A program made the translations under genes and the position numbers. A stretch of 64,000 bases of DNA from an uncultured Bacteroides sp. (GTDB taxonomy: Bacteria; Bacteroidota; Bacteroidia; Bacteroidales; Bacteroidaceae), in the NCBI GenBank assembly GCA_947173895.1, contig CAMWGU010000002.1, positions 17,426 through 81,425 on the forward strand. Direction: 5' to 3'. The notes under the pieces were generated by a model, which had not been told where the DNA came from, did no database searches, and saw only the letters and a program-made list of their open reading frames with translations. Below are positions 1 through 64,000 of this stretch, in pieces. Numbering within the stretch: the first letter of the stretch is position 1; the number at the start of each line of letters is the position of its first letter.

Positions 1-83
1 CCCAATACTTTGGCCATCTGTCCCAAACACCAGTCATCGTATGCATACTCCATCGTGTTGGAAACAGTTCCTTTTCCTGCTCA
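1..83 (-). pseudogene. 5'-truncated GH92 (alpha-mannosidase-like) fragment, continues off left edge
   Basis: Minus-strand translation of 1-80 gives A-G-K-G-T-V-S-N-T-M-E-Y-A-Y-D-D-W-C-L-G-Q-M-A-K-V-L-G, resembling the GH92 VSxTLEYAYDDWC motif; in-frame TGA at 81-83 just upstream and no room for the N-terminal half before rnr. Confidence 0.55.
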
Positions 84-144
84 ATATCCGCCGCCAGTCC
101 AACTGTCCTACATAATTGTTTGGAAACGGATAAAGGAAATTATA

Positions 145-179
145 AGGGCTGCCTTCTCCACATCGAGAAAGCAGCCCTC
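145..179 (-). terminator. Putative intrinsic terminator downstream of rnr
   Basis: Hairpin AGGGCTGC...GCAGCCCT in the gap after the rnr stop codon. Confidence 0.5.
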
Positions 180-199
180 ATTATGATACTTCCGGTTTC

Positions 200-2347
200 T
201 TATTTCTCTGCCAGTGCGAAATCCAGTTGCTTCTTTTCCAGATTTGCGCGGGCCACCTTGATGGTTATCGGGTCTCCCAAGCTGAATTTCCTGTGATGTC
301 GGCGGCCTGTCAGGCAATAGTTCTTCTCGTCGAAGTCATAGTAGTCGTCGCCAAGGTCGCGCATGGGAATCATTCCTTCACATTTGTTCTCGTTCAGTTC
401 CACGTAAAGTCCCCATTCGGTCACTCCTGAAATCACTCCGTCGAACTCCATGCCCAGGCGTTCGCTCATGAATTCCACCTGTTTGTATTTCACCGATGCC
501 CGTTCTGCATTGGCGGCTATTTGCTCCATAGCGGAACTATGGTCGCACAAGTCTTCATATTTTGCTTCCTGCACTGTGCGTCCTCCTGCCAGATAGCGGG
601 TGAGCAGGCGGTGTACCATCATGTCCGGAAACCGGCGGATGGGTGAGGTGAAGTGGGTGTAATAGTCGAACGCCAGTCCGTAGTGGCCGATGTTGTGGGT
701 GGAATAGCGTGCTTTCTGCATGGCGCGCAAAGACACGGTCTCCACCAGGTTCTGTTCTTTCTTGTCCTTGATGTCGTCCAGCAGGCGGTTGATGGATTTT
801 GACACCTCCGTCTTGCTTCCCGAAGTGCGTATTTTGTAGCCGAAACGATTGATAAACCAGTTCAGGTTTTCCAGTTTGTCCGGATCGGGAAGGTCGTGGA
901 TGCGATAAGGAAATACCTTGGGCTTTTTGTTTTTGGGCACTTTGCCTATTTTTTCGGCTACGGTGCGGTTGGCTAACAGCATGAATTCCTCAATCAGTTT
1001 GTTGGCTTCCTTCGATTCTTTGAAATAGACGCTGAGCGGTTTTCCCGTTTCGTCTGTTTCAAATTTCACTTCCACACGGTCAAAGTCGATGGCGCCGGCG
1101 GCCAATCTTTGCTTGCGCAGGATTTGTGCCAGTTTGTTCAATTCCAGTATTTCTTCCTTGTAGTCGCCCTCGCCGGTCTCTATCACCGCTTGTGCCTCTT
1201 CGTAGGTGAAGCGGCGGTCGCTCTTGATGACCGTGTGTACGATGCGTGCGTCCTTCACTTCTCCTTTTTCGCTCATGTTGAAAATAACGGAGAAAGCCAG
1301 TTTCTCTTCGTTGGGGCGGAGGGAACAGATGAAGTTGCACAAGCGTTCGGGCAGCATCGGGATGGTGCGGTCCACCAGATAAACCGAGGTGGCCCGTTTT
1401 TCGGCTTCCTTGTCTATCACGCTTCCTTCTTTCACGTAGTGTGTGACGTCGGCTATGTGTACACCCACTTCCCATAGTCCCGGCTTGAGCTGGCGGATGG
1501 AGAGTGCGTCGTCAAAGTCTTTCGCGTCTTTGGGGTCGATGGTGAATGTGGCGACTTGGCGGAAGTCCTCGCGTTCGGCATAGTCTGCTTTGGTAATTTC
1601 CGCTGAGATTTTTTCGGCGGCGTTTTCCACGTTCTTCGGATAAACGTATGGCAGTCCGTATTCGGCCAGGATGGCATGCATCTCGGTTGTGTTTTCTCCC
1701 GATTTGCCCAGGATGTCGATTACTTGCCCTATCGGGTTTTTGGCTTCCTTGGGCCATTCTATGATTTTCACCACTGCCTTGTCTCCGCTTTTTCCGCCTT
1801 TCAGCTTGTCTTTCGGGATGAATATGTCATTGGCAAGGGTGCGGTTTTCGGTCAGCAGGAAGGAATAGGACTTTTCTACCTTCAGTGTTCCCACAAAAGT
1901 GTCGTTTGCGCGTTCCAGTATTTCTATCACTTCTCCTTCCGGATTCCGGTTTTTGCGTTTGGCAAACAAGGCTATCTTCACCTTGTCGTTGTTCATGGCG
2001 TGGGCCGAGTTGCGTTCGGCTATGGCGATTGTCTCTCCGCCGTCGTCGGGGATAAAGGTGTTTTTCCCGTTACTTTTCCGCTGGAAGACTCCGGTCATGA
2101 TCAGTCCGTGGTCGTTTAGCCTATAGTGTCTGTTCTCGACCTCTTGCAGGAAATCGTCCTCCACCATTTCACCAATGATGTCGGCACAAAGCATTTTAAG
2201 CGGATGGGTGGTGAGGCTCATGCTGGCCCACAACTGTTTCAGCGTGAAAGTCTCGCCGGCTCTGGTGTGGAACAAGTTGATGAGTCGTTCCGCCAGTTCG
2301 CTTTTTTTCATGCGTTTTCCCGCTTTCTTTTCTTTCTTTTTAGCCAT
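200..2347 (-). CDS. rnr: Ribonuclease R (RNB-domain exoribonuclease)
   Basis: 715 aa; DPKDAKDFDDALS, HIADVTHYV, YSTHNIGHYGLAFDYYTHFTSPIRRFPDMMVHR and C-terminal S1-like region. Confidence 0.95.
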   Translation of the reverse strand: MAKKKEKKAGKRMKKSELAERLINLFHTRAGETFTLKQLWASMSLTTHPLKMLCADIIGEMVEDDFLQEVENRHYRLNDHGLIMTGVFQRKSNGKNTFIPDDGGETIAIAERNSAHAMNNDKVKIALFAKRKNRNPEGEVIEILERANDTFVGTLKVEKSYSFLLTENRTLANDIFIPKDKLKGGKSGDKAVVKIIEWPKEAKNPIGQVIDILGKSGENTTEMHAILAEYGLPYVYPKNVENAAEKISAEITKADYAEREDFRQVATFTIDPKDAKDFDDALSIRQLKPGLWEVGVHIADVTHYVKEGSVIDKEAEKRATSVYLVDRTIPMLPERLCNFICSLRPNEEKLAFSVIFNMSEKGEVKDARIVHTVIKSDRRFTYEEAQAVIETGEGDYKEEILELNKLAQILRKQRLAAGAIDFDRVEVKFETDETGKPLSVYFKESKEANKLIEEFMLLANRTVAEKIGKVPKNKKPKVFPYRIHDLPDPDKLENLNWFINRFGYKIRTSGSKTEVSKSINRLLDDIKDKKEQNLVETVSLRAMQKARYSTHNIGHYGLAFDYYTHFTSPIRRFPDMMVHRLLTRYLAGGRTVQEAKYEDLCDHSSAMEQIAANAERASVKYKQVEFMSERLGMEFDGVISGVTEWGLYVELNENKCEGMIPMRDLGDDYYDFDEKNYCLTGRRHHRKFSLGDPITIKVARANLEKKQLDFALAEK

Positions 2348-2669
2348 AGGAAAATAAATTAGTGTAATTATGTGCTACAAAGTAAACAAAATAATCGGGA
2401 CGACGGTTCAATAATACATTAAAATTCGTTTATGGCGCGACTTTCTTCCGGCCGAACGCTTACAAAATCAGGCTGTCATGGCATTCAAAAAGATGAATAC
2501 TCTGATTTTTACAGCGTAAAAATTTAATTTTTGTGTGTATCTATAATATTCGCAAAAAGTCTTGATGCTTATAGGTCCTAATAAATAATAAGTTAAATAT
2601 CTCAAAAAAAGGTCGGTATGAAACTATTGTTTGTTAGTTGTTTTACTTGAATGATATTCTATTTGTATA

Positions 2670-2677
2670 TACCTTTG
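2670..2677 (+). promoter_or_regulatory. Bacteroides-type -7 element (TACCTTTG)
   Basis: Matches TAnnTTTG, upstream of the 2822 lipoprotein ORF. Confidence 0.4.
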
Positions 2678-2821
2678 TAATCTCATCATTTTCCATTATT
2701 TTGTTTCAGCAATCACCAAAGTAAGTGGAAACATGATAAGTTCAGGCTGTTGCAGACTGTTTGACTGTGATGGTTTGGGTCTTTTAATATAAATCTGTGA
2801 TTGCGTTAAACATCAAGAGCA

Positions 2822-3919
2822 ATGAAACAAAGTTTCTTTATTAGTCTGTTTTTCTTATTTTTAATGTCCTCCTGCCAAAATAAGGAATCGGACTTGAAGA
2901 TAGATTGGAATCAATATCCGACTGTTGAGTTGGCCAACCCGAAACAAATTCTTTTTGAAGGCCGTAACATAGAAACCGAGCAACATTTGGAGATGATAGA
3001 TAATAAATATTTCTTTTTTACGGAGAGTTTTAATCAGTTGGGCGAATTGCATCTGTATCAGATGTCGGACGACACACTGAAATGGGAAGGACTGATTACC
3101 CAAAAAGGCGAAGGGCCTCTTGAAATGTTTACAGAAAGCCGGGTATATTCTTTAAATGGTGGTATCGTTGTATTGGGCACAGCTTATAGGCCTCAGTACT
3201 TTGTGTTGCCGGCCGACCGGATTGCCGATAGAGCCCATATCGCTAAGTGGGAAAAGCATACAATCCCGAATCAGGTAGGATTATAGACGATATGATTCCC
3301 ATTGATACGACCCGTTTTTTGGTGACGACGGTGGGTGCTGTCCCTTCCTTGCTGGCTACTTATCAATTGGGTGACACGCTCCTTTCTTCCATTCCCTTAT
3401 CCGGACGATGAGTTTTCAAACGCTTCGAAGGCTATAGTGTATAATGGCAACATCTATAAACATCCCACTGAAGAGAGGTATTTCTATCAGTGCTTGTCGG
3501 GCCGTTATGCATACACGTTTACTTTGAAGGACAATCGGATGGAAAATGTTTCCTATTTGCTGAACGAGCCTCCTGTTTTTCAATTAGGCAAAGATGGAAC
3601 TAATGTGTATATGGCAAACGAAACACTTTTCGGTGGTACGTGTTATGTGACAGGAAAGTATATTTATGTGAAATTGGAAAATTTCACGATGGGTGATTTT
3701 GCAGAAGGTACAATTGAAAAAAGGAATGAAGGATATGCATGTTGGTTCAATAATGAGATAAAGGCTTTTGATTGGGACGGGAATCCGGTAAGGACTTATA
3801 AATTCGACCGTTACCTGTCTAATTTTGTAGTGGATAGGGAAGATAGATTTTTGTATGCCATGACAAAAGATGTTGAGACGGATAAAGATTCGTTGGTCAA
3901 GTATGAATTGAAGGACTGA
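2822..3919 (+). pseudogene. 6-bladed beta-propeller (BF3164-like) lipoprotein, interrupted by two apparent frameshifts
   Basis: ORF 2822-3286 (lipobox LMSSC, KGEGPLEM) and ORF 3335-3919 are in the same frame; the segment ~3280-3411 reads through in another frame (IIDDMIPIDTTRFLVTTVGAVPSLLATYQLGDTLLSSIPLS). Confidence 0.6.
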
Positions 3920-4073
3920 TTATCCGTCTCCGGCTGTCCTTACACATATACGTATGCGTTTCTTCACATTTAATGGGGGAGGGGATGGTGGTATGGAGTG
4001 CAAAACTTGTATGACCGGCGATTGTTTTCTTTGAAAAGAACTCTTACATAGGTCGAATCTGAACGAAACGTAC

Positions 4074-4081
4074 TATCTTTG
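4074..4081 (+). promoter_or_regulatory. Bacteroides-type -7 element (TATCTTTG)
   Basis: Matches TAnnTTTG, 24 nt before the 4105 start codon. Confidence 0.5.
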
Positions 4082-4104
4082 TCCGTCTTTTAAAAACAAC
4101 GGGT

Positions 4105-5139
4105 ATGATTGAACTTGATGAAGCGTTAACACAGAAAAAAGTGCTGGTGACCGGTGCGAGCGGGTTTATCGGCAGCTTCTTGGTGGAAGGAGGACTGGAG
4201 AGAGGGATGCAGGTATGGGCCGGCGTGCGCCAAAGCAGTAGCCGCAAGTATTTGAAAGATTCGCGCATCCGGTTTGCCGAACTGGACTATGCCAATCCCT
4301 GTAGGTTGGTGGAACAATTGGCCGCACACAAGCGGGCGCATGGCGGATGGGATTACGTCATCCATTGTGCCGGAGTGACCAAATGCAGGCATGAAGAGGA
4401 GTTCGACAAGGGTAATTTAATCTATACCCGCCGGCTGGTCGAGGCTCTGAGATCGTTGGACATGGTTCCCCGTCGGTTTATCTATATCAGTTCGCTCAGT
4501 GTGTTCGGCCCCATCCATGAGGATACATATACGCCTATCAGTGAGCATGATGAACCGATGCCCAATACGGCGTATGGCGTAAGCAAGTTGAATGCGGAGT
4601 ACTATCTGCAATCGTTAGAGGACGTTCCGTTGGTCATTTTCCGTCCTACCGGGGTGTATGGTCCGCGCGAGCGCGATTATTTCCTGATGGCGAAGTCGAT
4701 AAAACGGCATATAGACTTTGCCGCCGGTTTCCGGAGGCAGGATCTCACCTTTGTTTATGTGAAGGATTTGGTGCAGGCTGTCTATCGGGCCGTGGAGTGC
4801 AAAGTGGTGCAGCGGGCCTACTTTGTGAGCGACGGAAAAGTTTATTCCAGCCGTGCTTTTTCCGATTTGATACAAAAGGAGCTTGGTAATCCGTGGGTTG
4901 TGCACATCAAATGCCCGTTATTTATTTTAAAAGTTGTATCTTTGCTCGCCGGATTCGCGGCGCGCTGCCTGGGAAAGGTGAGTACGCTGAATGCCGACAA
5001 GTATAAAATAATGAAACAACGCAATTGGCAATGCGACATTTCGCCCTTGGTAGAAGAGTTGGGTTATCGTCCGGAGTACCCGTTGGAAAGAGGAGTGAAG
5101 GAAATCATTGCCTGGTATAAAAAAGAAGGATGGCTTTAA
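4105..5139 (+). CDS. NAD-dependent epimerase/dehydratase (extended SDR)
   Basis: VTGASGFIGSFLVE, YISSLSVFGP, YGVSKLNAE. Confidence 0.9.
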   Translation: MIELDEALTQKKVLVTGASGFIGSFLVEGGLERGMQVWAGVRQSSSRKYLKDSRIRFAELDYANPCRLVEQLAAHKRAHGGWDYVIHCAGVTKCRHEEEFDKGNLIYTRRLVEALRSLDMVPRRFIYISSLSVFGPIHEDTYTPISEHDEPMPNTAYGVSKLNAEYYLQSLEDVPLVIFRPTGVYGPRERDYFLMAKSIKRHIDFAAGFRRQDLTFVYVKDLVQAVYRAVECKVVQRAYFVSDGKVYSSRAFSDLIQKELGNPWVVHIKCPLFILKVVSLLAGFAARCLGKVSTLNADKYKIMKQRNWQCDISPLVEELGYRPEYPLERGVKEIIAWYKKEGWL

Positions 5140-6119
5140 ATTTGTTCAAACGGGTAGACAGCGTAAAAGGATTGTTTGCTGTCGAGAGCATTAGTCTGAT
5201 ATACAATGCGCTCACAACCCTTATGGTTTTGTTTTTGTTTTCGCATATGGACCACCCCGTCACGATGTTGCTGGAGCGGGCGGGCATTGTGGCCGTTACG
5301 TTTTCCCTGATATACCTGTATCACAAATATCCCTGCAAACTGACGGCGTTTGTGCGGATGGCCGTTCAGATGGCGTTTCTGGCATACTGGTATCCCGATA
5401 CTTTCGAGTTCAACCGGCTTTTCCCCAACTTGGACTATCTGTTTGCTTCGGCCGAGCAGTTTCTGTTCCGTTGCCAGCCTTCGGTGGAATTCAGCGAGCA
5501 TTTCCCTTCTGTGTGGTTCAGCGAGCCGTTCAATATGGGATATTTTGCTTATTATCCGATGATCGGGGTGGTGACCATCTATTATTTCCTGTTTCGTTTT
5601 GAGTGGTTCGAGAAGGTTTCTTTTGTGCTGGTCACCTCGTTCTTCATCTACTATCTGATATATATACTGGTTCCGGTGGCCGGCCCGCAGTTCTATTTTC
5701 CTGCCATTGGCATGGACAACGTGGCATTGCAGCATTTCCCTGCCATCGGCGATTATTTCAACCATAATGACATCTTGCTGCCCGGTCCGGGTTTCGACCA
5801 TGGTTTCTTTTTCAATTTGGTGGAGGCTTCGCAGGAGGTGGGCGAACGCCCCACGGCTGCTTTTCCCAGCTCGCATGTCGGCATATCCACCATCGTGATG
5901 ATTATGGCCTGGCGTGTCAATCGGAAACTGTGTTGCTTTCTGGCGCCGTTCTACGTGTTGCTTTGTTGTGCCACGGTTTATATTCAGGCGCATTATTTGA
6001 TTGATGTCATTGCCGGATGGGTGTCGGCGGTATGTATTTATATGTTGGCTACCTATATGTATAAGCGTTGGTTCGCCTCGGTGGTGTTTCAGTTGGTGCT
6101 GTTTGAAAAAAAACGTTAA
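5130..6119 (+). CDS. PAP2-superfamily membrane phosphatase/transferase
   Basis: Multiple TM segments, AAFPSSHVGIS and HYLIDVIAGW; overlaps upstream SDR by 10 nt. Confidence 0.85.
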   Translation: MALNLFKRVDSVKGLFAVESISLIYNALTTLMVLFLFSHMDHPVTMLLERAGIVAVTFSLIYLYHKYPCKLTAFVRMAVQMAFLAYWYPDTFEFNRLFPNLDYLFASAEQFLFRCQPSVEFSEHFPSVWFSEPFNMGYFAYYPMIGVVTIYYFLFRFEWFEKVSFVLVTSFFIYYLIYILVPVAGPQFYFPAIGMDNVALQHFPAIGDYFNHNDILLPGPGFDHGFFFNLVEASQEVGERPTAAFPSSHVGISTIVMIMAWRVNRKLCCFLAPFYVLLCCATVYIQAHYLIDVIAGWVSAVCIYMLATYMYKRWFASVVFQLVLFEKKR

Positions 6120-6174
6120 ATGCTGCAACGTATGGCGGGGTCGATACGTCTAATAAGCAAAAACAAGCATAATT

Positions 6175-7026
6175 ATGAGAAAATTTGTATCGACTTTAAT
6201 GGCCATGGCCATGGTGATGGTATCTGTGACGGCTTGTGCCGAGAGAATCGTCCCCAGTAAGACTTATGTCACCAAGAAGGTGAATGTAGGTAGTTTCAAT
6301 GCTATTTCCACCGGTTCGTCTGTAGATGTGATTTACACGCAGACATCCGGCAACCAATCTGTGGAAGTGTATGCACCTGACAATTTGATAGACTATATTG
6401 ACGTGCGGGTGGAGAGCGGCGTGCTGAAAGTGGGCTTCAAGTCTCCCCGAAACAATTTCTCCATCGAGGGGAAGCATAAGAAGGAGGTACGGGTGTCTGC
6501 TCCGGCTGTAAACAGCCTGAAGGCTTCCAGTTCGGGCGACATCATCATGAAGAACGGGCTGAAGACTTCCGGAAAGGTGAATGTCAAAGCCAGCAGTTCG
6601 GGCGATGTGACAGGCGGAAGCATTTCGTGCGATGATTTTACGGCAACGGCCAGCAGCTCGGGTGATGTGGTGCTGGAAAAAGTGTCGTGTACCAACTTTA
6701 CGGCCGGTGCCAGCAGTTCGGGCGATGTGTCTGTCAAGAATCTGAATGCCGTCAATGTGTCTGCCGATGCCAGCTCGTCGGGCGATGTGACTTTGGCAGG
6801 TGTTTGCGAGAATGCTTCATACAAGGCCAGCAGCAGCGGCGATGTGAAGGCAAAGGGCCTGAAGGCGGTCAATGTGACAGCCGGTGCCAGCTCGTCGGGC
6901 GATGTGGAATGTTATGTGACCGGCTCTTTGAAGGCCACTGCTTCCAGTAGCGGCGAGGTGGCTTATAAAGGCAATCCGAAAGACATTGATTTCTCTCCGA
7001 AAAGAGGATTGCGCAAGATAGATTGA
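6175..7026 (+). CDS. Head GIN domain (DUF2807) protein
   Basis: Signal peptide, 8 repeats of ASSSGD/EV, typical DUF2807 layout. Confidence 0.85.
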   Translation: MRKFVSTLMAMAMVMVSVTACAERIVPSKTYVTKKVNVGSFNAISTGSSVDVIYTQTSGNQSVEVYAPDNLIDYIDVRVESGVLKVGFKSPRNNFSIEGKHKKEVRVSAPAVNSLKASSSGDIIMKNGLKTSGKVNVKASSSGDVTGGSISCDDFTATASSSGDVVLEKVSCTNFTAGASSSGDVSVKNLNAVNVSADASSSGDVTLAGVCENASYKASSSGDVKAKGLKAVNVTAGASSSGDVECYVTGSLKATASSSGEVAYKGNPKDIDFSPKRGLRKID

Positions 7027-7032
7027 TATTCG

Positions 7033-7097
7033 CTGCTGCCACTACTGTCTTCGGCAATCCTGCCCTGTCGGCAGACCGTTCCGGTGAGTGGCAGCAG
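7033..7097 (+). terminator. Long hairpin downstream of head-GIN gene
   Basis: CTGCTGCCACT (7033-7043) and AGTGGCAGCAG (7087-7097) are perfect inverted complements, followed by a T-rich stretch. Confidence 0.45.
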
Positions 7098-7156
7098 TTT
7101 GTTCCTTTGCCTGATTACCCCTTCACACAGGCCACACTATTGATGTGATTCTACTT

Positions 7157-7402
7157 TTCCCTTCCTCCTTTCATTATCCGCTGAAACGCCCTGTGGATGG
7201 GGATTCCGAGAGTGAAAGGACACTCCGTAGGCTCCCTTCATCCTCCTTTCATTGGCACATGAAAGCAGCATAGCGAAAATCGCTGAAGGCAGATGTGAAG
7301 GGACGTGGGCAACATGGCTGAAAGGAGGATGAAGGGAGGTACTGTCATTTTTAACCGGCTGATTGATAGTCACTTCAGGTGAAAATGAAAGGATGAAGGG
7401 AG
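7157..7402 (+). mobile_element. MITE-like non-coding element, copy A
   Basis: Ends CCCTTCCTCCTTTCATTA / AATGAAAGGATGAAGGGAG are near-inverted repeats; internal 20-nt perfect inverted repeat 7232-7251 / 7319-7338; homologous in reverse orientation to 24055-24310. Confidence 0.65.
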
Positions 7403-7440
7403 ACGGGGAAAAAGCAACCTGATGAGGGGGAGATGTCCTC

Positions 7441-7540
7441 TGTATGTATGTGTGAGGCTGCACGTACGTACGTGTGAGGCTATACATACGTATGTGTAGG
7501 CCTACACGTACGTATGTACAAGCCCACACATACGTATGTG
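7441..7540. repeat. Tandem palindrome array, TACGTA core, 22-nt pitch, array A
   Basis: TACGTA cores at 7465, 7487, 7509, 7531 (exact 22-nt spacing) plus degenerate TATGTA at 7443. Confidence 0.9.
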
Positions 7541-7590
7541 TTTTACGACAAGACGGAATGTGTTGCGGTGCACATGCAGGTCTGTGCTGT

Positions 7591-7678
7591 GAACAAGCCA
7601 AGCTCGTGCAACGAACAAGCTAAGCTTGTACGGCGAACAAGCCTTCATGTTCCGGTGAACAGGCCTTCATGTTTCGTG
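7591..7678. repeat. Second tandem array: four 22-nt GAACAAGCC/T... units with imperfect palindromes
   Basis: Units start at 7591, 7613, 7635, 7657; unit 2 contains perfect ACAAGCT-A-AGCTTGT. Confidence 0.85.
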
Positions 7679-7791
7679 ATTTCCTTGCATCCAATGACCT
7701 TTTGTGCCAAATATTCGATTCCTACTTCTCTTGACAAATGCTTTTTGATATTTGCAGAACGTTACCCCATTAAACCATAGCACTACCATTA

Positions 7792-7929
7792 ATCAATGGT
7801 TTTGAGGAACGGCTGACAAATGTACCGGCGGAATCTTTCAACGCTGAAATCAAGGCTCTTAGAAGTCTGTTGAAAGGAGTTGCTGATGTGAAATCCTTCA
7901 TGCTCGGATGGGCTACTTTATATGCGTAA
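7792..7929 (+). pseudogene. C-terminal relic of a transposase (ISL3-family-like)
   Basis: Translation INGFEERLTNVPAESFNAEIKALRSLLKGVADVKSFMLGWATLYA-stop resembles the C-terminus of ISL3/IS204-type transposases (NAxAESFNAKIKAFR). Confidence 0.65.
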
Positions 7930-8244
7930 AAGAAATTATCAACAACCGGAAATGTCCGCTGGTCCGTATTCACCTTTCCTATTGGTTAATAAGTGCAAAA
8001 AAGGAGAGAACTGACTACCTATACATGAAACTGACCTGTCTTAATGATACATATAGGGATTATTCCCGGACAATATTGTGTGTCGAATGAAGGTTTGGAA
8101 AGGCAGGACGAAAGTTTCGTTTGAAGATATACAGGTTGTTTGGATGGAGAGAAGAAACACACATTTGATTTATGATAGGAGTTATATTAAGGAGTTTACG
8201 GATAGAAGCTGGTTTATCTGCCATTCAGGTGGCAGATAGGCTAC

Positions 8245-8463
8245 ACATATCCGAGTCAACTTACCGTAATGAACTATACGTTATATTATTGGGACAACGA
8301 ATGGAAACCTGTGGAAGAAGTGAAAGGTTGTGATGACTTTGTTTCTTTCGGGCAAGTGCCTGTCGGAGGCTTGTATTTGATGAAAAGTTCTGTACCGGTA
8401 AAAGGAACTTATTCTAATGAAAGGATTTTTACTTATGCTAACGGAACGCTTAACTGGTGGTGA
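8245..8463 (+). pseudogene. C-terminal relic of a larger Bacteroidetes surface/secreted protein
   Basis: Reading frame YPSQLTVMNYTLYYWDNEWKPVEEV...ERIFTYANGTLNWW-stop resembles the C-terminal tail of larger Bacteroides lipoproteins; N-terminal body absent. Confidence 0.45.
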
Positions 8464-8556
8464 GAAGTTCAGCCCGGACAGCCTGAAGGGAGTAGGGTAA
8501 ATTACTTTATACTCCCGATCGGGCAGAGGAATCCGAAGCTGTACTTATAAATCCTG

Positions 8557-9540
8557 TCAGATGGCATAATTCCCCTTGATATAGTCCAATATGCTGAACA
8601 GTTCCTTCACCGTTTCGGCACGGAGCATGGCGATGCGTGTCTCCTTGAAGTTGGGAATACCTTTGAACAGCGGTGAGGCAGCCAGATGACGGCGCACGTG
8701 CAGGATGCCCCGGCGTTCGTCCAGCAGGTTTACGCTGTCCAGCACTTCCTGGCGCAACACGTCCAGTCGCCAGTCGAACGAGAGGGGAGGAAGCTCTTCG
8801 CCGGTTTCCAAATAATGCTTCATTTCTTTGAATATCCAAGGACGTCCGAAACTGGCTCGTCCAATCATGACTGCATCTACTCCGTATCGGTCGAAACATT
8901 CCTTAGCCCGTTGCGGGGTGGCCACATCGCCGTTGCCAATGACGGGGATGTGTATGCGGGGATTCTTCTTTACTTCACCTATCAATGTCCAGTCTGCTTC
9001 GCCGGTATACATCTGGGCGCGGGTTCGTCCGTGAATGGTCAAGGCTTCAATGCCGCAGTCTTGCAACTGTTCGGCCAAGTCTACAATGATTTTATGGTCG
9101 TTGTCCCATCCCAAGCGCGTCTTTACGGTGACGGGAATCTTTACCGCATCTACCACGGCCCGGGTGATTTCCAGCATCAGCGGGATGTTCTGCAACATGC
9201 CTGCTCCGGCTCCTTTGCCTGCCACACGCTTTACAGGGCAACCGAAATTAATATCCAGTATGTCGGGATGTGCTTCCTCCACTATTCGGGCAGCCTCTAC
9301 CATAGTTGCCGTGTCTCTGCCATAAATCTGGATGGCTACGGGGCGTTCTTCATCGTCGATGTTCAGTTTCTGCATGGTTTTTCCTACCGAACGTATCAAC
9401 GCATCGGCCGAAACGAACTCGGTATATACCATGTCCGCACCAAACTTCTTGCACATCAGGCGGAAGGCAGGGTCGGTCACATCTTCCATCGGAGCCAGCA
9501 AAATAGGATATCGGCCTAAATCTATTTTTCTGATTTTCAT
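8557..9540 (-). CDS. dusB: tRNA-dihydrouridine synthase
   Basis: APMEDVTDPAFR, DINFGCPVKRVAGKGAGAGML, GRTRAQMYTGEADW; start reassigned to MKIRKIDLG at 9540. Confidence 0.93.
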   Translation of the reverse strand: MKIRKIDLGRYPILLAPMEDVTDPAFRLMCKKFGADMVYTEFVSADALIRSVGKTMQKLNIDDEERPVAIQIYGRDTATMVEAARIVEEAHPDILDINFGCPVKRVAGKGAGAGMLQNIPLMLEITRAVVDAVKIPVTVKTRLGWDNDHKIIVDLAEQLQDCGIEALTIHGRTRAQMYTGEADWTLIGEVKKNPRIHIPVIGNGDVATPQRAKECFDRYGVDAVMIGRASFGRPWIFKEMKHYLETGEELPPLSFDWRLDVLRQEVLDSVNLLDERRGILHVRRHLAASPLFKGIPNFKETRIAMLRAETVKELFSILDYIKGNYAI

Positions 9541-9624
9541 TGTTTCTTCGGCTTTTGGTTTCTCAGTTTCTTTATAAACCTCTTTAAAAACTACTTTTGG
9601 ACTGCAAAAATACGGAAAAAGTCC

Positions 9625-9632
9625 TACCTTTG
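9625..9632 (+). promoter_or_regulatory. Bacteroides-type -7 element (TACCTTTG)
   Basis: Matches TAnnTTTG, 26 nt before the 9659 start codon. Confidence 0.5.
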
Positions 9633-9658
9633 CATGGAATATCCTAATAAACATTCGT

Positions 9659-10915
9659 ATGTACAATCTGAAAGACTTTGAAATCATGGCGCCTGTGGGC
9701 TCGCGCGAGTCACTGGCCGCTGCCATACAGGCAGGTGCCGACTCTGTTTATTTCGGCATCGAAAGCCTGAATATGCGTGCTCGTTCTGCCAACACCTTTA
9801 CCATCAACGACCTGCGCGAGATCGCCCAGATCTGCGACCAACATGGCATCAAGAGTTATCTCACTATCAATACTATTATATACGACGAAGACCTTACCCT
9901 GATGCGAACCATTGTGGATGCCGCCAAGAAGGCAGGCATCAGTGCGGTCATTGCCGCCGATGTAGCTGTAATGGCTTATTGCAACGAAGTGGGACAGGAG
10001 GTGCATCTATCTACGCAACTTAATATCAGCAATGCAGAGGCGCTGAAGTTTTACGCACGCTTTGCCGATGTGGTGGTGCTGGCACGCGAACTGAACCTGA
10101 AGCAGGTGCGGGTCATTTATGATACGATTCAGAAAGAGCAGATCAAGGGGCCGAACGGCGGGCTGGTGCGCATCGAGATGTTCTGCCACGGGGCGCTTTG
10201 TATGGCCGTTTCGGGCAAATGCTATCTCAGCCTGCACGAGATGAACGCTTCGGCCAACCGGGGAGCCTGTATGCAGATCTGCCGCCGCGCCTACGAGGTG
10301 AAGGATAAGGAAAGCGACATCGAACTGGAGGTGGATAATAAATATATCATGTCGCCCAAGGATCTGAAAACCATTCACTTCATGGACGAAATGATAGAGG
10401 CCGGTGTGCGTGTGTTCAAGATTGAAGGACGTGCCCGCGGGCCCGAGTATGTGCGTACCGTAGTGGAATGTTACAAAGAGGCCATTCGTTCTTATCTGGA
10501 AGGTAGCTTCACCGAAGAGAAGAAGCAGGCGTGGGACGAACGCTTGAAGACAGTATTCAATCGGGGCTTCTGGAACGGCTATTACTTGGGTCAGCGCCTG
10601 GGCGAATGGAGCCGGAACTATGGTTCGGAAGCCACGGAACGTAAAGTGTATGTAGGCAAGGGCATCAAATTTTTCTCGAATATCGGCGTGGCAGAGTTCT
10701 TGGTGGAGGCTGCCCAGATGAATGTGGGCGACAAACTGCTGATTACGGGACCCACTACGGGGGCGGTATTCCTGACACTGGACGAGGCTCGTGTAGATTT
10801 GGAACCGGTGGATGTGGTGAAGAAAGGCCAGCACGTGTCTTTCAAGGTGCCCGAGAAGGTGCGTCCCAGTGACAAGCTATACAAATTGGTGGCTCCGGAG
10901 AAGTTGAAGAAATAG
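9659..10915 (+). CDS. Peptidase U32 family protein
   Basis: APVGSRESLAAAIQAGADSVYFG, EMFCHGALCMAVSGKCYLS, RGACMQICRRAYEV. Confidence 0.92.
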   Translation: MYNLKDFEIMAPVGSRESLAAAIQAGADSVYFGIESLNMRARSANTFTINDLREIAQICDQHGIKSYLTINTIIYDEDLTLMRTIVDAAKKAGISAVIAADVAVMAYCNEVGQEVHLSTQLNISNAEALKFYARFADVVVLARELNLKQVRVIYDTIQKEQIKGPNGGLVRIEMFCHGALCMAVSGKCYLSLHEMNASANRGACMQICRRAYEVKDKESDIELEVDNKYIMSPKDLKTIHFMDEMIEAGVRVFKIEGRARGPEYVRTVVECYKEAIRSYLEGSFTEEKKQAWDERLKTVFNRGFWNGYYLGQRLGEWSRNYGSEATERKVYVGKGIKFFSNIGVAEFLVEAAQMNVGDKLLITGPTTGAVFLTLDEARVDLEPVDVVKKGQHVSFKVPEKVRPSDKLYKLVAPEKLKK

Positions 10916-10949
10916 CACACAACAGCAGGCATATTCCACCGAAAATCCG

Positions 10950-10957
10950 TATCTTTG
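10950..10957 (+). promoter_or_regulatory. Bacteroides-type -7 element (TATCTTTG)
   Basis: Matches TAnnTTTG, 33 nt upstream of argS. Confidence 0.5.
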
Positions 10958-10990
10958 CCCCCTAAGAAATAATAAAGAACGAACACGGTT

Positions 10991-12811
10991 ATGACTATAG
11001 AAGAAAAACTCATCGCGTCCATCATCCGTGCCATCAGCACGCTGTACGGACAAGAGGTACCCGAGAAGATGGTACAGTTGCAAAAGACCAAGAAAGAATT
11101 TGAAGGACATCTCACCTTGGTCGTATTCCCTTTCCTGAAAATGTCGAAGAAGGCTCCCGAACAGACAGCACACGAAATAGGCGGCTACCTGAAAGAGCAT
11201 GCTCCCGAATTGGTGTCGGCATACAATGCGGTAAAAGGTTTCCTGAACCTGACCATCGCTTCGGATTGCTGGATCGAACTGCTGAACTCCATTCATGCCA
11301 CTCCGGAATACGGCATTGAAAAGGCCACGGAAAGCTCTCCGCTGGTGATGATAGAGTATTCTTCTCCCAACACCAACAAGCCGCTCCACCTGGGACACGT
11401 GCGAAACAATCTGCTGGGTAACGCGCTGGCCAATGTGATGGCGGCAAACGGCAACAAGGTGGTAAAGACCAATATTGTGAACGACCGCGGCATCCACATC
11501 TGCAAGTCTATGCTGGCATGGCTGAAGTATGGCAACGGCGAAACACCCGAATCGTCGGGCAAAAAAGGCGACCACCTGATTGGCGATTACTACGTGGCTT
11601 TCGACAAGCACTACAAGGCGGAAGTAAAAGAACTGATGGCACGCTATCAGGCGGAAGGCTTGAACGAAGAAGAGGCCAAAGCCAAGGCGGAAGCTGAATC
11701 GCCTTTGATGAACGAAGCCCGCGAGATGCTGCGCAAATGGGAGGCAAACGACCCCGAAATCCGCGCCCTATGGAAGAAGATGAACGACTGGGTATATGCA
11801 GGATTCGACGAGACCTACAAGATGATGGGAGTCGGGTTCGACAAGATCTACTACGAATCGAACACCTATCTGGAAGGCAAGGATAAGGTGATGGAAGGAC
11901 TGGAAAAAGGATTCTTCTACCGCAAGGAGGATAATTCCGTGTGGGCCGACCTGACTGCCGAAGGACTGGACCATAAGCTACTGTTGCGCGGCGACGGCAC
12001 TTCGGTCTATATGACCCAAGACATCGGTACGGCCAAGTTGCGTTTCCAAGATTATCCCATCGACAAGATGATATATGTGGTGGGCAATGAGCAGAACTAT
12101 CATTTTCAGGTGTTGTCCATCCTGCTGGACAAACTGGGATTTGAATGGGGCAAGGGCCTGGTTCATTTCTCGTATGGCATGGTGGAACTGCCCGAAGGAA
12201 AGATGAAGAGCCGCGAGGGTACTGTGGTGGATGCCGACGACCTGATGGAGGCCATGATAGCGACTGCCAAAGAAACGTCTTCCGAATTGGGTAAGCTGGA
12301 CGGCCTGACGCAAGAAGAGGCTGACAACATTGCGCGCATCGTCGGCTTGGGGGCCTTGAAGTATTTCATCCTGAAGGTGGACGCCCGCAAGAACATGACT
12401 TTCAACCCGAAGGAGTCTATCGACTTCAATGGCAACACAGGGCCTTTCATCCAATACACCTATGCCCGTATCCAGTCGGTGCTGCGCAAGGCAGCCGAAG
12501 CAGGACTTGCCATTCCCGAAGCCATTCCTGCCGGCCTAGAGCTGAGCGCCAAGGAAGAAGGCTTGATTCAGATGCTGGCCGACTTCAAGGCTGTGGTCAA
12601 GCAGGCAGGCTCGGACTATAATCCTTCCATCATAGCCAATTATGCCTACGACCTGGTGAAGGAATATAACCAGTTCTACCACGATTTCAGCATCCTGCGC
12701 GAAGAAAACGAAGCGTTGAAAGTATTCCGTGTGGCATTGAGCACCAATGTAGGCCGGATTGTGAAAACGGCGATGGGCCTGCTGGGCATCGAAGTGCCCG
12801 AACGCATGTAA
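10991..12811 (+). CDS. argS: Arginyl-tRNA synthetase
   Basis: EYSSPNTNKPLHLGHVRNNLLGNALA (HIGH region), KMKSREGTVV. Confidence 0.97.
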   Translation: MTIEEKLIASIIRAISTLYGQEVPEKMVQLQKTKKEFEGHLTLVVFPFLKMSKKAPEQTAHEIGGYLKEHAPELVSAYNAVKGFLNLTIASDCWIELLNSIHATPEYGIEKATESSPLVMIEYSSPNTNKPLHLGHVRNNLLGNALANVMAANGNKVVKTNIVNDRGIHICKSMLAWLKYGNGETPESSGKKGDHLIGDYYVAFDKHYKAEVKELMARYQAEGLNEEEAKAKAEAESPLMNEAREMLRKWEANDPEIRALWKKMNDWVYAGFDETYKMMGVGFDKIYYESNTYLEGKDKVMEGLEKGFFYRKEDNSVWADLTAEGLDHKLLLRGDGTSVYMTQDIGTAKLRFQDYPIDKMIYVVGNEQNYHFQVLSILLDKLGFEWGKGLVHFSYGMVELPEGKMKSREGTVVDADDLMEAMIATAKETSSELGKLDGLTQEEADNIARIVGLGALKYFILKVDARKNMTFNPKESIDFNGNTGPFIQYTYARIQSVLRKAAEAGLAIPEAIPAGLELSAKEEGLIQMLADFKAVVKQAGSDYNPSIIANYAYDLVKEYNQFYHDFSILREENEALKVFRVALSTNVGRIVKTAMGLLGIEVPERM

Positions 12812-12840
12812 GCCTGTCCGTGCGTGGAATGTAAATCCGG

Positions 12841-13473
12841 ATGCAGATGGCAAAAAAACAGAAATATTATGTAGTATGGAAAGGCGTCAATCCGGGAGTC
12901 TATGACTCCTGGACCGACTGCCTGCTTCAGGTGAAAGGTTACGATGGCGCCCAATACAAGTCGTTCGACACCCGCGAGGAGGCGGAACATGCATTGGCTT
13001 CTTCTGCTTACCATTACATAGGCAGAAATGCCGCAAAGGGGGAAGAGACATTCCGGCAGCTTCCCGAGGGTTTCGACATGAATTGCCTGGCTGTCGATGC
13101 CGCATGTAGCGGCAATCCCGGTCCGATGGAGTATAGGGGGGTGTATCTCTTGACCGGTCAGCAGGTTTTCCATTTCGGCCCGGTCTATGGGACGAACAAT
13201 ATCGGAGAGTTCCTGGCCATTGTCCATGCGCTGGCACTGATGAAGCAGAAAAATATCAGCATGCCCGTCTATTCGGACAGCCGTAATGCCTTGGCTTGGG
13301 TGAGGCAAAAGAAGTGCAAGACCAAACTCGAGCGGACTCCGCGTACGGAGGAACTGTTTCGAATGATAGAGCGGGCGGAACGTTGGCTGAAAGAAAACAC
13401 ATACACCATCCCTTTATTAAAGTGGGAGACCGACCAATGGGGCGAGGTTCCGGCCGATTTCGGACGAAAGTGA
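12841..13473 (+). CDS. rnhA: Ribonuclease H with N-terminal viroplasmin/RNase H1 domain
   Basis: KKQKYYVVWKGVNPGVYDSWTDCLLQVKGYDGAQYKSF plus LAVDAACSGNPGPMEYRGV. Confidence 0.92.
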   Translation: MQMAKKQKYYVVWKGVNPGVYDSWTDCLLQVKGYDGAQYKSFDTREEAEHALASSAYHYIGRNAAKGEETFRQLPEGFDMNCLAVDAACSGNPGPMEYRGVYLLTGQQVFHFGPVYGTNNIGEFLAIVHALALMKQKNISMPVYSDSRNALAWVRQKKCKTKLERTPRTEELFRMIERAERWLKENTYTIPLLKWETDQWGEVPADFGRK

Positions 13474-13778
13474 TTGTTGCTGGTTTTCTCTTTTAAATCT
13501 TCTGATTAAGCAGAACCTTTATTTCTTGAACGTTACTTCTTCTATTCTATAGAGGTAAGCTCTTTTTTGCGCCTGACATTAACCCAATAGGCGGAACCCC
13601 CTTAATAGTAAAGCAGAAAAAGGTTTAGGGATACGTATACGCTTTTTTAAAGTTGAGCATGCCGACAGAATATAATAATGTTGAGTTACGGTTTACATTT
13701 TATTTCTATACTTTACTTGATTCTCAAGTTTTTTTGCTTATTTTTGTCATCAGAACATGAATCTAAATATGAATATGC

Positions 13779-15818
13779 ATGAAAGACTTTAGAAGAATTC
13801 TTACCGTATTGTTTGCCGCAACTTTTGGTATGCAAATGTTTGCGCAAAGAGAAGATAAGATTATCAATCAGGATTGGAGTTTCCGTTTTTCCCATCAAGT
13901 AAATGCTAATGCCGCACGTAGGGTAGATTTGCCTCATACCTGGAATGCGCAAGATGCCTTGGGTGGTAAGCAAGATTACAAACGAGGAATAGGTAACTAT
14001 ACTAAAAGGATATTTATCCATCCCGAATGGCAAGGAAAGAGGCTTTTTCTACGCTTTGAGGGAGCGAATAGTGTGAGCAATGTTTTCGTAAATGGTAAAC
14101 ATATTGGTGAACATCGGGGTGGGTATGGAGCTTTTATCTTCGAGATAACCGATAAAGTGGAATATGGAAAAGAGAATACATTGCTGGTACGTGTCAATAA
14201 CGGCGAGCAGTTGGACGTGATGCCATTGGTTGGTGATTTTAATTTTTACGGTGGTATCTATCGGGATGTACATCTGCTACTGACTGATAACCTGTGTATA
14301 TCTCCGTTGGATTACGCATCGTCCGGTCTTTATCTTATACAGCAGCAGGTTACGGATAAACAGGCTACTGTTTGTGCGCGGGTCAATCTCTCTAATGGAA
14401 CGGAAGAACTCCAGAAAGCAGTGGTTAGGCTACAGGTCAATGATGGGGGAAAGACAGTGTATGAAACGGAGAAGGAAGTAAGCATGACTCCTCATACGGA
14501 TGTACAGGTAGAGGATATAGAGTTCGTCCTGAAAAATCCGCGTCTTTGGAACGGTACGCAGGATCCGTTCATGTATCAGGCGGTAGTGACCTTGATTAAA
14601 AACGGAAAGGAGTTGGATAAAGTGGAACAGCCGTTAGGCTTACGTTATTACACCACGGATCCCGATAAAGGTTTTTTCTTGAATGGAAAGCATTTGCCGT
14701 TGCATGGTGTATGTCGTCATCAGGAAAGGGCGGAAGTGGGAAATGCCCTTCATCCGATGCATCACGAAGAAGATACTCGTATCATGCTTGATATGGGAGT
14801 AAATGCCGTTCGTTTGGCACATTATCCGCAAGCCACCTATATGTATGATTTGATGGATAAGAATGGTTTTGTTACTTGGGCCGAAATTCCATTTGTGGGA
14901 CCGGGCGGCTATGCTGATAAAGGTTTTGTTGACCAGCTTTCTTTCCGCGAAAATGGCAAGGAGCAGTTGAAGGAGATGATTCGTCAGCATTACAATCATC
15001 CAAGTATTTGTTTTTGGGGATTGTTTAATGAATTGAAAGAGCAAGGAGACAATCCTGTAGAGTATATAAAGGAGTTGAACGTCATGGCACATAGGGAAGA
15101 TCCTACTCGTCCCACTACTTCAGCAAGTAATCAGGATGGAGCATTGAATTTCATTACCGACAATATAGCATGGAACCGCTATGACGGATGGTATGGAGCC
15201 ACGCCGGCTACGCTTGCCACATGGTTGGATGCTACTCATAAGAAACATCCCCAAATAAAAATCGCTATCAGTGAATATGGTGCGGGTGCCAGTATCTATC
15301 ATCAGCAGGATTCATTGGTACAGACTGTACCCGGAAGCTGGTGGCATCCAGAGAATTGGCAGACGGAATATCACATTCAGAATTGGAAAATAATAAATGA
15401 ACGTCCGTATGTGTGGGGTAGTTTTGTATGGAATATGTTTGATTTCGGTGCGGCTCATCGTACGGAGGGTGATCGTCCGGGTGTGAATGACAAAGGCTTG
15501 GTGACCCATGATCGCAAAATCAAAAAGGATGCTTATTATTTTTATCGAGCCAATTGGAATCTGGAGCCTATGGTTTATATTGCCGGGCGTCGTAATGTGA
15601 ACCAGGTGAAACCATTCGTTGATGTACGGGTCTTTTCGAATGTGGAAGAAGTAATATTGATGGTGAATGGGCGTCAGTGTGGAAAGGTAAGACCGGATAG
15701 TTTGAAAATTTGTTTGTTCAAGGATGTCCCTCTCACAAAAGGAAGCAATAAAATAGAGGTGCGTGCCAATGATGGTAAAAAGCAAATAATAGATCAATGT
15801 ACTTGGATATTACAATAA
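13779..15818 (+). CDS. Glycoside hydrolase family 2 (beta-galactosidase-like), secreted
   Basis: Signal peptide, sugar-binding N-term, LPLHGVCRHQERAEVGNAL, CFWGLFNELKEQG, ISEYGAGA. Confidence 0.92.
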   Translation: MKDFRRILTVLFAATFGMQMFAQREDKIINQDWSFRFSHQVNANAARRVDLPHTWNAQDALGGKQDYKRGIGNYTKRIFIHPEWQGKRLFLRFEGANSVSNVFVNGKHIGEHRGGYGAFIFEITDKVEYGKENTLLVRVNNGEQLDVMPLVGDFNFYGGIYRDVHLLLTDNLCISPLDYASSGLYLIQQQVTDKQATVCARVNLSNGTEELQKAVVRLQVNDGGKTVYETEKEVSMTPHTDVQVEDIEFVLKNPRLWNGTQDPFMYQAVVTLIKNGKELDKVEQPLGLRYYTTDPDKGFFLNGKHLPLHGVCRHQERAEVGNALHPMHHEEDTRIMLDMGVNAVRLAHYPQATYMYDLMDKNGFVTWAEIPFVGPGGYADKGFVDQLSFRENGKEQLKEMIRQHYNHPSICFWGLFNELKEQGDNPVEYIKELNVMAHREDPTRPTTSASNQDGALNFITDNIAWNRYDGWYGATPATLATWLDATHKKHPQIKIAISEYGAGASIYHQQDSLVQTVPGSWWHPENWQTEYHIQNWKIINERPYVWGSFVWNMFDFGAAHRTEGDRPGVNDKGLVTHDRKIKKDAYYFYRANWNLEPMVYIAGRRNVNQVKPFVDVRVFSNVEEVILMVNGRQCGKVRPDSLKICLFKDVPLTKGSNKIEVRANDGKKQIIDQCTWILQ

Positions 15819-15820
15819 AA

Positions 15821-15860
15821 AGAATTGCCGCAGGTTTACATCTATTCCTGCGGCAATTCT
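15821..15860. terminator. Bidirectional intrinsic terminator between convergent genes
   Basis: Perfect 14-bp stem AGAATTGCCGCAGG / CCTGCGGCAATTCT with 12-nt loop and flanking A/T tracts. Confidence 0.85.
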
Positions 15861-15871
15861 TTTCATTCGTT

Positions 15872-17215
15872 TTAGTTTTTTTGAAAAAGATAAAACACGA
15901 CGATGCATACCGTGGTGGTAACCTCCGAAAGAGCCAACGCCAGCCAGATTCCTTCAATGCCCAATGCTTTGGGCAGTAGCAGAAAGCTCGGGACGAGGAA
16001 GAACATGCCGCGCAACAAGGCAAAAGTGGTGGCCGGGCGGATGCGCTCTATACTTTGGTAGTATCCCACGGCTGTCAGATTCAGGATGAAGAAGACAAAA
16101 GCTGTGGAAAAGAGCGGAAATCCGTGGGTGGCAATTTGTGCCGCAGGGACTGCAGGATCTACAAACAGGCCGACCAGATGGTGCGGGCAATATGTAAAGA
16201 GCAACGTAACCATTGCTCCACACACGATGGCAGTAAGCAGGGCGATACGTTCCGTTGCTGCCACACGGCCATATAGTCCCGCTCCAAAGTTGTAGCTGAT
16301 AATAGGTTGTGCGGACTGTGCAATGGCATTGCCGACCATGAAGACAAAAGGAGCATAATAGCATGTGATGCCGAACGCACCTACTCCGTCATCGCCCAAA
16401 TAGCGCATGAACACCTGGTTGCCAATGAACATCAACATGGCCATGGTGCTCTCTCCCAGTAATGCCGACGAACCGATGCGGCACTGGTATCCGATGTTGC
16501 GCAGCGACAGGTGTAAACTTTTGCGGCTCCATCTGGGCATGGCAGGGCGCAAATGCCGGGCGCAAAAGAGCAGATAACCCATGCTGATGCATCCGCCGAT
16601 AAACAGGCTTATTGTGGTAGCTGCTGCAGCCCCCATCACTCCCCATCCCAAGGGAAAGATGAACCACCAGTCCAGCCCGATATTGACGGCTGCCGGAATA
16701 ATGTTGCACCACATTGCCAACCGGGGTGCACCGTCCAACCGGATGATGAAAAGCGCAATAGAGACCCATATTTGGAACAGCAACGAAGGCACGAACCACC
16801 ACAAATAGTCTTTCACCAATGGCAGAAGATGTTCCGACGAACCGAGCAGGCGTCCCGTTGCATCGGGAAACAACAGGATGATGACCGACGGGAACAATGT
16901 TGCCAGCGTGGCGAACAGCAAGGCTTGCGTCACATTCATCCTCGCTACTTTCTCCTTCCCTCGCGATATATGTATGGACGCCACTACGGAGCAACCGGCA
17001 CCGACCATCAGTCCCACCCCCGTGAAGAACATCAATAGCGGGATGCAGATGTTGATGGCGGCAATGCCATCGCTTCCAACACCATGCCCCACGAAGATGC
17101 CGTCGATGGCTGTCACTGCCGACATGCTCAGCATCCCCAGCAATGTGGGTATGAAGTACCTGTTGAACAACTTGAACACATTTACTTTTCCTAAATCAAT
17201 TGCATCTCTTTCCAT
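15872..17215 (-). CDS. MATE family efflux transporter
   Basis: 12-TM MatE pattern, GIFVGHGVGSDGIAAINI, AQPIISYNFGAG. Confidence 0.92.
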   Translation of the reverse strand: MERDAIDLGKVNVFKLFNRYFIPTLLGMLSMSAVTAIDGIFVGHGVGSDGIAAINICIPLLMFFTGVGLMVGAGCSVVASIHISRGKEKVARMNVTQALLFATLATLFPSVIILLFPDATGRLLGSSEHLLPLVKDYLWWFVPSLLFQIWVSIALFIIRLDGAPRLAMWCNIIPAAVNIGLDWWFIFPLGWGVMGAAAATTISLFIGGCISMGYLLFCARHLRPAMPRWSRKSLHLSLRNIGYQCRIGSSALLGESTMAMLMFIGNQVFMRYLGDDGVGAFGITCYYAPFVFMVGNAIAQSAQPIISYNFGAGLYGRVAATERIALLTAIVCGAMVTLLFTYCPHHLVGLFVDPAVPAAQIATHGFPLFSTAFVFFILNLTAVGYYQSIERIRPATTFALLRGMFFLVPSFLLLPKALGIEGIWLALALSEVTTTVCIVVFYLFQKN

Positions 17216-17244
17216 ATCCTATATATTTAACATTCCGGTTTAAC

Positions 17245-17302
17245 GAAAAAAATACCGGATAAGTTGATTGGTTTTACCCAGTCATCTTATCCGGCATTTC
17301 TG
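17245..17302 (-). promoter_or_regulatory. Terminator-like hairpin in the MATE gene leader (possible attenuator)
   Basis: Minus strand: ATGCCGGATAAG...CTTATCCGGTATTTTTTTTCG between promoter CAAAGGTA (17357-17364) and start codon 17215. Confidence 0.5.
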
Positions 17303-17356
17303 TCATTCTGCCCTCCGATGAGGATTACAAAACTGCTTTTTTTGTCTTTCTGGGCG

Positions 17357-17364
17357 CAAAGGTA
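17357..17364 (-). promoter_or_regulatory. Bacteroides-type -7 element (TACCTTTG on minus strand)
   Basis: Matches TAnnTTTG upstream of the MATE leader. Confidence 0.5.
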
Positions 17365-17390
17365 GGATATTTATCTAAAAGAACCAAATA

Positions 17391-17603
17391 TTATTTAGTG
17401 TGTCTAGTGCGTTGTGCCTTTTTCTCATCTTTGTGCATCAAATAGGGAGATTCGGTCAGCTTGGGAAGAATATAATCTATTGTGCTGGTCTGTCCAATCA
17501 CTTTTAACGACACGATGAATGTTGATAACGAAATATAGCCTGTTGTTTCCTTCTCAAATTTGTGGATGATTGTAAGCTCGATACCGGATTGTTCCGAATT
17601 CAT
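17391..17603 (-). pseudogene. Truncated XRE/HipB-like regulator (C-terminal half)
   Basis: SEQSGIELTIIHKFEKETTGYISLSTFIVSLKVIGQTSTIDYILPK resembles the tail of XRE regulators (SGVSLxTIKRFEKG..ISLxxLIxILKALG); N-terminal HTH missing and in-frame stop upstream. Confidence 0.5.
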
Positions 17604-17699
17604 AAAATCTACCGTATTATTTGTATTTGCAATTTACTCGAATTAAAAACTATTTCTTCCGCGAAAAATTTATTCATCAGATGAAAGAACGGTTTGTTG

Positions 17700-19379
17700 T
17701 TATGGTTTTACAATGTTTATTTTACGATCTTGAATATTATCAGATTGTATTTTTTGCCTTATGGTCTCTATTGTTGAAGAATAAATCTTTATAGGTTTTT
17801 CTAATATTTTTTTTCCTAACAACTGAGCTTCGTTTATTCTCTCTTGCTCTTTGTATAGCTCGTATAGCTTGAAAAGTGGCATAAAACGAACTGGACACAT
17901 ATATGATGCTTTTAAATAATGTTTTTCAGCTTCTTGATAATATTTTAGTTTCCAATAATTATCTGCCAGCAGCATTTCTGTATCATAATCATTTAAATAT
18001 TTCGTACATTCCTTTGCTATCTTCAGACTTTCATTATATAACATATTTTCGTAAAGAACAGAACTATAGTTAAATAGAAAATAAGGATTATAAAACATTT
18101 TATTATACAAATCATGGTATTTCAAATATGCTTTTTCAAAATAGCCGAAGGACACATTCTGTAATTGCTTTTTCCATGTGTATTGGCTCAAAGCTTCATC
18201 GCAAATATTGCAAACACCATAACAGCATATAATTATTATAAAAGACTTTATACAATAAATGGGCTTTTCTATTTTATATATTCTTTTTGTTTTAAAAGAA
18301 GCTAAACTATAAGCTAATAAGAATGAGACTAATGGATATCTGAAAGGGTAAGAAAAAGAAGAAGTTATCATGATGATTAGCAAACATAGTTTGGCTTCTT
18401 CTTTTTTTTCTTTGCAAGTGAATAGAAGGATAAATAGGATAATCAATATTATAAGTCCCACCAAGCCATATTCTACCAAAAGTAATAAATATTCATTGAA
18501 AGGATGAAATACATTGCTTGCCAGTATGGCGTATTTGTTATCTTTGTCTTTCTGAAATGCTTTTGCTTGAAAGTTCATATAATTACATTTAAAATTTCCA
18601 CTTCCTGTTCCACATAATATTGTTTTTTTATTTATCATAGAAGTAGAGGTTTTATAAATGAATATTCGTCCACTAGTTGAATCGGACTTGCAGAAAATGG
18701 CAATGACTAACAAAAAGCAAAATAATAATAGTTGTATGTAGGTTTGGTGTCGAAAAATATAAAAGAAAAGTACAACTGTGCATGCTATTGTACCTGTTCT
18801 TGATTGTGATATGAGAACAGATGAGAAAATAATGATCCCTCCTATATAGTATAAGGTCTTCTTTTTTTTTAATGTGGTCTTCTGTATTAATTCGCATGCA
18901 AAAGGAAATATGCATGACAATGAAATTGAAAATCCGGCGGGATTATCAAAGCTTCCTGTAACAAAAGTGTAGTTTTGAATAAAATGTAAGATGCCCCAAA
19001 CAGATAAGACAACCCCTATGAGTAGAAGAATTTTATTCACCTTTAAACTTGGCAGAGAATTATTATTAATTATAAAGAAAGAATAAGCCAGCCAAAAGCT
19101 AACGAAATTGTAAATAAAAAAAGTATGATGTGGTGAGGCTATGAAAACTCTGATTATTATATAAAATATAGCTGACGTAACACAAAGATATATTGCATCT
19201 ACATTGCACAGAATCTTCTTTTTTATATTTCTTCCTATAAATAGGATTGCCCCAATTAATATAATTAATTGAAATGCAATCCATTTAATGGTTGTTGTAG
19301 GTTCAACAAATCCTTCGTAAACCGACAGGCTTGTTCCTGTAATAATCAGAAAGTAGAAAAAAGAATCTGGTTTAATCAT
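17700..19379 (-). CDS. O-antigen ligase/polymerase-like membrane protein with C-terminal TPR-like region
   Basis: Multi-TM; SRTGTIACT, GSGNF..., HPFNEYLLLLVEYG motifs; soluble repeat-rich tail. Confidence 0.8.
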   Translation of the reverse strand: MIKPDSFFYFLIITGTSLSVYEGFVEPTTTIKWIAFQLIILIGAILFIGRNIKKKILCNVDAIYLCVTSAIFYIIIRVFIASPHHTFFIYNFVSFWLAYSFFIINNNSLPSLKVNKILLLIGVVLSVWGILHFIQNYTFVTGSFDNPAGFSISLSCIFPFACELIQKTTLKKKKTLYYIGGIIIFSSVLISQSRTGTIACTVVLFFYIFRHQTYIQLLLFCFLLVIAIFCKSDSTSGRIFIYKTSTSMINKKTILCGTGSGNFKCNYMNFQAKAFQKDKDNKYAILASNVFHPFNEYLLLLVEYGLVGLIILIILFILLFTCKEKKEEAKLCLLIIMITSSFSYPFRYPLVSFLLAYSLASFKTKRIYKIEKPIYCIKSFIIIICCYGVCNICDEALSQYTWKKQLQNVSFGYFEKAYLKYHDLYNKMFYNPYFLFNYSSVLYENMLYNESLKIAKECTKYLNDYDTEMLLADNYWKLKYYQEAEKHYLKASYMCPVRFMPLFKLYELYKEQERINEAQLLGKKILEKPIKIYSSTIETIRQKIQSDNIQDRKINIVKP

Positions 19380-20208
19380 GTAACAGGTTTTCTAATTTTG
19401 TTTCTGCAAATTCAAGCGAACCTCTGAAAATCACATTGTGACATTTGTCCAAGATGAGGACGGTAGGTACACCATCTATTTCTACGTAATCCAATAAAGG
19501 GTTTTCGTAATCTGTTGCAAATACGGTGAAATCATATCCTCTGTCAGTAATAAGTTTCTGTCCGGTTTTTATGTCTTCATCCTTTCTGTCGTTTTTGAGA
19601 AAGACAGATGCGATGACAATGGTGGAGTCGCTCTTGTACTTTTCGTGCATTTCTTGTAACTTTGGAAAACTTTTAAAACAACTGGAGCAATGGCTTCCCC
19701 AAAAATCCAATACGATATATTCGCCTTTTAATTCCTTCAGCTTAAAATTTTTATGGCTGTCTTCAAAGGAATAATCAGCAACATTTAATGCCTGTTCTTT
19801 ATTAAGCTTTCCATAGTAATATATTTCACTCCAGTTGTCTTGAACTGTTGTTATTCCAAACAACCATATCATGCACCCTATGACGATTAAAATTTTATGT
19901 TTAAATTCGTATGTTAGTATTGTCGCGATGAATGCCCATAGAATGCAAAGGCTAAATATAAGAGTCACTTTTGTAGCCGTAAAATCTATAATTCTTTGTG
20001 GTAACTCAAGAATCGCCATTCCTGTAAAAATAGCGCTATAAATCAGCAGTCTTTTTTGTTTGGGGTATTTCTTTAGCATCCATAGTGTCAGCAGGACATA
20101 AAGAATACTCCCTATCAATGTCGCCCACCGAAGAGAGACTGCACGGATGGGACAAAAAATCCAATATGTAGCAAATGAATAAAGAAATATTTTGCGAAAA
20201 ATTTTCAT
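19372..20208 (-). CDS. Membrane-anchored TlpA-like thioredoxin family protein
   Basis: Five or six TM segments then LKGEYIVLDFWGSHCSSCFKSFPKLQEMHEKY (CSSC) and GVPTVLILD. Confidence 0.88.
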   Translation of the reverse strand: MKIFRKIFLYSFATYWIFCPIRAVSLRWATLIGSILYVLLTLWMLKKYPKQKRLLIYSAIFTGMAILELPQRIIDFTATKVTLIFSLCILWAFIATILTYEFKHKILIVIGCMIWLFGITTVQDNWSEIYYYGKLNKEQALNVADYSFEDSHKNFKLKELKGEYIVLDFWGSHCSSCFKSFPKLQEMHEKYKSDSTIVIASVFLKNDRKDEDIKTGQKLITDRGYDFTVFATDYENPLLDYVEIDGVPTVLILDKCHNVIFRGSLEFAETKLENLLHD

Positions 20209-20271
20209 GGTATATCTTTTATTTTATGTAGTAGACAGAAGTGTTTTAGCTCTGTCTGCTACGTTTTGTTT

Positions 20272-20958
20272 TCAAATACCTCCACATGTACCATCGCATG
20301 GATAGCTCAATAAAAAACCACAGCCATCTGGAAGTTTTTCACATCCGGATCTAGATTTTTCACAATCCATAGTAATACACCAGGCTATAAACTGATCTAT
20401 TTCACACTCACATTCGCTTTCGCCACTAGACTTAACTATCGCTTTGGATTGTGTTGATGTGCGAATTTTACCGGACTTATCTACCAATGTGTTTCCCGTT
20501 GCAACGATGCCTTTAATTAGTGGCATATCCCAATTAAGTCTAATCTTTGCATCTTCCACCCATTTATAGAAGAATATATCCATTTTCTCTTGTTCCTCAT
20601 CTGTCATTTCTTTTGCCCGATTAAATATTTGTGGATTTTTATCAATATAATTAAGAATGATGGCAATGTGAGCTTTTTCTTCATCATTCCAATCCATTTG
20701 CAGAACTTCATTTAATTTGTCTTTCCAAAAGTCTATTTTTTGTTGTTGGGTAAAAGCACGAAATGTTGCACGTTTTACACTTTCATCCAAATGATTCCAT
20801 GTACTACGGCTCATGGCTCTAATCTCATCAAGATTGTCATGTACCCATTCATTAATTTCTGGGTTACAACTATAAATTTCTTCACTTTGACATCCGGAAA
20901 GGATAATAGTTACAAACAGAAAAGCGTAAAAAAATAATTTTTTCTTCATAATTTTCAT
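20272..20958 (-). CDS. Lipoprotein resembling bacteriocin fulvocin C-related proteins, Cys-rich C-terminus
   Basis: Lipobox ILSGC; helical body ATFRAFTQQQKIDFWKDKLNEVLQMDWNDEEKAHI; C-terminal CECEIDQFIAWCITMDCEKSRSGCEKLPDGCGFLLSYPCDGTCGGI (8 Cys). Confidence 0.65.
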   Translation of the reverse strand: MKIMKKKLFFYAFLFVTIILSGCQSEEIYSCNPEINEWVHDNLDEIRAMSRSTWNHLDESVKRATFRAFTQQQKIDFWKDKLNEVLQMDWNDEEKAHIAIILNYIDKNPQIFNRAKEMTDEEQEKMDIFFYKWVEDAKIRLNWDMPLIKGIVATGNTLVDKSGKIRTSTQSKAIVKSSGESECECEIDQFIAWCITMDCEKSRSGCEKLPDGCGFLLSYPCDGTCGGI

Positions 20959-20963
20959 ATTAA

Positions 20964-21344
20964 TTATTTAACAAATCCTTTTATTCTTAGTACACACACT
21001 TCTTTATCTACATTCGATTCTAAAAAAATGCGTTTATCGAAATGTCCTTTTTGATTTTTTGAATCATAATAGACTTTCACTTTTCCTTTTTCTCCCCTTC
21101 TTATAGGATGTTTGGGATATTCTACTTTTACACATCCACAAGATACAGATGCTTTGTGGATAACAAAAGGGGTATTACTTTTTACATTAAAGGAAAATTC
21201 TTCAAATTCAACCTTTGAGTTTTTGGCATTGATTTGCCCAAAATCATGTATCTTCTTTTCCCATTCAACATTAGCCTTTTCTTGTGAAAAAGCATTGTTT
21301 AAATTAAGTGTTATTAATATGCATGCAACAACTTTAAATAACAT
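20964..21344 (-). CDS. DUF1573 domain protein
   Basis: WEKKIHDFGQI...SVSCGCVKVEYPKHPIRRGEKGKVKVYYDS. Confidence 0.88.
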   Translation of the reverse strand: MLFKVVACILITLNLNNAFSQEKANVEWEKKIHDFGQINAKNSKVEFEEFSFNVKSNTPFVIHKASVSCGCVKVEYPKHPIRRGEKGKVKVYYDSKNQKGHFDKRIFLESNVDKEVCVLRIKGFVK

Positions 21345-21992
21345 AATATGATAGTTTTATATTAAAATAGATTAGTTCATGAATAATGTGTGTATTAATT
21401 AAATTCTTTAATTCTATTTAGAATAGTAATCTAAATAAGCTTTTGTTAAATAGACAGTTATTTCTATAAAAAGGGTAGTCTATATTTTTATTTTTTAAGT
21501 TCATTAACATTTGGAGTGGGATAGTGACTACTCCATCTATGAAGAGCATGGAGACACTTATTGTAAACAAGTCGGATAGGTCTCGCAATTGGTCTCGATG
21601 AAAAGATGGCAGCTTTGGTCGAATCAATCAAATAGGCTTTTCACAGATTTGATATAGACATTCGGTTTCTTTTTTTGAAGTAGTACTAGGCGAAGAAACG
21701 GTTCGGTGTATAGAGATATTCCTTTTGGGGAATAAGGTATCAAGCTATATTTACTTGATTCTCTTGAAAAGATAGATTAAAAAGTTGACTATTCCTTTCC
21801 AAATCAGGATGCAGTAAAGTATTCTCAATTAATATATTTATCTTGAATATCCTTGTTTGAGTTTTCATTGTACGATTAGAAATAATGTTCCTGCTTCAGC
21901 TTCGTCAATAATACAAGATTCTAATCGCCCGAGTTTTAGATAACTCCAGCCTTGTTTTTTGTGCTGCCGGTGTAGAATCCGTGGATTTTATC

Positions 21993-22000
21993 TAAATTTG
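21993..22000 (+). promoter_or_regulatory. Bacteroides-type -7 element (TAAATTTG)
   Basis: Matches TAnnTTTG, 34 nt before ATG 22034. Confidence 0.5.
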
Positions 22001-22033
22001 CACCTGAATAAACAAATAATAACACCTATCGCA

Positions 22034-23857
22034 ATGAAAAAGAGAATCGCTTATGTTGGCATGTACTTCTTTACGCTCCTGCTGATATTTATGATACAGA
22101 AACCGTTGTTCATGCTCTATAATGGTTCCATCGAAAAAGGAATAGGGTTTACCGATTATTTGCAGGTGATGGCTCACGGAGCCAGCCTGGATGCCACTAT
22201 GGCGGGATACCTCACGGTGCTTCCCTTTCTGGTGATGCTGGCCAGTATCTGGTTTAAGCGGTTCCCTTTGAAGAAGATATTGTGGGGCTATTTGGTGTTG
22301 GTGGCCGTGCTGGTCTCTTTGGTCTTTGTGGTGGATATGGGGTTGTATCCCTTTTGGGGATTCAAGCTGGATGCTTCTGTCTTTCTTTATATTGATTCGC
22401 CTAAAGAGGCGTTGGCCAGTGTCTCCATGGGGTTCATCCTGTTGAGGCTCTTGGTTATCTTGTTGCTTGCCGCCTTGAACAGTTGGGTGCTGCTGAGGAT
22501 AACGCCTGCGGTGCTGGAGGCTACCCGTAAACGGGTGGCCGGAACTGTCGGCATGCTGCTGTTGGGTGGTGTGCTTTTTGTCATCATCCGGGGTGGGGTG
22601 ACCGAATCTACTTCCAATATCGGACAAGTGTATTTCAGCAACGACCCTTTTCTGAACCATTCGGCTGTCAATCCTGATTTCAGTTTGTTGTCTTCCATGG
22701 GGAAATCGCAGGATTTCGCATCGGAATTCAACTTCTTTGACGAGGAGAAGCGGGCCGCTTTGTTCGATGGTCTTTATCCTACGGCGGATGGTGACAGCGT
22801 GGTGCAGGTATTGAACACCCAGCGTCCCAATGTGCTGATTGTGCTGATGGAAGGGTTCGGAGGTGCTTTTGTGGAGCCTTTGGGCGGACTGCCCGATGTG
22901 ACTCCCCACTTCAACCGGCTGACAGAGGAGGGTGTGTTCTTTACGAATTGCTATGCCAACAGTTTCCGTACAGACCGTGGGACGGTTTGTACGCTCAGCG
23001 GTTACCTGGGGTTGCCTACGGCATCGGTGATGAAGATTCCTGTCAAGAGCCGCACGCTTCCTTCCATTGCGGAAGAGCTGGTTAGGGTCGGTTATCGGAC
23101 GGATTTCCTATACGGGGGTGATATCAACTTTACCAATATGAAGAGCTATCTGCTGAGCAAGGGCTACCAGCACCTGACTGCCGACACGGATTTCTCGTTG
23201 GCCGAGCAGACCGGCAACGCTTGGGGGGTGAATGATGACATTACGTTTGAGTATCTTTACCGCCGGTTGAAGGACAGGACGGAGTCGCCATGGCATACGG
23301 CATTCCTGACGCTGAGCAGCCACGAACCCTTTGAGGTGCCTTACCATCGGCTGGACGAGCCGATTCCCAATGCCTTTGCGTTCACAGACGACTGTCTGGG
23401 GAAATTTATAGAGAAACTGAAGCAGACTCCAGTGTGGGAGAACCTGTTGGTGGTGTGCCTGCCCGACCATGGTTTCTATTATCCGCGCGAGGGGCTCCAA
23501 ACGGCTCCCAAGTTCTACCATATCCCGATGCTGTGGCTGGGCGGAGCGGTGAAGCAGCCGATGAAGATAGATAAGCTCATGAACCAGGCCGACCTTGCCG
23601 CCACGTTGCTGGGGCAGCTGGGACTGGACCATTCTTCGTTTGCTTTCAGCCGCAATGTGCTGGGCAGCGGTTACACCTATCCTTTTGCCTTTTATAGTTT
23701 CAATAACGGGTTTTCTTTCCGCGACAGTACCGGTGTGACGGTGTTCGACAATCCTTCGGAAAGCATTCTGCTGGACGAACCCTCCGGCTGTGCGGACCGC
23801 GTCGACAAAGGAAAAGCCATCTTGCAAAGCGTATATGACGACTTGGGCGGGCGATAG
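22034..23857 (+). CDS. LTA synthase family / sulfatase-superfamily membrane protein
   Basis: N-terminal TM segments, NVLIVLMEGFGGAFVEPLGG, NSFRTDRGTVCTLSGY, SSHEPFEVP, PDHGFYY; start reassigned to MKKRIAYVG. Confidence 0.9.
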   Translation: MKKRIAYVGMYFFTLLLIFMIQKPLFMLYNGSIEKGIGFTDYLQVMAHGASLDATMAGYLTVLPFLVMLASIWFKRFPLKKILWGYLVLVAVLVSLVFVVDMGLYPFWGFKLDASVFLYIDSPKEALASVSMGFILLRLLVILLLAALNSWVLLRITPAVLEATRKRVAGTVGMLLLGGVLFVIIRGGVTESTSNIGQVYFSNDPFLNHSAVNPDFSLLSSMGKSQDFASEFNFFDEEKRAALFDGLYPTADGDSVVQVLNTQRPNVLIVLMEGFGGAFVEPLGGLPDVTPHFNRLTEEGVFFTNCYANSFRTDRGTVCTLSGYLGLPTASVMKIPVKSRTLPSIAEELVRVGYRTDFLYGGDINFTNMKSYLLSKGYQHLTADTDFSLAEQTGNAWGVNDDITFEYLYRRLKDRTESPWHTAFLTLSSHEPFEVPYHRLDEPIPNAFAFTDDCLGKFIEKLKQTPVWENLLVVCLPDHGFYYPREGLQTAPKFYHIPMLWLGGAVKQPMKIDKLMNQADLAATLLGQLGLDHSSFAFSRNVLGSGYTYPFAFYSFNNGFSFRDSTGVTVFDNPSESILLDEPSGCADRVDKGKAILQSVYDDLGGR

Positions 23858-23910
23858 GAATCAATCTCCTACCGTCTTCTTGATGAAACGCGAACGCCGT
23901 TTGGCGGTTT

Positions 23911-24010
23911 GTACATACGTACGTGTAGGCTTATGCATACGTATGTGTAGCCCGATGCATACGTATGTGTAGGCTTATGCATACGTACGTGTAACCCGAT
24001 GCTTATGCAA
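23911..24010. repeat. Tandem palindrome array, TACGTA core, 22-nt pitch, array B
   Basis: TACGTA cores at 23916, 23938, 23960, 23982 (exact 22-nt spacing), with a degraded fifth unit. Confidence 0.9.
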
Positions 24011-24054
24011 GAGCGGATAGTATCACCCCTTCATCAGGTTGCTTCTTCCCCTTC

Positions 24055-24310
24055 CCCCTTCATCCTTTCATTTTAGGTAAAACCATCTATCAATCAATCG
24101 GTTGAAGATGATAGGGCATCCCCTCACGACCCTTTCAGCCACCGGCATGAGTCCTTTCACATCTGCCTTCGGCGGTTTCACACCATACAGCCTTTGTGTG
24201 CCGATGAAGGGAGGCTGAAAGGAGGATGAAGGGAGCCGACGGAGTGTCCTCTTACCCTCGGAAGCCCCATCGGCAGGGCGTTTCGGCGGATAATGAAAGG
24301 ATGAAGGGAG
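24055..24310 (-). mobile_element. MITE-like non-coding element, copy B (inverted relative to copy A)
   Basis: Reverse complement aligns with 7157-7402 (TTCATTATCCGC-GAAACGCCCTG, GGACACTCCGT-GGCTCCCTTCATCCTCCTTTCA, GCAGATGTGAA); terminal inverted repeats CCCTTCATCCTTTCATT / AATGAAAGGATGAAGGG. Confidence 0.65.
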
Positions 24311-24443
24311 AGACTGAATTATTAAAAGAACAGTTTCTAAAACTATGTCGGCACAACAATTATTAACAAATTGGCATGCAGTCTTTCTCCAATTGCTCCA
24401 CTATATATAGAACACAACCTATTTTATCAACGAACTAAAACTA

Positions 24444-26738
24444 ATGACTGAGAAGATTGTTACTCTAGGAGAAAAAAGACAAGAAACTATGTTTGTGAAA
24501 GGAAAAGAACTATTGCTTAAAGTGCTATCGTTTTTATATGCGAAGAAGGTCAATGTGACCGGTATGAATAAAGTGGAGAAATATAAGATACTGGGATTTA
24601 CTTTCTTCAGAAAAGCCCAAGACGATGCATTTGTCAGAACGGCTTATTTCAAGTTGTTTCGCTTCACCAGACCGATACAGGAGAATGAGTTCTACAGAGA
24701 GTTCTCTTCTATGGATTTTGATATGGCCGATCTTCCTTTGCAACAGGACAGGCAGCCGTTGGTCAGCGTCATTGTGCCCAATTACAATCATGCCCCTTAC
24801 CTGGAAGAACGCCTGAAATCCATTTACCGGCAGACTTACCGGAACATGGAGGTGATCTTGCTGGATGATGCTTCGTCGGACCGGAGTGTGGAGATATTGG
24901 AAAGGTATGCAGCCCGGTATGCCCATAACACCCGGCTGGTTGTCAATGAAGAGAATTCGGGCAAGGTGTTCCGTCAGTGGAACAAGGGGCTGCGGCTGGC
25001 TAAAGGGGAGCTGGTGTGGATTGCCGAGAGCGATGACTGGTGTGATGCGAACTTTCTGGAAGAGGTGGTAGCGGCTTTTGTACACCAGTCGGTCATGCTG
25101 TCTTTTGCACACAGTGTGTTCATGCAGGAAGGTAAGAGGATATGGACTTTGGAGGACTATCTGTCCGATTTGCCTGTTTCTTTCAAATCTCCTTTTGTCA
25201 TGTCTGCCCATTCCATTGTCAACGAGGCTTTTGCCATCAAGAATGTCGTGCCCAATGTAAGCAGTGCCGTTTTTCGGAATGTAGGAACGATTCCCGATGA
25301 GATAACCTCGCTTTGGGGAGAGATGTCCTTGTGTGGCGACTGGTTGTTCTATCTGTGGCTGATCAGAGGAGGAGCTGTGAGCTATACCAACCGGACGCAC
25401 AATTACTATCGGATTCATTCGGGAAGCACTTCGCTGAAGATACAGAAGACATTGGACTATTATATAGAAACGTATAAGGTGTCTGACTATGTGGCGCGCC
25501 ATTATGCGGTAGACGCATCTGTGTTCGAAAAAGTGGAACGCAATCTGCTTTGGCATTGCAAGAGGCAGGGAAGTGTGAGCCCGGACGAGGTGAAGAGGGC
25601 ATACGATGTATCGGCTTTGCGGAAGAGCATGGAAAGACGGACACTGAATGTAGTGGTTTGCGGTTATGGTATGATGCAGGGAGGTGGGGAGATCTTTCCC
25701 ATCTATCTGGCAAACGAACTGAAAAGGCAGGGGCTGGGAGTTACTTTCATCGATTTCAGAGGAGGGAAATACGATGCCGGGATAAGGAAAAAACTGCATC
25801 CCGCCATTCCGCTGGTCGAACTGAACAATGTGCGCTATCTGAAAAAGGCGCTCTCGCTTTTAGGAGCGGACATTGTTCATACCCACGAAGGAAGCACGGA
25901 CAAGGCGGTGGCCCGCATAGTGAAGAACACCCGTCAGGCATACAAGCACATCATCACCCTTCACGGCATGTACGAAGCCATATCGAAGGAATACCTGAAT
26001 GAAATATTGGAAAATGTATTGTATAGCTGTTCGTGTTTTGTGTACATTGCCGACAAAAATCTGATTCCGTTTAAAGGAGTGGACAAGCCGTTGCGGCTTT
26101 CCAAGATAGGCAACGGTCTGCCGATGATTCCTGTACGGCGGCATAGCCGCGCCGAACTGGGAATAGGCGAGCACGACTTCTGCATCACGCTGGCTAGCAG
26201 AAGCCTGTTTGAAAAAGGATGGCTGGAGGCCATAGAAGCGGTGAAAATGGCCAATGCCCGCTCCGAACGGCCTATCCATCTGGTGCTGGTAGGCGATGGC
26301 GAATGCTACGACCAGCTGAAGGGCAAGAAGCTGCCTTCCTATATTCATCTGCTGGGCCGCAAGGCAGACGTAAGAAACTACTTTGCCATGTCCGATTTGG
26401 GACTGCTTCCTTCGCGTTTCAAAGGCGAAAGTTTTCCGCTGGTGGTGATAGAGAGTTTCATGAGCGGCGTGCCGGTGGTGGCCAGCGACATAGGCGAGAT
26501 CAGAAACATGGTCACGGCCGAGGATGGCAAGATGGCGGGAGTCTTGTTCGAACTGGCCGATTGGGAAATCCCCGTCGAGAAGTTGGCACAGATATTGTTG
26601 CATCTGTCGGTGGACGGAGCGGCTTATCAGAATCTGAAAACAGCGGTTGGCAGTGTACTGCCCAAGTTCGATATTGCCTTTACGGCACGGCAATACATCC
26701 ATGTTTATCAGAGTGCGTTAAAAGGAGACAGATGTTAA
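24444..26738 (+). CDS. Two-domain glycosyltransferase (GT2 N-terminal, GT4-like C-terminal)
   Basis: PLVSVIVPNYNHAPYLEERLKSI and WIAESDDWC (GT2); later HTHEGSTDKAVARI, SDLGLLPSRFKGESFPLVVIESFMSGVPVVASDIGEI (GT4). Confidence 0.9.
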   Translation: MTEKIVTLGEKRQETMFVKGKELLLKVLSFLYAKKVNVTGMNKVEKYKILGFTFFRKAQDDAFVRTAYFKLFRFTRPIQENEFYREFSSMDFDMADLPLQQDRQPLVSVIVPNYNHAPYLEERLKSIYRQTYRNMEVILLDDASSDRSVEILERYAARYAHNTRLVVNEENSGKVFRQWNKGLRLAKGELVWIAESDDWCDANFLEEVVAAFVHQSVMLSFAHSVFMQEGKRIWTLEDYLSDLPVSFKSPFVMSAHSIVNEAFAIKNVVPNVSSAVFRNVGTIPDEITSLWGEMSLCGDWLFYLWLIRGGAVSYTNRTHNYYRIHSGSTSLKIQKTLDYYIETYKVSDYVARHYAVDASVFEKVERNLLWHCKRQGSVSPDEVKRAYDVSALRKSMERRTLNVVVCGYGMMQGGGEIFPIYLANELKRQGLGVTFIDFRGGKYDAGIRKKLHPAIPLVELNNVRYLKKALSLLGADIVHTHEGSTDKAVARIVKNTRQAYKHIITLHGMYEAISKEYLNEILENVLYSCSCFVYIADKNLIPFKGVDKPLRLSKIGNGLPMIPVRRHSRAELGIGEHDFCITLASRSLFEKGWLEAIEAVKMANARSERPIHLVLVGDGECYDQLKGKKLPSYIHLLGRKADVRNYFAMSDLGLLPSRFKGESFPLVVIESFMSGVPVVASDIGEIRNMVTAEDGKMAGVLFELADWEIPVEKLAQILLHLSVDGAAYQNLKTAVGSVLPKFDIAFTARQYIHVYQSALKGDRC

Positions 26739-26795
26739 TTATGCGGAATATGGAATAACAAGCAGAGCAATGTTGGGCAGTTGGGCCTTTTTTTA

Positions 26796-26803
26796 TACCT
26801 TTG
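26796..26803 (+). promoter_or_regulatory. Bacteroides-type -7 element (TACCTTTG)
   Basis: Matches TAnnTTTG, 25 nt before ABC transporter start. Confidence 0.5.
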
Positions 26804-26827
26804 CGGCGTGATATATAACTGATAATT

Positions 26828-28666
26828 ATGCTGAAACAATTCTTTAGTTTGTTGAAACGGTATATCCTGCCATACCGCAAATACTTGGCATGGGCGTTGG
26901 TGTTGAATTTCTTGTCACAGTGGCTCAATGTGTTTTCGTTTATGGCCATTGTGCCCATATTGAATATTCTGTTTAAGATTGATACACAGTCTTACGAATA
27001 CATACCTGTCGATTTCCATAACCTGGATAAAGACGTGCTGATAAACAACGCTTATTATTATGTAAGCAATTTTGTAACCGTTCATGGTGCTTTCTATACG
27101 CTTGCCATGATGGGAGGCATTCTGGTTGTCATGACTATGCTGAAGACCGCCGGCTACTTTGCCTCTTCGGCCGTCATGGTGCCGTTGCGCACGGGCATCG
27201 TACGAGACATCCGCATCCAGGTATACAATAAGGTGCTGAGCCTGCCTCTGAGTTTCTTTTCCGAAGAGCGCAAGGGAGACATCATTGCCCGTATGAGTGC
27301 GGACGTCACTGTGGTGGAAAACTCGCTGACCAGTTCCATCGACATGCTGATACGCAATCCTATAGCCTTGCTGGTCTGCTTTGTCACGCTGTTCTCGGTG
27401 AGCTGGCAAATGACCCTGTTTGTCATCTTCATCCTTCCGCTGACGGGATGGATCATGGGTGTGGTCAGTCGGAAGCTGAAAAGGCAGTCGTCGACGGCAC
27501 AGGCGCAATGGGGTGACATCATGTCACAGCTGGACGAGACATTGGGCGGCCTGCGAGTCATCAAAGCGTTTATTGCCGAAAGCAAGATGTCCGCCCGTTT
27601 CTCGAAGATCAATAATGACTTCCGCGAAGCCATGAACGAGATGGTGATCCGGCAAAGCTCGGCCCATCCCATGAGCGAGTTTCTGGGCACTTGTGTAATT
27701 GTGATTGTCCTGTTGTTTGGCGGTGCGCTGATTTTGAACACCGATTATGCTCCGATGGATGCCGCCACCTTCATCTTCTATCTGATTATCCTGTATAGCA
27801 TCATCAATCCCTTGAAGGAATTCTCGAAAGCATTCTATAACATTCCGCAGGGACTGGCCAGCATGGAGCGTATCGACATGATTCTGAAGGCCGAGAATCC
27901 TATTGTGGATCCGGTGAAACCGCAGCCTTTGGATACGTTCGAGGACAAGCTGGAGTTTAGAAATGTGAGCTTTAGCTATGTGGCGGGACGCCCTGTGCTC
28001 CGTCATATCAACCTGTCGGTTCCCAAAGGGAAAACTATTGCGCTGGTAGGGCAGTCCGGTTCCGGCAAATCTACGTTGGTCGATTTGGTGCCGCGCTATC
28101 ACGATGTGAGCGAAGGTACTCTGTTGATTGACGGCAAGGACGTGAAGGACGTGACTATTCACGACCTCCGTTCGCTGATAGGCAATGTGAATCAAGAAGC
28201 CATCTTGTTCAATGATACGTTCTATAACAACATCACCTTCGGTGTAGAAAATGCCACGATGGAACAGGTGATAGAGGCGGCCAAGATAGCCAATGCGCAC
28301 GATTTCATCATGGAGACGGAAAAGGGGTATGACACCATGATAGGCGACCGAGGCGGCCGTCTGTCCGGCGGGCAGCGCCAGCGTGTCAGCATAGCCCGTG
28401 CCATCTTGAAGAATCCTCCTATCCTGATATTGGATGAGGCCACCTCGGCGCTCGACACCGAGTCGGAACGTCTGGTACAGGAAGCGCTGGAACGGCTGAT
28501 GAAGTCGCGTACCACAATTGCCATCGCCCATCGGTTGAGCACCATCAAGAATGCAGACGAGATTTGTGTGCTTTATGAGGGAGACATCGTGGAAAGGGGA
28601 ACTCACGACGAACTGATAGCCCTGAACGGATATTATAAGAAGTTGAACGACATGCAGTCCTTATAA
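26828..28666 (+). CDS. ABC exporter, MsbA-like (TMD-NBD fusion)
   Basis: GQSGSGKSTLVDLVPR, LSGGQRQRVSIARAILKNPPILILDEATSALD. Confidence 0.93.
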   Translation: MLKQFFSLLKRYILPYRKYLAWALVLNFLSQWLNVFSFMAIVPILNILFKIDTQSYEYIPVDFHNLDKDVLINNAYYYVSNFVTVHGAFYTLAMMGGILVVMTMLKTAGYFASSAVMVPLRTGIVRDIRIQVYNKVLSLPLSFFSEERKGDIIARMSADVTVVENSLTSSIDMLIRNPIALLVCFVTLFSVSWQMTLFVIFILPLTGWIMGVVSRKLKRQSSTAQAQWGDIMSQLDETLGGLRVIKAFIAESKMSARFSKINNDFREAMNEMVIRQSSAHPMSEFLGTCVIVIVLLFGGALILNTDYAPMDAATFIFYLIILYSIINPLKEFSKAFYNIPQGLASMERIDMILKAENPIVDPVKPQPLDTFEDKLEFRNVSFSYVAGRPVLRHINLSVPKGKTIALVGQSGSGKSTLVDLVPRYHDVSEGTLLIDGKDVKDVTIHDLRSLIGNVNQEAILFNDTFYNNITFGVENATMEQVIEAAKIANAHDFIMETEKGYDTMIGDRGGRLSGGQRQRVSIARAILKNPPILILDEATSALDTESERLVQEALERLMKSRTTIAIAHRLSTIKNADEICVLYEGDIVERGTHDELIALNGYYKKLNDMQSL

Positions 28667-28836
28667 TTTGAGGGATATTCAGAAGAGCGTCGGCAGGAAG
28701 CAAAAGGGGGTATGTCAGGCTATTGGGGGGCAGCCCACCGGATAGGAACTAGATTGGATGGCTTGCAAATATCAATAATTGTGAGGCTGCTTCTTTGAAA
28801 TCCTTTTTATTTTTTGGAAGGATTTGATTATTTCGC

Positions 28837-28844
28837 TAAATTTG
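28837..28844 (+). promoter_or_regulatory. Bacteroides-type -7 element (TAAATTTG)
   Basis: Matches TAnnTTTG, 31 nt before ATG 28875. Confidence 0.5.
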
Positions 28845-28874
28845 TGTGCTATATAAACTAACCAATGATTTTAT

Positions 28875-29888
28875 ATGGCTGATAATATTATTTATAAAGT
28901 AAGAAGCGGAAAACCCGTCAAGTTCTTGAACTTTATTTCGGAGTTTGCCAAGCTGTTGATTCCTGACGCCTTTTATAGAAGAAGGTTGTCTCATCTGTTG
29001 GACGCGGCACGAAAACGGCCTGATTTTAATTATATAGAACAGCGTGTCAATTATTACATGAAGATAAACCGGCCTTTTACTGTATCATCCGATGACAGTT
29101 ATACAAAGGACAGGAGTTGGATTCATTATACAGGCCGGACGGGGGATTACAAGCGTAAGATGTTCCACACCGCTTATTACTTCGATCAGCACCATGTGAC
29201 CCGTTGGTTTCCTAAAAGCTACAGATGGAACTTCTGTCCCGGCGATGTGTATTTCACTCCCGAAACGCCTACTGTGGTGAAAAGCCGCCTTTTGACTCCC
29301 GACAATGCTAACTCGGTGATACTGAAGCTTGACAAGTTGCGCCATTTTATGTTCGTCAACGACACGAAAGCGTTCAGAGACAAGAAGGATGCCGTTATAT
29401 TTCGGGGGAAGATACGTCAAAGCAGGGTGCGTACGCGGTTTTTGGAGATGTTCTTCGGCCGTCCGATGTTCGACTGTGGAGTGGTGGGAAAGAATGAAGG
29501 TTGTCCGGACGAATGGATATCTGCCAAGAAGACGATACGCGAGCATCTGGATTACAAGTTCATTATGGCTTTGGAAGGCAATGACGTGGCATCCAATCTG
29601 AAATGGGTCATGTCGTCTAATTCGCTGGCGGTGATGACGCGTCCTACTTGTGAAACCTGGTTTATGGAGGGTACGCTTGTTCCTGATTATCATTATGTGG
29701 AGGTGAAGGAGGACTTCTCGGACTTGCCCGAGAAACTGGCCTATTACATGGAGCATCCGGACAAGGCGGAAGAAATCATCACCCATGCCCATGAATATGT
29801 GGAGCAGTTCTGGAATCCAGAGCGAGAGGAACTTATTTCTTTGATGGTGATGGACCGATATTTCCGTCTTTCGCAACAGGCGAAGTAA
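28875..29888 (+). CDS. GT90-like glycosyltransferase (LPS A protein family)
   Basis: DAVIFRGKIRQSRVRTRFLE, HLDYKFIMALEGNDVASNLKWVMSSNSLAVM, WFMEGTLVPDYHYVEV. Confidence 0.85.
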   Translation: MADNIIYKVRSGKPVKFLNFISEFAKLLIPDAFYRRRLSHLLDAARKRPDFNYIEQRVNYYMKINRPFTVSSDDSYTKDRSWIHYTGRTGDYKRKMFHTAYYFDQHHVTRWFPKSYRWNFCPGDVYFTPETPTVVKSRLLTPDNANSVILKLDKLRHFMFVNDTKAFRDKKDAVIFRGKIRQSRVRTRFLEMFFGRPMFDCGVVGKNEGCPDEWISAKKTIREHLDYKFIMALEGNDVASNLKWVMSSNSLAVMTRPTCETWFMEGTLVPDYHYVEVKEDFSDLPEKLAYYMEHPDKAEEIITHAHEYVEQFWNPEREELISLMVMDRYFRLSQQAK

Positions 29889-29911
29889 TGAGGAGAGTGT
29901 CTTTATAACGA

Positions 29912-30865
29912 ATGAAACTTATGACTGAAAACGCTTTAACCACTATACACGTAGCTTGCAACATTGACAGCAACTATGTGAGACATTGTGCCGTGACATT
30001 GGCCTCGTTGTTCGAGAACAACCGGTCCGAACATTTTGTGATACATATCCTTGCCGGAAATTTGACCGCTTCCGAACAGGGCGTGCTTGTCCGGCTGGGG
30101 CAACGGTATCATAATGAGGTGTATTTTTATACGCCTGCTTCCCATTTGTTCGAAGGGTTGACCATACGCAAGTTCAGTAAACGGATATCCATGGCTACGT
30201 ATTACCGCTGTCTCTTGTCCGACATCCTGCCCAATGACGTAAGTAAGGTGCTTTATCTGGATTGTGACATTGTGGTGTTAGGCAGCATACGTGCTTTCTG
30301 GGACATGCCGTTGGATGGAGTGGGTGTGGCCGCCGTAGAGGATATTGGCTGCAAGGAACCCCGGCGTTATGAAATCTTGCATTACCCCATGGAGGATTCT
30401 TATTTCAATGCAGGTGTGTTGCTTGTCAATCTTGACTATTGGAGGGAGCATGATGTGCCGCGCGCATGTATAGAATACTTTCATGCGTATCCCGAACGCA
30501 TCCTGTTTAACGATCAGGATTTGCTGAACAGCATTTTGCATGAGAACAAGCTGTTGGTCGATTTGTGTTGGAACGTGCAGGATGGCTTTTACCGCAATCC
30601 TTCCCGAATGACCGATGAGTGGCGTGGGAAATTCTCGGACGTGTTGAAGCATCCGGTCATTCTACATTACACCAACCGCAAGCCATGGGAATATGACAGC
30701 CAGCACCCTTTGCGCGCCGAGTATGTCCGCTATCTGGATCTGACTCCTTGGAAGGGGTGGAGACCTTTGGACAACCCGATAAACCGGGTGAAGCGTTTTT
30801 TCAGACTGTTTCCGTTCTATGTGGGATTGCGCAGAGCGAAATATGTGGATCCGGCGCAGTTGTGA
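29912..30865 (+). CDS. GT8 glycosyltransferase
   Basis: YYRCLLSDILPNDVSKVLYLDCDIVVLG (DxD), YFNAGVLLVNLDYWR, FNDQDLLN. Confidence 0.92.
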   Translation: MKLMTENALTTIHVACNIDSNYVRHCAVTLASLFENNRSEHFVIHILAGNLTASEQGVLVRLGQRYHNEVYFYTPASHLFEGLTIRKFSKRISMATYYRCLLSDILPNDVSKVLYLDCDIVVLGSIRAFWDMPLDGVGVAAVEDIGCKEPRRYEILHYPMEDSYFNAGVLLVNLDYWREHDVPRACIEYFHAYPERILFNDQDLLNSILHENKLLVDLCWNVQDGFYRNPSRMTDEWRGKFSDVLKHPVILHYTNRKPWEYDSQHPLRAEYVRYLDLTPWKGWRPLDNPINRVKRFFRLFPFYVGLRRAKYVDPAQL

Positions 30866-30914
30866 TAAACGTTCCAACAGCTTGGATATTCATGTCCCGG
30901 TAGCGGGGAGACAG

Positions 30915-31898
30915 TTATTTCAAGCGTTCTCTTTTCATTGTAATCAGCGAGGGGCATAGCCATTTCAGATAGCTGTTTCTGCGCTCCAAAAAGTAATCCG
31001 ATACATTGGCTCCCAGTGTGTCGTAAAGGTGTTTGTATAAGCGGGCTTTCTCACAGCTCGCTATTTTTAGGCGTCTTATCTTTTTATATAGCAGACCGTG
31101 GCGCAGCCTTTTTTTATAATTGCTTAGGCCGGCCAGCCGGCTTTCCATGATGCTTACTATCAAGATATCTTCTTTTACTCCGTTGCCGGTCTTGTGTGAG
31201 GCGATTGTTACTTTCTGGGTATGACAGCGGAAATAATTCAATACCTGATAGAGTTCTATCACACGTCCTTGCATGGATAGCTCAAACCAGAATAGCCAGT
31301 CTCCGCAGTATTTCATGGACAGAAAGGGAGATTGGGATACCTTTTCGGCATATTCCCGCCGAAACAAGGCTCCGCTTGCGTTTATGATGTAGTTTTTCCA
31401 ATATAAGTTATATCTGGCAAAGCTTTCTCCGTCAAAGACCGCGAAGTTGTTCTTTTTCCGTATTCCCCAATGATTTACATCCCGGTGATATTTTATTTCC
31501 CCGTTTGCGTCAATCAGGTATGATCCGGCGTAACAAATGGCTGTATTGTCGTGTGCTTCTGCCAGCCGGACGCATTGTTCCAGGAAGTCGGGCTTTGCCG
31601 AATCATCTGCTTCGGCTATCCAAATGTATTTTCCGCGTGCCAGTCGGATGCCTTTCATCCACTGTATAAAGGGGCTTCGGGTGTTTTCTTTGTTGATGAC
31701 GATATGGGATACGTGTGGGTTTGTTCTGTACTCTTCCAATATTTTCACGCTTCCGTCTGTAGATGCATCGTCCAGCAATATTAATTCGTAGTCTGTATAA
31801 GTTTGTTGCAGTATGGAGTTGATACGTTCTTTTAAATAACAGGCGTAATTATAGTTGGGGACAATTACGCTTATTGTCGGGATGTGTTCTTTCCTCAT
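30915..31898 (-). CDS. GT2 glycosyltransferase
   Basis: TISVIVPNYNYACYLKERINSILQQTYTDYELILLDDASTDGS, WIAEADDSA. Confidence 0.9.
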   Translation of the reverse strand: MRKEHIPTISVIVPNYNYACYLKERINSILQQTYTDYELILLDDASTDGSVKILEEYRTNPHVSHIVINKENTRSPFIQWMKGIRLARGKYIWIAEADDSAKPDFLEQCVRLAEAHDNTAICYAGSYLIDANGEIKYHRDVNHWGIRKKNNFAVFDGESFARYNLYWKNYIINASGALFRREYAEKVSQSPFLSMKYCGDWLFWFELSMQGRVIELYQVLNYFRCHTQKVTIASHKTGNGVKEDILIVSIMESRLAGLSNYKKRLRHGLLYKKIRRLKIASCEKARLYKHLYDTLGANVSDYFLERRNSYLKWLCPSLITMKRERLK

Positions 31899-32005
31899 AA
31901 AGTTAATTGTTGTTTATCTTATTTTTTATGCCATTGATATTCTGGACATCGAAAGCTTTTGATGTCTGTATTAGGAATATCATGCAAAAGTGTTCTTAGT
32001 CTTCT

Positions 32006-32908
32006 TTATTTTATAATTCCCAGTTTTTCGTTTATTCCTTCCTGGTAAGCTTTCCACAATTTGGGAATATCGCTCCATTCGTATGCTTTGCCAAACGGGG
32101 CGCATACCAGTGCGGTCAGTATGTATCCGGCCACTCCGTAGAACCCACGAAGATATTTCACTCCCCAGTTGCGTCCATAGTGGTGGCTCAGGTAGGTGGA
32201 GTTGCGTATTTGGTAGAAGCGTTTCCATTTCTTTTTCCGGTTTCGCTCGTTCCAACTGTCATCCGAGAAGAACTTTTGCTTGTCCATCAGTGCGGCGGGT
32301 ACATACCTTATGCTGTATCCTGCCAGGACAGCGCGCAGGCAATAGTCTGTGTCGTCGCAGAAGATGAACAGGTCCTTGTTGGGCAGTCCTATCTTTTCCA
32401 CCACTTCGCGGCGGATGAAGGGGCCTTCGAAAGCGGTTCCTTTTATATCTACGGGGGCACTGACGGTTTCTTTGCTCAGTTTCTGCCTGTACATCGAGGC
32501 AAAGGGGTTGGTCAGGTTGTATTCGCGGAAGTCGTGGGTGAACACCTGGCCTTCCATCAGGCGGCGCGGTGCCAGTATGCCTGCTTTGCTTCGTCCGGAT
32601 TCTGCCAGCAATTCCTTCAGACATTCTGCACGAGGAAACACATCATCGTCCATGCACCATATCCAGTCGGCTCCCGAACGGAAGGCGTGTCGGATGCCGG
32701 TATGAAATCCGCCCGATCCTCCTACGTTGGGTTGGGCGATGATGGTCAGTCCCGATTGGGTGGCGAGCCATTCGGCGGTTCCGTCCGTACTGCCGTTGTT
32801 TACTACCACGATGGAGGAAACCGCATGGGTCTGACTTTTCAGACACCGGATGTTTCTTTTCAATAGTTCCAGTCTGTTATAAGTTACAACTACAGCTGTG
32901 ATATTCAT
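32006..32908 (-). CDS. GT2 glycosyltransferase (possible galactofuranosyltransferase type)
   Basis: MNITAVVVTYNRLELLKRNIRCLKSQ (start reassigned), VNNGSTDGTAEWL, WIWCMDDDVFPR. Confidence 0.85.
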   Translation of the reverse strand: MNITAVVVTYNRLELLKRNIRCLKSQTHAVSSIVVVNNGSTDGTAEWLATQSGLTIIAQPNVGGSGGFHTGIRHAFRSGADWIWCMDDDVFPRAECLKELLAESGRSKAGILAPRRLMEGQVFTHDFREYNLTNPFASMYRQKLSKETVSAPVDIKGTAFEGPFIRREVVEKIGLPNKDLFIFCDDTDYCLRAVLAGYSIRYVPAALMDKQKFFSDDSWNERNRKKKWKRFYQIRNSTYLSHHYGRNWGVKYLRGFYGVAGYILTALVCAPFGKAYEWSDIPKLWKAYQEGINEKLGIIK

Positions 32909-32931
32909 TCTTGTGTCGGATTTTTGTATTG

Positions 32932-33684
32932 TTAGTAAAGTCCATTTATTTTTCCGGGCTGGGTGCTCCGGTAGGTGGCTATCAGCTTGAAGCATTCATC
33001 GGCATCGAAACCGCGTGCCTGTGCATATTCTTCGGCCATCCAGCGGTGCATATCGGGTGTGGCGGGCAGCCGTTCAAAGTTCTTGCAGCCTGCTTTCATG
33101 TCTATCGGCCCGATGTACATGCGGTTCAGGTCTACCACTTCAATTTGTATGCCACTGTCTGTTTTCTGAAACAGGATGTTGGCCCGTCCGTAATCTTTGT
33201 GTGCATATCCGTGTTCGTGAAGCAAGGCGGTCACCTTGCCTACGGCCCGGCATACTTCTTCCGCCTGTTCTGCTTCTTTCCCAAACAGGTCGTCGTAGCG
33301 GCGGGTGCATGTCGACAGGCTGCTGATGTAATAGCTCTTGTCGAACAAGAACCCCGAGCGAACGTTCATATATCCTATGGGTTGTGGGGTGCCTACTCCT
33401 ATCTTGAGAAGCATCCGGGCGTGTTCGTAAGAGCGTTTGGCCTTGGAAGGACGGAAGATGCCATACACAAACCGGTTGATGAAAAGGGGTTTGTGGAAGG
33501 CTTTCACTACATATTCCTTGCCGTTGTATTCCATTTTTCTCAATTCGTTCCGGCCTTTGTATATGATGGTTCCCTCGTTTCGGCGGAAACGTTCGGGGAC
33601 GGACAGCACAAATTCTTCCAATTCCTTGTAGTCGGGATGGATGACCCATGTGTGCGGATGAAGTGAAAGTATAGTCTTGTTCAT
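32932..33684 (-). CDS. LPS core kinase-like protein (Kdo/heptose kinase superfamily)
   Basis: GKEYVVKAFHKP, LLHEHGYAHKDYGRANILFQ, VVDLNRMYIG. Confidence 0.8.
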   Translation of the reverse strand: MNKTILSLHPHTWVIHPDYKELEEFVLSVPERFRRNEGTIIYKGRNELRKMEYNGKEYVVKAFHKPLFINRFVYGIFRPSKAKRSYEHARMLLKIGVGTPQPIGYMNVRSGFLFDKSYYISSLSTCTRRYDDLFGKEAEQAEEVCRAVGKVTALLHEHGYAHKDYGRANILFQKTDSGIQIEVVDLNRMYIGPIDMKAGCKNFERLPATPDMHRWMAEEYAQARGFDADECFKLIATYRSTQPGKINGLY

Positions 33685-33713
33685 GCGGTTGCGGTAATAT
33701 TGGGGGTGAATAG

Positions 33714-34430
33714 TTAGATTTTATCCAGCCCTTTGGTGAATTTCAGCCAATAGTATTTCAACGGGTTTGTGTATTTCAGCTGTTTCCACGGGCGGCTGCT
33801 GTGCGGACGATGCCACACGGGCAGGGTGGTGAACAGGTAGTTCCGAAGCCCCAGCCTCAGTGACTCGTGCGAGATGGTCACGTCATACCAGTTCTTGCTT
33901 GGGTCCAGTTGGTGGAAATCGAAGGCGCCGAGCAGGGCGGGGGTAAGCAGGGAGCAGCAGAAGCTGCAATGCTTTTTTTCCGGATAAACCTGATTTTCGC
34001 GTCCTTTGGCATGCAGATATGGATAATTGATGACGCCTTGCTCGTCGGTGGTGACGGCGGCGGCTATGCCGCATTGCGGCTGTTGCAGGGCGCCGTCGAA
34101 CAGTGTCTGCAAAGTATTCTTTTTCACAATGACATCCGATTCCACTATCAGCAGGCCGGCATCGGCGGCCAGTGCTTCGCGTTGTGCCGTTTGCAGCACC
34201 AACAGGTAGTTGGGCGAAGGATGGTCCGTGAGGTCGGATAGGTTCACCAGCCGGAAATGGTATTGTCGGCTGGCTTCTTCCAGCAGCCGCGTGTTTTCGT
34301 CGGTGCTGAAGTCATTGTATATTGTATAGGTAAAGGGTACGGTTATATCCGACTCTGTAATGGCTTTTATCGTTTCCAGGGTAGAGGCTATCGAGTCCTT
34401 TACCGGTGTGATGATATGAAGGCATTTCAT
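33714..34430 (-). CDS. GT2-like glycosyltransferase
   Basis: IITPVKDSIASTLETIKAI...YTIYNDFSTDENTR, LLIVESDVIVKK. Confidence 0.75.
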   Translation of the reverse strand: MKCLHIITPVKDSIASTLETIKAITESDITVPFTYTIYNDFSTDENTRLLEEASRQYHFRLVNLSDLTDHPSPNYLLVLQTAQREALAADAGLLIVESDVIVKKNTLQTLFDGALQQPQCGIAAAVTTDEQGVINYPYLHAKGRENQVYPEKKHCSFCCSLLTPALLGAFDFHQLDPSKNWYDVTISHESLRLGLRNYLFTTLPVWHRPHSSRPWKQLKYTNPLKYYWLKFTKGLDKI

Positions 34431-34443
34431 GGGCTTTTCGTTG

Positions 34444-35556
34444 TTATTCCTGGTTAAATGTTTTTTTGCACAAGGTCAGGGCTGCCGCTACGGTGTCGTC
34501 CATGTCGGCGTATGCATATTGTGCCAGACGTCCGCCAAACAATACGTTTTTATGTTCGGCCGCCAGTGCTTTATACTGGTTCATCATGTCTGTGTTCCGT
34601 TTGTCGTTTACCGGATAATAGGGTTCTTTTCCGGGAGCGAAATCATCCGGATATTCGTATGTGATGACCGTGGTGGGCTGTGTGCCGTATTCGAAGTGTT
34701 TGTGTTCTATCACACGGGTGTAGGGCACACAGCGTTCTGTGTAGTTCACTACGGCATTTCCCTGAAAGTCTTCCATGTCCAGCTGCTTGTGTTCGAAGCG
34801 CAGGCTTCTGTATTCCAGGTGTCCGCATCGGTAATCGAAGAACAGGTCTATGCATCCGGTGAACAGGATGTTGTCGGCCAGTGCTTCCAGTTCGGCACGT
34901 TGGTCAAAGAAGTTGGTGTTCAGGCGTACTTCCGTTCCCTCCAGCAGGGCATCAATCAGTACGTTGTATCCGCCTTTCGGAATGCCTTGGTAGGCATCGT
35001 TGAAGTAATTGTTATCGTATACAAACCGGAAGGGGATGCGCTTGATGATGAACGCAGGTAGTTCTTTGGCCGAACGTCCCCACTGTTTTTCCGTGTAGCC
35101 TTTGATGAGGCACCGGTAGATGTCTTTTCCGCAAAGCTTCAGGGCTTGCTCTTCCAGGTTGGCAGGTGTGGCGATATGATCAAATTCTTTCCGTTGTTCC
35201 GCTATTTTGGCTTTGGCTTCTGCCGGGGTCTTTACTCCCCACAGCTGGTAGAAGGTGTTCATGTTGAAAGGAAGATTGTATAGTTTCCCCTCAAAGTTTG
35301 CCAGCGGTGAGTTGGTATAGCGGTTAAATTCTGCCAGGCTGTTTACGTAGTTCCATACTTCCTTGTTGTCGGTATGAAAGATATGGGCACCGTATTGGTG
35401 TACATGGATTCCATCTACATCTTTACAATAGATGTTTCCACCGCGGTGGTCTCGTTTGTCAATGACCAGGCAGTGTTTTCCTGCACGTTTTGCTTCATGG
35501 GCAAATACTGCGCCGAAGAGTCCGGCACCTACTATCAGATAATCATACTTTTTCAT
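34444..35556 (-). CDS. glf: UDP-galactopyranose mutase
   Basis: YDYLIVGAGLFGAVFAHEAKRAGKHCLVIDKRDHRGGNIYC, HQYGAHIFHTDN, EYPDDFAPGKEPYYPVND. Confidence 0.95.
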   Translation of the reverse strand: MKKYDYLIVGAGLFGAVFAHEAKRAGKHCLVIDKRDHRGGNIYCKDVDGIHVHQYGAHIFHTDNKEVWNYVNSLAEFNRYTNSPLANFEGKLYNLPFNMNTFYQLWGVKTPAEAKAKIAEQRKEFDHIATPANLEEQALKLCGKDIYRCLIKGYTEKQWGRSAKELPAFIIKRIPFRFVYDNNYFNDAYQGIPKGGYNVLIDALLEGTEVRLNTNFFDQRAELEALADNILFTGCIDLFFDYRCGHLEYRSLRFEHKQLDMEDFQGNAVVNYTERCVPYTRVIEHKHFEYGTQPTTVITYEYPDDFAPGKEPYYPVNDKRNTDMMNQYKALAAEHKNVLFGGRLAQYAYADMDDTVAAALTLCKKTFNQE

Positions 35557-36478
35557 TCTTTGTTTCCTCTTTTTGTCTGCGTAACCATTCTTCTTTTGTT
35601 CTTTTCCATCGCTTGTGGCTCCATAGCCAGCAGGAAGGATTTTCTTTTATCATTGTTTCCAGTTGGCGGGTGAACGTATCTGTCAGTTCATAGTCGGGGA
35701 TTTTTTTCACATCGTCGGCCAAAAGTCTGAACCGGCAGTGGTAATGCCCTCTTTTCACTCGTCTTATGTCTGCCATATAGACGATAGCGTCTACCTGTTT
35801 GCCTATTTTCTCCGTTCCTATAAACACGGGGGTGTCTTGATGCAGGAATTCTGTCCAGTGGTGTATGCTGTTCCATTTCGGACTTTGGTCCGAGATGAAT
35901 CCGATGATTGTTGGCTGTTGGGCACGTTTCAGTTCGATGATGCGCCGCAAGGTCTCCTTCATGGCGATGCATTCTCCGCCAAACCGGTTGCGCAGGCGCA
36001 GGAACAGTTTGTCGAAGGCTTTGTTTCTTAGCGGGTGATAGATTTGTCCGCACAAGATGTGTTGGGGAATCCAGTAGGGCAATGAGGCTACCCATTCCCA
36101 GTTGCAATAGTGTCCCAGATAGACAAAGCAGAAGTTCTTGTTTTTTTTCTCCATCGTGTGGACCATTTCGTCCACTCCTTCGAAAGTCATTCTTCGGACC
36201 AGTTGTTTTTTAGATATGGAAAGAAGCTTCAGTGTCTCGAACAGGTAGTCGCAGAAAAAGGCGTAGAACTGTTTTTCTATGCGGATGATTTCCGAAAGTT
36301 CTTTTTCAGGGAAAGAACGAACTAGGTTATTGCGGATTACCTCGCGCCGATAGCGTATGACGTAGTACATAGGGAAGAAAAGCAGGTCGGAAATGCAATA
36401 TAATGCCCGCAATGGTAGGAGCGATAGCAGATACCACAGAAAGAAAACGAGATTGTATGTCAGTTTTATTGCTCTCAT
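35543..36478 (-). CDS. Lysophospholipid/lipid A acyltransferase (LpxL/HtrB-like)
   Basis: LGHYCNWEWVASLP, GFISDQSPKWNS, PSCWLWSHKRWKRTK. Confidence 0.9.
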   Translation of the reverse strand: MRAIKLTYNLVFFLWYLLSLLPLRALYCISDLLFFPMYYVIRYRREVIRNNLVRSFPEKELSEIIRIEKQFYAFFCDYLFETLKLLSISKKQLVRRMTFEGVDEMVHTMEKKNKNFCFVYLGHYCNWEWVASLPYWIPQHILCGQIYHPLRNKAFDKLFLRLRNRFGGECIAMKETLRRIIELKRAQQPTIIGFISDQSPKWNSIHHWTEFLHQDTPVFIGTEKIGKQVDAIVYMADIRRVKRGHYHCRFRLLADDVKKIPDYELTDTFTRQLETMIKENPSCWLWSHKRWKRTKEEWLRRQKEETKNEKV

Positions 36479-36524
36479 TATATGAATATTGATAAAAAGG
36501 GCATATTCCTTATATTTTAAAAGG

Positions 36525-36532
36525 CAAATCTA
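36525..36532 (-). promoter_or_regulatory. Bacteroides-type -7 element (TAGATTTG on minus strand)
   Basis: CAAATCTA on plus strand, upstream of the 36478 start. Confidence 0.4.
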
Positions 36533-36731
36533 TGTAAAGTTTTCCATTCGGCCAATTATTACCGGAGAAAAGATAGTTCCCGGCTGATTATTCCGTTACC
36601 TGCGGAGCCGATGGGATGCCGGACGGGTAAGTGTGCAAGCGATGGGAACGGTCTTTGTGATTATCGTGCCGAAATGCCGGTCATGCCATGATTATTCCCA
36701 ATCCGATGAGTCATTATTCGGCAAAAGTACC

Positions 36732-36739
36732 TACCTTTG
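36732..36739 (+). promoter_or_regulatory. Bacteroides-type -7 element (TACCTTTG)
   Basis: Matches TAnnTTTG, 22 nt before pdxB ATG 36762. Confidence 0.5.
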
Positions 36740-36761
36740 CTCCCAAGCAAGTTTTGGAAAG

Positions 36762-37781
36762 ATGAAAATAGTTGTAGACAATAAGATACCCTATATCCGG
36801 GAAGCAGTCGGGCAGATAGCCGATGAAGTGGTGTATTTGCCCGGTAATAGCTTTACTGCCGGGGATGTGCGGGATGCTGACGCGCTGGTGATTCGCACCC
36901 GTACCCGCTGCGACCGCGAGTTGCTGGAAGGAAGCAGGGTGAAGTTCATTGCCACGGCCACTATCGGTTTCGACCATATTGATGTGGATTATTGCCGCGA
37001 GGCGGGTATCGCGTGGCAAAACTGCCCCGGCTGCAATTCCGGCAGTGTGGAGCAATACCTGCGCTCGGTGTTGCTGCTGCTGAAACGGCGGAAAGGGCTG
37101 AAGCTGGAAGATGCCTGTCTGGGCATTGTGGGGGCCGGGCATGTGGGAAGCCGCATTCATCAGATGGCCCGTTCGTTGGGCATGCGGGTGCTGCTGAACG
37201 ATCCTCCGCGTGCCGACCGGGGAGAGGAAGGCTTTGTCGACCTGTCCGTACTGTCGCGTCAGTGTGACGTGATTACGTTCCATACTCCGCTGAACAGGAC
37301 CGGACGATATAACACGTTTCATCTGGCAGATACGGAATTCTTTGCCGGTTTGCAGCGCATGCCGTTTATTGTCAACACTTCCCGTGGAGAAGTAGTCGAC
37401 ACTGCGGCCCTGCTTGATGCATTGGACAAGGGCATGGTCGGCGATGCGATTATCGACACATGGGAGAATGAACCGGATATTCATCGCGAATTGTTGCAGA
37501 GGGTGTTTTTAGGAACGCCTCATATCGCCGGTTATTCGGCCGACGGCAAGTCGAACGCCACCCGGATGGCGCTGGAAGCGATTTGCGACTTTTTCCATAT
37601 ACAGGCCGATTTTGAGATTGTGCCGCCCGATTTGCCTTATGCGGTTTATGCTTCCGATCCCGAAGAAGCCTTCCTTCAGGTGTACGACCCGACTCGCGAC
37701 AGCGATGCGTTGAAACAGCATCCCGAAGCGTTCGAACAGTTGCGGGGAGATTATCCGTTGAGGCGCGAAATAGCTTTCTGA
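36762..37781 (+). CDS. pdxB: Erythronate-4-phosphate dehydrogenase
   Basis: MKIVVDNKIPYIREAVG, ATIGFDHIDVDYCREAGIAWQNCPGCNSGSVEQY, GIVGAGHVGSRI; start reassigned. Confidence 0.94.
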   Translation: MKIVVDNKIPYIREAVGQIADEVVYLPGNSFTAGDVRDADALVIRTRTRCDRELLEGSRVKFIATATIGFDHIDVDYCREAGIAWQNCPGCNSGSVEQYLRSVLLLLKRRKGLKLEDACLGIVGAGHVGSRIHQMARSLGMRVLLNDPPRADRGEEGFVDLSVLSRQCDVITFHTPLNRTGRYNTFHLADTEFFAGLQRMPFIVNTSRGEVVDTAALLDALDKGMVGDAIIDTWENEPDIHRELLQRVFLGTPHIAGYSADGKSNATRMALEAICDFFHIQADFEIVPPDLPYAVYASDPEEAFLQVYDPTRDSDALKQHPEAFEQLRGDYPLRREIAF

Positions 37782-38049
37782 ACACGCTTTGTTCCTCTAC
37801 CTCCTTGGTATATCGTACATTGGGACCGGCCTTGCAGAGTGTCGGGCCCCGGCGCCCGACCAAGCCTTTGCGTGCCGATGTGTAAGCCCTTGAAGGCGGC
37901 AGTAGAAGGAAACCGCCTTCAAGAGCTTAGGTTACGGCAGGAAACGGGCTGTATGACAGTGAACAGGAACATGACTTCTCCGATGCCGGCACCGGCCGGT
38001 CGGCCGATGTCGGTTTGGCGGCTTGGCTTGTTCGGTTCGTCAAAGCAGC

Positions 38050-38652
38050 TCATCCGGCCGAAGTGGCCGATATGTGTGGAGCAGGGCCGCCATCCGACAG
38101 GACTTTTTCAATCACCCGGGGGAAATGCTCGTATTCCAGCTGATGCACCTTTGCGGCCAGTGTCTGCGGTGTGTCGTGGGGCAGCACGGGGCAAGCGGCT
38201 TGAAACAGGATACCCCCTTCGTCGTAGCGTTCATTAATGTAGTGTATAGTGATGCCGCTCTCTTTCTCGCCGGCGGCCAGCACAGCTTCGTGTACCCGTG
38301 TGCCATACATTCCTTTGCCACCGAACCGGGGAAGAAGTGAAGGATGAATATTTACTATTTTATTCGGATAATCATGCAGAATGTCGTCGGGCACCTTTAA
38401 AAGGAACCCCGCCAGTACGATAAAGCCGATGTGATGTCGGCGAAGAGCCTCGAGCGCCAAGCCGGAGGTAAATCCTTGCGGTGTGATGACGACCGACGGA
38501 ACCCCCAGTCTTTCAGCCCGCTTTAGCACGCCAGCTTGTGTTTTATTGGCGATGACCAACGCTATTTCCGCGGTTCTTTTCTCTGCAAAATACCGGATAA
38601 TTCTTTCGGCGTTTGTTCCTTCTCCTGAGGCCAGGATTGCTATTTTTTTCAT
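38050..38652 (-). CDS. purN: Phosphoribosylglycinamide formyltransferase
   Basis: MKKIAILASGEGTNAERI, PNKIVNIHPSLLPRFGGKGMYG, ITIHYINERYDEGGILFQ; start reassigned. Confidence 0.95.
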   Translation of the reverse strand: MKKIAILASGEGTNAERIIRYFAEKRTAEIALVIANKTQAGVLKRAERLGVPSVVITPQGFTSGLALEALRRHHIGFIVLAGFLLKVPDDILHDYPNKIVNIHPSLLPRFGGKGMYGTRVHEAVLAAGEKESGITIHYINERYDEGGILFQAACPVLPHDTPQTLAAKVHQLEYEHFPRVIEKVLSDGGPAPHISATSAG

Positions 38653-38805
38653 AATAACGCGTATATTTGGTGCACATAAAACAAAAAAATGTGCAAAATT
38701 TTGCATTTATTTGCCCGAATATTTGCTCAGGCCAAGAAATATTTATTCCTTTGCAACCGCAAAGAAAATAAAATAATTCAATTTATTAACTAAAAAATTA
38801 AAGTT

Positions 38806-39042
38806 ATGTCTGAAATTGCATCAAGAGTAAAAGCAATCATTGTTGATAAATTAGGTGTAGAAGAATCAGAAGTTACAACAGAAGCAAGCTTCACTAACGA
38901 TCTGGGAGCCGATTCACTGGATACTGTAGAGCTGATTATGGAATTCGAAAAAGAATTCGGTATCTCTATCCCCGATGATCAAGCTGAGAAAATTGGAACA
39001 GTAGGCGATGCCGTTTCTTATATCGAAGCTAACGCTAAGTAA
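38806..39042 (+). CDS. acpP: Acyl carrier protein
   Basis: 78 aa, [20 protein letters not shown]. Confidence 0.98.
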
Positions 39043-39060
39043 TTATCCCTATTTTATAAT

Positions 39061-40326
39061 ATGGAATTAAAAAGAGTAGTAGTAACAGGTCTTGGTGCTC
39101 TTACTCCGGTGGGTAACAATGTTGCAGAAACATGGGAAAGCCTGGTGAAGGGAGTAAGCGGAGCAGGACCTATTACTCATTTCGATGCGTCTAAATTTAA
39201 GACCCAGTTTGCATGTGAGGTGAAAGGCTTCAACGGAGCCGATTTCATCGACCGCAAGGAGGTGCGCAAGATGGATTTGTATACACAGTATGCCATCGTA
39301 GCAGCCAAAGAGGCGATTGCAGACTCGGCGATGGACCTCGAAAAAGAAGATTTGAATAAGATCGGTGTAATCTACGGAGTTGGTATCGGCGGTATTCATA
39401 CCTTTGAGGATGAAGTGTTGGGCTATGCTCAGATAAAAGATACCATCGGACCCAAGTTCAGTCCGTTTTTTATTCCGAAAATGATAGCTGATATTGCAGC
39501 GGGACAAATTTCCATCATGTATGGATTCCATGGTCCTAACTTTACAACAACCTCTGCATGTGCATCTTCGTCCAATGCCATTGCCGATGCGTTTAACTAT
39601 ATCCGTTTGGGTAAAGCGAACGTCATTGTGACCGGTGGTGCCGAAGCTGCTATCTTCCCGGCCGGTGTAGGCGGATTCAATGCCATGCATGCTTTGTCTA
39701 CCCGCAATGATGATCCGCAACGTGCGTCACGCCCGTTCAGCGCAAGTCGCGACGGTTTCGTCATGGGAGAAGGAGCAGGCTGTCTGATTTTGGAGGAACT
39801 GGAACATGCCAAGGCGCGCGGAGCCAAAATTTATGCCGAGTTGGCCGGTGTAGGTGCATCTGCCGATGCTTATCACCTGACAGCTTCTCATCCGGAAGGG
39901 TTGGGAGCGAAACTGGTCATGCTGAATGCGCTGGAGGATGCGGAACTGAAGCCGGAAGATATTGACTATATCAATGTACATGGTACCTCTACTCCGGTGG
40001 GTGATGTCTCAGAGGCAAAAGCCATCAAGGAAGTGTTTGGTGACCATGCTTATAAGTTGAATATCAGTTCTACTAAGTCTATGACAGGCCACTTGTTGGG
40101 AGCTGCCGGTGCAGTAGAAGCCATTGCCAGTGTGCTGGCGGTGAAGAATGATATTGTTCCACCTACTATCAATCACGAAGAAGGAGATAACGATGAGAAT
40201 GTCGATTATGATTTGAACTTTACGTTCAACGTGGCTCAAAAGCGTACCGTAAATGCCGCATTGAGCAACACCTTCGGTTTTGGTGGGCATAACGCATGTG
40301 TAATCGTTAAAAAATATGCTGAATAA
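39061..40326 (+). CDS. fabF: Beta-ketoacyl-ACP synthase II
   Basis: VVVTGLGALTPVGNN, TTSACASSSNAI, NVHGTSTPVGD, NTFGFGGHNAC. Confidence 0.97.
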   Translation: MELKRVVVTGLGALTPVGNNVAETWESLVKGVSGAGPITHFDASKFKTQFACEVKGFNGADFIDRKEVRKMDLYTQYAIVAAKEAIADSAMDLEKEDLNKIGVIYGVGIGGIHTFEDEVLGYAQIKDTIGPKFSPFFIPKMIADIAAGQISIMYGFHGPNFTTTSACASSSNAIADAFNYIRLGKANVIVTGGAEAAIFPAGVGGFNAMHALSTRNDDPQRASRPFSASRDGFVMGEGAGCLILEELEHAKARGAKIYAELAGVGASADAYHLTASHPEGLGAKLVMLNALEDAELKPEDIDYINVHGTSTPVGDVSEAKAIKEVFGDHAYKLNISSTKSMTGHLLGAAGAVEAIASVLAVKNDIVPPTINHEEGDNDENVDYDLNFTFNVAQKRTVNAALSNTFGFGGHNACVIVKKYAE

Positions 40327-40328
40327 TC

Positions 40329-41240
40329 GTGTTTAGCAATATCAAAGATAGGATAAGGCTTCTTTTTCGCAAGGATAAGGAGTCTTATCTTCGTTTTTAT
40401 AGGATGCTTGGTTTCTATCCTAGAGACATCAGCGTCTATGAACAGGCTTTGCTTCACAAATCCTTATCGGTGAAGTCTGACAAGGGGCGCTTGCTTAATA
40501 ACGAGCGTCTGGAATTCTTGGGAGATGCCATTTTGGATGCTGTGGTGGCGGATATTGTCTATAAGAAGTTTGAGGGGAAACGTGAAGGTTTCTTGACGAA
40601 TACGCGTTCGAAGATCGTGCAGCGCGAAACACTGAACCGGGTGGCTGTAGAGATAGGGCTGGATAAGCTGATCAAGTATACTGCTCGCCAGTCTTCCCAC
40701 AACAGTTATATGTGTGGCAACGCTTTTGAGGCGCTGGTCGGAGCCATTTATTTGGACAGGGGGTATCGTGCCTGCAAGTATTTTATGGAACATCGTATCA
40801 TCGGCCCTTATTTGGATTTGGAGAAGATTTCGCGCAAGGAGGTGAACTTCAAGTCAAAGTTGATAGAATGGAGCCAGAAGAACCGTTTCGAGGTTGCTTT
40901 TGAGCTGGTTACTCAGTCGCACGACCAGGAGTATAGTCCTACTTTCGAGAGTGAAGTCCTGGTGGAAGGTATCTCGGGAGGAAGAGGAACCGGTTATTCC
41001 AAGAAGGAGTCGCAGCAAATGGCTGCGCGTGTAACTTTGGGTAAAATCAAGAAGAAATCCGAATTTCTAGAGCGTATTTTGGCGGCTAAGGCTGCTCGTG
41101 AACAAGTAGCGGAAGAGGTCTTGCCTTCAAACAACCGAGAAGTGCCTGTTGTTGTCTTGCAGGAGGAAATCTCAAAGTCGGAACTGCACGAGCGGATTAT
41201 CAGCGAGGCGGAGGAAGCTGCCTTTAGCGGAACTGTTTAG
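40329..41240 (+). CDS. rnc: Ribonuclease III
   Basis: NERLEFLGDAILDAVVADIVY, GNAFEALVGAIYLDRGY, C-terminal dsRBD. Confidence 0.96.
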   Translation: MFSNIKDRIRLLFRKDKESYLRFYRMLGFYPRDISVYEQALLHKSLSVKSDKGRLLNNERLEFLGDAILDAVVADIVYKKFEGKREGFLTNTRSKIVQRETLNRVAVEIGLDKLIKYTARQSSHNSYMCGNAFEALVGAIYLDRGYRACKYFMEHRIIGPYLDLEKISRKEVNFKSKLIEWSQKNRFEVAFELVTQSHDQEYSPTFESEVLVEGISGGRGTGYSKKESQQMAARVTLGKIKKKSEFLERILAAKAAREQVAEEVLPSNNREVPVVVLQEEISKSELHERIISEAEEAAFSGTV

Positions 41241-41395
41241 TTTGGCACATGAAACTTTTTCAGCCATTTCTTTTTGAAGCCGTTTCTTTTTGATAGATAT
41301 TTCCAGACGCGATGACCCGGATTAATGAAGAATCCGTATTTATCCGTGTCATTTCGCGTTGTGGTGTGTCAGGCCGGTTGCTGGCACTTGTTTTT

Positions 41396-42949
41396 TTAGA
41401 TCTCGTCTGGCCATGGACAGGGTTTTCCGGTGGCCTTGAATGTGGGGCGTTGTCCATCGGTAGCCCTCAGGTAGTTTCCCAGTTCTTTTGAAAGTCGTTT
41501 CACAATATCGGGGTGTCTTTCGGCTACATTGTTCTTTTCGCTGATATCTTCAGGGATGTTGAACAGTTCTTTTTTGCCGGTGTCATAATAGTAAATCAGT
41601 TTCCATTCGTCTTTTCGGATGGCACAGTTCAGGTTGATACCTGGTCCGTCGTTGCCCCATATATTGGGGAAGTTCCACACCAGTGCTCGCCCTTTCGAAG
41701 GGTCTCCGGTTTCTTTCAAGAGTGGCATAAAACTGATTCCGTCTATGGGGCTGGCGGTTTTATATTTCTGTATGCCTGCCATTTCGAGCAGGGTAGGATA
41801 GAAATCTTCTATCATGATATAGCGGTCACAACGGGTGTCTGGCCTGACTACTCCCGGCCAGCTTACAATCATGGGCTCGCGTATTCCACCTTCGTACAGC
41901 GAGCCTTTGCCGCTGTTGAGCGGATAGTTTTGAGTGTGGATTTGTCCGTCGCGCCATCCGGGATCGGACGCCAGTCCGCCATTGTCGCTCATAAAGATGA
42001 CAATTGTATTGTCGGCTTCGTCGTTTTTCTCCAGCCAGTCCATCAGGTCGCCCAGGCTTTTGTCCATTCCTTCTATCAGTGAGGCATAGGCTGCTTCTTT
42101 GTCGCTTAGTCCTTTTCGGACGTATTTGGGAAAGAAGCGCATGTCTTTGTCTATAGGGATGTGGATGGCATAATGTGCCATGTATAAGTAGAAAGGTTGG
42201 TTGTACTTTTTGGCCTTGTCCAGTGCTTTGATGGCTTCGCGCGTTAGTGCTTCGGTGGCGAAGATACCGGTTCCCCAGTAATTTTCGAGTCCAGGGATAG
42301 ACATCAGCGAGTAAGGCTTTCCGTCACGAGTGTGTCCGTAGTTTCGTTCGCTCAGGTAGGTGGCCAGTCCGCCGGCGGCATGGCCGGCAATATTCACTTC
42401 GAATCCCCAGTGCGTAGGGTTTTCTCCCGGAGTGTCGATGGAGCCGAAATGTGCTTTGCCGCAGTGGATGGTGTGATAACCGTTTTGTCTGAGCAATTCG
42501 ACGAAGGAAGTCCCGACAAAAGTGTTGGGTGTTCCTGTCACTTGGCTTACTCCATTGTAGTTCCAGTCGGGTGCTTCTATCGTGTCGCTAGGTCGGTCGG
42601 TGGTCTTGTTTTTTTCAAGCGTCCAGTTGGTTACCCGATGGCGTGTATTGTTGGCACCCGTTATCAGACTGCAACGGGTGGCTGAGCTGATGTTGCAGGC
42701 ATAGGCTTGTGTAAACATCATGCCTTTTTGGGCCAACCGTTCCATGTTGGGCGTTTCATAAGCCTCGTTGTAATGGGTCTTTTGTGTCCAGAAAGGCAAT
42801 GATGTGTCCTGCCAACCCATATCGTCCACCATGAATAGGATGATGTTGGGCCGTTGTTCTGTTGCTTTCGCCGGCATTTTCTCTTTTGCCTGTGCAGAGG
42901 CTCCTGCCAATGAGGCGAGAACGAAAGATAAAAGTGTGTTTTTATTCAT
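41396..42949 (-). CDS. Secreted sulfatase, serine-type
   Basis: RPNIILFMVDDMGWQDTSLPF, SSATRCSLITG (Ser-type formylglycine motif), IFMSDNGGLASDPGW. Confidence 0.92.
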   Translation of the reverse strand: MNKNTLLSFVLASLAGASAQAKEKMPAKATEQRPNIILFMVDDMGWQDTSLPFWTQKTHYNEAYETPNMERLAQKGMMFTQAYACNISSATRCSLITGANNTRHRVTNWTLEKNKTTDRPSDTIEAPDWNYNGVSQVTGTPNTFVGTSFVELLRQNGYHTIHCGKAHFGSIDTPGENPTHWGFEVNIAGHAAGGLATYLSERNYGHTRDGKPYSLMSIPGLENYWGTGIFATEALTREAIKALDKAKKYNQPFYLYMAHYAIHIPIDKDMRFFPKYVRKGLSDKEAAYASLIEGMDKSLGDLMDWLEKNDEADNTIVIFMSDNGGLASDPGWRDGQIHTQNYPLNSGKGSLYEGGIREPMIVSWPGVVRPDTRCDRYIMIEDFYPTLLEMAGIQKYKTASPIDGISFMPLLKETGDPSKGRALVWNFPNIWGNDGPGINLNCAIRKDEWKLIYYYDTGKKELFNIPEDISEKNNVAERHPDIVKRLSKELGNYLRATDGQRPTFKATGKPCPWPDEI

Positions 42950-42984
42950 ATTGGCTGGTTTAATGGATTATTTTTCTTGATTCT

Positions 42985-44370
42985 TTATTTGAGAGTTACG
43001 CCATAAGCACTGAAATTGATAATATCGGGTAAGGCGATGGACCGGGTTACGGTCAGGCGCAATGCAGTAGTTTCTATCGGTTCAAAGCTCTCAATGCGTT
43101 TGTTTCCCACTGATTCTCCGGAACACATAGTTTGCCACTTTCCGTCGATCTTTGCTTCTATCTTGTATTGGCGTATTCTTTCTCCTTTTGCAATGTCTTC
43201 TTGGATGATGCAATAATTAACTGGCTGTTTTTTATTCAGATTCAGTGTAAGGCTTTTCTTTTGGCCTTTGGTCTCGGCTAGTGGAGTGCCAAAACGGCGG
43301 TTTATTTCTTCTCCCCATTCTTTCAGACGTTGTTCGTCACCAGCTGGCAGTAACCCCTCAGGGTCGGGAGTAAGCCCTATGATAAGTGTGGCATTGCGTC
43401 CTACCGATTTTTCATACATATCCATCAATGTTGGCAAAGGATATATATTGTTTTCGTCATCGGGTTCCCAAAACCATTCATGACGGCCATTGGCGCCACG
43501 TAAGGGGCTGTCTGCCATGGCAGGCACCCAATATTTGCCTTCGGGATCGCCTTGTTTTAATAATTCTATCTGCTTTTTTTGGCTTTCTACTTGTTTATGG
43601 TGTGAGCAAGGAACAGGAAAAGTGGACCAGCAGGGATATCCTACGGTTCCTGATTCGGATCCTCCCCAACGGAAATCCGCACGGTCTATGTTGTGATAGA
43701 ACAGGCAGTTTGGCTGATATTTGTTGACGATAGGTTCAACATCGGGACCATCTCCTCGTGGGTCATCTGCTCCGCCATCAAACCAGATCATGTATAAATC
43801 TCCGTATCGGGTGCAAAGCTCTTCTACCATTTTCTCGCAAAAGCGTTTATACCATGCTTGTCGGTTGGCTGCAAATTCCCCATCGCCAGTTACCTTAAAA
43901 TTGTGTATTCCCAAGAGTGAGTTCCAACGGATACCTACGTAGATGCCTGGCTGGATGCCATACTTGCGGCAAGAGTTGACAAAATCGCGGACTAGGTCTC
44001 CTTTTCCGTCACGCCATTTTATGGCTTTCAGGCAGTAAGGGTTTACGTCACTTTGCCATAACCCAAAGCCGGTTTCATGAGTGGCTGTAAGTACGGCGAA
44101 TTTACATCCTGCTGCTTTAGCTGCTGCTATCCATTGATCAGTATTCAAATTCGTAGGATTGAAAATATTGTAATCTTCAATGGGGTTGAGCCGGTTATTA
44201 CCCTGCCCGTAGCGGATGCCGTCAAAAACATGAAGGTCATAATGGAATACGGCTCCCATTTCTGCTTTGTGCCATTTCAGTTGATGTGGTTTAGGGACAA
44301 TGATTTCCGGTTGTGTAAAGCCTAATACATAATTCATCAGAAAGATGATGAAAATACAGAGTCTTTTCAT
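42985..44370 (-). CDS. GH29 alpha-L-fucosidase-like
   Basis: LKWHKAEMGAVFHYDLHVFDG, FAVLTATHETGFGLW, DLYMIWFDGGADDPRG. Confidence 0.85.
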   Translation of the reverse strand: MKRLCIFIIFLMNYVLGFTQPEIIVPKPHQLKWHKAEMGAVFHYDLHVFDGIRYGQGNNRLNPIEDYNIFNPTNLNTDQWIAAAKAAGCKFAVLTATHETGFGLWQSDVNPYCLKAIKWRDGKGDLVRDFVNSCRKYGIQPGIYVGIRWNSLLGIHNFKVTGDGEFAANRQAWYKRFCEKMVEELCTRYGDLYMIWFDGGADDPRGDGPDVEPIVNKYQPNCLFYHNIDRADFRWGGSESGTVGYPCWSTFPVPCSHHKQVESQKKQIELLKQGDPEGKYWVPAMADSPLRGANGRHEWFWEPDDENNIYPLPTLMDMYEKSVGRNATLIIGLTPDPEGLLPAGDEQRLKEWGEEINRRFGTPLAETKGQKKSLTLNLNKKQPVNYCIIQEDIAKGERIRQYKIEAKIDGKWQTMCSGESVGNKRIESFEPIETTALRLTVTRSIALPDIINFSAYGVTLK

Positions 44371-44398
44371 GAGTTATAAATTTAAGAATATGTTTTTC

Positions 44399-45409
44399 CT
44401 ATCCAAAGCAGATCCCCATTCGTTTGCCTTGTATAATCAGATCATGGTCTTCATTGACGAGTTTTAATTTGCCTGCCACTTCATCCAAGGCGACGGAACC
44501 TATGTTTGCACCTTGCAGTGAGACCATCCGTCCGAACTGTCCGGTGGCTATCAATTCGGTGGCGTGTCCTCCCATGCGGGTGGCCAGATTTCGATCGTAT
44601 GGAGTGGGTGATCCGCCGCGTTGTATGTATCCCAGTACGGTTTCGCGCGTTTCAAATCCGGTTTCGTATTCTATTTCTTGCGCAATGTATTCGGCAGCCT
44701 TTTTACCGTTGGCGGTTTGTATGCCTTCTGCCACTACTACGATAGAGTATGGCTTCCCTTTTTTCAAGCGTTCGATGATGGTATTTCCTATCTGGTGAAT
44801 ATTGTATGGGAGTTCTGGTATTAGAATCACATCGCCTCCTCCCGACATTCCGGAATAAAGCGCGATCCATCCTGCTTTGTGTCCCATGACTTCGATGACC
44901 ATGACACGTTGGTGCGAGCTGGCGGTGGAATGCAATCGGTCAATAGCATCGGTGGCTATGGTGACAGCCGAATCAAATCCGAATGAGACATCCGTTCCCC
45001 ATACATCATTGTCTATGGTTTTAGGTACAGAAACCACGTTGACCCCGGCTTGTGCTAGTTTGGCGGCGGTTTTCTGAGTTCCGTTTCCACCTATACATAC
45101 GATGCAGTCCAGCCCTAGATTATGGATATTTTTCAACATCAATGTGGGTTTGTCCTCTGAAGCAGCGGATAGTCGTTTCTTGAAGGGTTTCTCTCGTGAA
45201 GTGCCCAATATGGTTCCTCCTAGATTGAGTAAACCCGATAATGATTTTTCAGTCAATGGCTCAACGTCATTGTCCAGCAATCCCCTGAATCCACTATGTA
45301 TTCCATAAACTTCCATATTGTAGTGGTTGATTGCTGTTTTACAAACGCCTCTGATTGTGGCGTTTATTCCGGGGCAGTCTCCACCTGATGTCAATATTCC
45401 TATTCTCAT
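44399..45409 (-). CDS. pfkA: 6-phosphofructokinase family protein
   Basis: MRIGILTSGGDCPGINATIRG, CIGGNGTQKTAAKLAQ, PKTIDNDVWGTDVSFGFDSA. Confidence 0.93.
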   Translation of the reverse strand: MRIGILTSGGDCPGINATIRGVCKTAINHYNMEVYGIHSGFRGLLDNDVEPLTEKSLSGLLNLGGTILGTSREKPFKKRLSAASEDKPTLMLKNIHNLGLDCIVCIGGNGTQKTAAKLAQAGVNVVSVPKTIDNDVWGTDVSFGFDSAVTIATDAIDRLHSTASSHQRVMVIEVMGHKAGWIALYSGMSGGGDVILIPELPYNIHQIGNTIIERLKKGKPYSIVVVAEGIQTANGKKAAEYIAQEIEYETGFETRETVLGYIQRGGSPTPYDRNLATRMGGHATELIATGQFGRMVSLQGANIGSVALDEVAGKLKLVNEDHDLIIQGKRMGICFG

Positions 45410-45517
45410 AGCCTTTGATATTAAGTTGTAAGTGACCGTAAAGATAGCAAAAAATAAAAGTAATATAGAAAACTATAAAAAAATAATGTTATCGGTCATT
45501 ATAATATAGAAATAAGC

Positions 45518-45525
45518 TATTTTTG
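45518..45525 (+). promoter_or_regulatory. Bacteroides-type -7 element (TATTTTTG)
   Basis: Matches TAnnTTTG upstream of the GH3-family gene. Confidence 0.4.
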
Positions 45526-45555
45526 CAGGATATAACGAATTGTATACTAAGACAG

Positions 45556-47061
45556 ATGAATTCTACCAGATTAATTAGTACATTCTTCAAGTCCAGACAA
45601 AAAGCGACAGCTCTGTATGCTACTCAGGCTGAATCACTTCAAAACAACGTATTTTGCCGGTTGATCAGTGATGCGGCTTGTACGGAATGGGGGATGGAAT
45701 ATAACTATAAGCATATAAGAAACTATCAAGACTTTCAGCGCGTACCTATACAGACCTACGAGGATATTAAATCTTATGTGGAGCGTATGCGGCATGGCCA
45801 GAAAGATGTGTTATGGCCGGGAAAGGTGACATGGTATGCCAAGTCCTCGGGTACTACTAATGATAAGAGCAAGTTTATTCCTGTCAGCAAAGAAGGGCTT
45901 GCCGATACTCATTATGCGGGTGGACGGGATGCGGTGGCTCTTTATTTGCAGCAGAATCCTGAGAGTCGTTTCTTTTCGGGAAAAGGGTTGATCCTAGGAG
46001 GAAGCCATGCACCGAATTATAATGTGAAACAGAGCCTTGTGGGGGATTTGTCTGCCATTCTGATCGAGAATGTGAATCCATTGATCAATCTGATTCGTGT
46101 GCCTGAGAAGAAAATTGCGCTATTGAGCGATTTTGAGGAGAAAGTGGAGAGGATTGCCCGTAGTACGATGAATCAGAATGTTACTAATCTTTCCGGAGTA
46201 CCTTCGTGGATGTTGGCTGTAGTCAAGCATATCATGGAAATCAAAGGGACGGACAATCTGGCAGAAGTGTGGCCGAATTTGGAAGTATTCTTTCATGGCG
46301 GGGTGGCTTTTGCTCCTTATCGCGAACAGTACAGACAGATTATCCGCAGCCGGAAGATGCATTATATGGAGACGTATAATGCAAGCGAGGGATTTTTCGG
46401 ACTGCAAAATGATTTTGATGATCCCTCTATGTTGCTGATGATTGATTACGGTGTGTTCTATGAATTCATTCCTATGGATGAGTTTGGTTCACCTTGTCCT
46501 CATATTGTTCCGTTGGCAGGCGTGGAACTGAATAAGAATTATGCCATGGTCATCAGTACATCGTGTGGCCTATGGCGGTATATTATTGGTGATACGGTGA
46601 AATTTACGAACAAAGATCCTTATAAGTTTGTTATAACAGGGCGTACCAAGCATTTTATCAATGCGTTTGGTGAGGAATTGATGGTTGATAATGCAGAGCA
46701 AGGGCTTGTCAAGGCTTGTGAGGCGACTGGCGCACAACTGATAGATTATTCGGCTGCTCCTGTTTTTATGGATGCAAATGCCAAGTGCCGCCATCAGTGG
46801 TTGATAGAATTTGCCGTGATGCCTGATTCGTTAGAGAAGTTCGGCCATGTGCTCGATACTTCTTTACAGCAAATCAATTCTGATTACGAGGCCAAGCGTT
46901 ATAAGAACATTACCTTACAGCCGCTGGAGATTATTGTGGCCAGACCTGGTTTGTTTCACGACTGGTTGAAGGAAAAAGGAAAGCTGGGCGGACAGCATAA
47001 AGTGCCCAGGCTGAGCAATACGCGTGACTATATCGAAGAAATGTTAAGCTTGAACCGATAA
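45556..47061 (+). CDS. GH3 auxin-responsive promoter family acyl-adenylate enzyme
   Basis: WYAKSSGTTNDKSKFIPVS, YNASEGFFGLQND, ISTSCGLWRYIIGDTVKF; likely start MNSTRLISTFFKSRQ at 45556. Confidence 0.88.
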   Translation: MNSTRLISTFFKSRQKATALYATQAESLQNNVFCRLISDAACTEWGMEYNYKHIRNYQDFQRVPIQTYEDIKSYVERMRHGQKDVLWPGKVTWYAKSSGTTNDKSKFIPVSKEGLADTHYAGGRDAVALYLQQNPESRFFSGKGLILGGSHAPNYNVKQSLVGDLSAILIENVNPLINLIRVPEKKIALLSDFEEKVERIARSTMNQNVTNLSGVPSWMLAVVKHIMEIKGTDNLAEVWPNLEVFFHGGVAFAPYREQYRQIIRSRKMHYMETYNASEGFFGLQNDFDDPSMLLMIDYGVFYEFIPMDEFGSPCPHIVPLAGVELNKNYAMVISTSCGLWRYIIGDTVKFTNKDPYKFVITGRTKHFINAFGEELMVDNAEQGLVKACEATGAQLIDYSAAPVFMDANAKCRHQWLIEFAVMPDSLEKFGHVLDTSLQQINSDYEAKRYKNITLQPLEIIVARPGLFHDWLKEKGKLGGQHKVPRLSNTRDYIEEMLSLNR

Positions 47062-47065
47062 GAAG

Positions 47066-48991
47066 ATGAAGTGGAAAAGACATAAATTGCCCGTTTGGCT
47101 GATGTTGATGATTATGGTGTATTCCTGTGCAAGCATGGGGACACCGGACGGAGGACCGTATGACGAGGATCCGCCTAAGTTTGTCAGGAGTTCTCCCAAA
47201 CCGTATGCCATTAACAATAAGAATAAAAAGATAGCTATCGAGTTTGATGAGTTCGTCAAACTGGAAAAGACATCAGAGAAGGTGGTGATTTCTCCTCCTC
47301 AACTGGAACAACCGGAGATCAAGGCGAGTGGCAGAAAAGTATTGGTGAATTTGGTGGACTCATTAAAGCCTAATACGACGTATACCATTGATTTTTCGGA
47401 CGCCATTGTAGATAATAACGAGGGTAATCCGCTAGGCAATTATTCTTTCTCTTTTTCTACAGGAGAAGCTATCGATACGCTGGAGGTTTCGGGCATTGTA
47501 TTGGCGGCTGCCGATTTGGAGCCGGTGAAAGGCATGATGGTAGGATTGCATGCTGATTTGAGCGATAGTGCTTTTGTCACGAAACCCTTCGATCGTGTGT
47601 CTCGTACGGACAGCCGCGGACGTTTCATTATTCGGGGCATAGCACCGGGCAAGTATCATATCTTTGGTTTGATGGACGGCAATCAGAATTATTTGTATGA
47701 TTCAAAAACCGAGATGATTGCTTTCTGCGATTCGGTCATAATTCCTTCGGTAGAGGCAGCTATGCGTCAGGATACTTTATGGAAAGATACGGTTACTATT
47801 GATACTATCAAGACGGTAGGTTACACTCGGTTTTTGCCGGATAATATTGTCCTGAAAGCATTCAAAGGCTTGAACGACCGTCAGTACTTGTCTAAGAGCG
47901 AACGCGACAAGGAAAACCATTTTGTGTTGTCTTTCAGTGCGGCAGCCGATACGTTACCTACACTGAGGGGACTGAATTTTGATGAGAAAGACGCGTTTAT
48001 TATTGAGACTACTCCGCGGAATGACTCCATTTGCTATTGGATTAAAGACTCGCTGGTGTATCAGATGGACACGTTGGAAATTCAGTTGGATTATTTATCT
48101 ACCGATACACTGAACCGTTTGGTCCCCAAGACCGATACACTTTATTTGGCTAACAAGCTGACTAGGGAACAACGCGAAAAGTTGCAGAAGAAAGCGGATG
48201 AGGAAAAGGAAAAGCAACGCAAAAAGCGAGAAAAGAAAGGCGACACTACTCGGGTGGAAGAGCCTATAAAATTCTTGACAATGAATGTTGACGCTCCTTC
48301 TACATTCGATATTTATAGAAATATCCGTTTGTCTTTCGAGGAACCTTTGGCTAGTATTGATACCGCGGCTCTTCATATAGAAATCAAAGAAGATAGTGTG
48401 TGGAAACCAGCTCCTTTCTTTTTTATGGCCGATTCGTTAGCACCGAGACAATATCAGATTTTGGCCGACTGGCAACCGGAACAGGAATATCAGTTGACCA
48501 TAGATTCGCTGGCATTTAAAGGTATTTATGGCCTGCATACCGATAAGGTGCAACAGACTGTGAAGGTGAAGAAGATGGAGGAATACGGAACGATTTTGTT
48601 GAATATAAAAGGAGCCGGTCCTTCTGCCATTGCCGAATTGCTGGATGCCAGTGGCAATGTGTTGCGCCAGCAGTCCGTAACGGCTGAAGGAATTGCAGAT
48701 TTTTATTTCCTCAATCCAAGCACCAAGTATTATATTCGTTTGTTTAATGATCGCAATAATAATAAGGTGTGGGATACGGGTGATTACGATAAGAAGATTC
48801 AGCCCGAAGAAGTTTTCTATTTCCCGAAGGTGTGGGAAATGAAAGCGAACTTTGAATTTGAGGAGAATTGGGACTTGAATGCTGTTCCGGCAGATAAGCA
48901 GAAACTGGACGAAATCAAAAAACAAAAGCCCGAGGAAACAAAGAAGATACAAGATCGAAATAAAGAAAGAGCTAGAAAACTAGGCCGATGA
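47066..48991 (+). CDS. Ig-like domain lipoprotein
   Basis: Lipobox MVYSCAS; GTPDGGPYDEDPPKFVRSSPKPYAINNKNKKIAIEFDEFVKL. Confidence 0.8.
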   Translation: MKWKRHKLPVWLMLMIMVYSCASMGTPDGGPYDEDPPKFVRSSPKPYAINNKNKKIAIEFDEFVKLEKTSEKVVISPPQLEQPEIKASGRKVLVNLVDSLKPNTTYTIDFSDAIVDNNEGNPLGNYSFSFSTGEAIDTLEVSGIVLAAADLEPVKGMMVGLHADLSDSAFVTKPFDRVSRTDSRGRFIIRGIAPGKYHIFGLMDGNQNYLYDSKTEMIAFCDSVIIPSVEAAMRQDTLWKDTVTIDTIKTVGYTRFLPDNIVLKAFKGLNDRQYLSKSERDKENHFVLSFSAAADTLPTLRGLNFDEKDAFIIETTPRNDSICYWIKDSLVYQMDTLEIQLDYLSTDTLNRLVPKTDTLYLANKLTREQREKLQKKADEEKEKQRKKREKKGDTTRVEEPIKFLTMNVDAPSTFDIYRNIRLSFEEPLASIDTAALHIEIKEDSVWKPAPFFFMADSLAPRQYQILADWQPEQEYQLTIDSLAFKGIYGLHTDKVQQTVKVKKMEEYGTILLNIKGAGPSAIAELLDASGNVLRQQSVTAEGIADFYFLNPSTKYYIRLFNDRNNNKVWDTGDYDKKIQPEEVFYFPKVWEMKANFEFEENWDLNAVPADKQKLDEIKKQKPEETKKIQDRNKERARKLGR

Positions 48992-49797
48992 AAAGAACGA
49001 TTCTCATAATGTTGTGTGGGTGGTTTACCGTTATGGTAGCCGGAGCGCAATGTGCAACACTAAACGAGGCTATCCAGGCGGGCGAGGAGTTGGTGTACGA
49101 CTTGAAGTTTAACTGGAAGTTTATTTGGGTTGCTGCCGGACAGGCAAAGATGGATATGCAGGCTATTACTTATCAGGGAAAACCTTGCTTTCGCAGTAAT
49201 CTGATTTCCGTCAGTAACAAGCAAGTTGATTTCTTTTTCAAGATGCGTGATACATTGACCTGCATTACCAGCAGCAGCCTGGAGCCTATTTATTTCCGTA
49301 AAGGAGCGGAAGAAGGAGACCGATATACGGTGGATGAGGTATGGTTCAGTTATAAAGATGGACAGAACGTTGCCGATCAGCGTCGTATGCGGAGAGGGCG
49401 AGACACGGTGAGGGTAACAGATAGAAAGGATGAATGCATCTTTGATATGCTGAGCATTTTGATGCGGGCGCGTTCGTTTGACGCGAGTGGTTATAAAGTA
49501 GGTGATAAAATATTGTTTGATATGGCCACCGGTACGAAGGTGGAACAACAAACATTGATCTACCGCGGCAGAAAGAATTTCAAAGCGGAGAATGGAGTGA
49601 AGTACCGTTGTCTGGTGTTCTCGCTAGTGGAATATAAGAAAGGAAAAGAGCGGGAGGTGATTACTTTTTACGTGACCGATGATAAGAATCATCTGCCGGT
49701 ACGTCTGGATTTGTATTTGAATTTTGGTTCGGCAAAGGCCTTTCTAAGGGAAATAAAGGGTAATCGTCATCCTTTGACTTCTATTATTGAGAAATGA
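48988..49797 (+). CDS. DUF3108 domain protein
   Basis: GEELVYDLKFNWKFIWVAAGQAKMDM...; overlaps upstream ORF by 4 nt. Confidence 0.85.
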   Translation: MKRTILIMLCGWFTVMVAGAQCATLNEAIQAGEELVYDLKFNWKFIWVAAGQAKMDMQAITYQGKPCFRSNLISVSNKQVDFFFKMRDTLTCITSSSLEPIYFRKGAEEGDRYTVDEVWFSYKDGQNVADQRRMRRGRDTVRVTDRKDECIFDMLSILMRARSFDASGYKVGDKILFDMATGTKVEQQTLIYRGRKNFKAENGVKYRCLVFSLVEYKKGKEREVITFYVTDDKNHLPVRLDLYLNFGSAKAFLREIKGNRHPLTSIIEK

Positions 49798-49957
49798 ACC
49801 GGAACCGTTTGTTTTTATCTTCCGTTTCGAACTGTTTTCTCGTGCCTTGCATTGATCTTGATTCCGGGCTCTGGGTTGGCTGAGGTATGATAAGGGGTGT
49901 ATCAACTCCGTGATAATGCCGTGGAAAGCTACAGATTGTGACGGGCAAACATAAAAG

Positions 49958-50003
49958 AGCCGTATCTATTCTGCTTCAATGCAGGGTGGATACGGCTTTC
50001 TTT
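49958..50003 (+). terminator. Intrinsic terminator downstream of DUF3108 gene
   Basis: AGCCGTATC (49958-49966) / GATACGGCT (49989-49997) followed by TTCTTTTT. Confidence 0.7.
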
Positions 50004-50085
50004 TTATAGTTGATGAAGAATGTCAGGTCGGCGGATAGAGGTATTGTATCTCTGATGCCGGTTTTTTGTGTACATCCTCATGGGT

Positions 50086-50661
50086 TCAGTTTAGTTTCTT
50101 TATGGCACTGTGAACAGATCCTGCCCAGTAATTGCGCAATCCGAATCCTTGCGCTTTGCCGTTGGTAGGGGCGCTGTATAGTATTTCGCGGGTTTTGGTA
50201 TTGAAGAATACGATTTGGTACGTAGCTCTTGCTTCAGGTTTGTTTAGTAGCATGGCCACCATCACCAATCCGGTTTTTTCTTCTTGCGAAAGGATGGGAA
50301 GTGCTTTGATCACGTCTTCTATTTGTTTTTCATTCAGGGTATATTCGCTGCTGGTTGTCATTATGTCATCGGGGTGGATGTTCTTGTTGGCATCGTTTAC
50401 AGCCTCTAGCGAGGTTACTTCCACATCGACTCCCAATCGTTTGCCTATATCGTATTTTTTAGGCTCGGTGATGAATAACTTGTTGATGTCATCAAATGTA
50501 TATTTAAACTGCATTGCCCCTTCTTTGGCTCCATATACCTTGGCACGGGTAAAGTCTATTCCATAAAATGTCACAGAAGATAATTCCTTCAATACCTCTT
50601 TGTTTTGGCCGAAACAGGCCAAGCTGCTTACGAAGAATAATAAAATGAATAATTGTCTCAT
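50086..50661 (-). CDS. Secreted hypothetical protein
   Basis: 191 aa with signal peptide MRQLFILLFFVSSLACFGQ; promoter-like CAAAGGTA at 50693-50700. Confidence 0.7.
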   Translation of the reverse strand: MRQLFILLFFVSSLACFGQNKEVLKELSSVTFYGIDFTRAKVYGAKEGAMQFKYTFDDINKLFITEPKKYDIGKRLGVDVEVTSLEAVNDANKNIHPDDIMTTSSEYTLNEKQIEDVIKALPILSQEEKTGLVMVAMLLNKPEARATYQIVFFNTKTREILYSAPTNGKAQGFGLRNYWAGSVHSAIKKLN

Positions 50662-50692
50662 ATATGTTCTTTTAATGTTGTTTTGATGCCTC

Positions 50693-50700
50693 CAAAGGTA
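50693..50700 (-). promoter_or_regulatory. Bacteroides-type -7 element (TACCTTTG on minus strand)
   Basis: CAAAGGTA upstream of 50661 start. Confidence 0.45.
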
Positions 50701-50855
50701 AGAAAATATTGCTTGAAACCAATGAAATTAACTATTTTTCGGTTTGCAGGTCACGGCTTTTGTGCTTTGGGAGGCTACCCCCCATGATGGGCTTTCTGTC
50801 GTTGGTTGCATGGTAGAAACAAAGCGATTATTTTGTGTCTAAAAACACGGCTTTT

Positions 50856-50940
50856 TACACGTACGTATGTGTAGCCCCACACATACGTATGTATACCCCC
50901 TATACATACGTACGTGTAGGCTCACACGTACGTACGTGTT
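50856..50940. repeat. Tandem palindrome array, TACGTA core, 22-23-nt pitch, array C
   Basis: TACGTA cores at 50862, 50884, 50907, 50929. Confidence 0.9.
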
Positions 50941-51070
50941 TTTCGATGGGGGAGGAAGTGATTTTCCTCTTGTTCTTCAGGCTCTTGCCTTGGCCGTTGG
51001 TGGAAGCTTTTTCTAGGGCCGGAATGGGCTTCTTGCCGGAGGCGATGAGCGGGGACGGATGGGCGGAGAC

Positions 51071-52366
51071 CTACCTTAGATCAATGAATTTGATGACCTT
51101 CCGGCTCATGGGTGGCATCTGTATCTTTGCAATGTATTCTGCCGGCTCGAAGTGGATGTTCGGAGCCACCCGCACTTTGGAGCGGAACAGGTCTTTTATC
51201 TCTTTCACAAAGGCTTCGCTATGGTTTTCACTGCCTATGCGGATCAGTATCTCGTCTGTTCCCAGTTCGTTGGTATATACCTCTACTATATAGTTCTTTA
51301 TGTTGGGGATATTGTCCAGGATGTCGAACAGGGCAGGCGGATAGAGCGTGGTACCTTTGTATTTGATCATTTGCCCTTTGCGGCCCAGTATGGGGCTGAG
51401 GCGGATGGTGTTTCGTCCGCATGTGCAGGGTTCGTTGTAGTGGAAACAGATGTCTCCCGTCTTGAAACGGAGCAGTGGCATTCCTCTTACTCCTAGGGTG
51501 GTGATAGTCACTTCGCCCGCTTCCCCGTCTTTCACGGGCTGGTTGTTGTCGTCCAGAAACTCCACGATGATCAGTTCCGGCTGGAGATGGCCGCCTCGCA
51601 ATGCATCGCATTCGGTAAACGATGACTGCATTTCGGTAGATGCGTAGGTGGAATACAGTTTCAGCGATTCCCATTTTTCGTGTATTCGTCTGCCCAGCGT
51701 GTTCAGGGCGAAGTCGGGGGTGCGGAGCGCCTCGCCTATGCAGACACATTTTTGCATGGAGCACTGGGAGTAGTCGATTTGGTTCTTTTCGGCAAATTCG
51801 ATGAGTTTGATCAGAAAAGAAGGCACCACTATGCCGCAGGTGGGATGAATGCGGCGGATGGTGTCCCATTGTAGTTCGGGGATTCCGTTGCCCACGCGTG
51901 CCACTCCCATGCCTAGTTCGCGCGCTCCCATGTAATAGGCCAGACCGGCCATGAAGCGCCTGTCGATGGTGGTCATAAGTTGCAACACGTCGTGCTTGCC
52001 GCATCCGGCGGTGGTGAAGGACAGATATTCGTTATAGGCCAGCCGATCAAGGTCGCCCGAAGTCAGAACGAAGGTGACCGGATCGCCCAAGGTGCCCGAC
52101 GTAGTGACATAGTCGATGATTTCGTCGCGGCTTACACACACAAAGTCTTCATTATGAAGTTGCAGGTCGGTTTTGGTGGTGACGGGTATCTGTTGCAGGT
52201 CTTCCAGGGTCTTTATCCGCTGTATGTCGATGTGGTGTGTCCGGAACAGGCGTTGGTAAAATCGGGAATGATTCTGTAGATAGAGCAGTTCTTCGGCCAG
52301 GCGTCTTTCCTGGTATTGCTTGATCTCTTCGGGTGAGCGGAATTGTATTTCAGGGTTCTTGTTCAT
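51071..52366 (-). CDS. Phenylacetate-CoA ligase-like adenylate-forming enzyme
   Basis: TTSGTLGDPVTFVLT, YASTEMQSSF, PLLRFKTGDICFHYNEPCTCGR. Confidence 0.9.
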   Translation of the reverse strand: MNKNPEIQFRSPEEIKQYQERRLAEELLYLQNHSRFYQRLFRTHHIDIQRIKTLEDLQQIPVTTKTDLQLHNEDFVCVSRDEIIDYVTTSGTLGDPVTFVLTSGDLDRLAYNEYLSFTTAGCGKHDVLQLMTTIDRRFMAGLAYYMGARELGMGVARVGNGIPELQWDTIRRIHPTCGIVVPSFLIKLIEFAEKNQIDYSQCSMQKCVCIGEALRTPDFALNTLGRRIHEKWESLKLYSTYASTEMQSSFTECDALRGGHLQPELIIVEFLDDNNQPVKDGEAGEVTITTLGVRGMPLLRFKTGDICFHYNEPCTCGRNTIRLSPILGRKGQMIKYKGTTLYPPALFDILDNIPNIKNYIVEVYTNELGTDEILIRIGSENHSEAFVKEIKDLFRSKVRVAPNIHFEPAEYIAKIQMPPMSRKVIKFIDLR

Positions 52367-52367
52367 A

Positions 52368-54026
52368 TCAGTTCGTTATTTTGTTTTTTATTCGTTCATA
52401 TTCGCTTCGCTTGGGGACGGGCAGCGTAAGGGCTTTCTTCCAGTTGTATATTGCTTTTTCTTCTTGGCCTGTGGCGTGGTAGTAATCACCCAGCAGTTCG
52501 TACACATGGAAGAAATGTGGATTAGCCTGCCGGAAGGCTTGCAGGGTCTGTTCGTCCAGTCGTTCTTTGGTTTGGATGTGTCTCCGTACGATGGGTGCCA
52601 ATGTCTTATAGGTCATCAATTGTCGGTATTCGTGTTGTTGCAAGATAGGGTCGGCAGATAGGGTATCGGTATAGATTTCGCGGTTGAAATCAATGGTGTC
52701 GCTGAAAATCCGGTCCAGGTCGTATGCCACGTACTTGCCACATTGCCAGGGGGAGGTGGAAACCCACATCCGTCTTTTCTCCGGCTGGAAGATGACGGAG
52801 TGATGGGCGATGAACTGGTTGATGGCCATTTCGTTGCACAGGCCTAGCTCCGTTTCTCCCGTTCCTTTCCGGTTGCGGAGGATGGTGGCTGCTCGCAGGG
52901 CGTCAATCGGTGTGTATTGTTTCAGCAGTTCTTCCAGTCGGGCAAAACGGTAGGGACTGTCCGAAGTCTCTATGTTTTCCCGATTGCGTTTGTCGTCACT
53001 GAATTCTTCCGACTGGTAATGGTTGGTGCAGATGATCTGTTGTCCGTTTCCGCTGAAAAGGGCTGTTTTCTCGGGCGATTTCTCAATGATGGCCGCCCTG
53101 CCGTCTTTGGCCGATCCGACCAGAATGGATTCGGCGACAAAGGTTTTCCGTTGGCAGGCGATGGCATACGCTTCGTCAAGGGTGGAGGCATATTGCAGTA
53201 TTTCTCTTGTCAGGACAGAGATGGGGGTGGCCGATGCTGTCGGCATGTCCGATGTGGCGGCATTGATGGTGACCGTCAGTCCTGTCTCGTTCATGCCCGA
53301 AAGAACGCCGGTCATTCCAGCCCATCCCACGGAGGCGAAGCGGTAACCGCTTTCGGGTTCATAGAATGCTACAAGTTTGTTGCGTGCAAAGGCATCGCCC
53401 ATGTAGAAGTCAAAATTACGTCCGATGATCAGCGAGGAATTGGCGCTGTTCTCGCCCCAGCAGGCAAAGGAGCTGCATCCTACCAGCATGTAGTCTTGCA
53501 TGGCATGTCCTAGGTCGTGGGCAGAGTGGTAATTGAGTTGGCGTTCGTAGGGAGTTCCGATGAAATCGTATTCGTGGGTACACGAGAGCGAGATGCCATA
53601 TATCTCTTCGCGGTACTCTTGCGGTATGTTTTTCCCCAGGTTCCGGTTGAAAAGGACAATGAAGAAGCGCAAGAACTTGAGGTAGCTTTCCGAAGGGATC
53701 ATTTCCCTGATCTGATCTACAAAAACTTTTTCCTGAAAGTAAAGCAGGTCGGAAGTTAGCCTGCCGATGGCTCTGCCTCTTTCGTATGCAGTTCCGCCGG
53801 CTTTCAGTTCCCATAGTCCGCTTTCGCTGTGGCGCAGGTAATTGTTGCCATATTGTCTGAAATTGTCTTTGCAGACCAGGCTGTCGGGTTCGTGGACGGA
53901 GGAAGGTTGTGGTACCATCATGTCGGCCGACAGGTAGAGATAGCCGGTTGTAGTCATGATTACTGCAACCGATGCCAGCAGGACGGCCGTGCCGTATCGT
54001 ATTGTTTTTTTAATGGTCTTATGCAT
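52368..54026 (-). CDS. C45-family (acyl-CoA:6-APA acyltransferase-like) protein
   Basis: GCSSFACWGENSANSSLIIGRNFDFY, WAGMTGVLSGMNETGLTVTINAA, ICTNHYQS. Confidence 0.8.
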   Translation of the reverse strand: MHKTIKKTIRYGTAVLLASVAVIMTTTGYLYLSADMMVPQPSSVHEPDSLVCKDNFRQYGNNYLRHSESGLWELKAGGTAYERGRAIGRLTSDLLYFQEKVFVDQIREMIPSESYLKFLRFFIVLFNRNLGKNIPQEYREEIYGISLSCTHEYDFIGTPYERQLNYHSAHDLGHAMQDYMLVGCSSFACWGENSANSSLIIGRNFDFYMGDAFARNKLVAFYEPESGYRFASVGWAGMTGVLSGMNETGLTVTINAATSDMPTASATPISVLTREILQYASTLDEAYAIACQRKTFVAESILVGSAKDGRAAIIEKSPEKTALFSGNGQQIICTNHYQSEEFSDDKRNRENIETSDSPYRFARLEELLKQYTPIDALRAATILRNRKGTGETELGLCNEMAINQFIAHHSVIFQPEKRRMWVSTSPWQCGKYVAYDLDRIFSDTIDFNREIYTDTLSADPILQQHEYRQLMTYKTLAPIVRRHIQTKERLDEQTLQAFRQANPHFFHVYELLGDYYHATGQEEKAIYNWKKALTLPVPKRSEYERIKNKITN

Positions 54027-55509
54027 GTCCTACTTTCTTTGCTAGATATTCTTGGCCTACAAATTCCGAGCAGGTGAGCATGGCGGTCAGTGTTACGCCC
54101 AGTGCGCCGTGTACATTCAGGTTCTGTCCTGTGAGGAACAGATTCTTCAGTTTGGTGCGCGTAGAGACAAAGCTGATCTGCGGATATTGGTAATTTTTCA
54201 CAATGCCGTATGCCGATCCGTCTATAGTTCCGGTGTAGTCGCGGTAGCTCAGCGGGGTAGTGGTGTGCATCCGTTCCGTGCAATGGCTCCAGTCGAATCC
54301 GTATTGCTTCAGGAACATGAGTATCTGTTCCGTCTTTTGGGCTTTAAAGTGCCGGTAGGCTTCGCCGCGGTGTTCGGGGTTGGTATCGGCCCACGCGTTC
54401 AGTTCGTCTATGTACATGGGGGTCAGCACGGATACCACTTCTGTGAACCGATTGCCGTTGCGAGGCACTTGCATGGAGATCATGCAGCTGGGAGTCTGTG
54501 CTTTGTGTTTTGTTTTGTCGTACCACACATCGGTGTTGCCATGCAGGTAGATGTTGTGGTTCAAATACGGACAACAGTCTTTCTTCATCATCAGGTGGAG
54601 CGTGAATATTCCGTAACTGTTTTCCAGTGACTTGATGCGCGATACGAAAGCCGGTTTGATGGAATGGTTCTTTTCCAGTAGCGATAAAGTGAGTTGCGGA
54701 TGTAAGCCGGAGATAACGTTGGCGCTTTCTATCACTTCCTCGTGGTTCACCTCCACGCCCCATATCGCTTCCTCTTTGACAAGGATGCGGCTGACTTCCT
54801 TCTTGTTGAGTACCGTGCCACCATTGGCACGGATAACCCGGATCAATTCCTGACTCACTTGCATGCTCCCTTCGGCAAAGCGATAGGCACCTTCCAGATA
54901 AGAATGGTTGATCATGGCGTGTTCATAGAAAGTAGACTTGTTTTTGATTCCGCCGTAAAGCAGGGAAGTGGCTGCAAGCACATTCTGCAAGTCGGCATTG
55001 GCGGTAGCAGATGCAATCATGCCGGCTGCCGAGGTGGAGAAGAAATTCATTCCTTCTTCAGACAGGCGGCCTTTTTTCAAATGATCTATGCTGATCAGCT
55101 CTCCTACGGAGCGGAGGGATTCCACATAGTGTCTCAGGTTCCCCCGTTCGTGAGGGAATGACCGACACAGGGTTTCGATGAATCGTTCGTGCCCCATAGC
55201 ATAATCGTATATGTTGTCTTTGTAATAAATCCGGTCGAACACGGTTTCATCCATCCGTTTGAGTGATAGTTTGTCCATGATGCCAAAATAGCGAAAATAC
55301 TGGTTCATGATCTGTCCTTCATCCAGACTGCCAACGTAATGGATGCCGGTGTCCATCCGGTATCCGTTGCGATGGTAGGTTTGAAAACAGCCGCCGAACC
55401 GTTCGTTTTTCTCTAACACACAGACGTGGTATCCCTCTTTACTCAGTATGGCACCGCATTCCAGTCCGCCCAGTCCGCTGCCTATGATAATGATGTCATA
55501 TTTGTTCAT
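54019..55509 (-). CDS. FAD-dependent oxidoreductase (phytoene desaturase / retinol saturase-like)
   Basis: YDIIIIGSGLGGLECGAILSKEGYHVCVLEKNERFGGCFQTY; C-terminal NLFLTGQNLNVHGALGVTLTAMLT. Confidence 0.88.
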   Translation of the reverse strand: MNKYDIIIIGSGLGGLECGAILSKEGYHVCVLEKNERFGGCFQTYHRNGYRMDTGIHYVGSLDEGQIMNQYFRYFGIMDKLSLKRMDETVFDRIYYKDNIYDYAMGHERFIETLCRSFPHERGNLRHYVESLRSVGELISIDHLKKGRLSEEGMNFFSTSAAGMIASATANADLQNVLAATSLLYGGIKNKSTFYEHAMINHSYLEGAYRFAEGSMQVSQELIRVIRANGGTVLNKKEVSRILVKEEAIWGVEVNHEEVIESANVISGLHPQLTLSLLEKNHSIKPAFVSRIKSLENSYGIFTLHLMMKKDCCPYLNHNIYLHGNTDVWYDKTKHKAQTPSCMISMQVPRNGNRFTEVVSVLTPMYIDELNAWADTNPEHRGEAYRHFKAQKTEQILMFLKQYGFDWSHCTERMHTTTPLSYRDYTGTIDGSAYGIVKNYQYPQISFVSTRTKLKNLFLTGQNLNVHGALGVTLTAMLTCSEFVGQEYLAKKVGHA

Positions 55510-58500
55510 ACTCCGGTTTATTTTTCAAGATATAGATCGTATTCGAAGTATATCTGTCGTTTGGTATCATTTCTATCTGCATGTGCTTTTCCTGTGCAAT
55601 ACTTCTAATCTGTTCCTCGGAAGCAAAACAGAGCTGCCCGTCTGTTTTGTTGAACCGAAAAATGGTAGTGGATAGTATTTCGGTGAAACGGGTAAGGCGG
55701 TGCTTTCGTACATTGGCGGTATTTCCGTCGCGCACAATCAGTTTTCCGCCTGGGCGTAGCCGTTCCATACATCGTATCAATAAGGTCCGTTGGTGTTCGT
55801 AACTCATGTAATGGAGCATGTCGTTCAGAATGAACACATCACTTTCCGGCAAAGGATATTCCAATGCGTTGGCGCATACAAACTGCAAACGAGGGGTACG
55901 TAGCCAGCCATGTTGTGCTACGGCTATCTTGTCCTCATCGTAGTCAATTCCGGTGATTTCCCGCTTTTCAGAAAGCTGGGAAAGCATGTAGCAAAGCGGT
56001 CCGAACCCACAACCGATATCTGTAATCCGGCCTTGGGCGGGAATCAGCTGGTCGAACAGTTTGTAATAGTTTTCCATTCTCACCTTAATGCGTATGTACC
56101 ACTCTTCTATCGGTCCCTTGTAAATGTAATTTTGAATCAGGTTATCGTAGAAGACGGGATTGTCCGAAGTGTTCTTCTCCCGGCAGATGCGGGCGTATTC
56201 TGCCTTCATGTGTGCAGAGATGTTTTTGGTTCGTTCCTGATAGGTTTTGCCGTATGTCGGATCGTTAAACGGAATTCGTGGCAGGATTTCTGTCAGAATG
56301 ATTCCTTTACGCACATTGAACGGTTGTGCTTTGGCTATGATTTGGCAATGACCGTAGAAAATAACCGGAATGATGTCTAGTTGCAACTTCTCGGCCAGAT
56401 AGAAGGCTCCTTTATGAAAACGCTTCATCTGTCCGTTGTAGGTGCGTGTTCCTTCGGGAAAAATGGCTATGGAATAGCCTTCCTTTACTTTCTGTCGCAT
56501 GCGTTCCACATAGAGTTCGTAGCCATCGCCCGCATAATAGAAATCGGCGTAACGGATAATGGCTCCGAAGAAAGGTGAACGCCATACCCAGTGGTTGGTA
56601 ATCATCACCAGCTTCGGAACAAGTGCCAGCAGAACCAGTATGTCGATAAACGACTGGTGGTTGGCTATCAGTATGGCAGGCCGGCGGAATGTCTCTCCAG
56701 TCCGGTTTATCCTTTCTTTGTGTACGAATGCAGCTATTCTTACCAGGCCTTTGCAGCTGGCATGTATCATTCGGCACAGCACCTGCTTTTTACAGGTTTT
56801 GTGGATGGGGATCAGGGCCATGACAGCTATCAGCAGGCGCAGAAGCAGGCATCCAAGAAAGAAAAGCAGAAACAAACTGCTGCTTCGGAGTAGTCCTGTC
56901 AGTGTATAAGGAGGTAGTCCCCGGGAAGCGGGTCCGGCTATGAAGAACCGGAAAATGACAGGTTGCAGTGTGTAGGCCACCCATACAACGGCCATCATGC
57001 CCAGGATGGAGATCAGTGAGACCGACTGCAAAGCCGGATGGCGTGCAAAGACCAGCGCGCCCATGCCTGTCACGGTGGTGAAGGCAGAGAAAAAGATGGC
57101 GGTCTTGTGAGAATTCAGTAATTGCCGCCCTGTGCGGTATTTGGTTTGTAGGCCGTCCATGATGAAGATGCTGAAATCATCGCCTATACCGAAGATAAAG
57201 GTAGACAGAATGATGTTGATGATATTGAATTCGATGCCCAGTATTCCCATAAGTCCCACAATGATAATCCAGCTGACCAGCATGGGCAGGAAACTCATTA
57301 GGGTCAGCTCGATGCGTCCGTAGGAAATCCATAGTGCTAAGAAGATGAGACAGGAAGAAATGTAGAGAATCAAGTAGAAATCCTGATTGACGGCCGAAAC
57401 CCATTGATTGGCGAAATAGCCGCGGTCAAAGATTACTACCTTCTCTTTCTGCCGGAAAAGGGGATAGACCGTTTCTTTGTCGGACTCGTTCAGGCGCACT
57501 TGGGTGATCAGCATGGTCAGTGAGTCGGACGAAGCCTGCCATTCGTTCAGAAGCCGCATGTCGGTTTCGTCTTGATAATCGAGGGAACGGAACGGGCGGT
57601 CAAGCCACTGGAAGAAGGGTTCGAATGAGTTTTCGCGGAAATGGTATCGGTCGGCTTCTGCAGAGATGGCTTTGCGCAGGCAGGCTTTTTTCTCAGGGGT
57701 CCAGTAGTCATACCATTGTTTCAGCCGGGCGGTCTGTGTTTCTTCCGGCAGCAGGAACTGTTCGGCAGAGGCATAGCCTTTTATTTTTCCTTCTTCTTTT
57801 AATTGTGACAGTAGCCGGTTGGTTTCGGCATATTCTTTGGCGGCCTCGCTCCTATTGGTGCCGGTGCTGACAAAAAGGATGGTTTTTTCATTGGAATCGA
57901 AGAGCTGTGTCAGTTTCTCTTCCGATTGTTTCAGATGGGTGGGGGCGTAGTTCAGGCTCATCATGTCGGCGTTGAAACGCACCTTTTGCGAGGTGAAGAA
58001 GCACACGACGGTCAGGAGTGCGATACTGCCTACCAGCCATTTGTTTTTTTCGTAAGGATAAGCGTTCAGTTTTTCGATGAAGCGCAACACCGTTCCTTGT
58101 TTCACGTGTGCTTGCCCTTTCAGGAAGTGGGGCAGACCTATCAGGCAGAAGCCGGTGGTGCCTATCAGCGCGAGCGAGGCGAACAGGCCGAAATCGCGTA
58201 ATAGGTTGGAACTTGTGAAGGTGAGTCCGAAAAAGGCTCCGATGGTGGTGAAGCTACCTACTGCGAGCGGGTAGGCTACTTCGCTGATGAGCTGTTGCAC
58301 CGATGACACATGGTTTTGATGTGCCAGCATGTGTATGGAGTAGCTCAGGGCGATACCCATCACTGCCGATCCTGCCCCTACGGCAATGGCCGAGATGCTT
58401 CCCTTGAGGAAGTAGATGAGGCATAAGGCGAATAAGGCTCCAAACATTACCGGTGTGATAATGAGCGGAACGGACTTCTTGTGTTTGAACACCAGGGATA

Positions 58501-59356
58501 TAAAGACGATGATGACGACCAAAGCGATGGAAGAGGTGACCAGTGTGTCTTTCTTTATTTGTCGTGCGTTGTACACGCCTACAGAAGGTCCGCCGAAATA
58601 TTCGGCAGTCAGTTGCGGGTATGCCTGTTCTGTTTGTCGGAGCGCGTCCTCGATGAGGCTGACCAAGCGATCGTTTGGGCCTGTGCTTCCGCTATTGAAT
58701 ACCGGTGTGATGAACATCAACAGGGTGGAACCGTCTTGCGAGAAGATATGTCCGTTTATCAGTTCGTAGTTGGCCTCTGGCTGGAAGTCTTGCAGGTGTT
58801 TTAAGGTTTGGCTACCCAGTCCCAAAGGGTCGCGCAATATATAGCTTTTCAGAGCAAATCCGGCCGGCGATATCAGATTGAAATAGTTTTTCTGCATTTG
58901 GGAAGCTATCCTGTCGGGGACAAGCAGGCTGTCTATTCGTTGATAGTCCATGTCGGAGAGGAATAGCGGCAGGTGGTCGTAAACAAAATCGGTGGCGTTG
59001 TTCATCAGCTGTTCGTCGGCTTTCAGAAAGATGTCTTTCACCAGTGCTTCGCCTGCTTGTTCCTGTAAGGTGCGGCTCAATACTTCGGCGGCTTCGATCA
59101 GTGTGTCCGTATTTGTCGTGCTATCCTCTTTGCAGGAAAGCATCAGGATAATCTTGTCTTTTATCTTCAGGTTTTCGAATACGTCGATAGTACGCCGTGT
59201 GTCCTGTGTGTCGGGGAAGAAACTGGTCACGTTTTCCTCGAACTTTACTTGGGTGGCAAAAAGGGCCATAATGAGGATGCTGCTGCCCAAAGATAGGTAG
59301 AACAGGGTCTTATGTTTCTCAAAATAGTTGTATAATCTTACAAAGAAGTCAGTCAT
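55496..59356 (-). CDS. Fusion: MMPL/RND-type exporter + PlsC-like acyltransferase + SAM methyltransferase
   Basis: 1286 aa. Two MMPL TM blocks; NHQSFIDILVLL and IAIFPEGTRTYNG (acyltransferase); ITDIGCGFGPLCYMLSQLSEKREITGIDYDEDKI (SAM-MT). Confidence 0.9.
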   Translation of the reverse strand: MTDFFVRLYNYFEKHKTLFYLSLGSSILIMALFATQVKFEENVTSFFPDTQDTRRTIDVFENLKIKDKIILMLSCKEDSTTNTDTLIEAAEVLSRTLQEQAGEALVKDIFLKADEQLMNNATDFVYDHLPLFLSDMDYQRIDSLLVPDRIASQMQKNYFNLISPAGFALKSYILRDPLGLGSQTLKHLQDFQPEANYELINGHIFSQDGSTLLMFITPVFNSGSTGPNDRLVSLIEDALRQTEQAYPQLTAEYFGGPSVGVYNARQIKKDTLVTSSIALVVIIVFISLVFKHKKSVPLIITPVMFGALFALCLIYFLKGSISAIAVGAGSAVMGIALSYSIHMLAHQNHVSSVQQLISEVAYPLAVGSFTTIGAFFGLTFTSSNLLRDFGLFASLALIGTTGFCLIGLPHFLKGQAHVKQGTVLRFIEKLNAYPYEKNKWLVGSIALLTVVCFFTSQKVRFNADMMSLNYAPTHLKQSEEKLTQLFDSNEKTILFVSTGTNRSEAAKEYAETNRLLSQLKEEGKIKGYASAEQFLLPEETQTARLKQWYDYWTPEKKACLRKAISAEADRYHFRENSFEPFFQWLDRPFRSLDYQDETDMRLLNEWQASSDSLTMLITQVRLNESDKETVYPLFRQKEKVVIFDRGYFANQWVSAVNQDFYLILYISSCLIFLALWISYGRIELTLMSFLPMLVSWIIIVGLMGILGIEFNIINIILSTFIFGIGDDFSIFIMDGLQTKYRTGRQLLNSHKTAIFFSAFTTVTGMGALVFARHPALQSVSLISILGMMAVVWVAYTLQPVIFRFFIAGPASRGLPPYTLTGLLRSSSLFLLFFLGCLLLRLLIAVMALIPIHKTCKKQVLCRMIHASCKGLVRIAAFVHKERINRTGETFRRPAILIANHQSFIDILVLLALVPKLVMITNHWVWRSPFFGAIIRYADFYYAGDGYELYVERMRQKVKEGYSIAIFPEGTRTYNGQMKRFHKGAFYLAEKLQLDIIPVIFYGHCQIIAKAQPFNVRKGIILTEILPRIPFNDPTYGKTYQERTKNISAHMKAEYARICREKNTSDNPVFYDNLIQNYIYKGPIEEWYIRIKVRMENYYKLFDQLIPAQGRITDIGCGFGPLCYMLSQLSEKREITGIDYDEDKIAVAQHGWLRTPRLQFVCANALEYPLPESDVFILNDMLHYMSYEHQRTLLIRCMERLRPGGKLIVRDGNTANVRKHRLTRFTEILSTTIFRFNKTDGQLCFASEEQIRSIAQEKHMQIEMIPNDRYTSNTIYILKNKPEYEQI

Positions 59357-60540
59357 ATCCGTTTTTTTCTACATATAGCCAGCATGGCTGTCGAGAGTAT
59401 TCCCGCCAGCAGGCTGCAAGTCATTGCAAAGATAATGCTTCCTATTAAATATTGCCCTAAAACCGATTTGACATTTTCAAGGGAAATATCTCCGAGGTGT
59501 AGTTCGGGCGGGTTGCCCAGCACCGTGCAGCCTGTCATGTAACTGCCGTAAAGTAGTAACGGCATCAGGGGCGGGATGCTGATGTTGGCTGCTACAACTG
59601 CTATTACTTTGTTCAGTCTGAACGCATGGGCCAGGAACAGGGTGGCCAGCATCTGATACCCCCATATCGGGACGATGCCCATAAATACTCCCAGCATGAC
59701 GGCCAGTGTGATTCTCAGGTTGGACTCCTGTGTGTGGAGTATATGCTTGCTGAAGAAACGTTTGCAGCTTGCCCACGACAGGTTGCGGAGCAGGTTGCGT
59801 GGAGCGATCCAGAGGAAGGCAACCAGCACCAGCACTGTGTTCAGCACACTGATGCGGGTAAAGTCGCGGAAGGGCCGGAAATGGGATACCCGTTCTTCTT
59901 GCGGGGGATAGTACACATGGATGGGGATGTTCTTTACTGCTACGTCTGCCCATGCGGCAAAGACGATGGCTTCCAGTTCGAATTCGTATTTGGCGGTATA
60001 TCCGGAGCCTTGCACATTCATCTTGCGCAGGGGATAGAGGCGGTATCCCGACTGGGTGTCTTCCAGTTTTAGCCCGGTCTCCAGCCGGAACCAGAAGTTA
60101 GAAAACTTGTTGGCAAAGGTGTTTTTGCCCGGCATGTTGTCGGCGGTCAGGTTTCGGGCGCCCACCAGCAGGGTGTCGGGGGTCTTTTCGATGGCTTCTA
60201 CAAAGCGGGGGATGTCGGAGGCGAAGTGCTGTCCGTCCGAATCAAGGGTGATGGCATAGCGGAAACCGTCTGTTTGGGCTTGTGACAGTCCGCGTTTCAG
60301 TGCGGCCCCTTTTCCTTTGTTCGTCGGGTGGGTGATTGTTTTAATATCCGGATATTGTTTCAATATGTCGGCTGTATGGTCCGTAGACCCGTCATTGACG
60401 ACAAGGATGTCGCCTGCATATTTGCATACTTCCTCAATGACTGCCGCCAGTGTCTTCCCGTTGTTGTAGGTAGGGATGAGCACAACAATCTCCAGTTCTT
60501 TTAGTTTCTCCGGCCAGGCCGATGTCGTGTCTGTATTCAT
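59353..60540 (-). CDS. GT2 glycosyltransferase with C-terminal DUF2062 domain
   Basis: IVVLIPTYNNGKTLAAVIEEV, VNDGSTDHTADIL, and ITLAVMLGVFMGIVPIWGYQM; start reassigned to MNTDTTSAW. Confidence 0.9.
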   Translation of the reverse strand: MNTDTTSAWPEKLKELEIVVLIPTYNNGKTLAAVIEEVCKYAGDILVVNDGSTDHTADILKQYPDIKTITHPTNKGKGAALKRGLSQAQTDGFRYAITLDSDGQHFASDIPRFVEAIEKTPDTLLVGARNLTADNMPGKNTFANKFSNFWFRLETGLKLEDTQSGYRLYPLRKMNVQGSGYTAKYEFELEAIVFAAWADVAVKNIPIHVYYPPQEERVSHFRPFRDFTRISVLNTVLVLVAFLWIAPRNLLRNLSWASCKRFFSKHILHTQESNLRITLAVMLGVFMGIVPIWGYQMLATLFLAHAFRLNKVIAVVAANISIPPLMPLLLYGSYMTGCTVLGNPPELHLGDISLENVKSVLGQYLIGSIIFAMTCSLLAGILSTAMLAICRKKRI

Positions 60541-60911
60541 TTCTTTTCTTTGGTCAGTGTCGCTTTCAGTTTGATGAACTCTTTTCTGTCGCAAATACCC
60601 GTAGCTTGTAATTGTAAGGAGTGTTCCGTTTCTTCCAGGCGGATGTTCAGGAGGAGTGTTGGAGTGTCGAACGGGTTGATGGCGGACAAGAATTTGGAGG
60701 AAGCAATCTGTACGTACTGCAAAGGTAGGTTGACAATCTGTTCGGCACTTTCTTTTATCATCTGCAAGGTGCAGACGCCCGGAACTACGGGCTGTCCGGG
60801 GAAATGGCCTTGATAGAGAATATGACCGGGATTCAGTTCTATCTCTATTTCCCGCTTTCCGTCTTCTTTTTCCTTTATACGAATGATTCTATAAAAGTTC
60901 TCCAGCAGCAT
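60537..60911 (-). CDS. Hotdog-fold 3-hydroxyacyl-ACP dehydratase-like protein
   Basis: LNPGHILYQGHFPGQPVVPGVCTLQMIKE (FabZ/FabA-like motif). Confidence 0.88.
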   Translation of the reverse strand: MLLENFYRIIRIKEKEDGKREIEIELNPGHILYQGHFPGQPVVPGVCTLQMIKESAEQIVNLPLQYVQIASSKFLSAINPFDTPTLLLNIRLEETEHSLQLQATGICDRKEFIKLKATLTKEKK

Positions 60912-60912
60912 A

Positions 60913-61455
60913 TCAAGGGTTGTTTATGTTCAGTTTGTCCAATTGGATTCTTAGCCGAATCAGCGGGTGCTTGATTTGTACTTGTTCCGTTTGTCCGTCT
61001 ACGAAGCCCGACAAAGTAAATACCGCTTTTCCAAATCCTTTGCCACTGATTCTTTGCTCAAAAGTACTACTTTTCTTTTTAATACGTGTTTTTTCACTCT
61101 TCAAAAATAGATTTTTGAAATCAGTTTCCAATATCTTCAGTAGCTTTCTTTTTCTCATCGGTTCAATGCAACTGTTCACTATAAAGGCATCTTGGTGTAG
61201 AGAAAAGTCGAAAAGGCTGAGGCCGAAATAAGTAGATCCCAAGATACGGATTTCGTTATCAGGCATTTGCCGCACAATGAGCATCCCGCTGAAATGGTGC
61301 TTCATGAAGTCCAGTTGCAAGTTATATTTCTGCGACTGTGTTTCTGTATGCAGAATCGGGGGCAATGCTGTAGTTTCTCCTGTCACCCGGTGTGAGCAGG
61401 AGAGCTGGATGAACAACAACAGCAGCCAGCTAGCGTATCGTAAACTTTGCCTCAT
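60913..61455 (-). CDS. Lipoprotein of unknown function (DUF3261-like position in the cluster)
   Basis: 180 aa, lipobox FIQLSCSH; overlaps the LolA-like gene start-to-stop. Confidence 0.6.
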   Translation of the reverse strand: MRQSLRYASWLLLLFIQLSCSHRVTGETTALPPILHTETQSQKYNLQLDFMKHHFSGMLIVRQMPDNEIRILGSTYFGLSLFDFSLHQDAFIVNSCIEPMRKRKLLKILETDFKNLFLKSEKTRIKKKSSTFEQRISGKGFGKAVFTLSGFVDGQTEQVQIKHPLIRLRIQLDKLNINNP

Positions 61456-62065
61456 CTTTCAAAGAATTGAATTTCTTGTCCGAGAATTCGTATTCGGTAT
61501 AGTTGGTCTCAGTCTCCGATAAACGTAGTTTGTGGACAGACATGTCTTTTTTATCTAAATAAATCTGAATCCGGTTGATATATGCCTGTATTGCTTTGTT
61601 GACGGGTTTGATTTGAATGAGATAATATCGGTCGTCTTCAAAATACTCTAATATATAGCCGGGTGACATTTTGGACAGATCGCCCACCATGCAGGCGGTA
61701 AGCATATCCTGCATCTGGCTCATCATTTTATTGGAGTTAAGGTCCATGATGCTTTTCTTACCGTCCGATACTATTTTCAGTTTGTTATTGTTGATAACGA
61801 TAAGGTAATTCATGGGCTGTGCGTAGTCCATGCAAATTTTATTGTTCTTTTTATAATAGAATGTTCCTTTCGAGGTTATTTTTTCATCGAACACATCTAG
61901 ATATTTTATTTGGGTGAAGTTGCTTTCGATGGATTTTATCTTTTTGGCTTCTTGCAACAGTCGGGCTTCAAAATCCTTCAGATGGGGTAGCTGTTTCATC
62001 TGTTGGGCTTGTATCGGCAGCACCGTATAAAACAATAAAAACAAAAGTATTTTAATGTAACTCAT
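61430..62065 (-). CDS. LolA-like outer membrane lipoprotein carrier
   Basis: IKSIESNFTQIKYLDVFDEKITSKGTFYYKKNNKICMDYAQPMNYLIVINNNKLKIV. Confidence 0.88.
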   Translation of the reverse strand: MSYIKILLFLLFYTVLPIQAQQMKQLPHLKDFEARLLQEAKKIKSIESNFTQIKYLDVFDEKITSKGTFYYKKNNKICMDYAQPMNYLIVINNNKLKIVSDGKKSIMDLNSNKMMSQMQDMLTACMVGDLSKMSPGYILEYFEDDRYYLIQIKPVNKAIQAYINRIQIYLDKKDMSVHKLRLSETETNYTEYEFSDKKFNSLKDEAKFTIR

Positions 62066-62099
62066 ACACCATAGTGATTTATCCGTTTGTAATAGAAAG

Positions 62100-62107
62100 C
62101 AAAGATA
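62100..62107 (-). promoter_or_regulatory. Bacteroides-type -7 element (TATCTTTG on minus strand)
   Basis: CAAAGATA upstream of the LolA-like gene, first gene of the 51-62 kb operon. Confidence 0.5.
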
Positions 62108-62230
62108 GTATATTTTCGGGAACCATTCATAGCTTTACTGTCTATTTACGGTCTCTTTGAGGAAAATGGACTTTCCGACTTCTTGAATCTCTTGATAAAT
62201 AGGAGCTTATTGAGGAAGTGGAATATGAGT

Positions 62231-62248
62231 AAGTTCCCTCGGAACTAT
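62231..62248 (+). repeat. 18-nt inverted repeat, left arm
   Basis: AAGTTCCCTCGGAACTAT; exact reverse complement at 63054-63071. Confidence 0.85.
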
Positions 62249-62389
62249 GTAGCATCGGATATTCCTGTCTCGACATCTTTTAGAGAAACGAGTCTGAGTG
62301 CCTCCTCAGTCGTAACAATACTTCATCCTTTGCGGATGCAAACTTCTTTGCTCCTGTACAAATACTTGTTGCCGGCCGCTCTAATTCTT

Positions 62390-62471
62390 AAAACACCGTC
62401 GGTGTTCTATAAGACACCGCCGGTGTTTTATAAAACTTCGACGGAAATCATTAGAACACCGACGGTGTTTT
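62390..62471. repeat. Tandem palindrome array, ACACCG-N-CGGTGT core, 21-nt pitch
   Basis: Dyad centres at 62399, 62420, ~62441 (degenerate), 62462. Confidence 0.88.
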
Positions 62472-63016
62472 AAGAAATCAATAGGGCATAAACAACTTTT
62501 AGAAGAGCCTTTAAGAATTTTGTAAACTGACAGAATCCGTTATATGTTCATTGTTATACGACGCATCGTTCATTGCCCGTCCGGAATTGCACATAATGCG
62601 GAAAAGATATATATAATAAGGTATAGGTCGTTCGGCCGGTTTTTCATTCTGCCAACGATTTATTCTATATGGACATACAATCCCGCCCATATGAAGAGCC
62701 CTATTGTCTTTAAAGCCTGAATGGGAAAAACAAGTCTGCCGTTTCTACTTATTTTCTATTGATTATTACCCGTTTCCCATAGGCAGACAGGTGGGTACAA
62801 GCACTTGATGCAGTATAAAGTGTTACTTTCATTCTACCCATTTGAAAATGATTCTCACCAATTGAGCTTCAATTTTTTACCCAATAATTATAAATACAAA
62901 CCCGAATATTGGAGCCTGTTTTAACAATAAAGTCCCATCATTCCTTTCATTGAAAGAAAAAGAAGCAAAAGTGAAATATTTTTTTTGTTCTGCTTTCTTG
63001 GATATTAAAATTATTC

Positions 63017-63024
63017 TATATTTG
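63017..63024 (+). promoter_or_regulatory. Bacteroides-type -7 element (TATATTTG) upstream of SusC-type gene
   Basis: Matches TAnnTTTG; lies 30 nt inside the right arm of the inverted repeat. Confidence 0.5.
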
Positions 63025-63053
63025 CAGAAACGATCTGAATTTAATTGAAAAAT

Positions 63054-63071
63054 ATAGTTCCGAGGGAACTT
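63054..63071 (-). repeat. 18-nt inverted repeat, right arm
   Basis: ATAGTTCCGAGGGAACTT = exact reverse complement of 62231-62248. Confidence 0.85.
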
Positions 63072-63183
63072 GGATAACATGAAAACGAGCTATCTTTCTC
63101 AATAAAATTGTGAAAATAAGATTCGATTGCAATATCGATTTTTGCTATTAACCTATTAATATCTATTAATAAAATGTCTAAGT

Positions 63184-64000
63184 ATGAAAATTAACCTTTT
63201 ATGGAATCACAAGAGAACTTATTCCATGAGTTTTCTTAAAGCTGTGGGCATAGGCTGTTCTTTGTTGTGCTTTGTCCCGGTAAATGCTTCGGAAATGCTG
63301 GACGACAATCCGCTTCCGGCTGTGTTGCAAGAAAAAACAATCAAAGGAACGGTGCTTGACGCACAAGGCGAACCGCTGATCGGAGTTTCTATCCTGATTG
63401 AAGGATCTACAGTAGGTACGATAACGGACTTTGACGGAAACTTTGAGCTGAGTGCCGACAAGGGGGCGACGCTGGTCGTTTCTTATATCGGATATCTGAC
63501 CCAGAAGGTGACGGTAGGAAGCTCACCTATGAAAATCGTGCTGAAGGAAGATACCCAACAGCTGGATGAAGTGGTGGTCGTAGGATACGGTACTACTTCT
63601 AAGCGTAAGACTACTTCGGCCGTATCGCAGGTGAAAGCCGATGACCTGGCTAAAGTCCCGGTGCCGAATGTGACCCAAAGCTTGGCAGGACGTGCTCCCG
63701 GTTTGATTGTCACCCAATCGGGTGGTGGTGTCAACGCCAAGGCTTCTATCTCTATCCGTGGTGGTGGAACGCCTCTTTATGTTATCGATAACATTATTTG
63801 CGAAGAACGCGATTTTCAGAACCTGAATCCGGAAGATATTGACCAGATGTCTATCTTGAAAGATGCTTCCGCTACGGCGGTGTATGGTGCCCGTGCAGCC
63901 AACGGTATCGTGATGGTGACTACCAAGAGCGGAAAGGCCGGTAAACTGAACGTGGATTATAGTTTCAACTATACGCTGAGCCAGCCTGCCGACCTGCAGA
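63184..64000 (+). CDS. SusC/RagA-type TonB-dependent receptor (5' part; runs off right edge, absent from the ORF track)
   Basis: KTIKGTVLDAQGEPLIGVSILIEGSTVGTITDFDGNFEL (carboxypeptidase-like plug extension), DEVVVVGYGTTSKRKTTSAVSQV, LAGRAPGLIVTQSGGG, SILKDASATAVYGARAANGIVMVTTKSGK. Confidence 0.95.
   Translation, partial: MKINLLWNHKRTYSMSFLKAVGIGCSLLCFVPVNASEMLDDNPLPAVLQEKTIKGTVLDAQGEPLIGVSILIEGSTVGTITDFDGNFELSADKGATLVVSYIGYLTQKVTVGSSPMKIVLKEDTQQLDEVVVVGYGTTSKRKTTSAVSQVKADDLAKVPVPNVTQSLAGRAPGLIVTQSGGGVNAKASISIRGGGTPLYVIDNIICEERDFQNLNPEDIDQMSILKDASATAVYGARAANGIVMVTTKSGKAGKLNVDYSFNYTLSQPADLQ

Follow-up and report, generated by a model that had tools for sequence, protein, structure and literature searches.

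The stretch of DNA analysed here, 64,000 nucleotides long and hereafter called the window, contains a run of TACGTA palindromes repeated at a pitch of exactly 22 nt, which raises the question of what such an array is, what would recognise it and how it came to its present place. Taken as a whole, and with slightly more confidence than doubt, the answer that we propose is that this array (array A) would represent iteron-like sites for an initiator helicase, belonging to a decayed VapE unit carried on ISL3 ends. The window is part of a 3.26-Mb genome assembly (G000; 143 contigs, 94.8% complete), which its U32 peptidase assigns to Phocaeicola, close to P. vulgatus.

Palindrome arrays in the window and across the genome

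Array A (7441..7541, no strand assigned) consists of four exact TACGTA dyads at 7465, 7487, 7509 and 7531, preceded by a degenerate TATGTA unit at 7443, every step being 22 nt. These positions, as well as the exact pitch, had been reported in the initial annotation and were confirmed, and the pattern is far above chance, the motif TACGTA-N16-TACGTA with at most one mismatch giving 9 matches in the window versus 0.04 expected. Both sister arrays that had been announced at 23.9 kb and 50.9 kb are likewise real. The former (23914..24002, no strand assigned) has four exact cores with steps of 22 nt throughout, and the leader block described below adjoins it in reverse orientation, at about 24020-24320. 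The latter (50857..50939, no strand assigned) is solitary, has no leader block and shows core steps of 22, 23 and 22 nt; four relatives, P. vulgatus among them, lack it at the orthologous site. The insertion carrying this array is bracketed by two copies, at window positions 50711-50741 and 51072-51102, of a sequence of about 30 nt that matches the end of the neighbouring gene, while the relatives have a single copy; the doubled sequence is possibly a long target duplication or a recombination scar.

The linkers between the TACGTA cores are mutually related, as had been noted from their loosely shared sequence, and they vary mostly by transitions around GTGTRGGCYYACAC. The exclusion of a CRISPR array also holds, since these linkers are related palindromes and not unique spacers between identical repeats. 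Alternating purine-pyrimidine DNA (Z-DNA) was another candidate and was rejected on the non-alternating linkers of the TACGTA-core arrays of a second genome, G005.

The same spacing recurs throughout the genome. Indeed, a genome-wide search, which had been suggested along with the array, returned 225 spaced TACGTA core pairs and 116 spaced triples, versus 7 and 4, respectively, in a reversed-pattern control, and about a hundred similar four-palindrome blocks are spread across the genome, mostly in intergenic positions. These arrays, present far beyond the window, correspond to no known annotated repeat class and to no conserved coding gene, and searches among open-licence papers returned no report of such arrays. 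In a census covering a 1.23-Mb sample of the genome, with gene context taken from a simple codon-usage gene caller, 38 of the 47 arrays span exactly 72 nt from the first to the last core, which corresponds to four units, cases with a changed core included. This constancy argues for a fixed module and not for a variable tandem repeat.

Two kinds of arrays can be distinguished. In composite arrays, to which array A belongs, one side is occupied by a conserved leader block and the other by TTTTACGACAAGGCGG, joined in most of them by a second 22-nt array. Solitary arrays are about 100 nt long and are built of ACACG, four units and CGTGT between A/T tracts; they often contain a divergent CATACGGYCGC unit, a motif that occurs 47 times in the genome versus twice for its control, and many of the copies terminate in CGTGTTTTT. 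When solitary arrays are aligned, most array columns retain 1-2 bits and the signal in the flanks drops to background over some tens of bases. The gaps in which they lie are co-directional in 10 cases, divergent in 6 and convergent in 6 (p=0.52 relative to intergenic length). Among the co-directional arrays with a CATACGG unit, a set too small to carry weight, five have the orientation of the genes and a sixth shares it by its flanks only.

A composite element and its VapE-like helicase gene

While the initial annotation was right that the dyad array recurs, and its DNA-level reading fits best, it had missed that array A belongs to a composite element, that this element is linked to vapE and that it has decayed beside an ISL3 remnant. 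The element is organised, in order, as leader block, TACGTA array, second 22-nt array and promoter. The leader block (7080..7436, + strand) contains several GGATGAAGGGAG / CCTTTCATCC motifs, ends with ...AAGCAACCTGATGAGGGGGAGATGTCCTCTG and could be aligned with 17 further copies from the genome sample as well as with an intact copy (G000:C108); in the window, the left end of the element is truncated at this block. Beyond array A, Tandem Repeats Finder delineates array B (7584..7673, no strand assigned), a second 22-nt tandem array of GAACAAGCC..GCTTGT dyads, of a type that also precedes another vapE gene, a VirE-like one (G000:C72; P. dorei). It is followed by a promoter-like TTGACAAATGCTTTTTGATATTTGC (7731..7755, + strand), judged by the Bacteroidetes -7 motif, TAnnTTTG, and located where the vapE promoter stands in intact copies. 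The vapE gene itself is missing. In its place, the leader is joined to the final 36 codons of an ISL3-family transposase, a 3'-end remnant (NVPAESFNAEIKALRSLLKGVADVKSFMLGWATLYA-stop; 7819..7929, + strand) that resembles the 3' end of the transposase at G000:C11:51201, and then to the right terminal inverted repeat GGAAATGTCCGCTGGTCC of the element or ISL3 insertion sequence (7948..7965, + strand). The orthologous site in P. vulgatus, P. sartorii and another relative measures about 0.12 kb, versus 1.54 kb in the window. Farther on, a possible small XRE-like HTH frame was noticed by eye at window positions 8180-8330, in an insertion-rich gap between a DUF2807 gene and the next conserved gene.

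Several composite arrays have downstream of them a promoter of the Bacteroidetes type and the start of a gene, whose first codons are followed by a jump to the last ones, and longer copies of the element are located at contig ends. In the intact C108 copy, the block, the TACGTA array, a second array, the promoter and a complete vapE gene succeed one another. The product of a sister copy matches the profiles VapE-like PF05272 (E=4.7e-27) and DUF3874 PF12990 (E=7.9e-23), and the Walker-type residues QG..KS, DE, N and RR are invariant or near-invariant. The AlphaFold model of VapE has a mean pLDDT of 74.8, being high from about residue 160 and poor at residues 53-153. Its best fold match is PriRep1 with dsDNA (E=1.9e-17), a replication protein of SaPI, followed by NrS-1 and D5-type helicases, and a profile search of VapE retrieved the same PriRep1 entry (PDB 7pds; 4.1e-34). 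By profiles, AAA+ motifs and fold match, the protein is hence a member of the VapE-like / D5-type helicases (PF05272, PF12990).

In the lineage of the window, this unit is embedded in an ISL3-family insertion sequence and has been spread by ISL3 ends. The C108 copy begins with GGATCAGCGGATATTTCTGGTTGGTA, and other copies finish with TACCAACCGGAAATATCCGCTGACCC before passing into unique DNA; the contigs read contain no copy in which both ends are preserved. The GGGTCAGCGGATATTTCC ends match those of the resident ISL3 insertion sequence (G000:C11:51201-52034), the two sets of ends being identical, and the vapE copies finish in a tail similar to the 3' end of the resident transposase. This insertion sequence contains one internal stop codon: its transposase, the only ISL3 one detected in the assembly by Pfam search, has an in-frame TGA, so that the present mobiliser may be inactive or absent from the assembly. 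On the vapE units of P. vulgatus and of the genomes G002 and G015, ISL3 ends were not found; in the latter two (L313-L325), the homologous stretch shared by the copies begins about 0.9 kb ahead of vapE and closes at its stop codon, and the lack of ISL3 ends points to another way of spreading there. As regards the window, the identity of array A is well supported: a decayed VapE-helicase unit, carried on ISL3 ends, has left behind this iteron-like array.

Arrays and vapE genes within and beyond the genus

The link between arrays and vapE is general in the genus. Among 38 distinct vapE-like genes of Phocaeicola, 23 are preceded, at no more than 700 nt, by a 21-23-nt array and 15 have no detected array; downstream, an array accompanies 1 of 32 such genes, and there is none at other lags (p=1.6e-7). 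As background, 45 of 1031 windows of 1.2 kb hold an array. Most of the arrays upstream of vapE in P. vulgatus, P. dorei and G005 consist of four TCACNNNNGTGA dyads at exact 22-nt pitch and are located about 120-290 nt before the vapE start. They differ from the TACGTA arrays in sequence and share their geometry, and P. vulgatus also possesses a solo array of the TCACNNNNGTGA family. All five genus genomes with a full-length MNVF-type vapE have TACGTA arrays as well (Fisher p=3.5e-6, from the presence table), and two further genus genomes have TACGTA arrays with only a degenerate or distant vapE. Of the vapE-linked TACGTA arrays, those of G002 and G015 include a divergent CATACGGTGGC unit, like the solitary arrays of the window genome. 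Solo arrays far outnumber vapE genes.

Outside the genus, an upstream array was found at 0 of 24 vapE homologues, and a universal rule placing arrays upstream of vapE was rejected on this count; downstream, 5 of the 24 have a 21-23-nt array (L348, L349, L355, L366 and L370). Arrays with other palindromes in Bacteroides, Prevotella and Segatella have no vapE within reach in the same stretch, so that a link to vapE is not claimable for them. In stretches from Phocaeicola, Bacteroides, Prevotella and Segatella (L097-L149), 21-23-nt arrays predominate among tandem repeats of this size; they are of many sequences, and more than half of them are significantly palindromic.

Candidate role of the arrays and competing explanations

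Most probably, the palindromes serve, or once served, as landing sites for the candidate helicase. An intact element would comprise a leader block, at least one 21-23-nt palindrome array, a promoter and the gene of an initiator-type helicase of the VapE-like/DUF3874 kind. With 22 bp amounting to about two helical turns, all dyads would be displayed on one face of the DNA, as had been proposed from the outset, and a DNA-level array is indeed the best fit. The helicase may bind the four dyads, probably via its C-terminal (DUF3874) domain, and could thereby load on adjacent DNA and either start replication of its own element or control it. Solo arrays would be copies or relics with the same sites, and in the window vapE was deleted and the array left behind. 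Among the features of an iteron origin, regular helical spacing is found (22 nt, usually four dyads), as is an adjacent initiator helicase gene (C108; 23 of 38 genes in the genus, 0 of 24 upstream outside it). Several arrays of differing sequence occur in some vapE leaders, which counts against a single sequence-specific initiator, as this would need one type. A more far-reaching proposal, by which the array geometry persists, the recognised sequence changes along with the helicase and some 100 solo arrays per genome are active helicase-loading sites serving extra initiation or amplification, appears to us distinctly doubtful.

Comparable arrangements are known. Plasmid iteron origins such as that of R6K have 22-bp iterons beside an initiator gene, and resemble the present arrays by their tandem sites, about two helical turns apart and next to the gene of the initiator; their Rep proteins are, however, of the winged-helix pi/RepA type, whereas a VapE/D5-type helicase is encoded here, on dispersed chromosomal elements. 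In SaPI, Rep helicases recognise iterons adjoining their own genes and the origin lies directly downstream of rep, and Cch2 of SCCmec binds direct repeats adjoining its gene (PMC7581432). As with SaPI Rep/PriRep1 and SCCmec Cch2, the gene of a D5/VapE-type helicase is accompanied, in a mobile element, by a few clustered direct repeats, and array A may work like these iteron-helicase modules, its place among replication origins being putative. SaPI and SCCmec have short iterons and an origin located directly downstream, whereas the sites predicted here are palindromes with a 22-nt pitch, usually four in number, lying upstream and also occurring solo. The downstream arrays at 5 of the 24 vapE homologues outside the genus recall SaPI, with its origin downstream of rep.

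A multi-hairpin RNA had been put forward as an alternative. Such a transcript terminator or stabiliser would be consistent with the long hairpin into which the array folds as RNA (about -45 to -53 kcal/mol) and with the CGTGTTTTT closing many solitary copies, but the hairpin is uninformative, since any run of palindromes must fold. The half-sites on either side of TACGTA change independently of each other (odds ratio 1.42, p=0.28), and pairing within the unit, the linker or the whole array, which makes three pairing schemes, showed no Watson-Crick excess over shuffles, in a comparison of limited power given that variation is mostly transitions. Independent half-sites and the lack of compensatory change argue against a selected multi-hairpin RNA. 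Moreover, many arrays lie between divergent genes, the array at C24 is already preceded by a terminator-like hairpin, and no Rfam match was found in the window. Lacking covariation, placement bias with gene direction and an Rfam match, the RNA hairpin or terminator was rejected, in line with the earlier statement that the array is no simple terminator, and we give an RNA element hardly any weight. Independent half-sites fit instead the pattern expected of a symmetric protein site with degenerate half-sites and, with the dyad symmetry, would suit a dimeric regulator. The arrays could hence be operators, that is, autoregulatory or host-repressor sites controlling vapE transcription without a role in replication, the solo arrays titrating the repressor or controlling their neighbours; the location of the TCACNNNNGTGA-type arrays before the vapE start is in keeping with this. 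Four regular dyads beside a helicase gene are, however, more typical of initiators, and solo arrays are indifferent to the direction of neighbouring genes (10/6/6, p=0.52). We regard an operator array as possible but unlikely.

A passive MITE-like repeat, i.e., structural DNA devoid of host function and copied by ISL3 or another transposase, would be akin to BrickBuilt of Porphyromonas gingivalis. BrickBuilt (PMC4596501) is likewise a dispersed, intergenic repeat of Bacteroidales, with 23-nt tandem repeats between a leader and a tail; the same leader-array-tail plan, the ISL3 ends and the fact that, by comparison with relatives, arrays have been inserted at the 7.4-kb, 50.9-kb and C24 sites speak for such a repeat. 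However, the number of BrickBuilt units varies from 1 to 22.8 and no helicase gene appears in the description consulted, whereas here four dyads are fixed in company with vapE and ISL3 ends; with exactly four cores in 38 of 47 arrays, the variable unit number of a BrickBuilt-like minisatellite MITE was not found. Array columns are also much better conserved than the flanks, and the same geometry recurs with other sequences at vapE genes. We therefore see a passive repeat as distinctly unlikely. With their one-face geometry and a number of roughly a hundred per genome, mostly between genes, the arrays might also serve a host chromosome-organising or nucleoid protein and be dispersed for that purpose, but the array sequence differs between close species and tracks the vapE subfamily, and arrays are missing at orthologous sites, which renders this highly improbable. 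As for REP/BIME repeats moved by a RAYT transposase (PMC2817692, PMC3733652), they share with the arrays a dispersed, intergenic and palindromic nature and a high copy number, about a hundred here. Y1_Tnp (PF01797), and with it RAYT, was not found in the genome, by which a RAYT-driven REP is largely refuted; the regular 22-nt tandem pitch and the vapE link are further differences, and the chance of this explanation is negligible.

Through its association with vapE, a common tandem repeat gains an identity: in Phocaeicola, palindromic arrays of 21-23 nt go together with VapE-like initiator helicases. If, as we favour, the helicase binds these arrays, matched helicase-array pairs would constitute a natural series for the evolution of initiator specificity, and, given the many solo arrays, it could be asked whether mobile-element helicases act at dispersed sites on the chromosomes of dominant gut bacteria. 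A particular assortment is seen in P. vulgatus at 1.73 Mb (L321), where 21-23-nt arrays of the GAACA, TTTTAAAAA, ATTAGTAACG, TACGTA and CCAAGTTCCATT types stand consecutively before one vapE.

What the first reader, a model, noticed from the sequence alone, without database searches (positions are those of the whole stretch)
23911..24010. Array B: second TACGTA array immediately downstream of the LTA-synthase-like gene
Cores at 23916, 23938, 23960, 23982 with exact 22-nt pitch. The linkers differ from array A (alternating GCTTATG / CCCGATG) while the cores and pitch are conserved, which suggests selection on the dyads and spacing, or recent expansion by unit duplication.
Basis: seen in the sequence. 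Interest (0 to 1): 0.7.

Follow-up and report, generated by a model that had tools for sequence, protein, structure and literature searches.

The report
Four-palindrome module of a genome-wide repeat
The four evenly spaced palindromes after this gene are one of about sixty similar arrays scattered between genes of a gut bacterium (Phocaeicola); most sit inside small non-coding mobile elements, and arrays with other sequences but the same 22-letter step occur across related gut bacteria, for reasons not yet known.

Summary
In detail: four TACGTA cores at 23916, 23938, 23960 and 23982, pitch exactly 22, linkers alternating. But array B is no local curiosity. The genome (a Phocaeicola) holds about 60 such arrays, mostly of exactly four units and intergenic wherever checked. 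Array B is fused, on the minus strand, to a truncated copy (24024-24309) of a block with about 40 copies; every copy with a readable flank is followed by an array. Complete copies are MITE-like elements whose ends match a resident ISL3-family insertion sequence; array B's copy has lost those ends. Among copies collected by the block, cores vary far less than linkers or block. The site is empty in the relatives read. Four units are the family norm, so a hypervariable repeat is not supported, although the 44-bp alternation hints at an internal duplication. More widely, 20-23-bp tandem palindromes of unrelated sequence recur in Bacteroidaceae intergenic DNA, favouring convergent gene ends. They fold strongly but show no U-run enrichment, and the TACGTA arrays no compensatory changes, so function is open. 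The closest parallel is the BrickBuilt MITE of Porphyromonas gingivalis.

The parts
23914..24002 (.). Array B: four 22-bp units, each a near-palindrome centred on TACGTA plus a 6-bp linker
24024..24309 (-). Truncated copy of the dispersed 294-bp block (M block) that precedes array B on the minus strand; 93% identical to the query consensus
   Evidence: (G000:C2:41449-41734; window = contig minus 17425)
24053..24072 (+). Inner inverted-repeat arm of the M block, TCCCCCTTCATCCTTTCATT
   Evidence: I4
24292..24311 (-). Partner arm of the same 20-nt inverted repeat (95% complementary)
   Evidence: I4
21959..23857 (+). Neighbouring LTA-synthase-like gene (context, not part of the element)
   Evidence: orthologues
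7154..7429 (+). M block of the related element that carries array A
   Evidence: G000:C2:24579-24854
7442..7541 (.). Array A, same family, main linker subtype
7584..7673 (+). Second 22-bp-period array (AACAAGCC type) that follows array A inside the element
7943..7965 (-). Right terminal inverted repeat of the array-A element (GGACCAGCGGACATTTCCGGTTG), the only terminal repeat of this family found in the window
50857..50939 (.). Array C: stand-alone array without M block (pitch 22, 23, 22)

Best explanation
Array B is the four-palindrome module of a truncated, now probably immobile, copy of a dispersed non-autonomous (MITE-like) element. Shown: a shared block precedes the array in about 40 places; complete copies end in inverted repeats matching those of a resident ISL3-family insertion sequence and share about 70 bp of its right end; array B's copy keeps block and array but has no terminal repeat; the site is empty in the relatives read. 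Inferred: an ISL3-type transposase moved the elements in trans (the one transposase gene found in this assembly has an in-frame stop, so the activity is or was supplied by another copy), and copies persist mainly where they do not break promoters. Inferred with less confidence: the dyads are kept because the array, as a long hairpin in RNA or as a row of dyads in DNA, has an effect at gene 3' ends or in the element's own spread.
For: About 60 arrays per genome, mostly exactly four units at pitch 22. About 40 M blocks, an array following in every copy with readable flank; array B is among them, in a subtype with CCCGATG-like linkers. Terminal repeat GGGTCAGCGGATATTTCCGGTTG at 38 places; a pair encloses a 1324-bp element coding a PF01610 (DDE_Tnp_ISL3) transposase, E 3e-27 and 4e-19 for its two pieces; right ends of IS and MITE align 59 of 73. 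Empty orthologous sites: array B, array C. Core conservation. 52 of 52 arrays intergenic; convergent 16, divergent 5, against 59:79 for ordinary gaps, p 0.005. RNA hairpin -52.9 kcal/mol, z -5.8.
Against: No target-site duplication could be shown. About a quarter of the arrays (13 of 52) stand alone with mostly unique flanks and no M block, so the array is not tied to this one element. The only ISL3 transposase gene in the assembly is interrupted. Pairing does not exceed what independent columns give. No excess of T-runs on the exit side (9 against 8). The convergent-gene bias may reflect only tolerance of insertion there.
Confidence: 0.8

Rival explanations
1. Bidirectional transcription terminator or mRNA 3'-end stabiliser: the array is kept because its transcript folds into a long hairpin between neighbouring genes, as REP/BIME elements do in enterobacteria. 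(It can be true together with the mobile-element origin.)
For: Strong predicted hairpins (25 of 30 related arrays with z below -2); excess at convergent gene pairs; some stand-alone copies are bounded by an A-run and a T-run (L026).
Against: No excess of T-runs on the exit side; no covariation, and A-C mismatches about as common as G-U; array B has no T-run and the orthologous site lacks the array in relatives.
Confidence: 0.3
2. Row of binding sites for a DNA-binding protein: dyads every 11 bp (TACGTA and the linker dyad alternate) put the sites on roughly one face of the helix.
For: Nearly invariant cores with freer linkers; changes in the dyads almost all transitions, 57 to 3 against 144 to 68 in the block, so the purine-pyrimidine pattern is kept; pitch kept while core letters change between species.
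Against: No candidate protein found; sequences differ between arrays and species more than a single protein's site usually does; few arrays lie between divergent promoters (5 of 36 with both neighbours called).
Confidence: 0.2
3. A hypervariable tandem repeat (VNTR) recently expanded at this locus.
For: 44-bp period in array B; a few arrays of five or six units exist.
Against: Most copies, including other subtypes, have four units; the array came with an element.
Confidence: 0.05
4. REP sequence mobilised by a RAYT (Y1) transposase.
For: Short dispersed extragenic palindromes.
Against: No Y1_Tnp gene in the genome, although the assembly is about 95% complete; mobile copies carry ISL3-type ends.
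Confidence: 0.02

Closest known systems
BrickBuilt MITE of Porphyromonas gingivalis (PMC4596501)
   Same: Non-autonomous element of the same bacterial order with a tandem short-unit repeat (23 nt) between a leader and a tail, intergenic, 19 copies, predicted long stem-loops; terminal repeats match a resident IS.
   Different: BrickBuilt unit number runs from 1 to about 23 and its ends are of the IS5 family; here four units are the rule, each unit is itself near-palindromic, pitch is 22, ends are ISL3-type, and arrays number about 60. Sequence relation was not tested.
REP/BIME repetitive extragenic palindromes with RAYT (PMC3733652)
   Same: Short palindromes in intergenic DNA, many copies.
   Different: 20-40 bp tagged units, thought to be mobilised by Y1 transposases; here no Y1 gene and tandem packs of four.
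ISL3-family insertion sequence and its MITE derivatives
   Same: Terminal repeats and right end shared with the resident ISL3-type element.
   Different: The interior (M block and two 22-bp-period arrays) is not derived from the transposase gene as far as seen; no 8-bp target duplication shown.

Membership tests
MITE of an ISL3-family IS | Terminal inverted repeats like those of an autonomous IS in the genome | tested here: met
   TIR at 38 places and at both ends of the 1324-bp IS; right ends align 59/73. Met for the family; the truncated array-B copy itself has no terminal repeat.
MITE of an ISL3-family IS | Transposase of that family in the genome | tested here: met
   PF01610 hit at G000:C11:51201-52034, with one in-frame stop
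MITE of an ISL3-family IS | Short, non-coding, many dispersed copies | tested here: met
   About 40 M blocks; arrays intergenic in 52 of 52
MITE of an ISL3-family IS | Target-site duplication at both ends | tested here: inconclusive
   Copies are split over contig ends; the one IS with both ends shows no matching 8-mer
BrickBuilt | Variable number of 23-nt direct repeats between leader and tail with IS5-type ends | tested here: not met
   22-nt units, mostly four, ISL3-type ends (PMC4596501)
REP with RAYT | Y1 transposase gene in the genome, associated with the palindromes | tested here: not met
   No PF01797 match in the assembly, 95% complete
Intrinsic terminator | Hairpin followed by a U-run on the exit side | tested here: not met
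   Hairpin yes, U-run no: T-runs of 4 or more in 9 and A-runs in 8 of 40 tests on related arrays; array B is followed by TTATGCAAGAGC
VNTR | Unit number varies between strains at one locus | not testable with these tools
   No second strain of this species was available; across loci the number is nearly constant

The most novel reading that the evidence does not exclude
The arrays belong to a Bacteroidales-wide class, undescribed in the literature I could search: three to six tandem near-palindromes at a pitch of 21-23 bp, unrelated in sequence from array to array, placed between genes and favouring convergent gene ends. The pitch, not the sequence, is what is kept, which would point to a shared structural ruler (a helical-phase binding protein, an RNA-processing step, or the mechanism that creates the arrays).
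Probability: 0.35. Interest if true: 0.7.

Novelty: new variant of a known kind. Interest (0 to 1): 0.45.

Why it matters
It replaces a puzzling local repeat by a concrete mobile-element family that shapes intergenic DNA and breaks assemblies in a common gut genus (many contigs end in it). If the wider 22-bp class holds up, gut Bacteroidales carry a frequent intergenic structure with a fixed step and no known role, whose effect on transcript ends or protein binding can be tested directly.

Tried and rejected
RAYT/REP: no Y1 transposase. Known RNA families: no Rfam hit in the window. RNA helix by covariation: none found in stand-alone, CCCGATG or main-subtype arrays. U-run terminator: no excess. 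Phage origin: no match in phages. A strict exact-pattern scan of named genomes found nothing, so organism names came from the neighbouring gene. The first conservation table had the core labels one base off; it is superseded. Literature: no description of these arrays in the open-access library; subscription papers were not searchable.

Full report
The observation. Array B is as described: TACGTA at 23916, 23938, 23960 and 23982, pitch 22. The linkers alternate, so the best-scoring repeat period is 44 at 93% match; units 1 and 3 differ at one site, units 2 and 4 at two. The consensus unit of the family, TACGTATGTGTAGGCCTACACA, is palindromic about two centres 11 bp apart (my reading). TACGTA is three times over-represented in the window.

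It is one of a genome-wide family. The window lies in a 3.26-Mb Phocaeicola assembly of 143 contigs; the neighbouring LTA-synthase-like protein is 82-84% identical to those of P. massiliensis, P. faecalis, P. sartorii and P. vulgatus. A four-core pattern at pitch 22 matches 59 times per strand, its reversed control once. Of 52 arrays of at least two exact cores that I fetched, most have exactly four units, a few two, three, five or six. None overlaps a predicted gene (gene calls are from a simple codon-usage script).

It is a module of a mobile element. A block of about 294 bp lies on one side of most arrays; a search of the genome gave 40 copies covering half or more of it, and wherever the flank could be read an array follows. 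On the other side there is often a second 22-bp-period array of a different palindrome, AACAAGCC..GGCTTGT. The outer ends of complete copies are an inverted repeat, GGGTCAGCGGATATTTCCGGTTG, seen at 38 places, many at contig ends. Two of these enclose a 1324-bp element at G000:C11:50767-52090 that codes a transposase of Pfam DDE_Tnp_ISL3, interrupted by one stop. The terminal 70 bp of IS and MITE at the right end align 59 of 73. I therefore take the composite for a MITE-like element served by an ISL3-type transposase. Target duplications could not be shown.

Array B in particular. On the minus strand the M block runs from 24309 to 24024, and array B follows from 24002 to 23914. It belongs to a subtype with CCCGATG-like linkers that also includes L036, L043, L049, L055 and L062. 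The window holds only one terminal repeat of this family, at 7943-7965, belonging to the array-A element. Array B's copy is therefore truncated and probably immobile. No array lies behind the orthologous gene in the eleven closest loci I printed. Array C, a stand-alone array, is likewise absent behind the orthologous gene in the nine relatives that have it, including those with 90% identical protein and the same next gene.

Are the dyads constrained? To avoid choosing copies by the very letters under test, I used copies collected through the M block or terminal repeat. In these, 3 of 24 core columns vary (mean pairwise difference 0.013), against 8 of 18 linker columns (0.095) and 37 of 65 block columns (0.134); core against linker p 0.03, core against block p 0.0002. 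With all copies of the main subtype the means are 0.010, 0.125 and 0.150. The copies share ancestry, so these probabilities are indicative. Core plus arms taken together are not distinguishable from the linkers by rank test (p 0.35 and 0.16), so the constraint is mainly on the six-base core. Changes in the dyads are almost all transitions (57 to 3; block 144 to 68).

What it may do. Array B folds as RNA with -52.9 kcal/mol, z -5.8, which any tandem palindrome would tend to do; as DNA -21.4, z -3.1. Pairing frequencies do not exceed what independent columns give, neither for local dyads nor for a fold-back of the whole array, and G-U and A-C mismatches are about equally common. T-runs are not enriched where transcription would leave the array. 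Arrays prefer convergent to divergent gene pairs, 16 to 5, against 59 to 79 for ordinary gaps of 120 bp or more (p 0.005). That fits a role at transcript ends and equally fits selection against insertion in promoters. I cannot decide between a transcript-end role, a row of protein sites, and a property that serves only the element.

A wider class. Relatives carry arrays with the same pitch and other cores or arms (GCGTATATACG, AATCATACGTATGATT); one Phocaeicola genome carries a 67%-identical M block beside such an array. In 1.2 Mb of stretches from four Bacteroidaceae genomes, tandem arrays of period 20-23 number 30, of which 20 have period 22, against 21 for periods 14-19 and 9 for 24-45; 200 kb of E. 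coli gave none where five would be expected at the same density, and 400 kb of shuffled sequence gave none. Two of the four genomes (G019, G236) were chosen because they had arrays, and some G236 stretches lie near known ones, so the density is somewhat inflated; P. vulgatus (G060) alone has only three in 400 kb. Over half of these units have a dyad of at least 6 of 7 pairs, against 10% after shuffling. Of 35 arrays including the window's, 34 are non-coding, with 13 convergent and 3 divergent (p 0.006). The sequences are unrelated from array to array by eye. I found no description of such a class in the open literature library, but 22- and 23-nt tandem repeats are on record for P. gingivalis W83 (cited in PMC4596501).

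Comparison. The nearest known thing is BrickBuilt, a MITE of P. gingivalis built round 23-nt tandem repeats. It differs in end sequence (IS5 family), in variable unit number and in copy number. It is an analogue, not a relative by any test made here.

Verdict. This is a new variant of a known kind. The interesting part is the recurrent 22-bp step across the bacterial family, which needs a proper census and an experiment.

Noticed in passing
window 62385-62436: A further tandem array, period 21, 2.5 copies of a palindromic unit (AAAACACCGCCGGTGTTTT), inside 71-nt inverted arms at 62339-62522.
   Followed up: partly
window 7728-7770: The array-A element carries, before its right end, TTGACAAATGCTTTTTGATATTTGCAG, which resembles the Bacteroidales promoter (TTG ... 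TAnnTTTG) and points outwards; other copies have TTGACAAACGCTTTTTGATGTTGTATATTTGCAG, sometimes followed by a gene start.
   Followed up: no
G000 contigs C5, C20, C28, C59, C60, C77 and others, first few hundred bases: Many contigs of this assembly end in the element or its terminal repeat, so the repeats break the assembly.
   Followed up: partly
L160, L164, L175, L176: Some copies are followed by the start, or broken pieces, of one shared gene (MNVFSTLKTVFFG...), as if the element had picked up, or sits before, a small gene family.
   Followed up: partly
PLSDB OY726012.1 and 23 other Phocaeicola records: Records filed as plasmids of Phocaeicola (those listed are P. massiliensis) contain parts of the M block and array; they may be chromosome fragments filed as plasmids (inference; all are typed non-mobilizable).
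   Followed up: no
L061, L208: Older-looking copies in which some units have a GATAGTA core in place of TACGTA.
   Followed up: no
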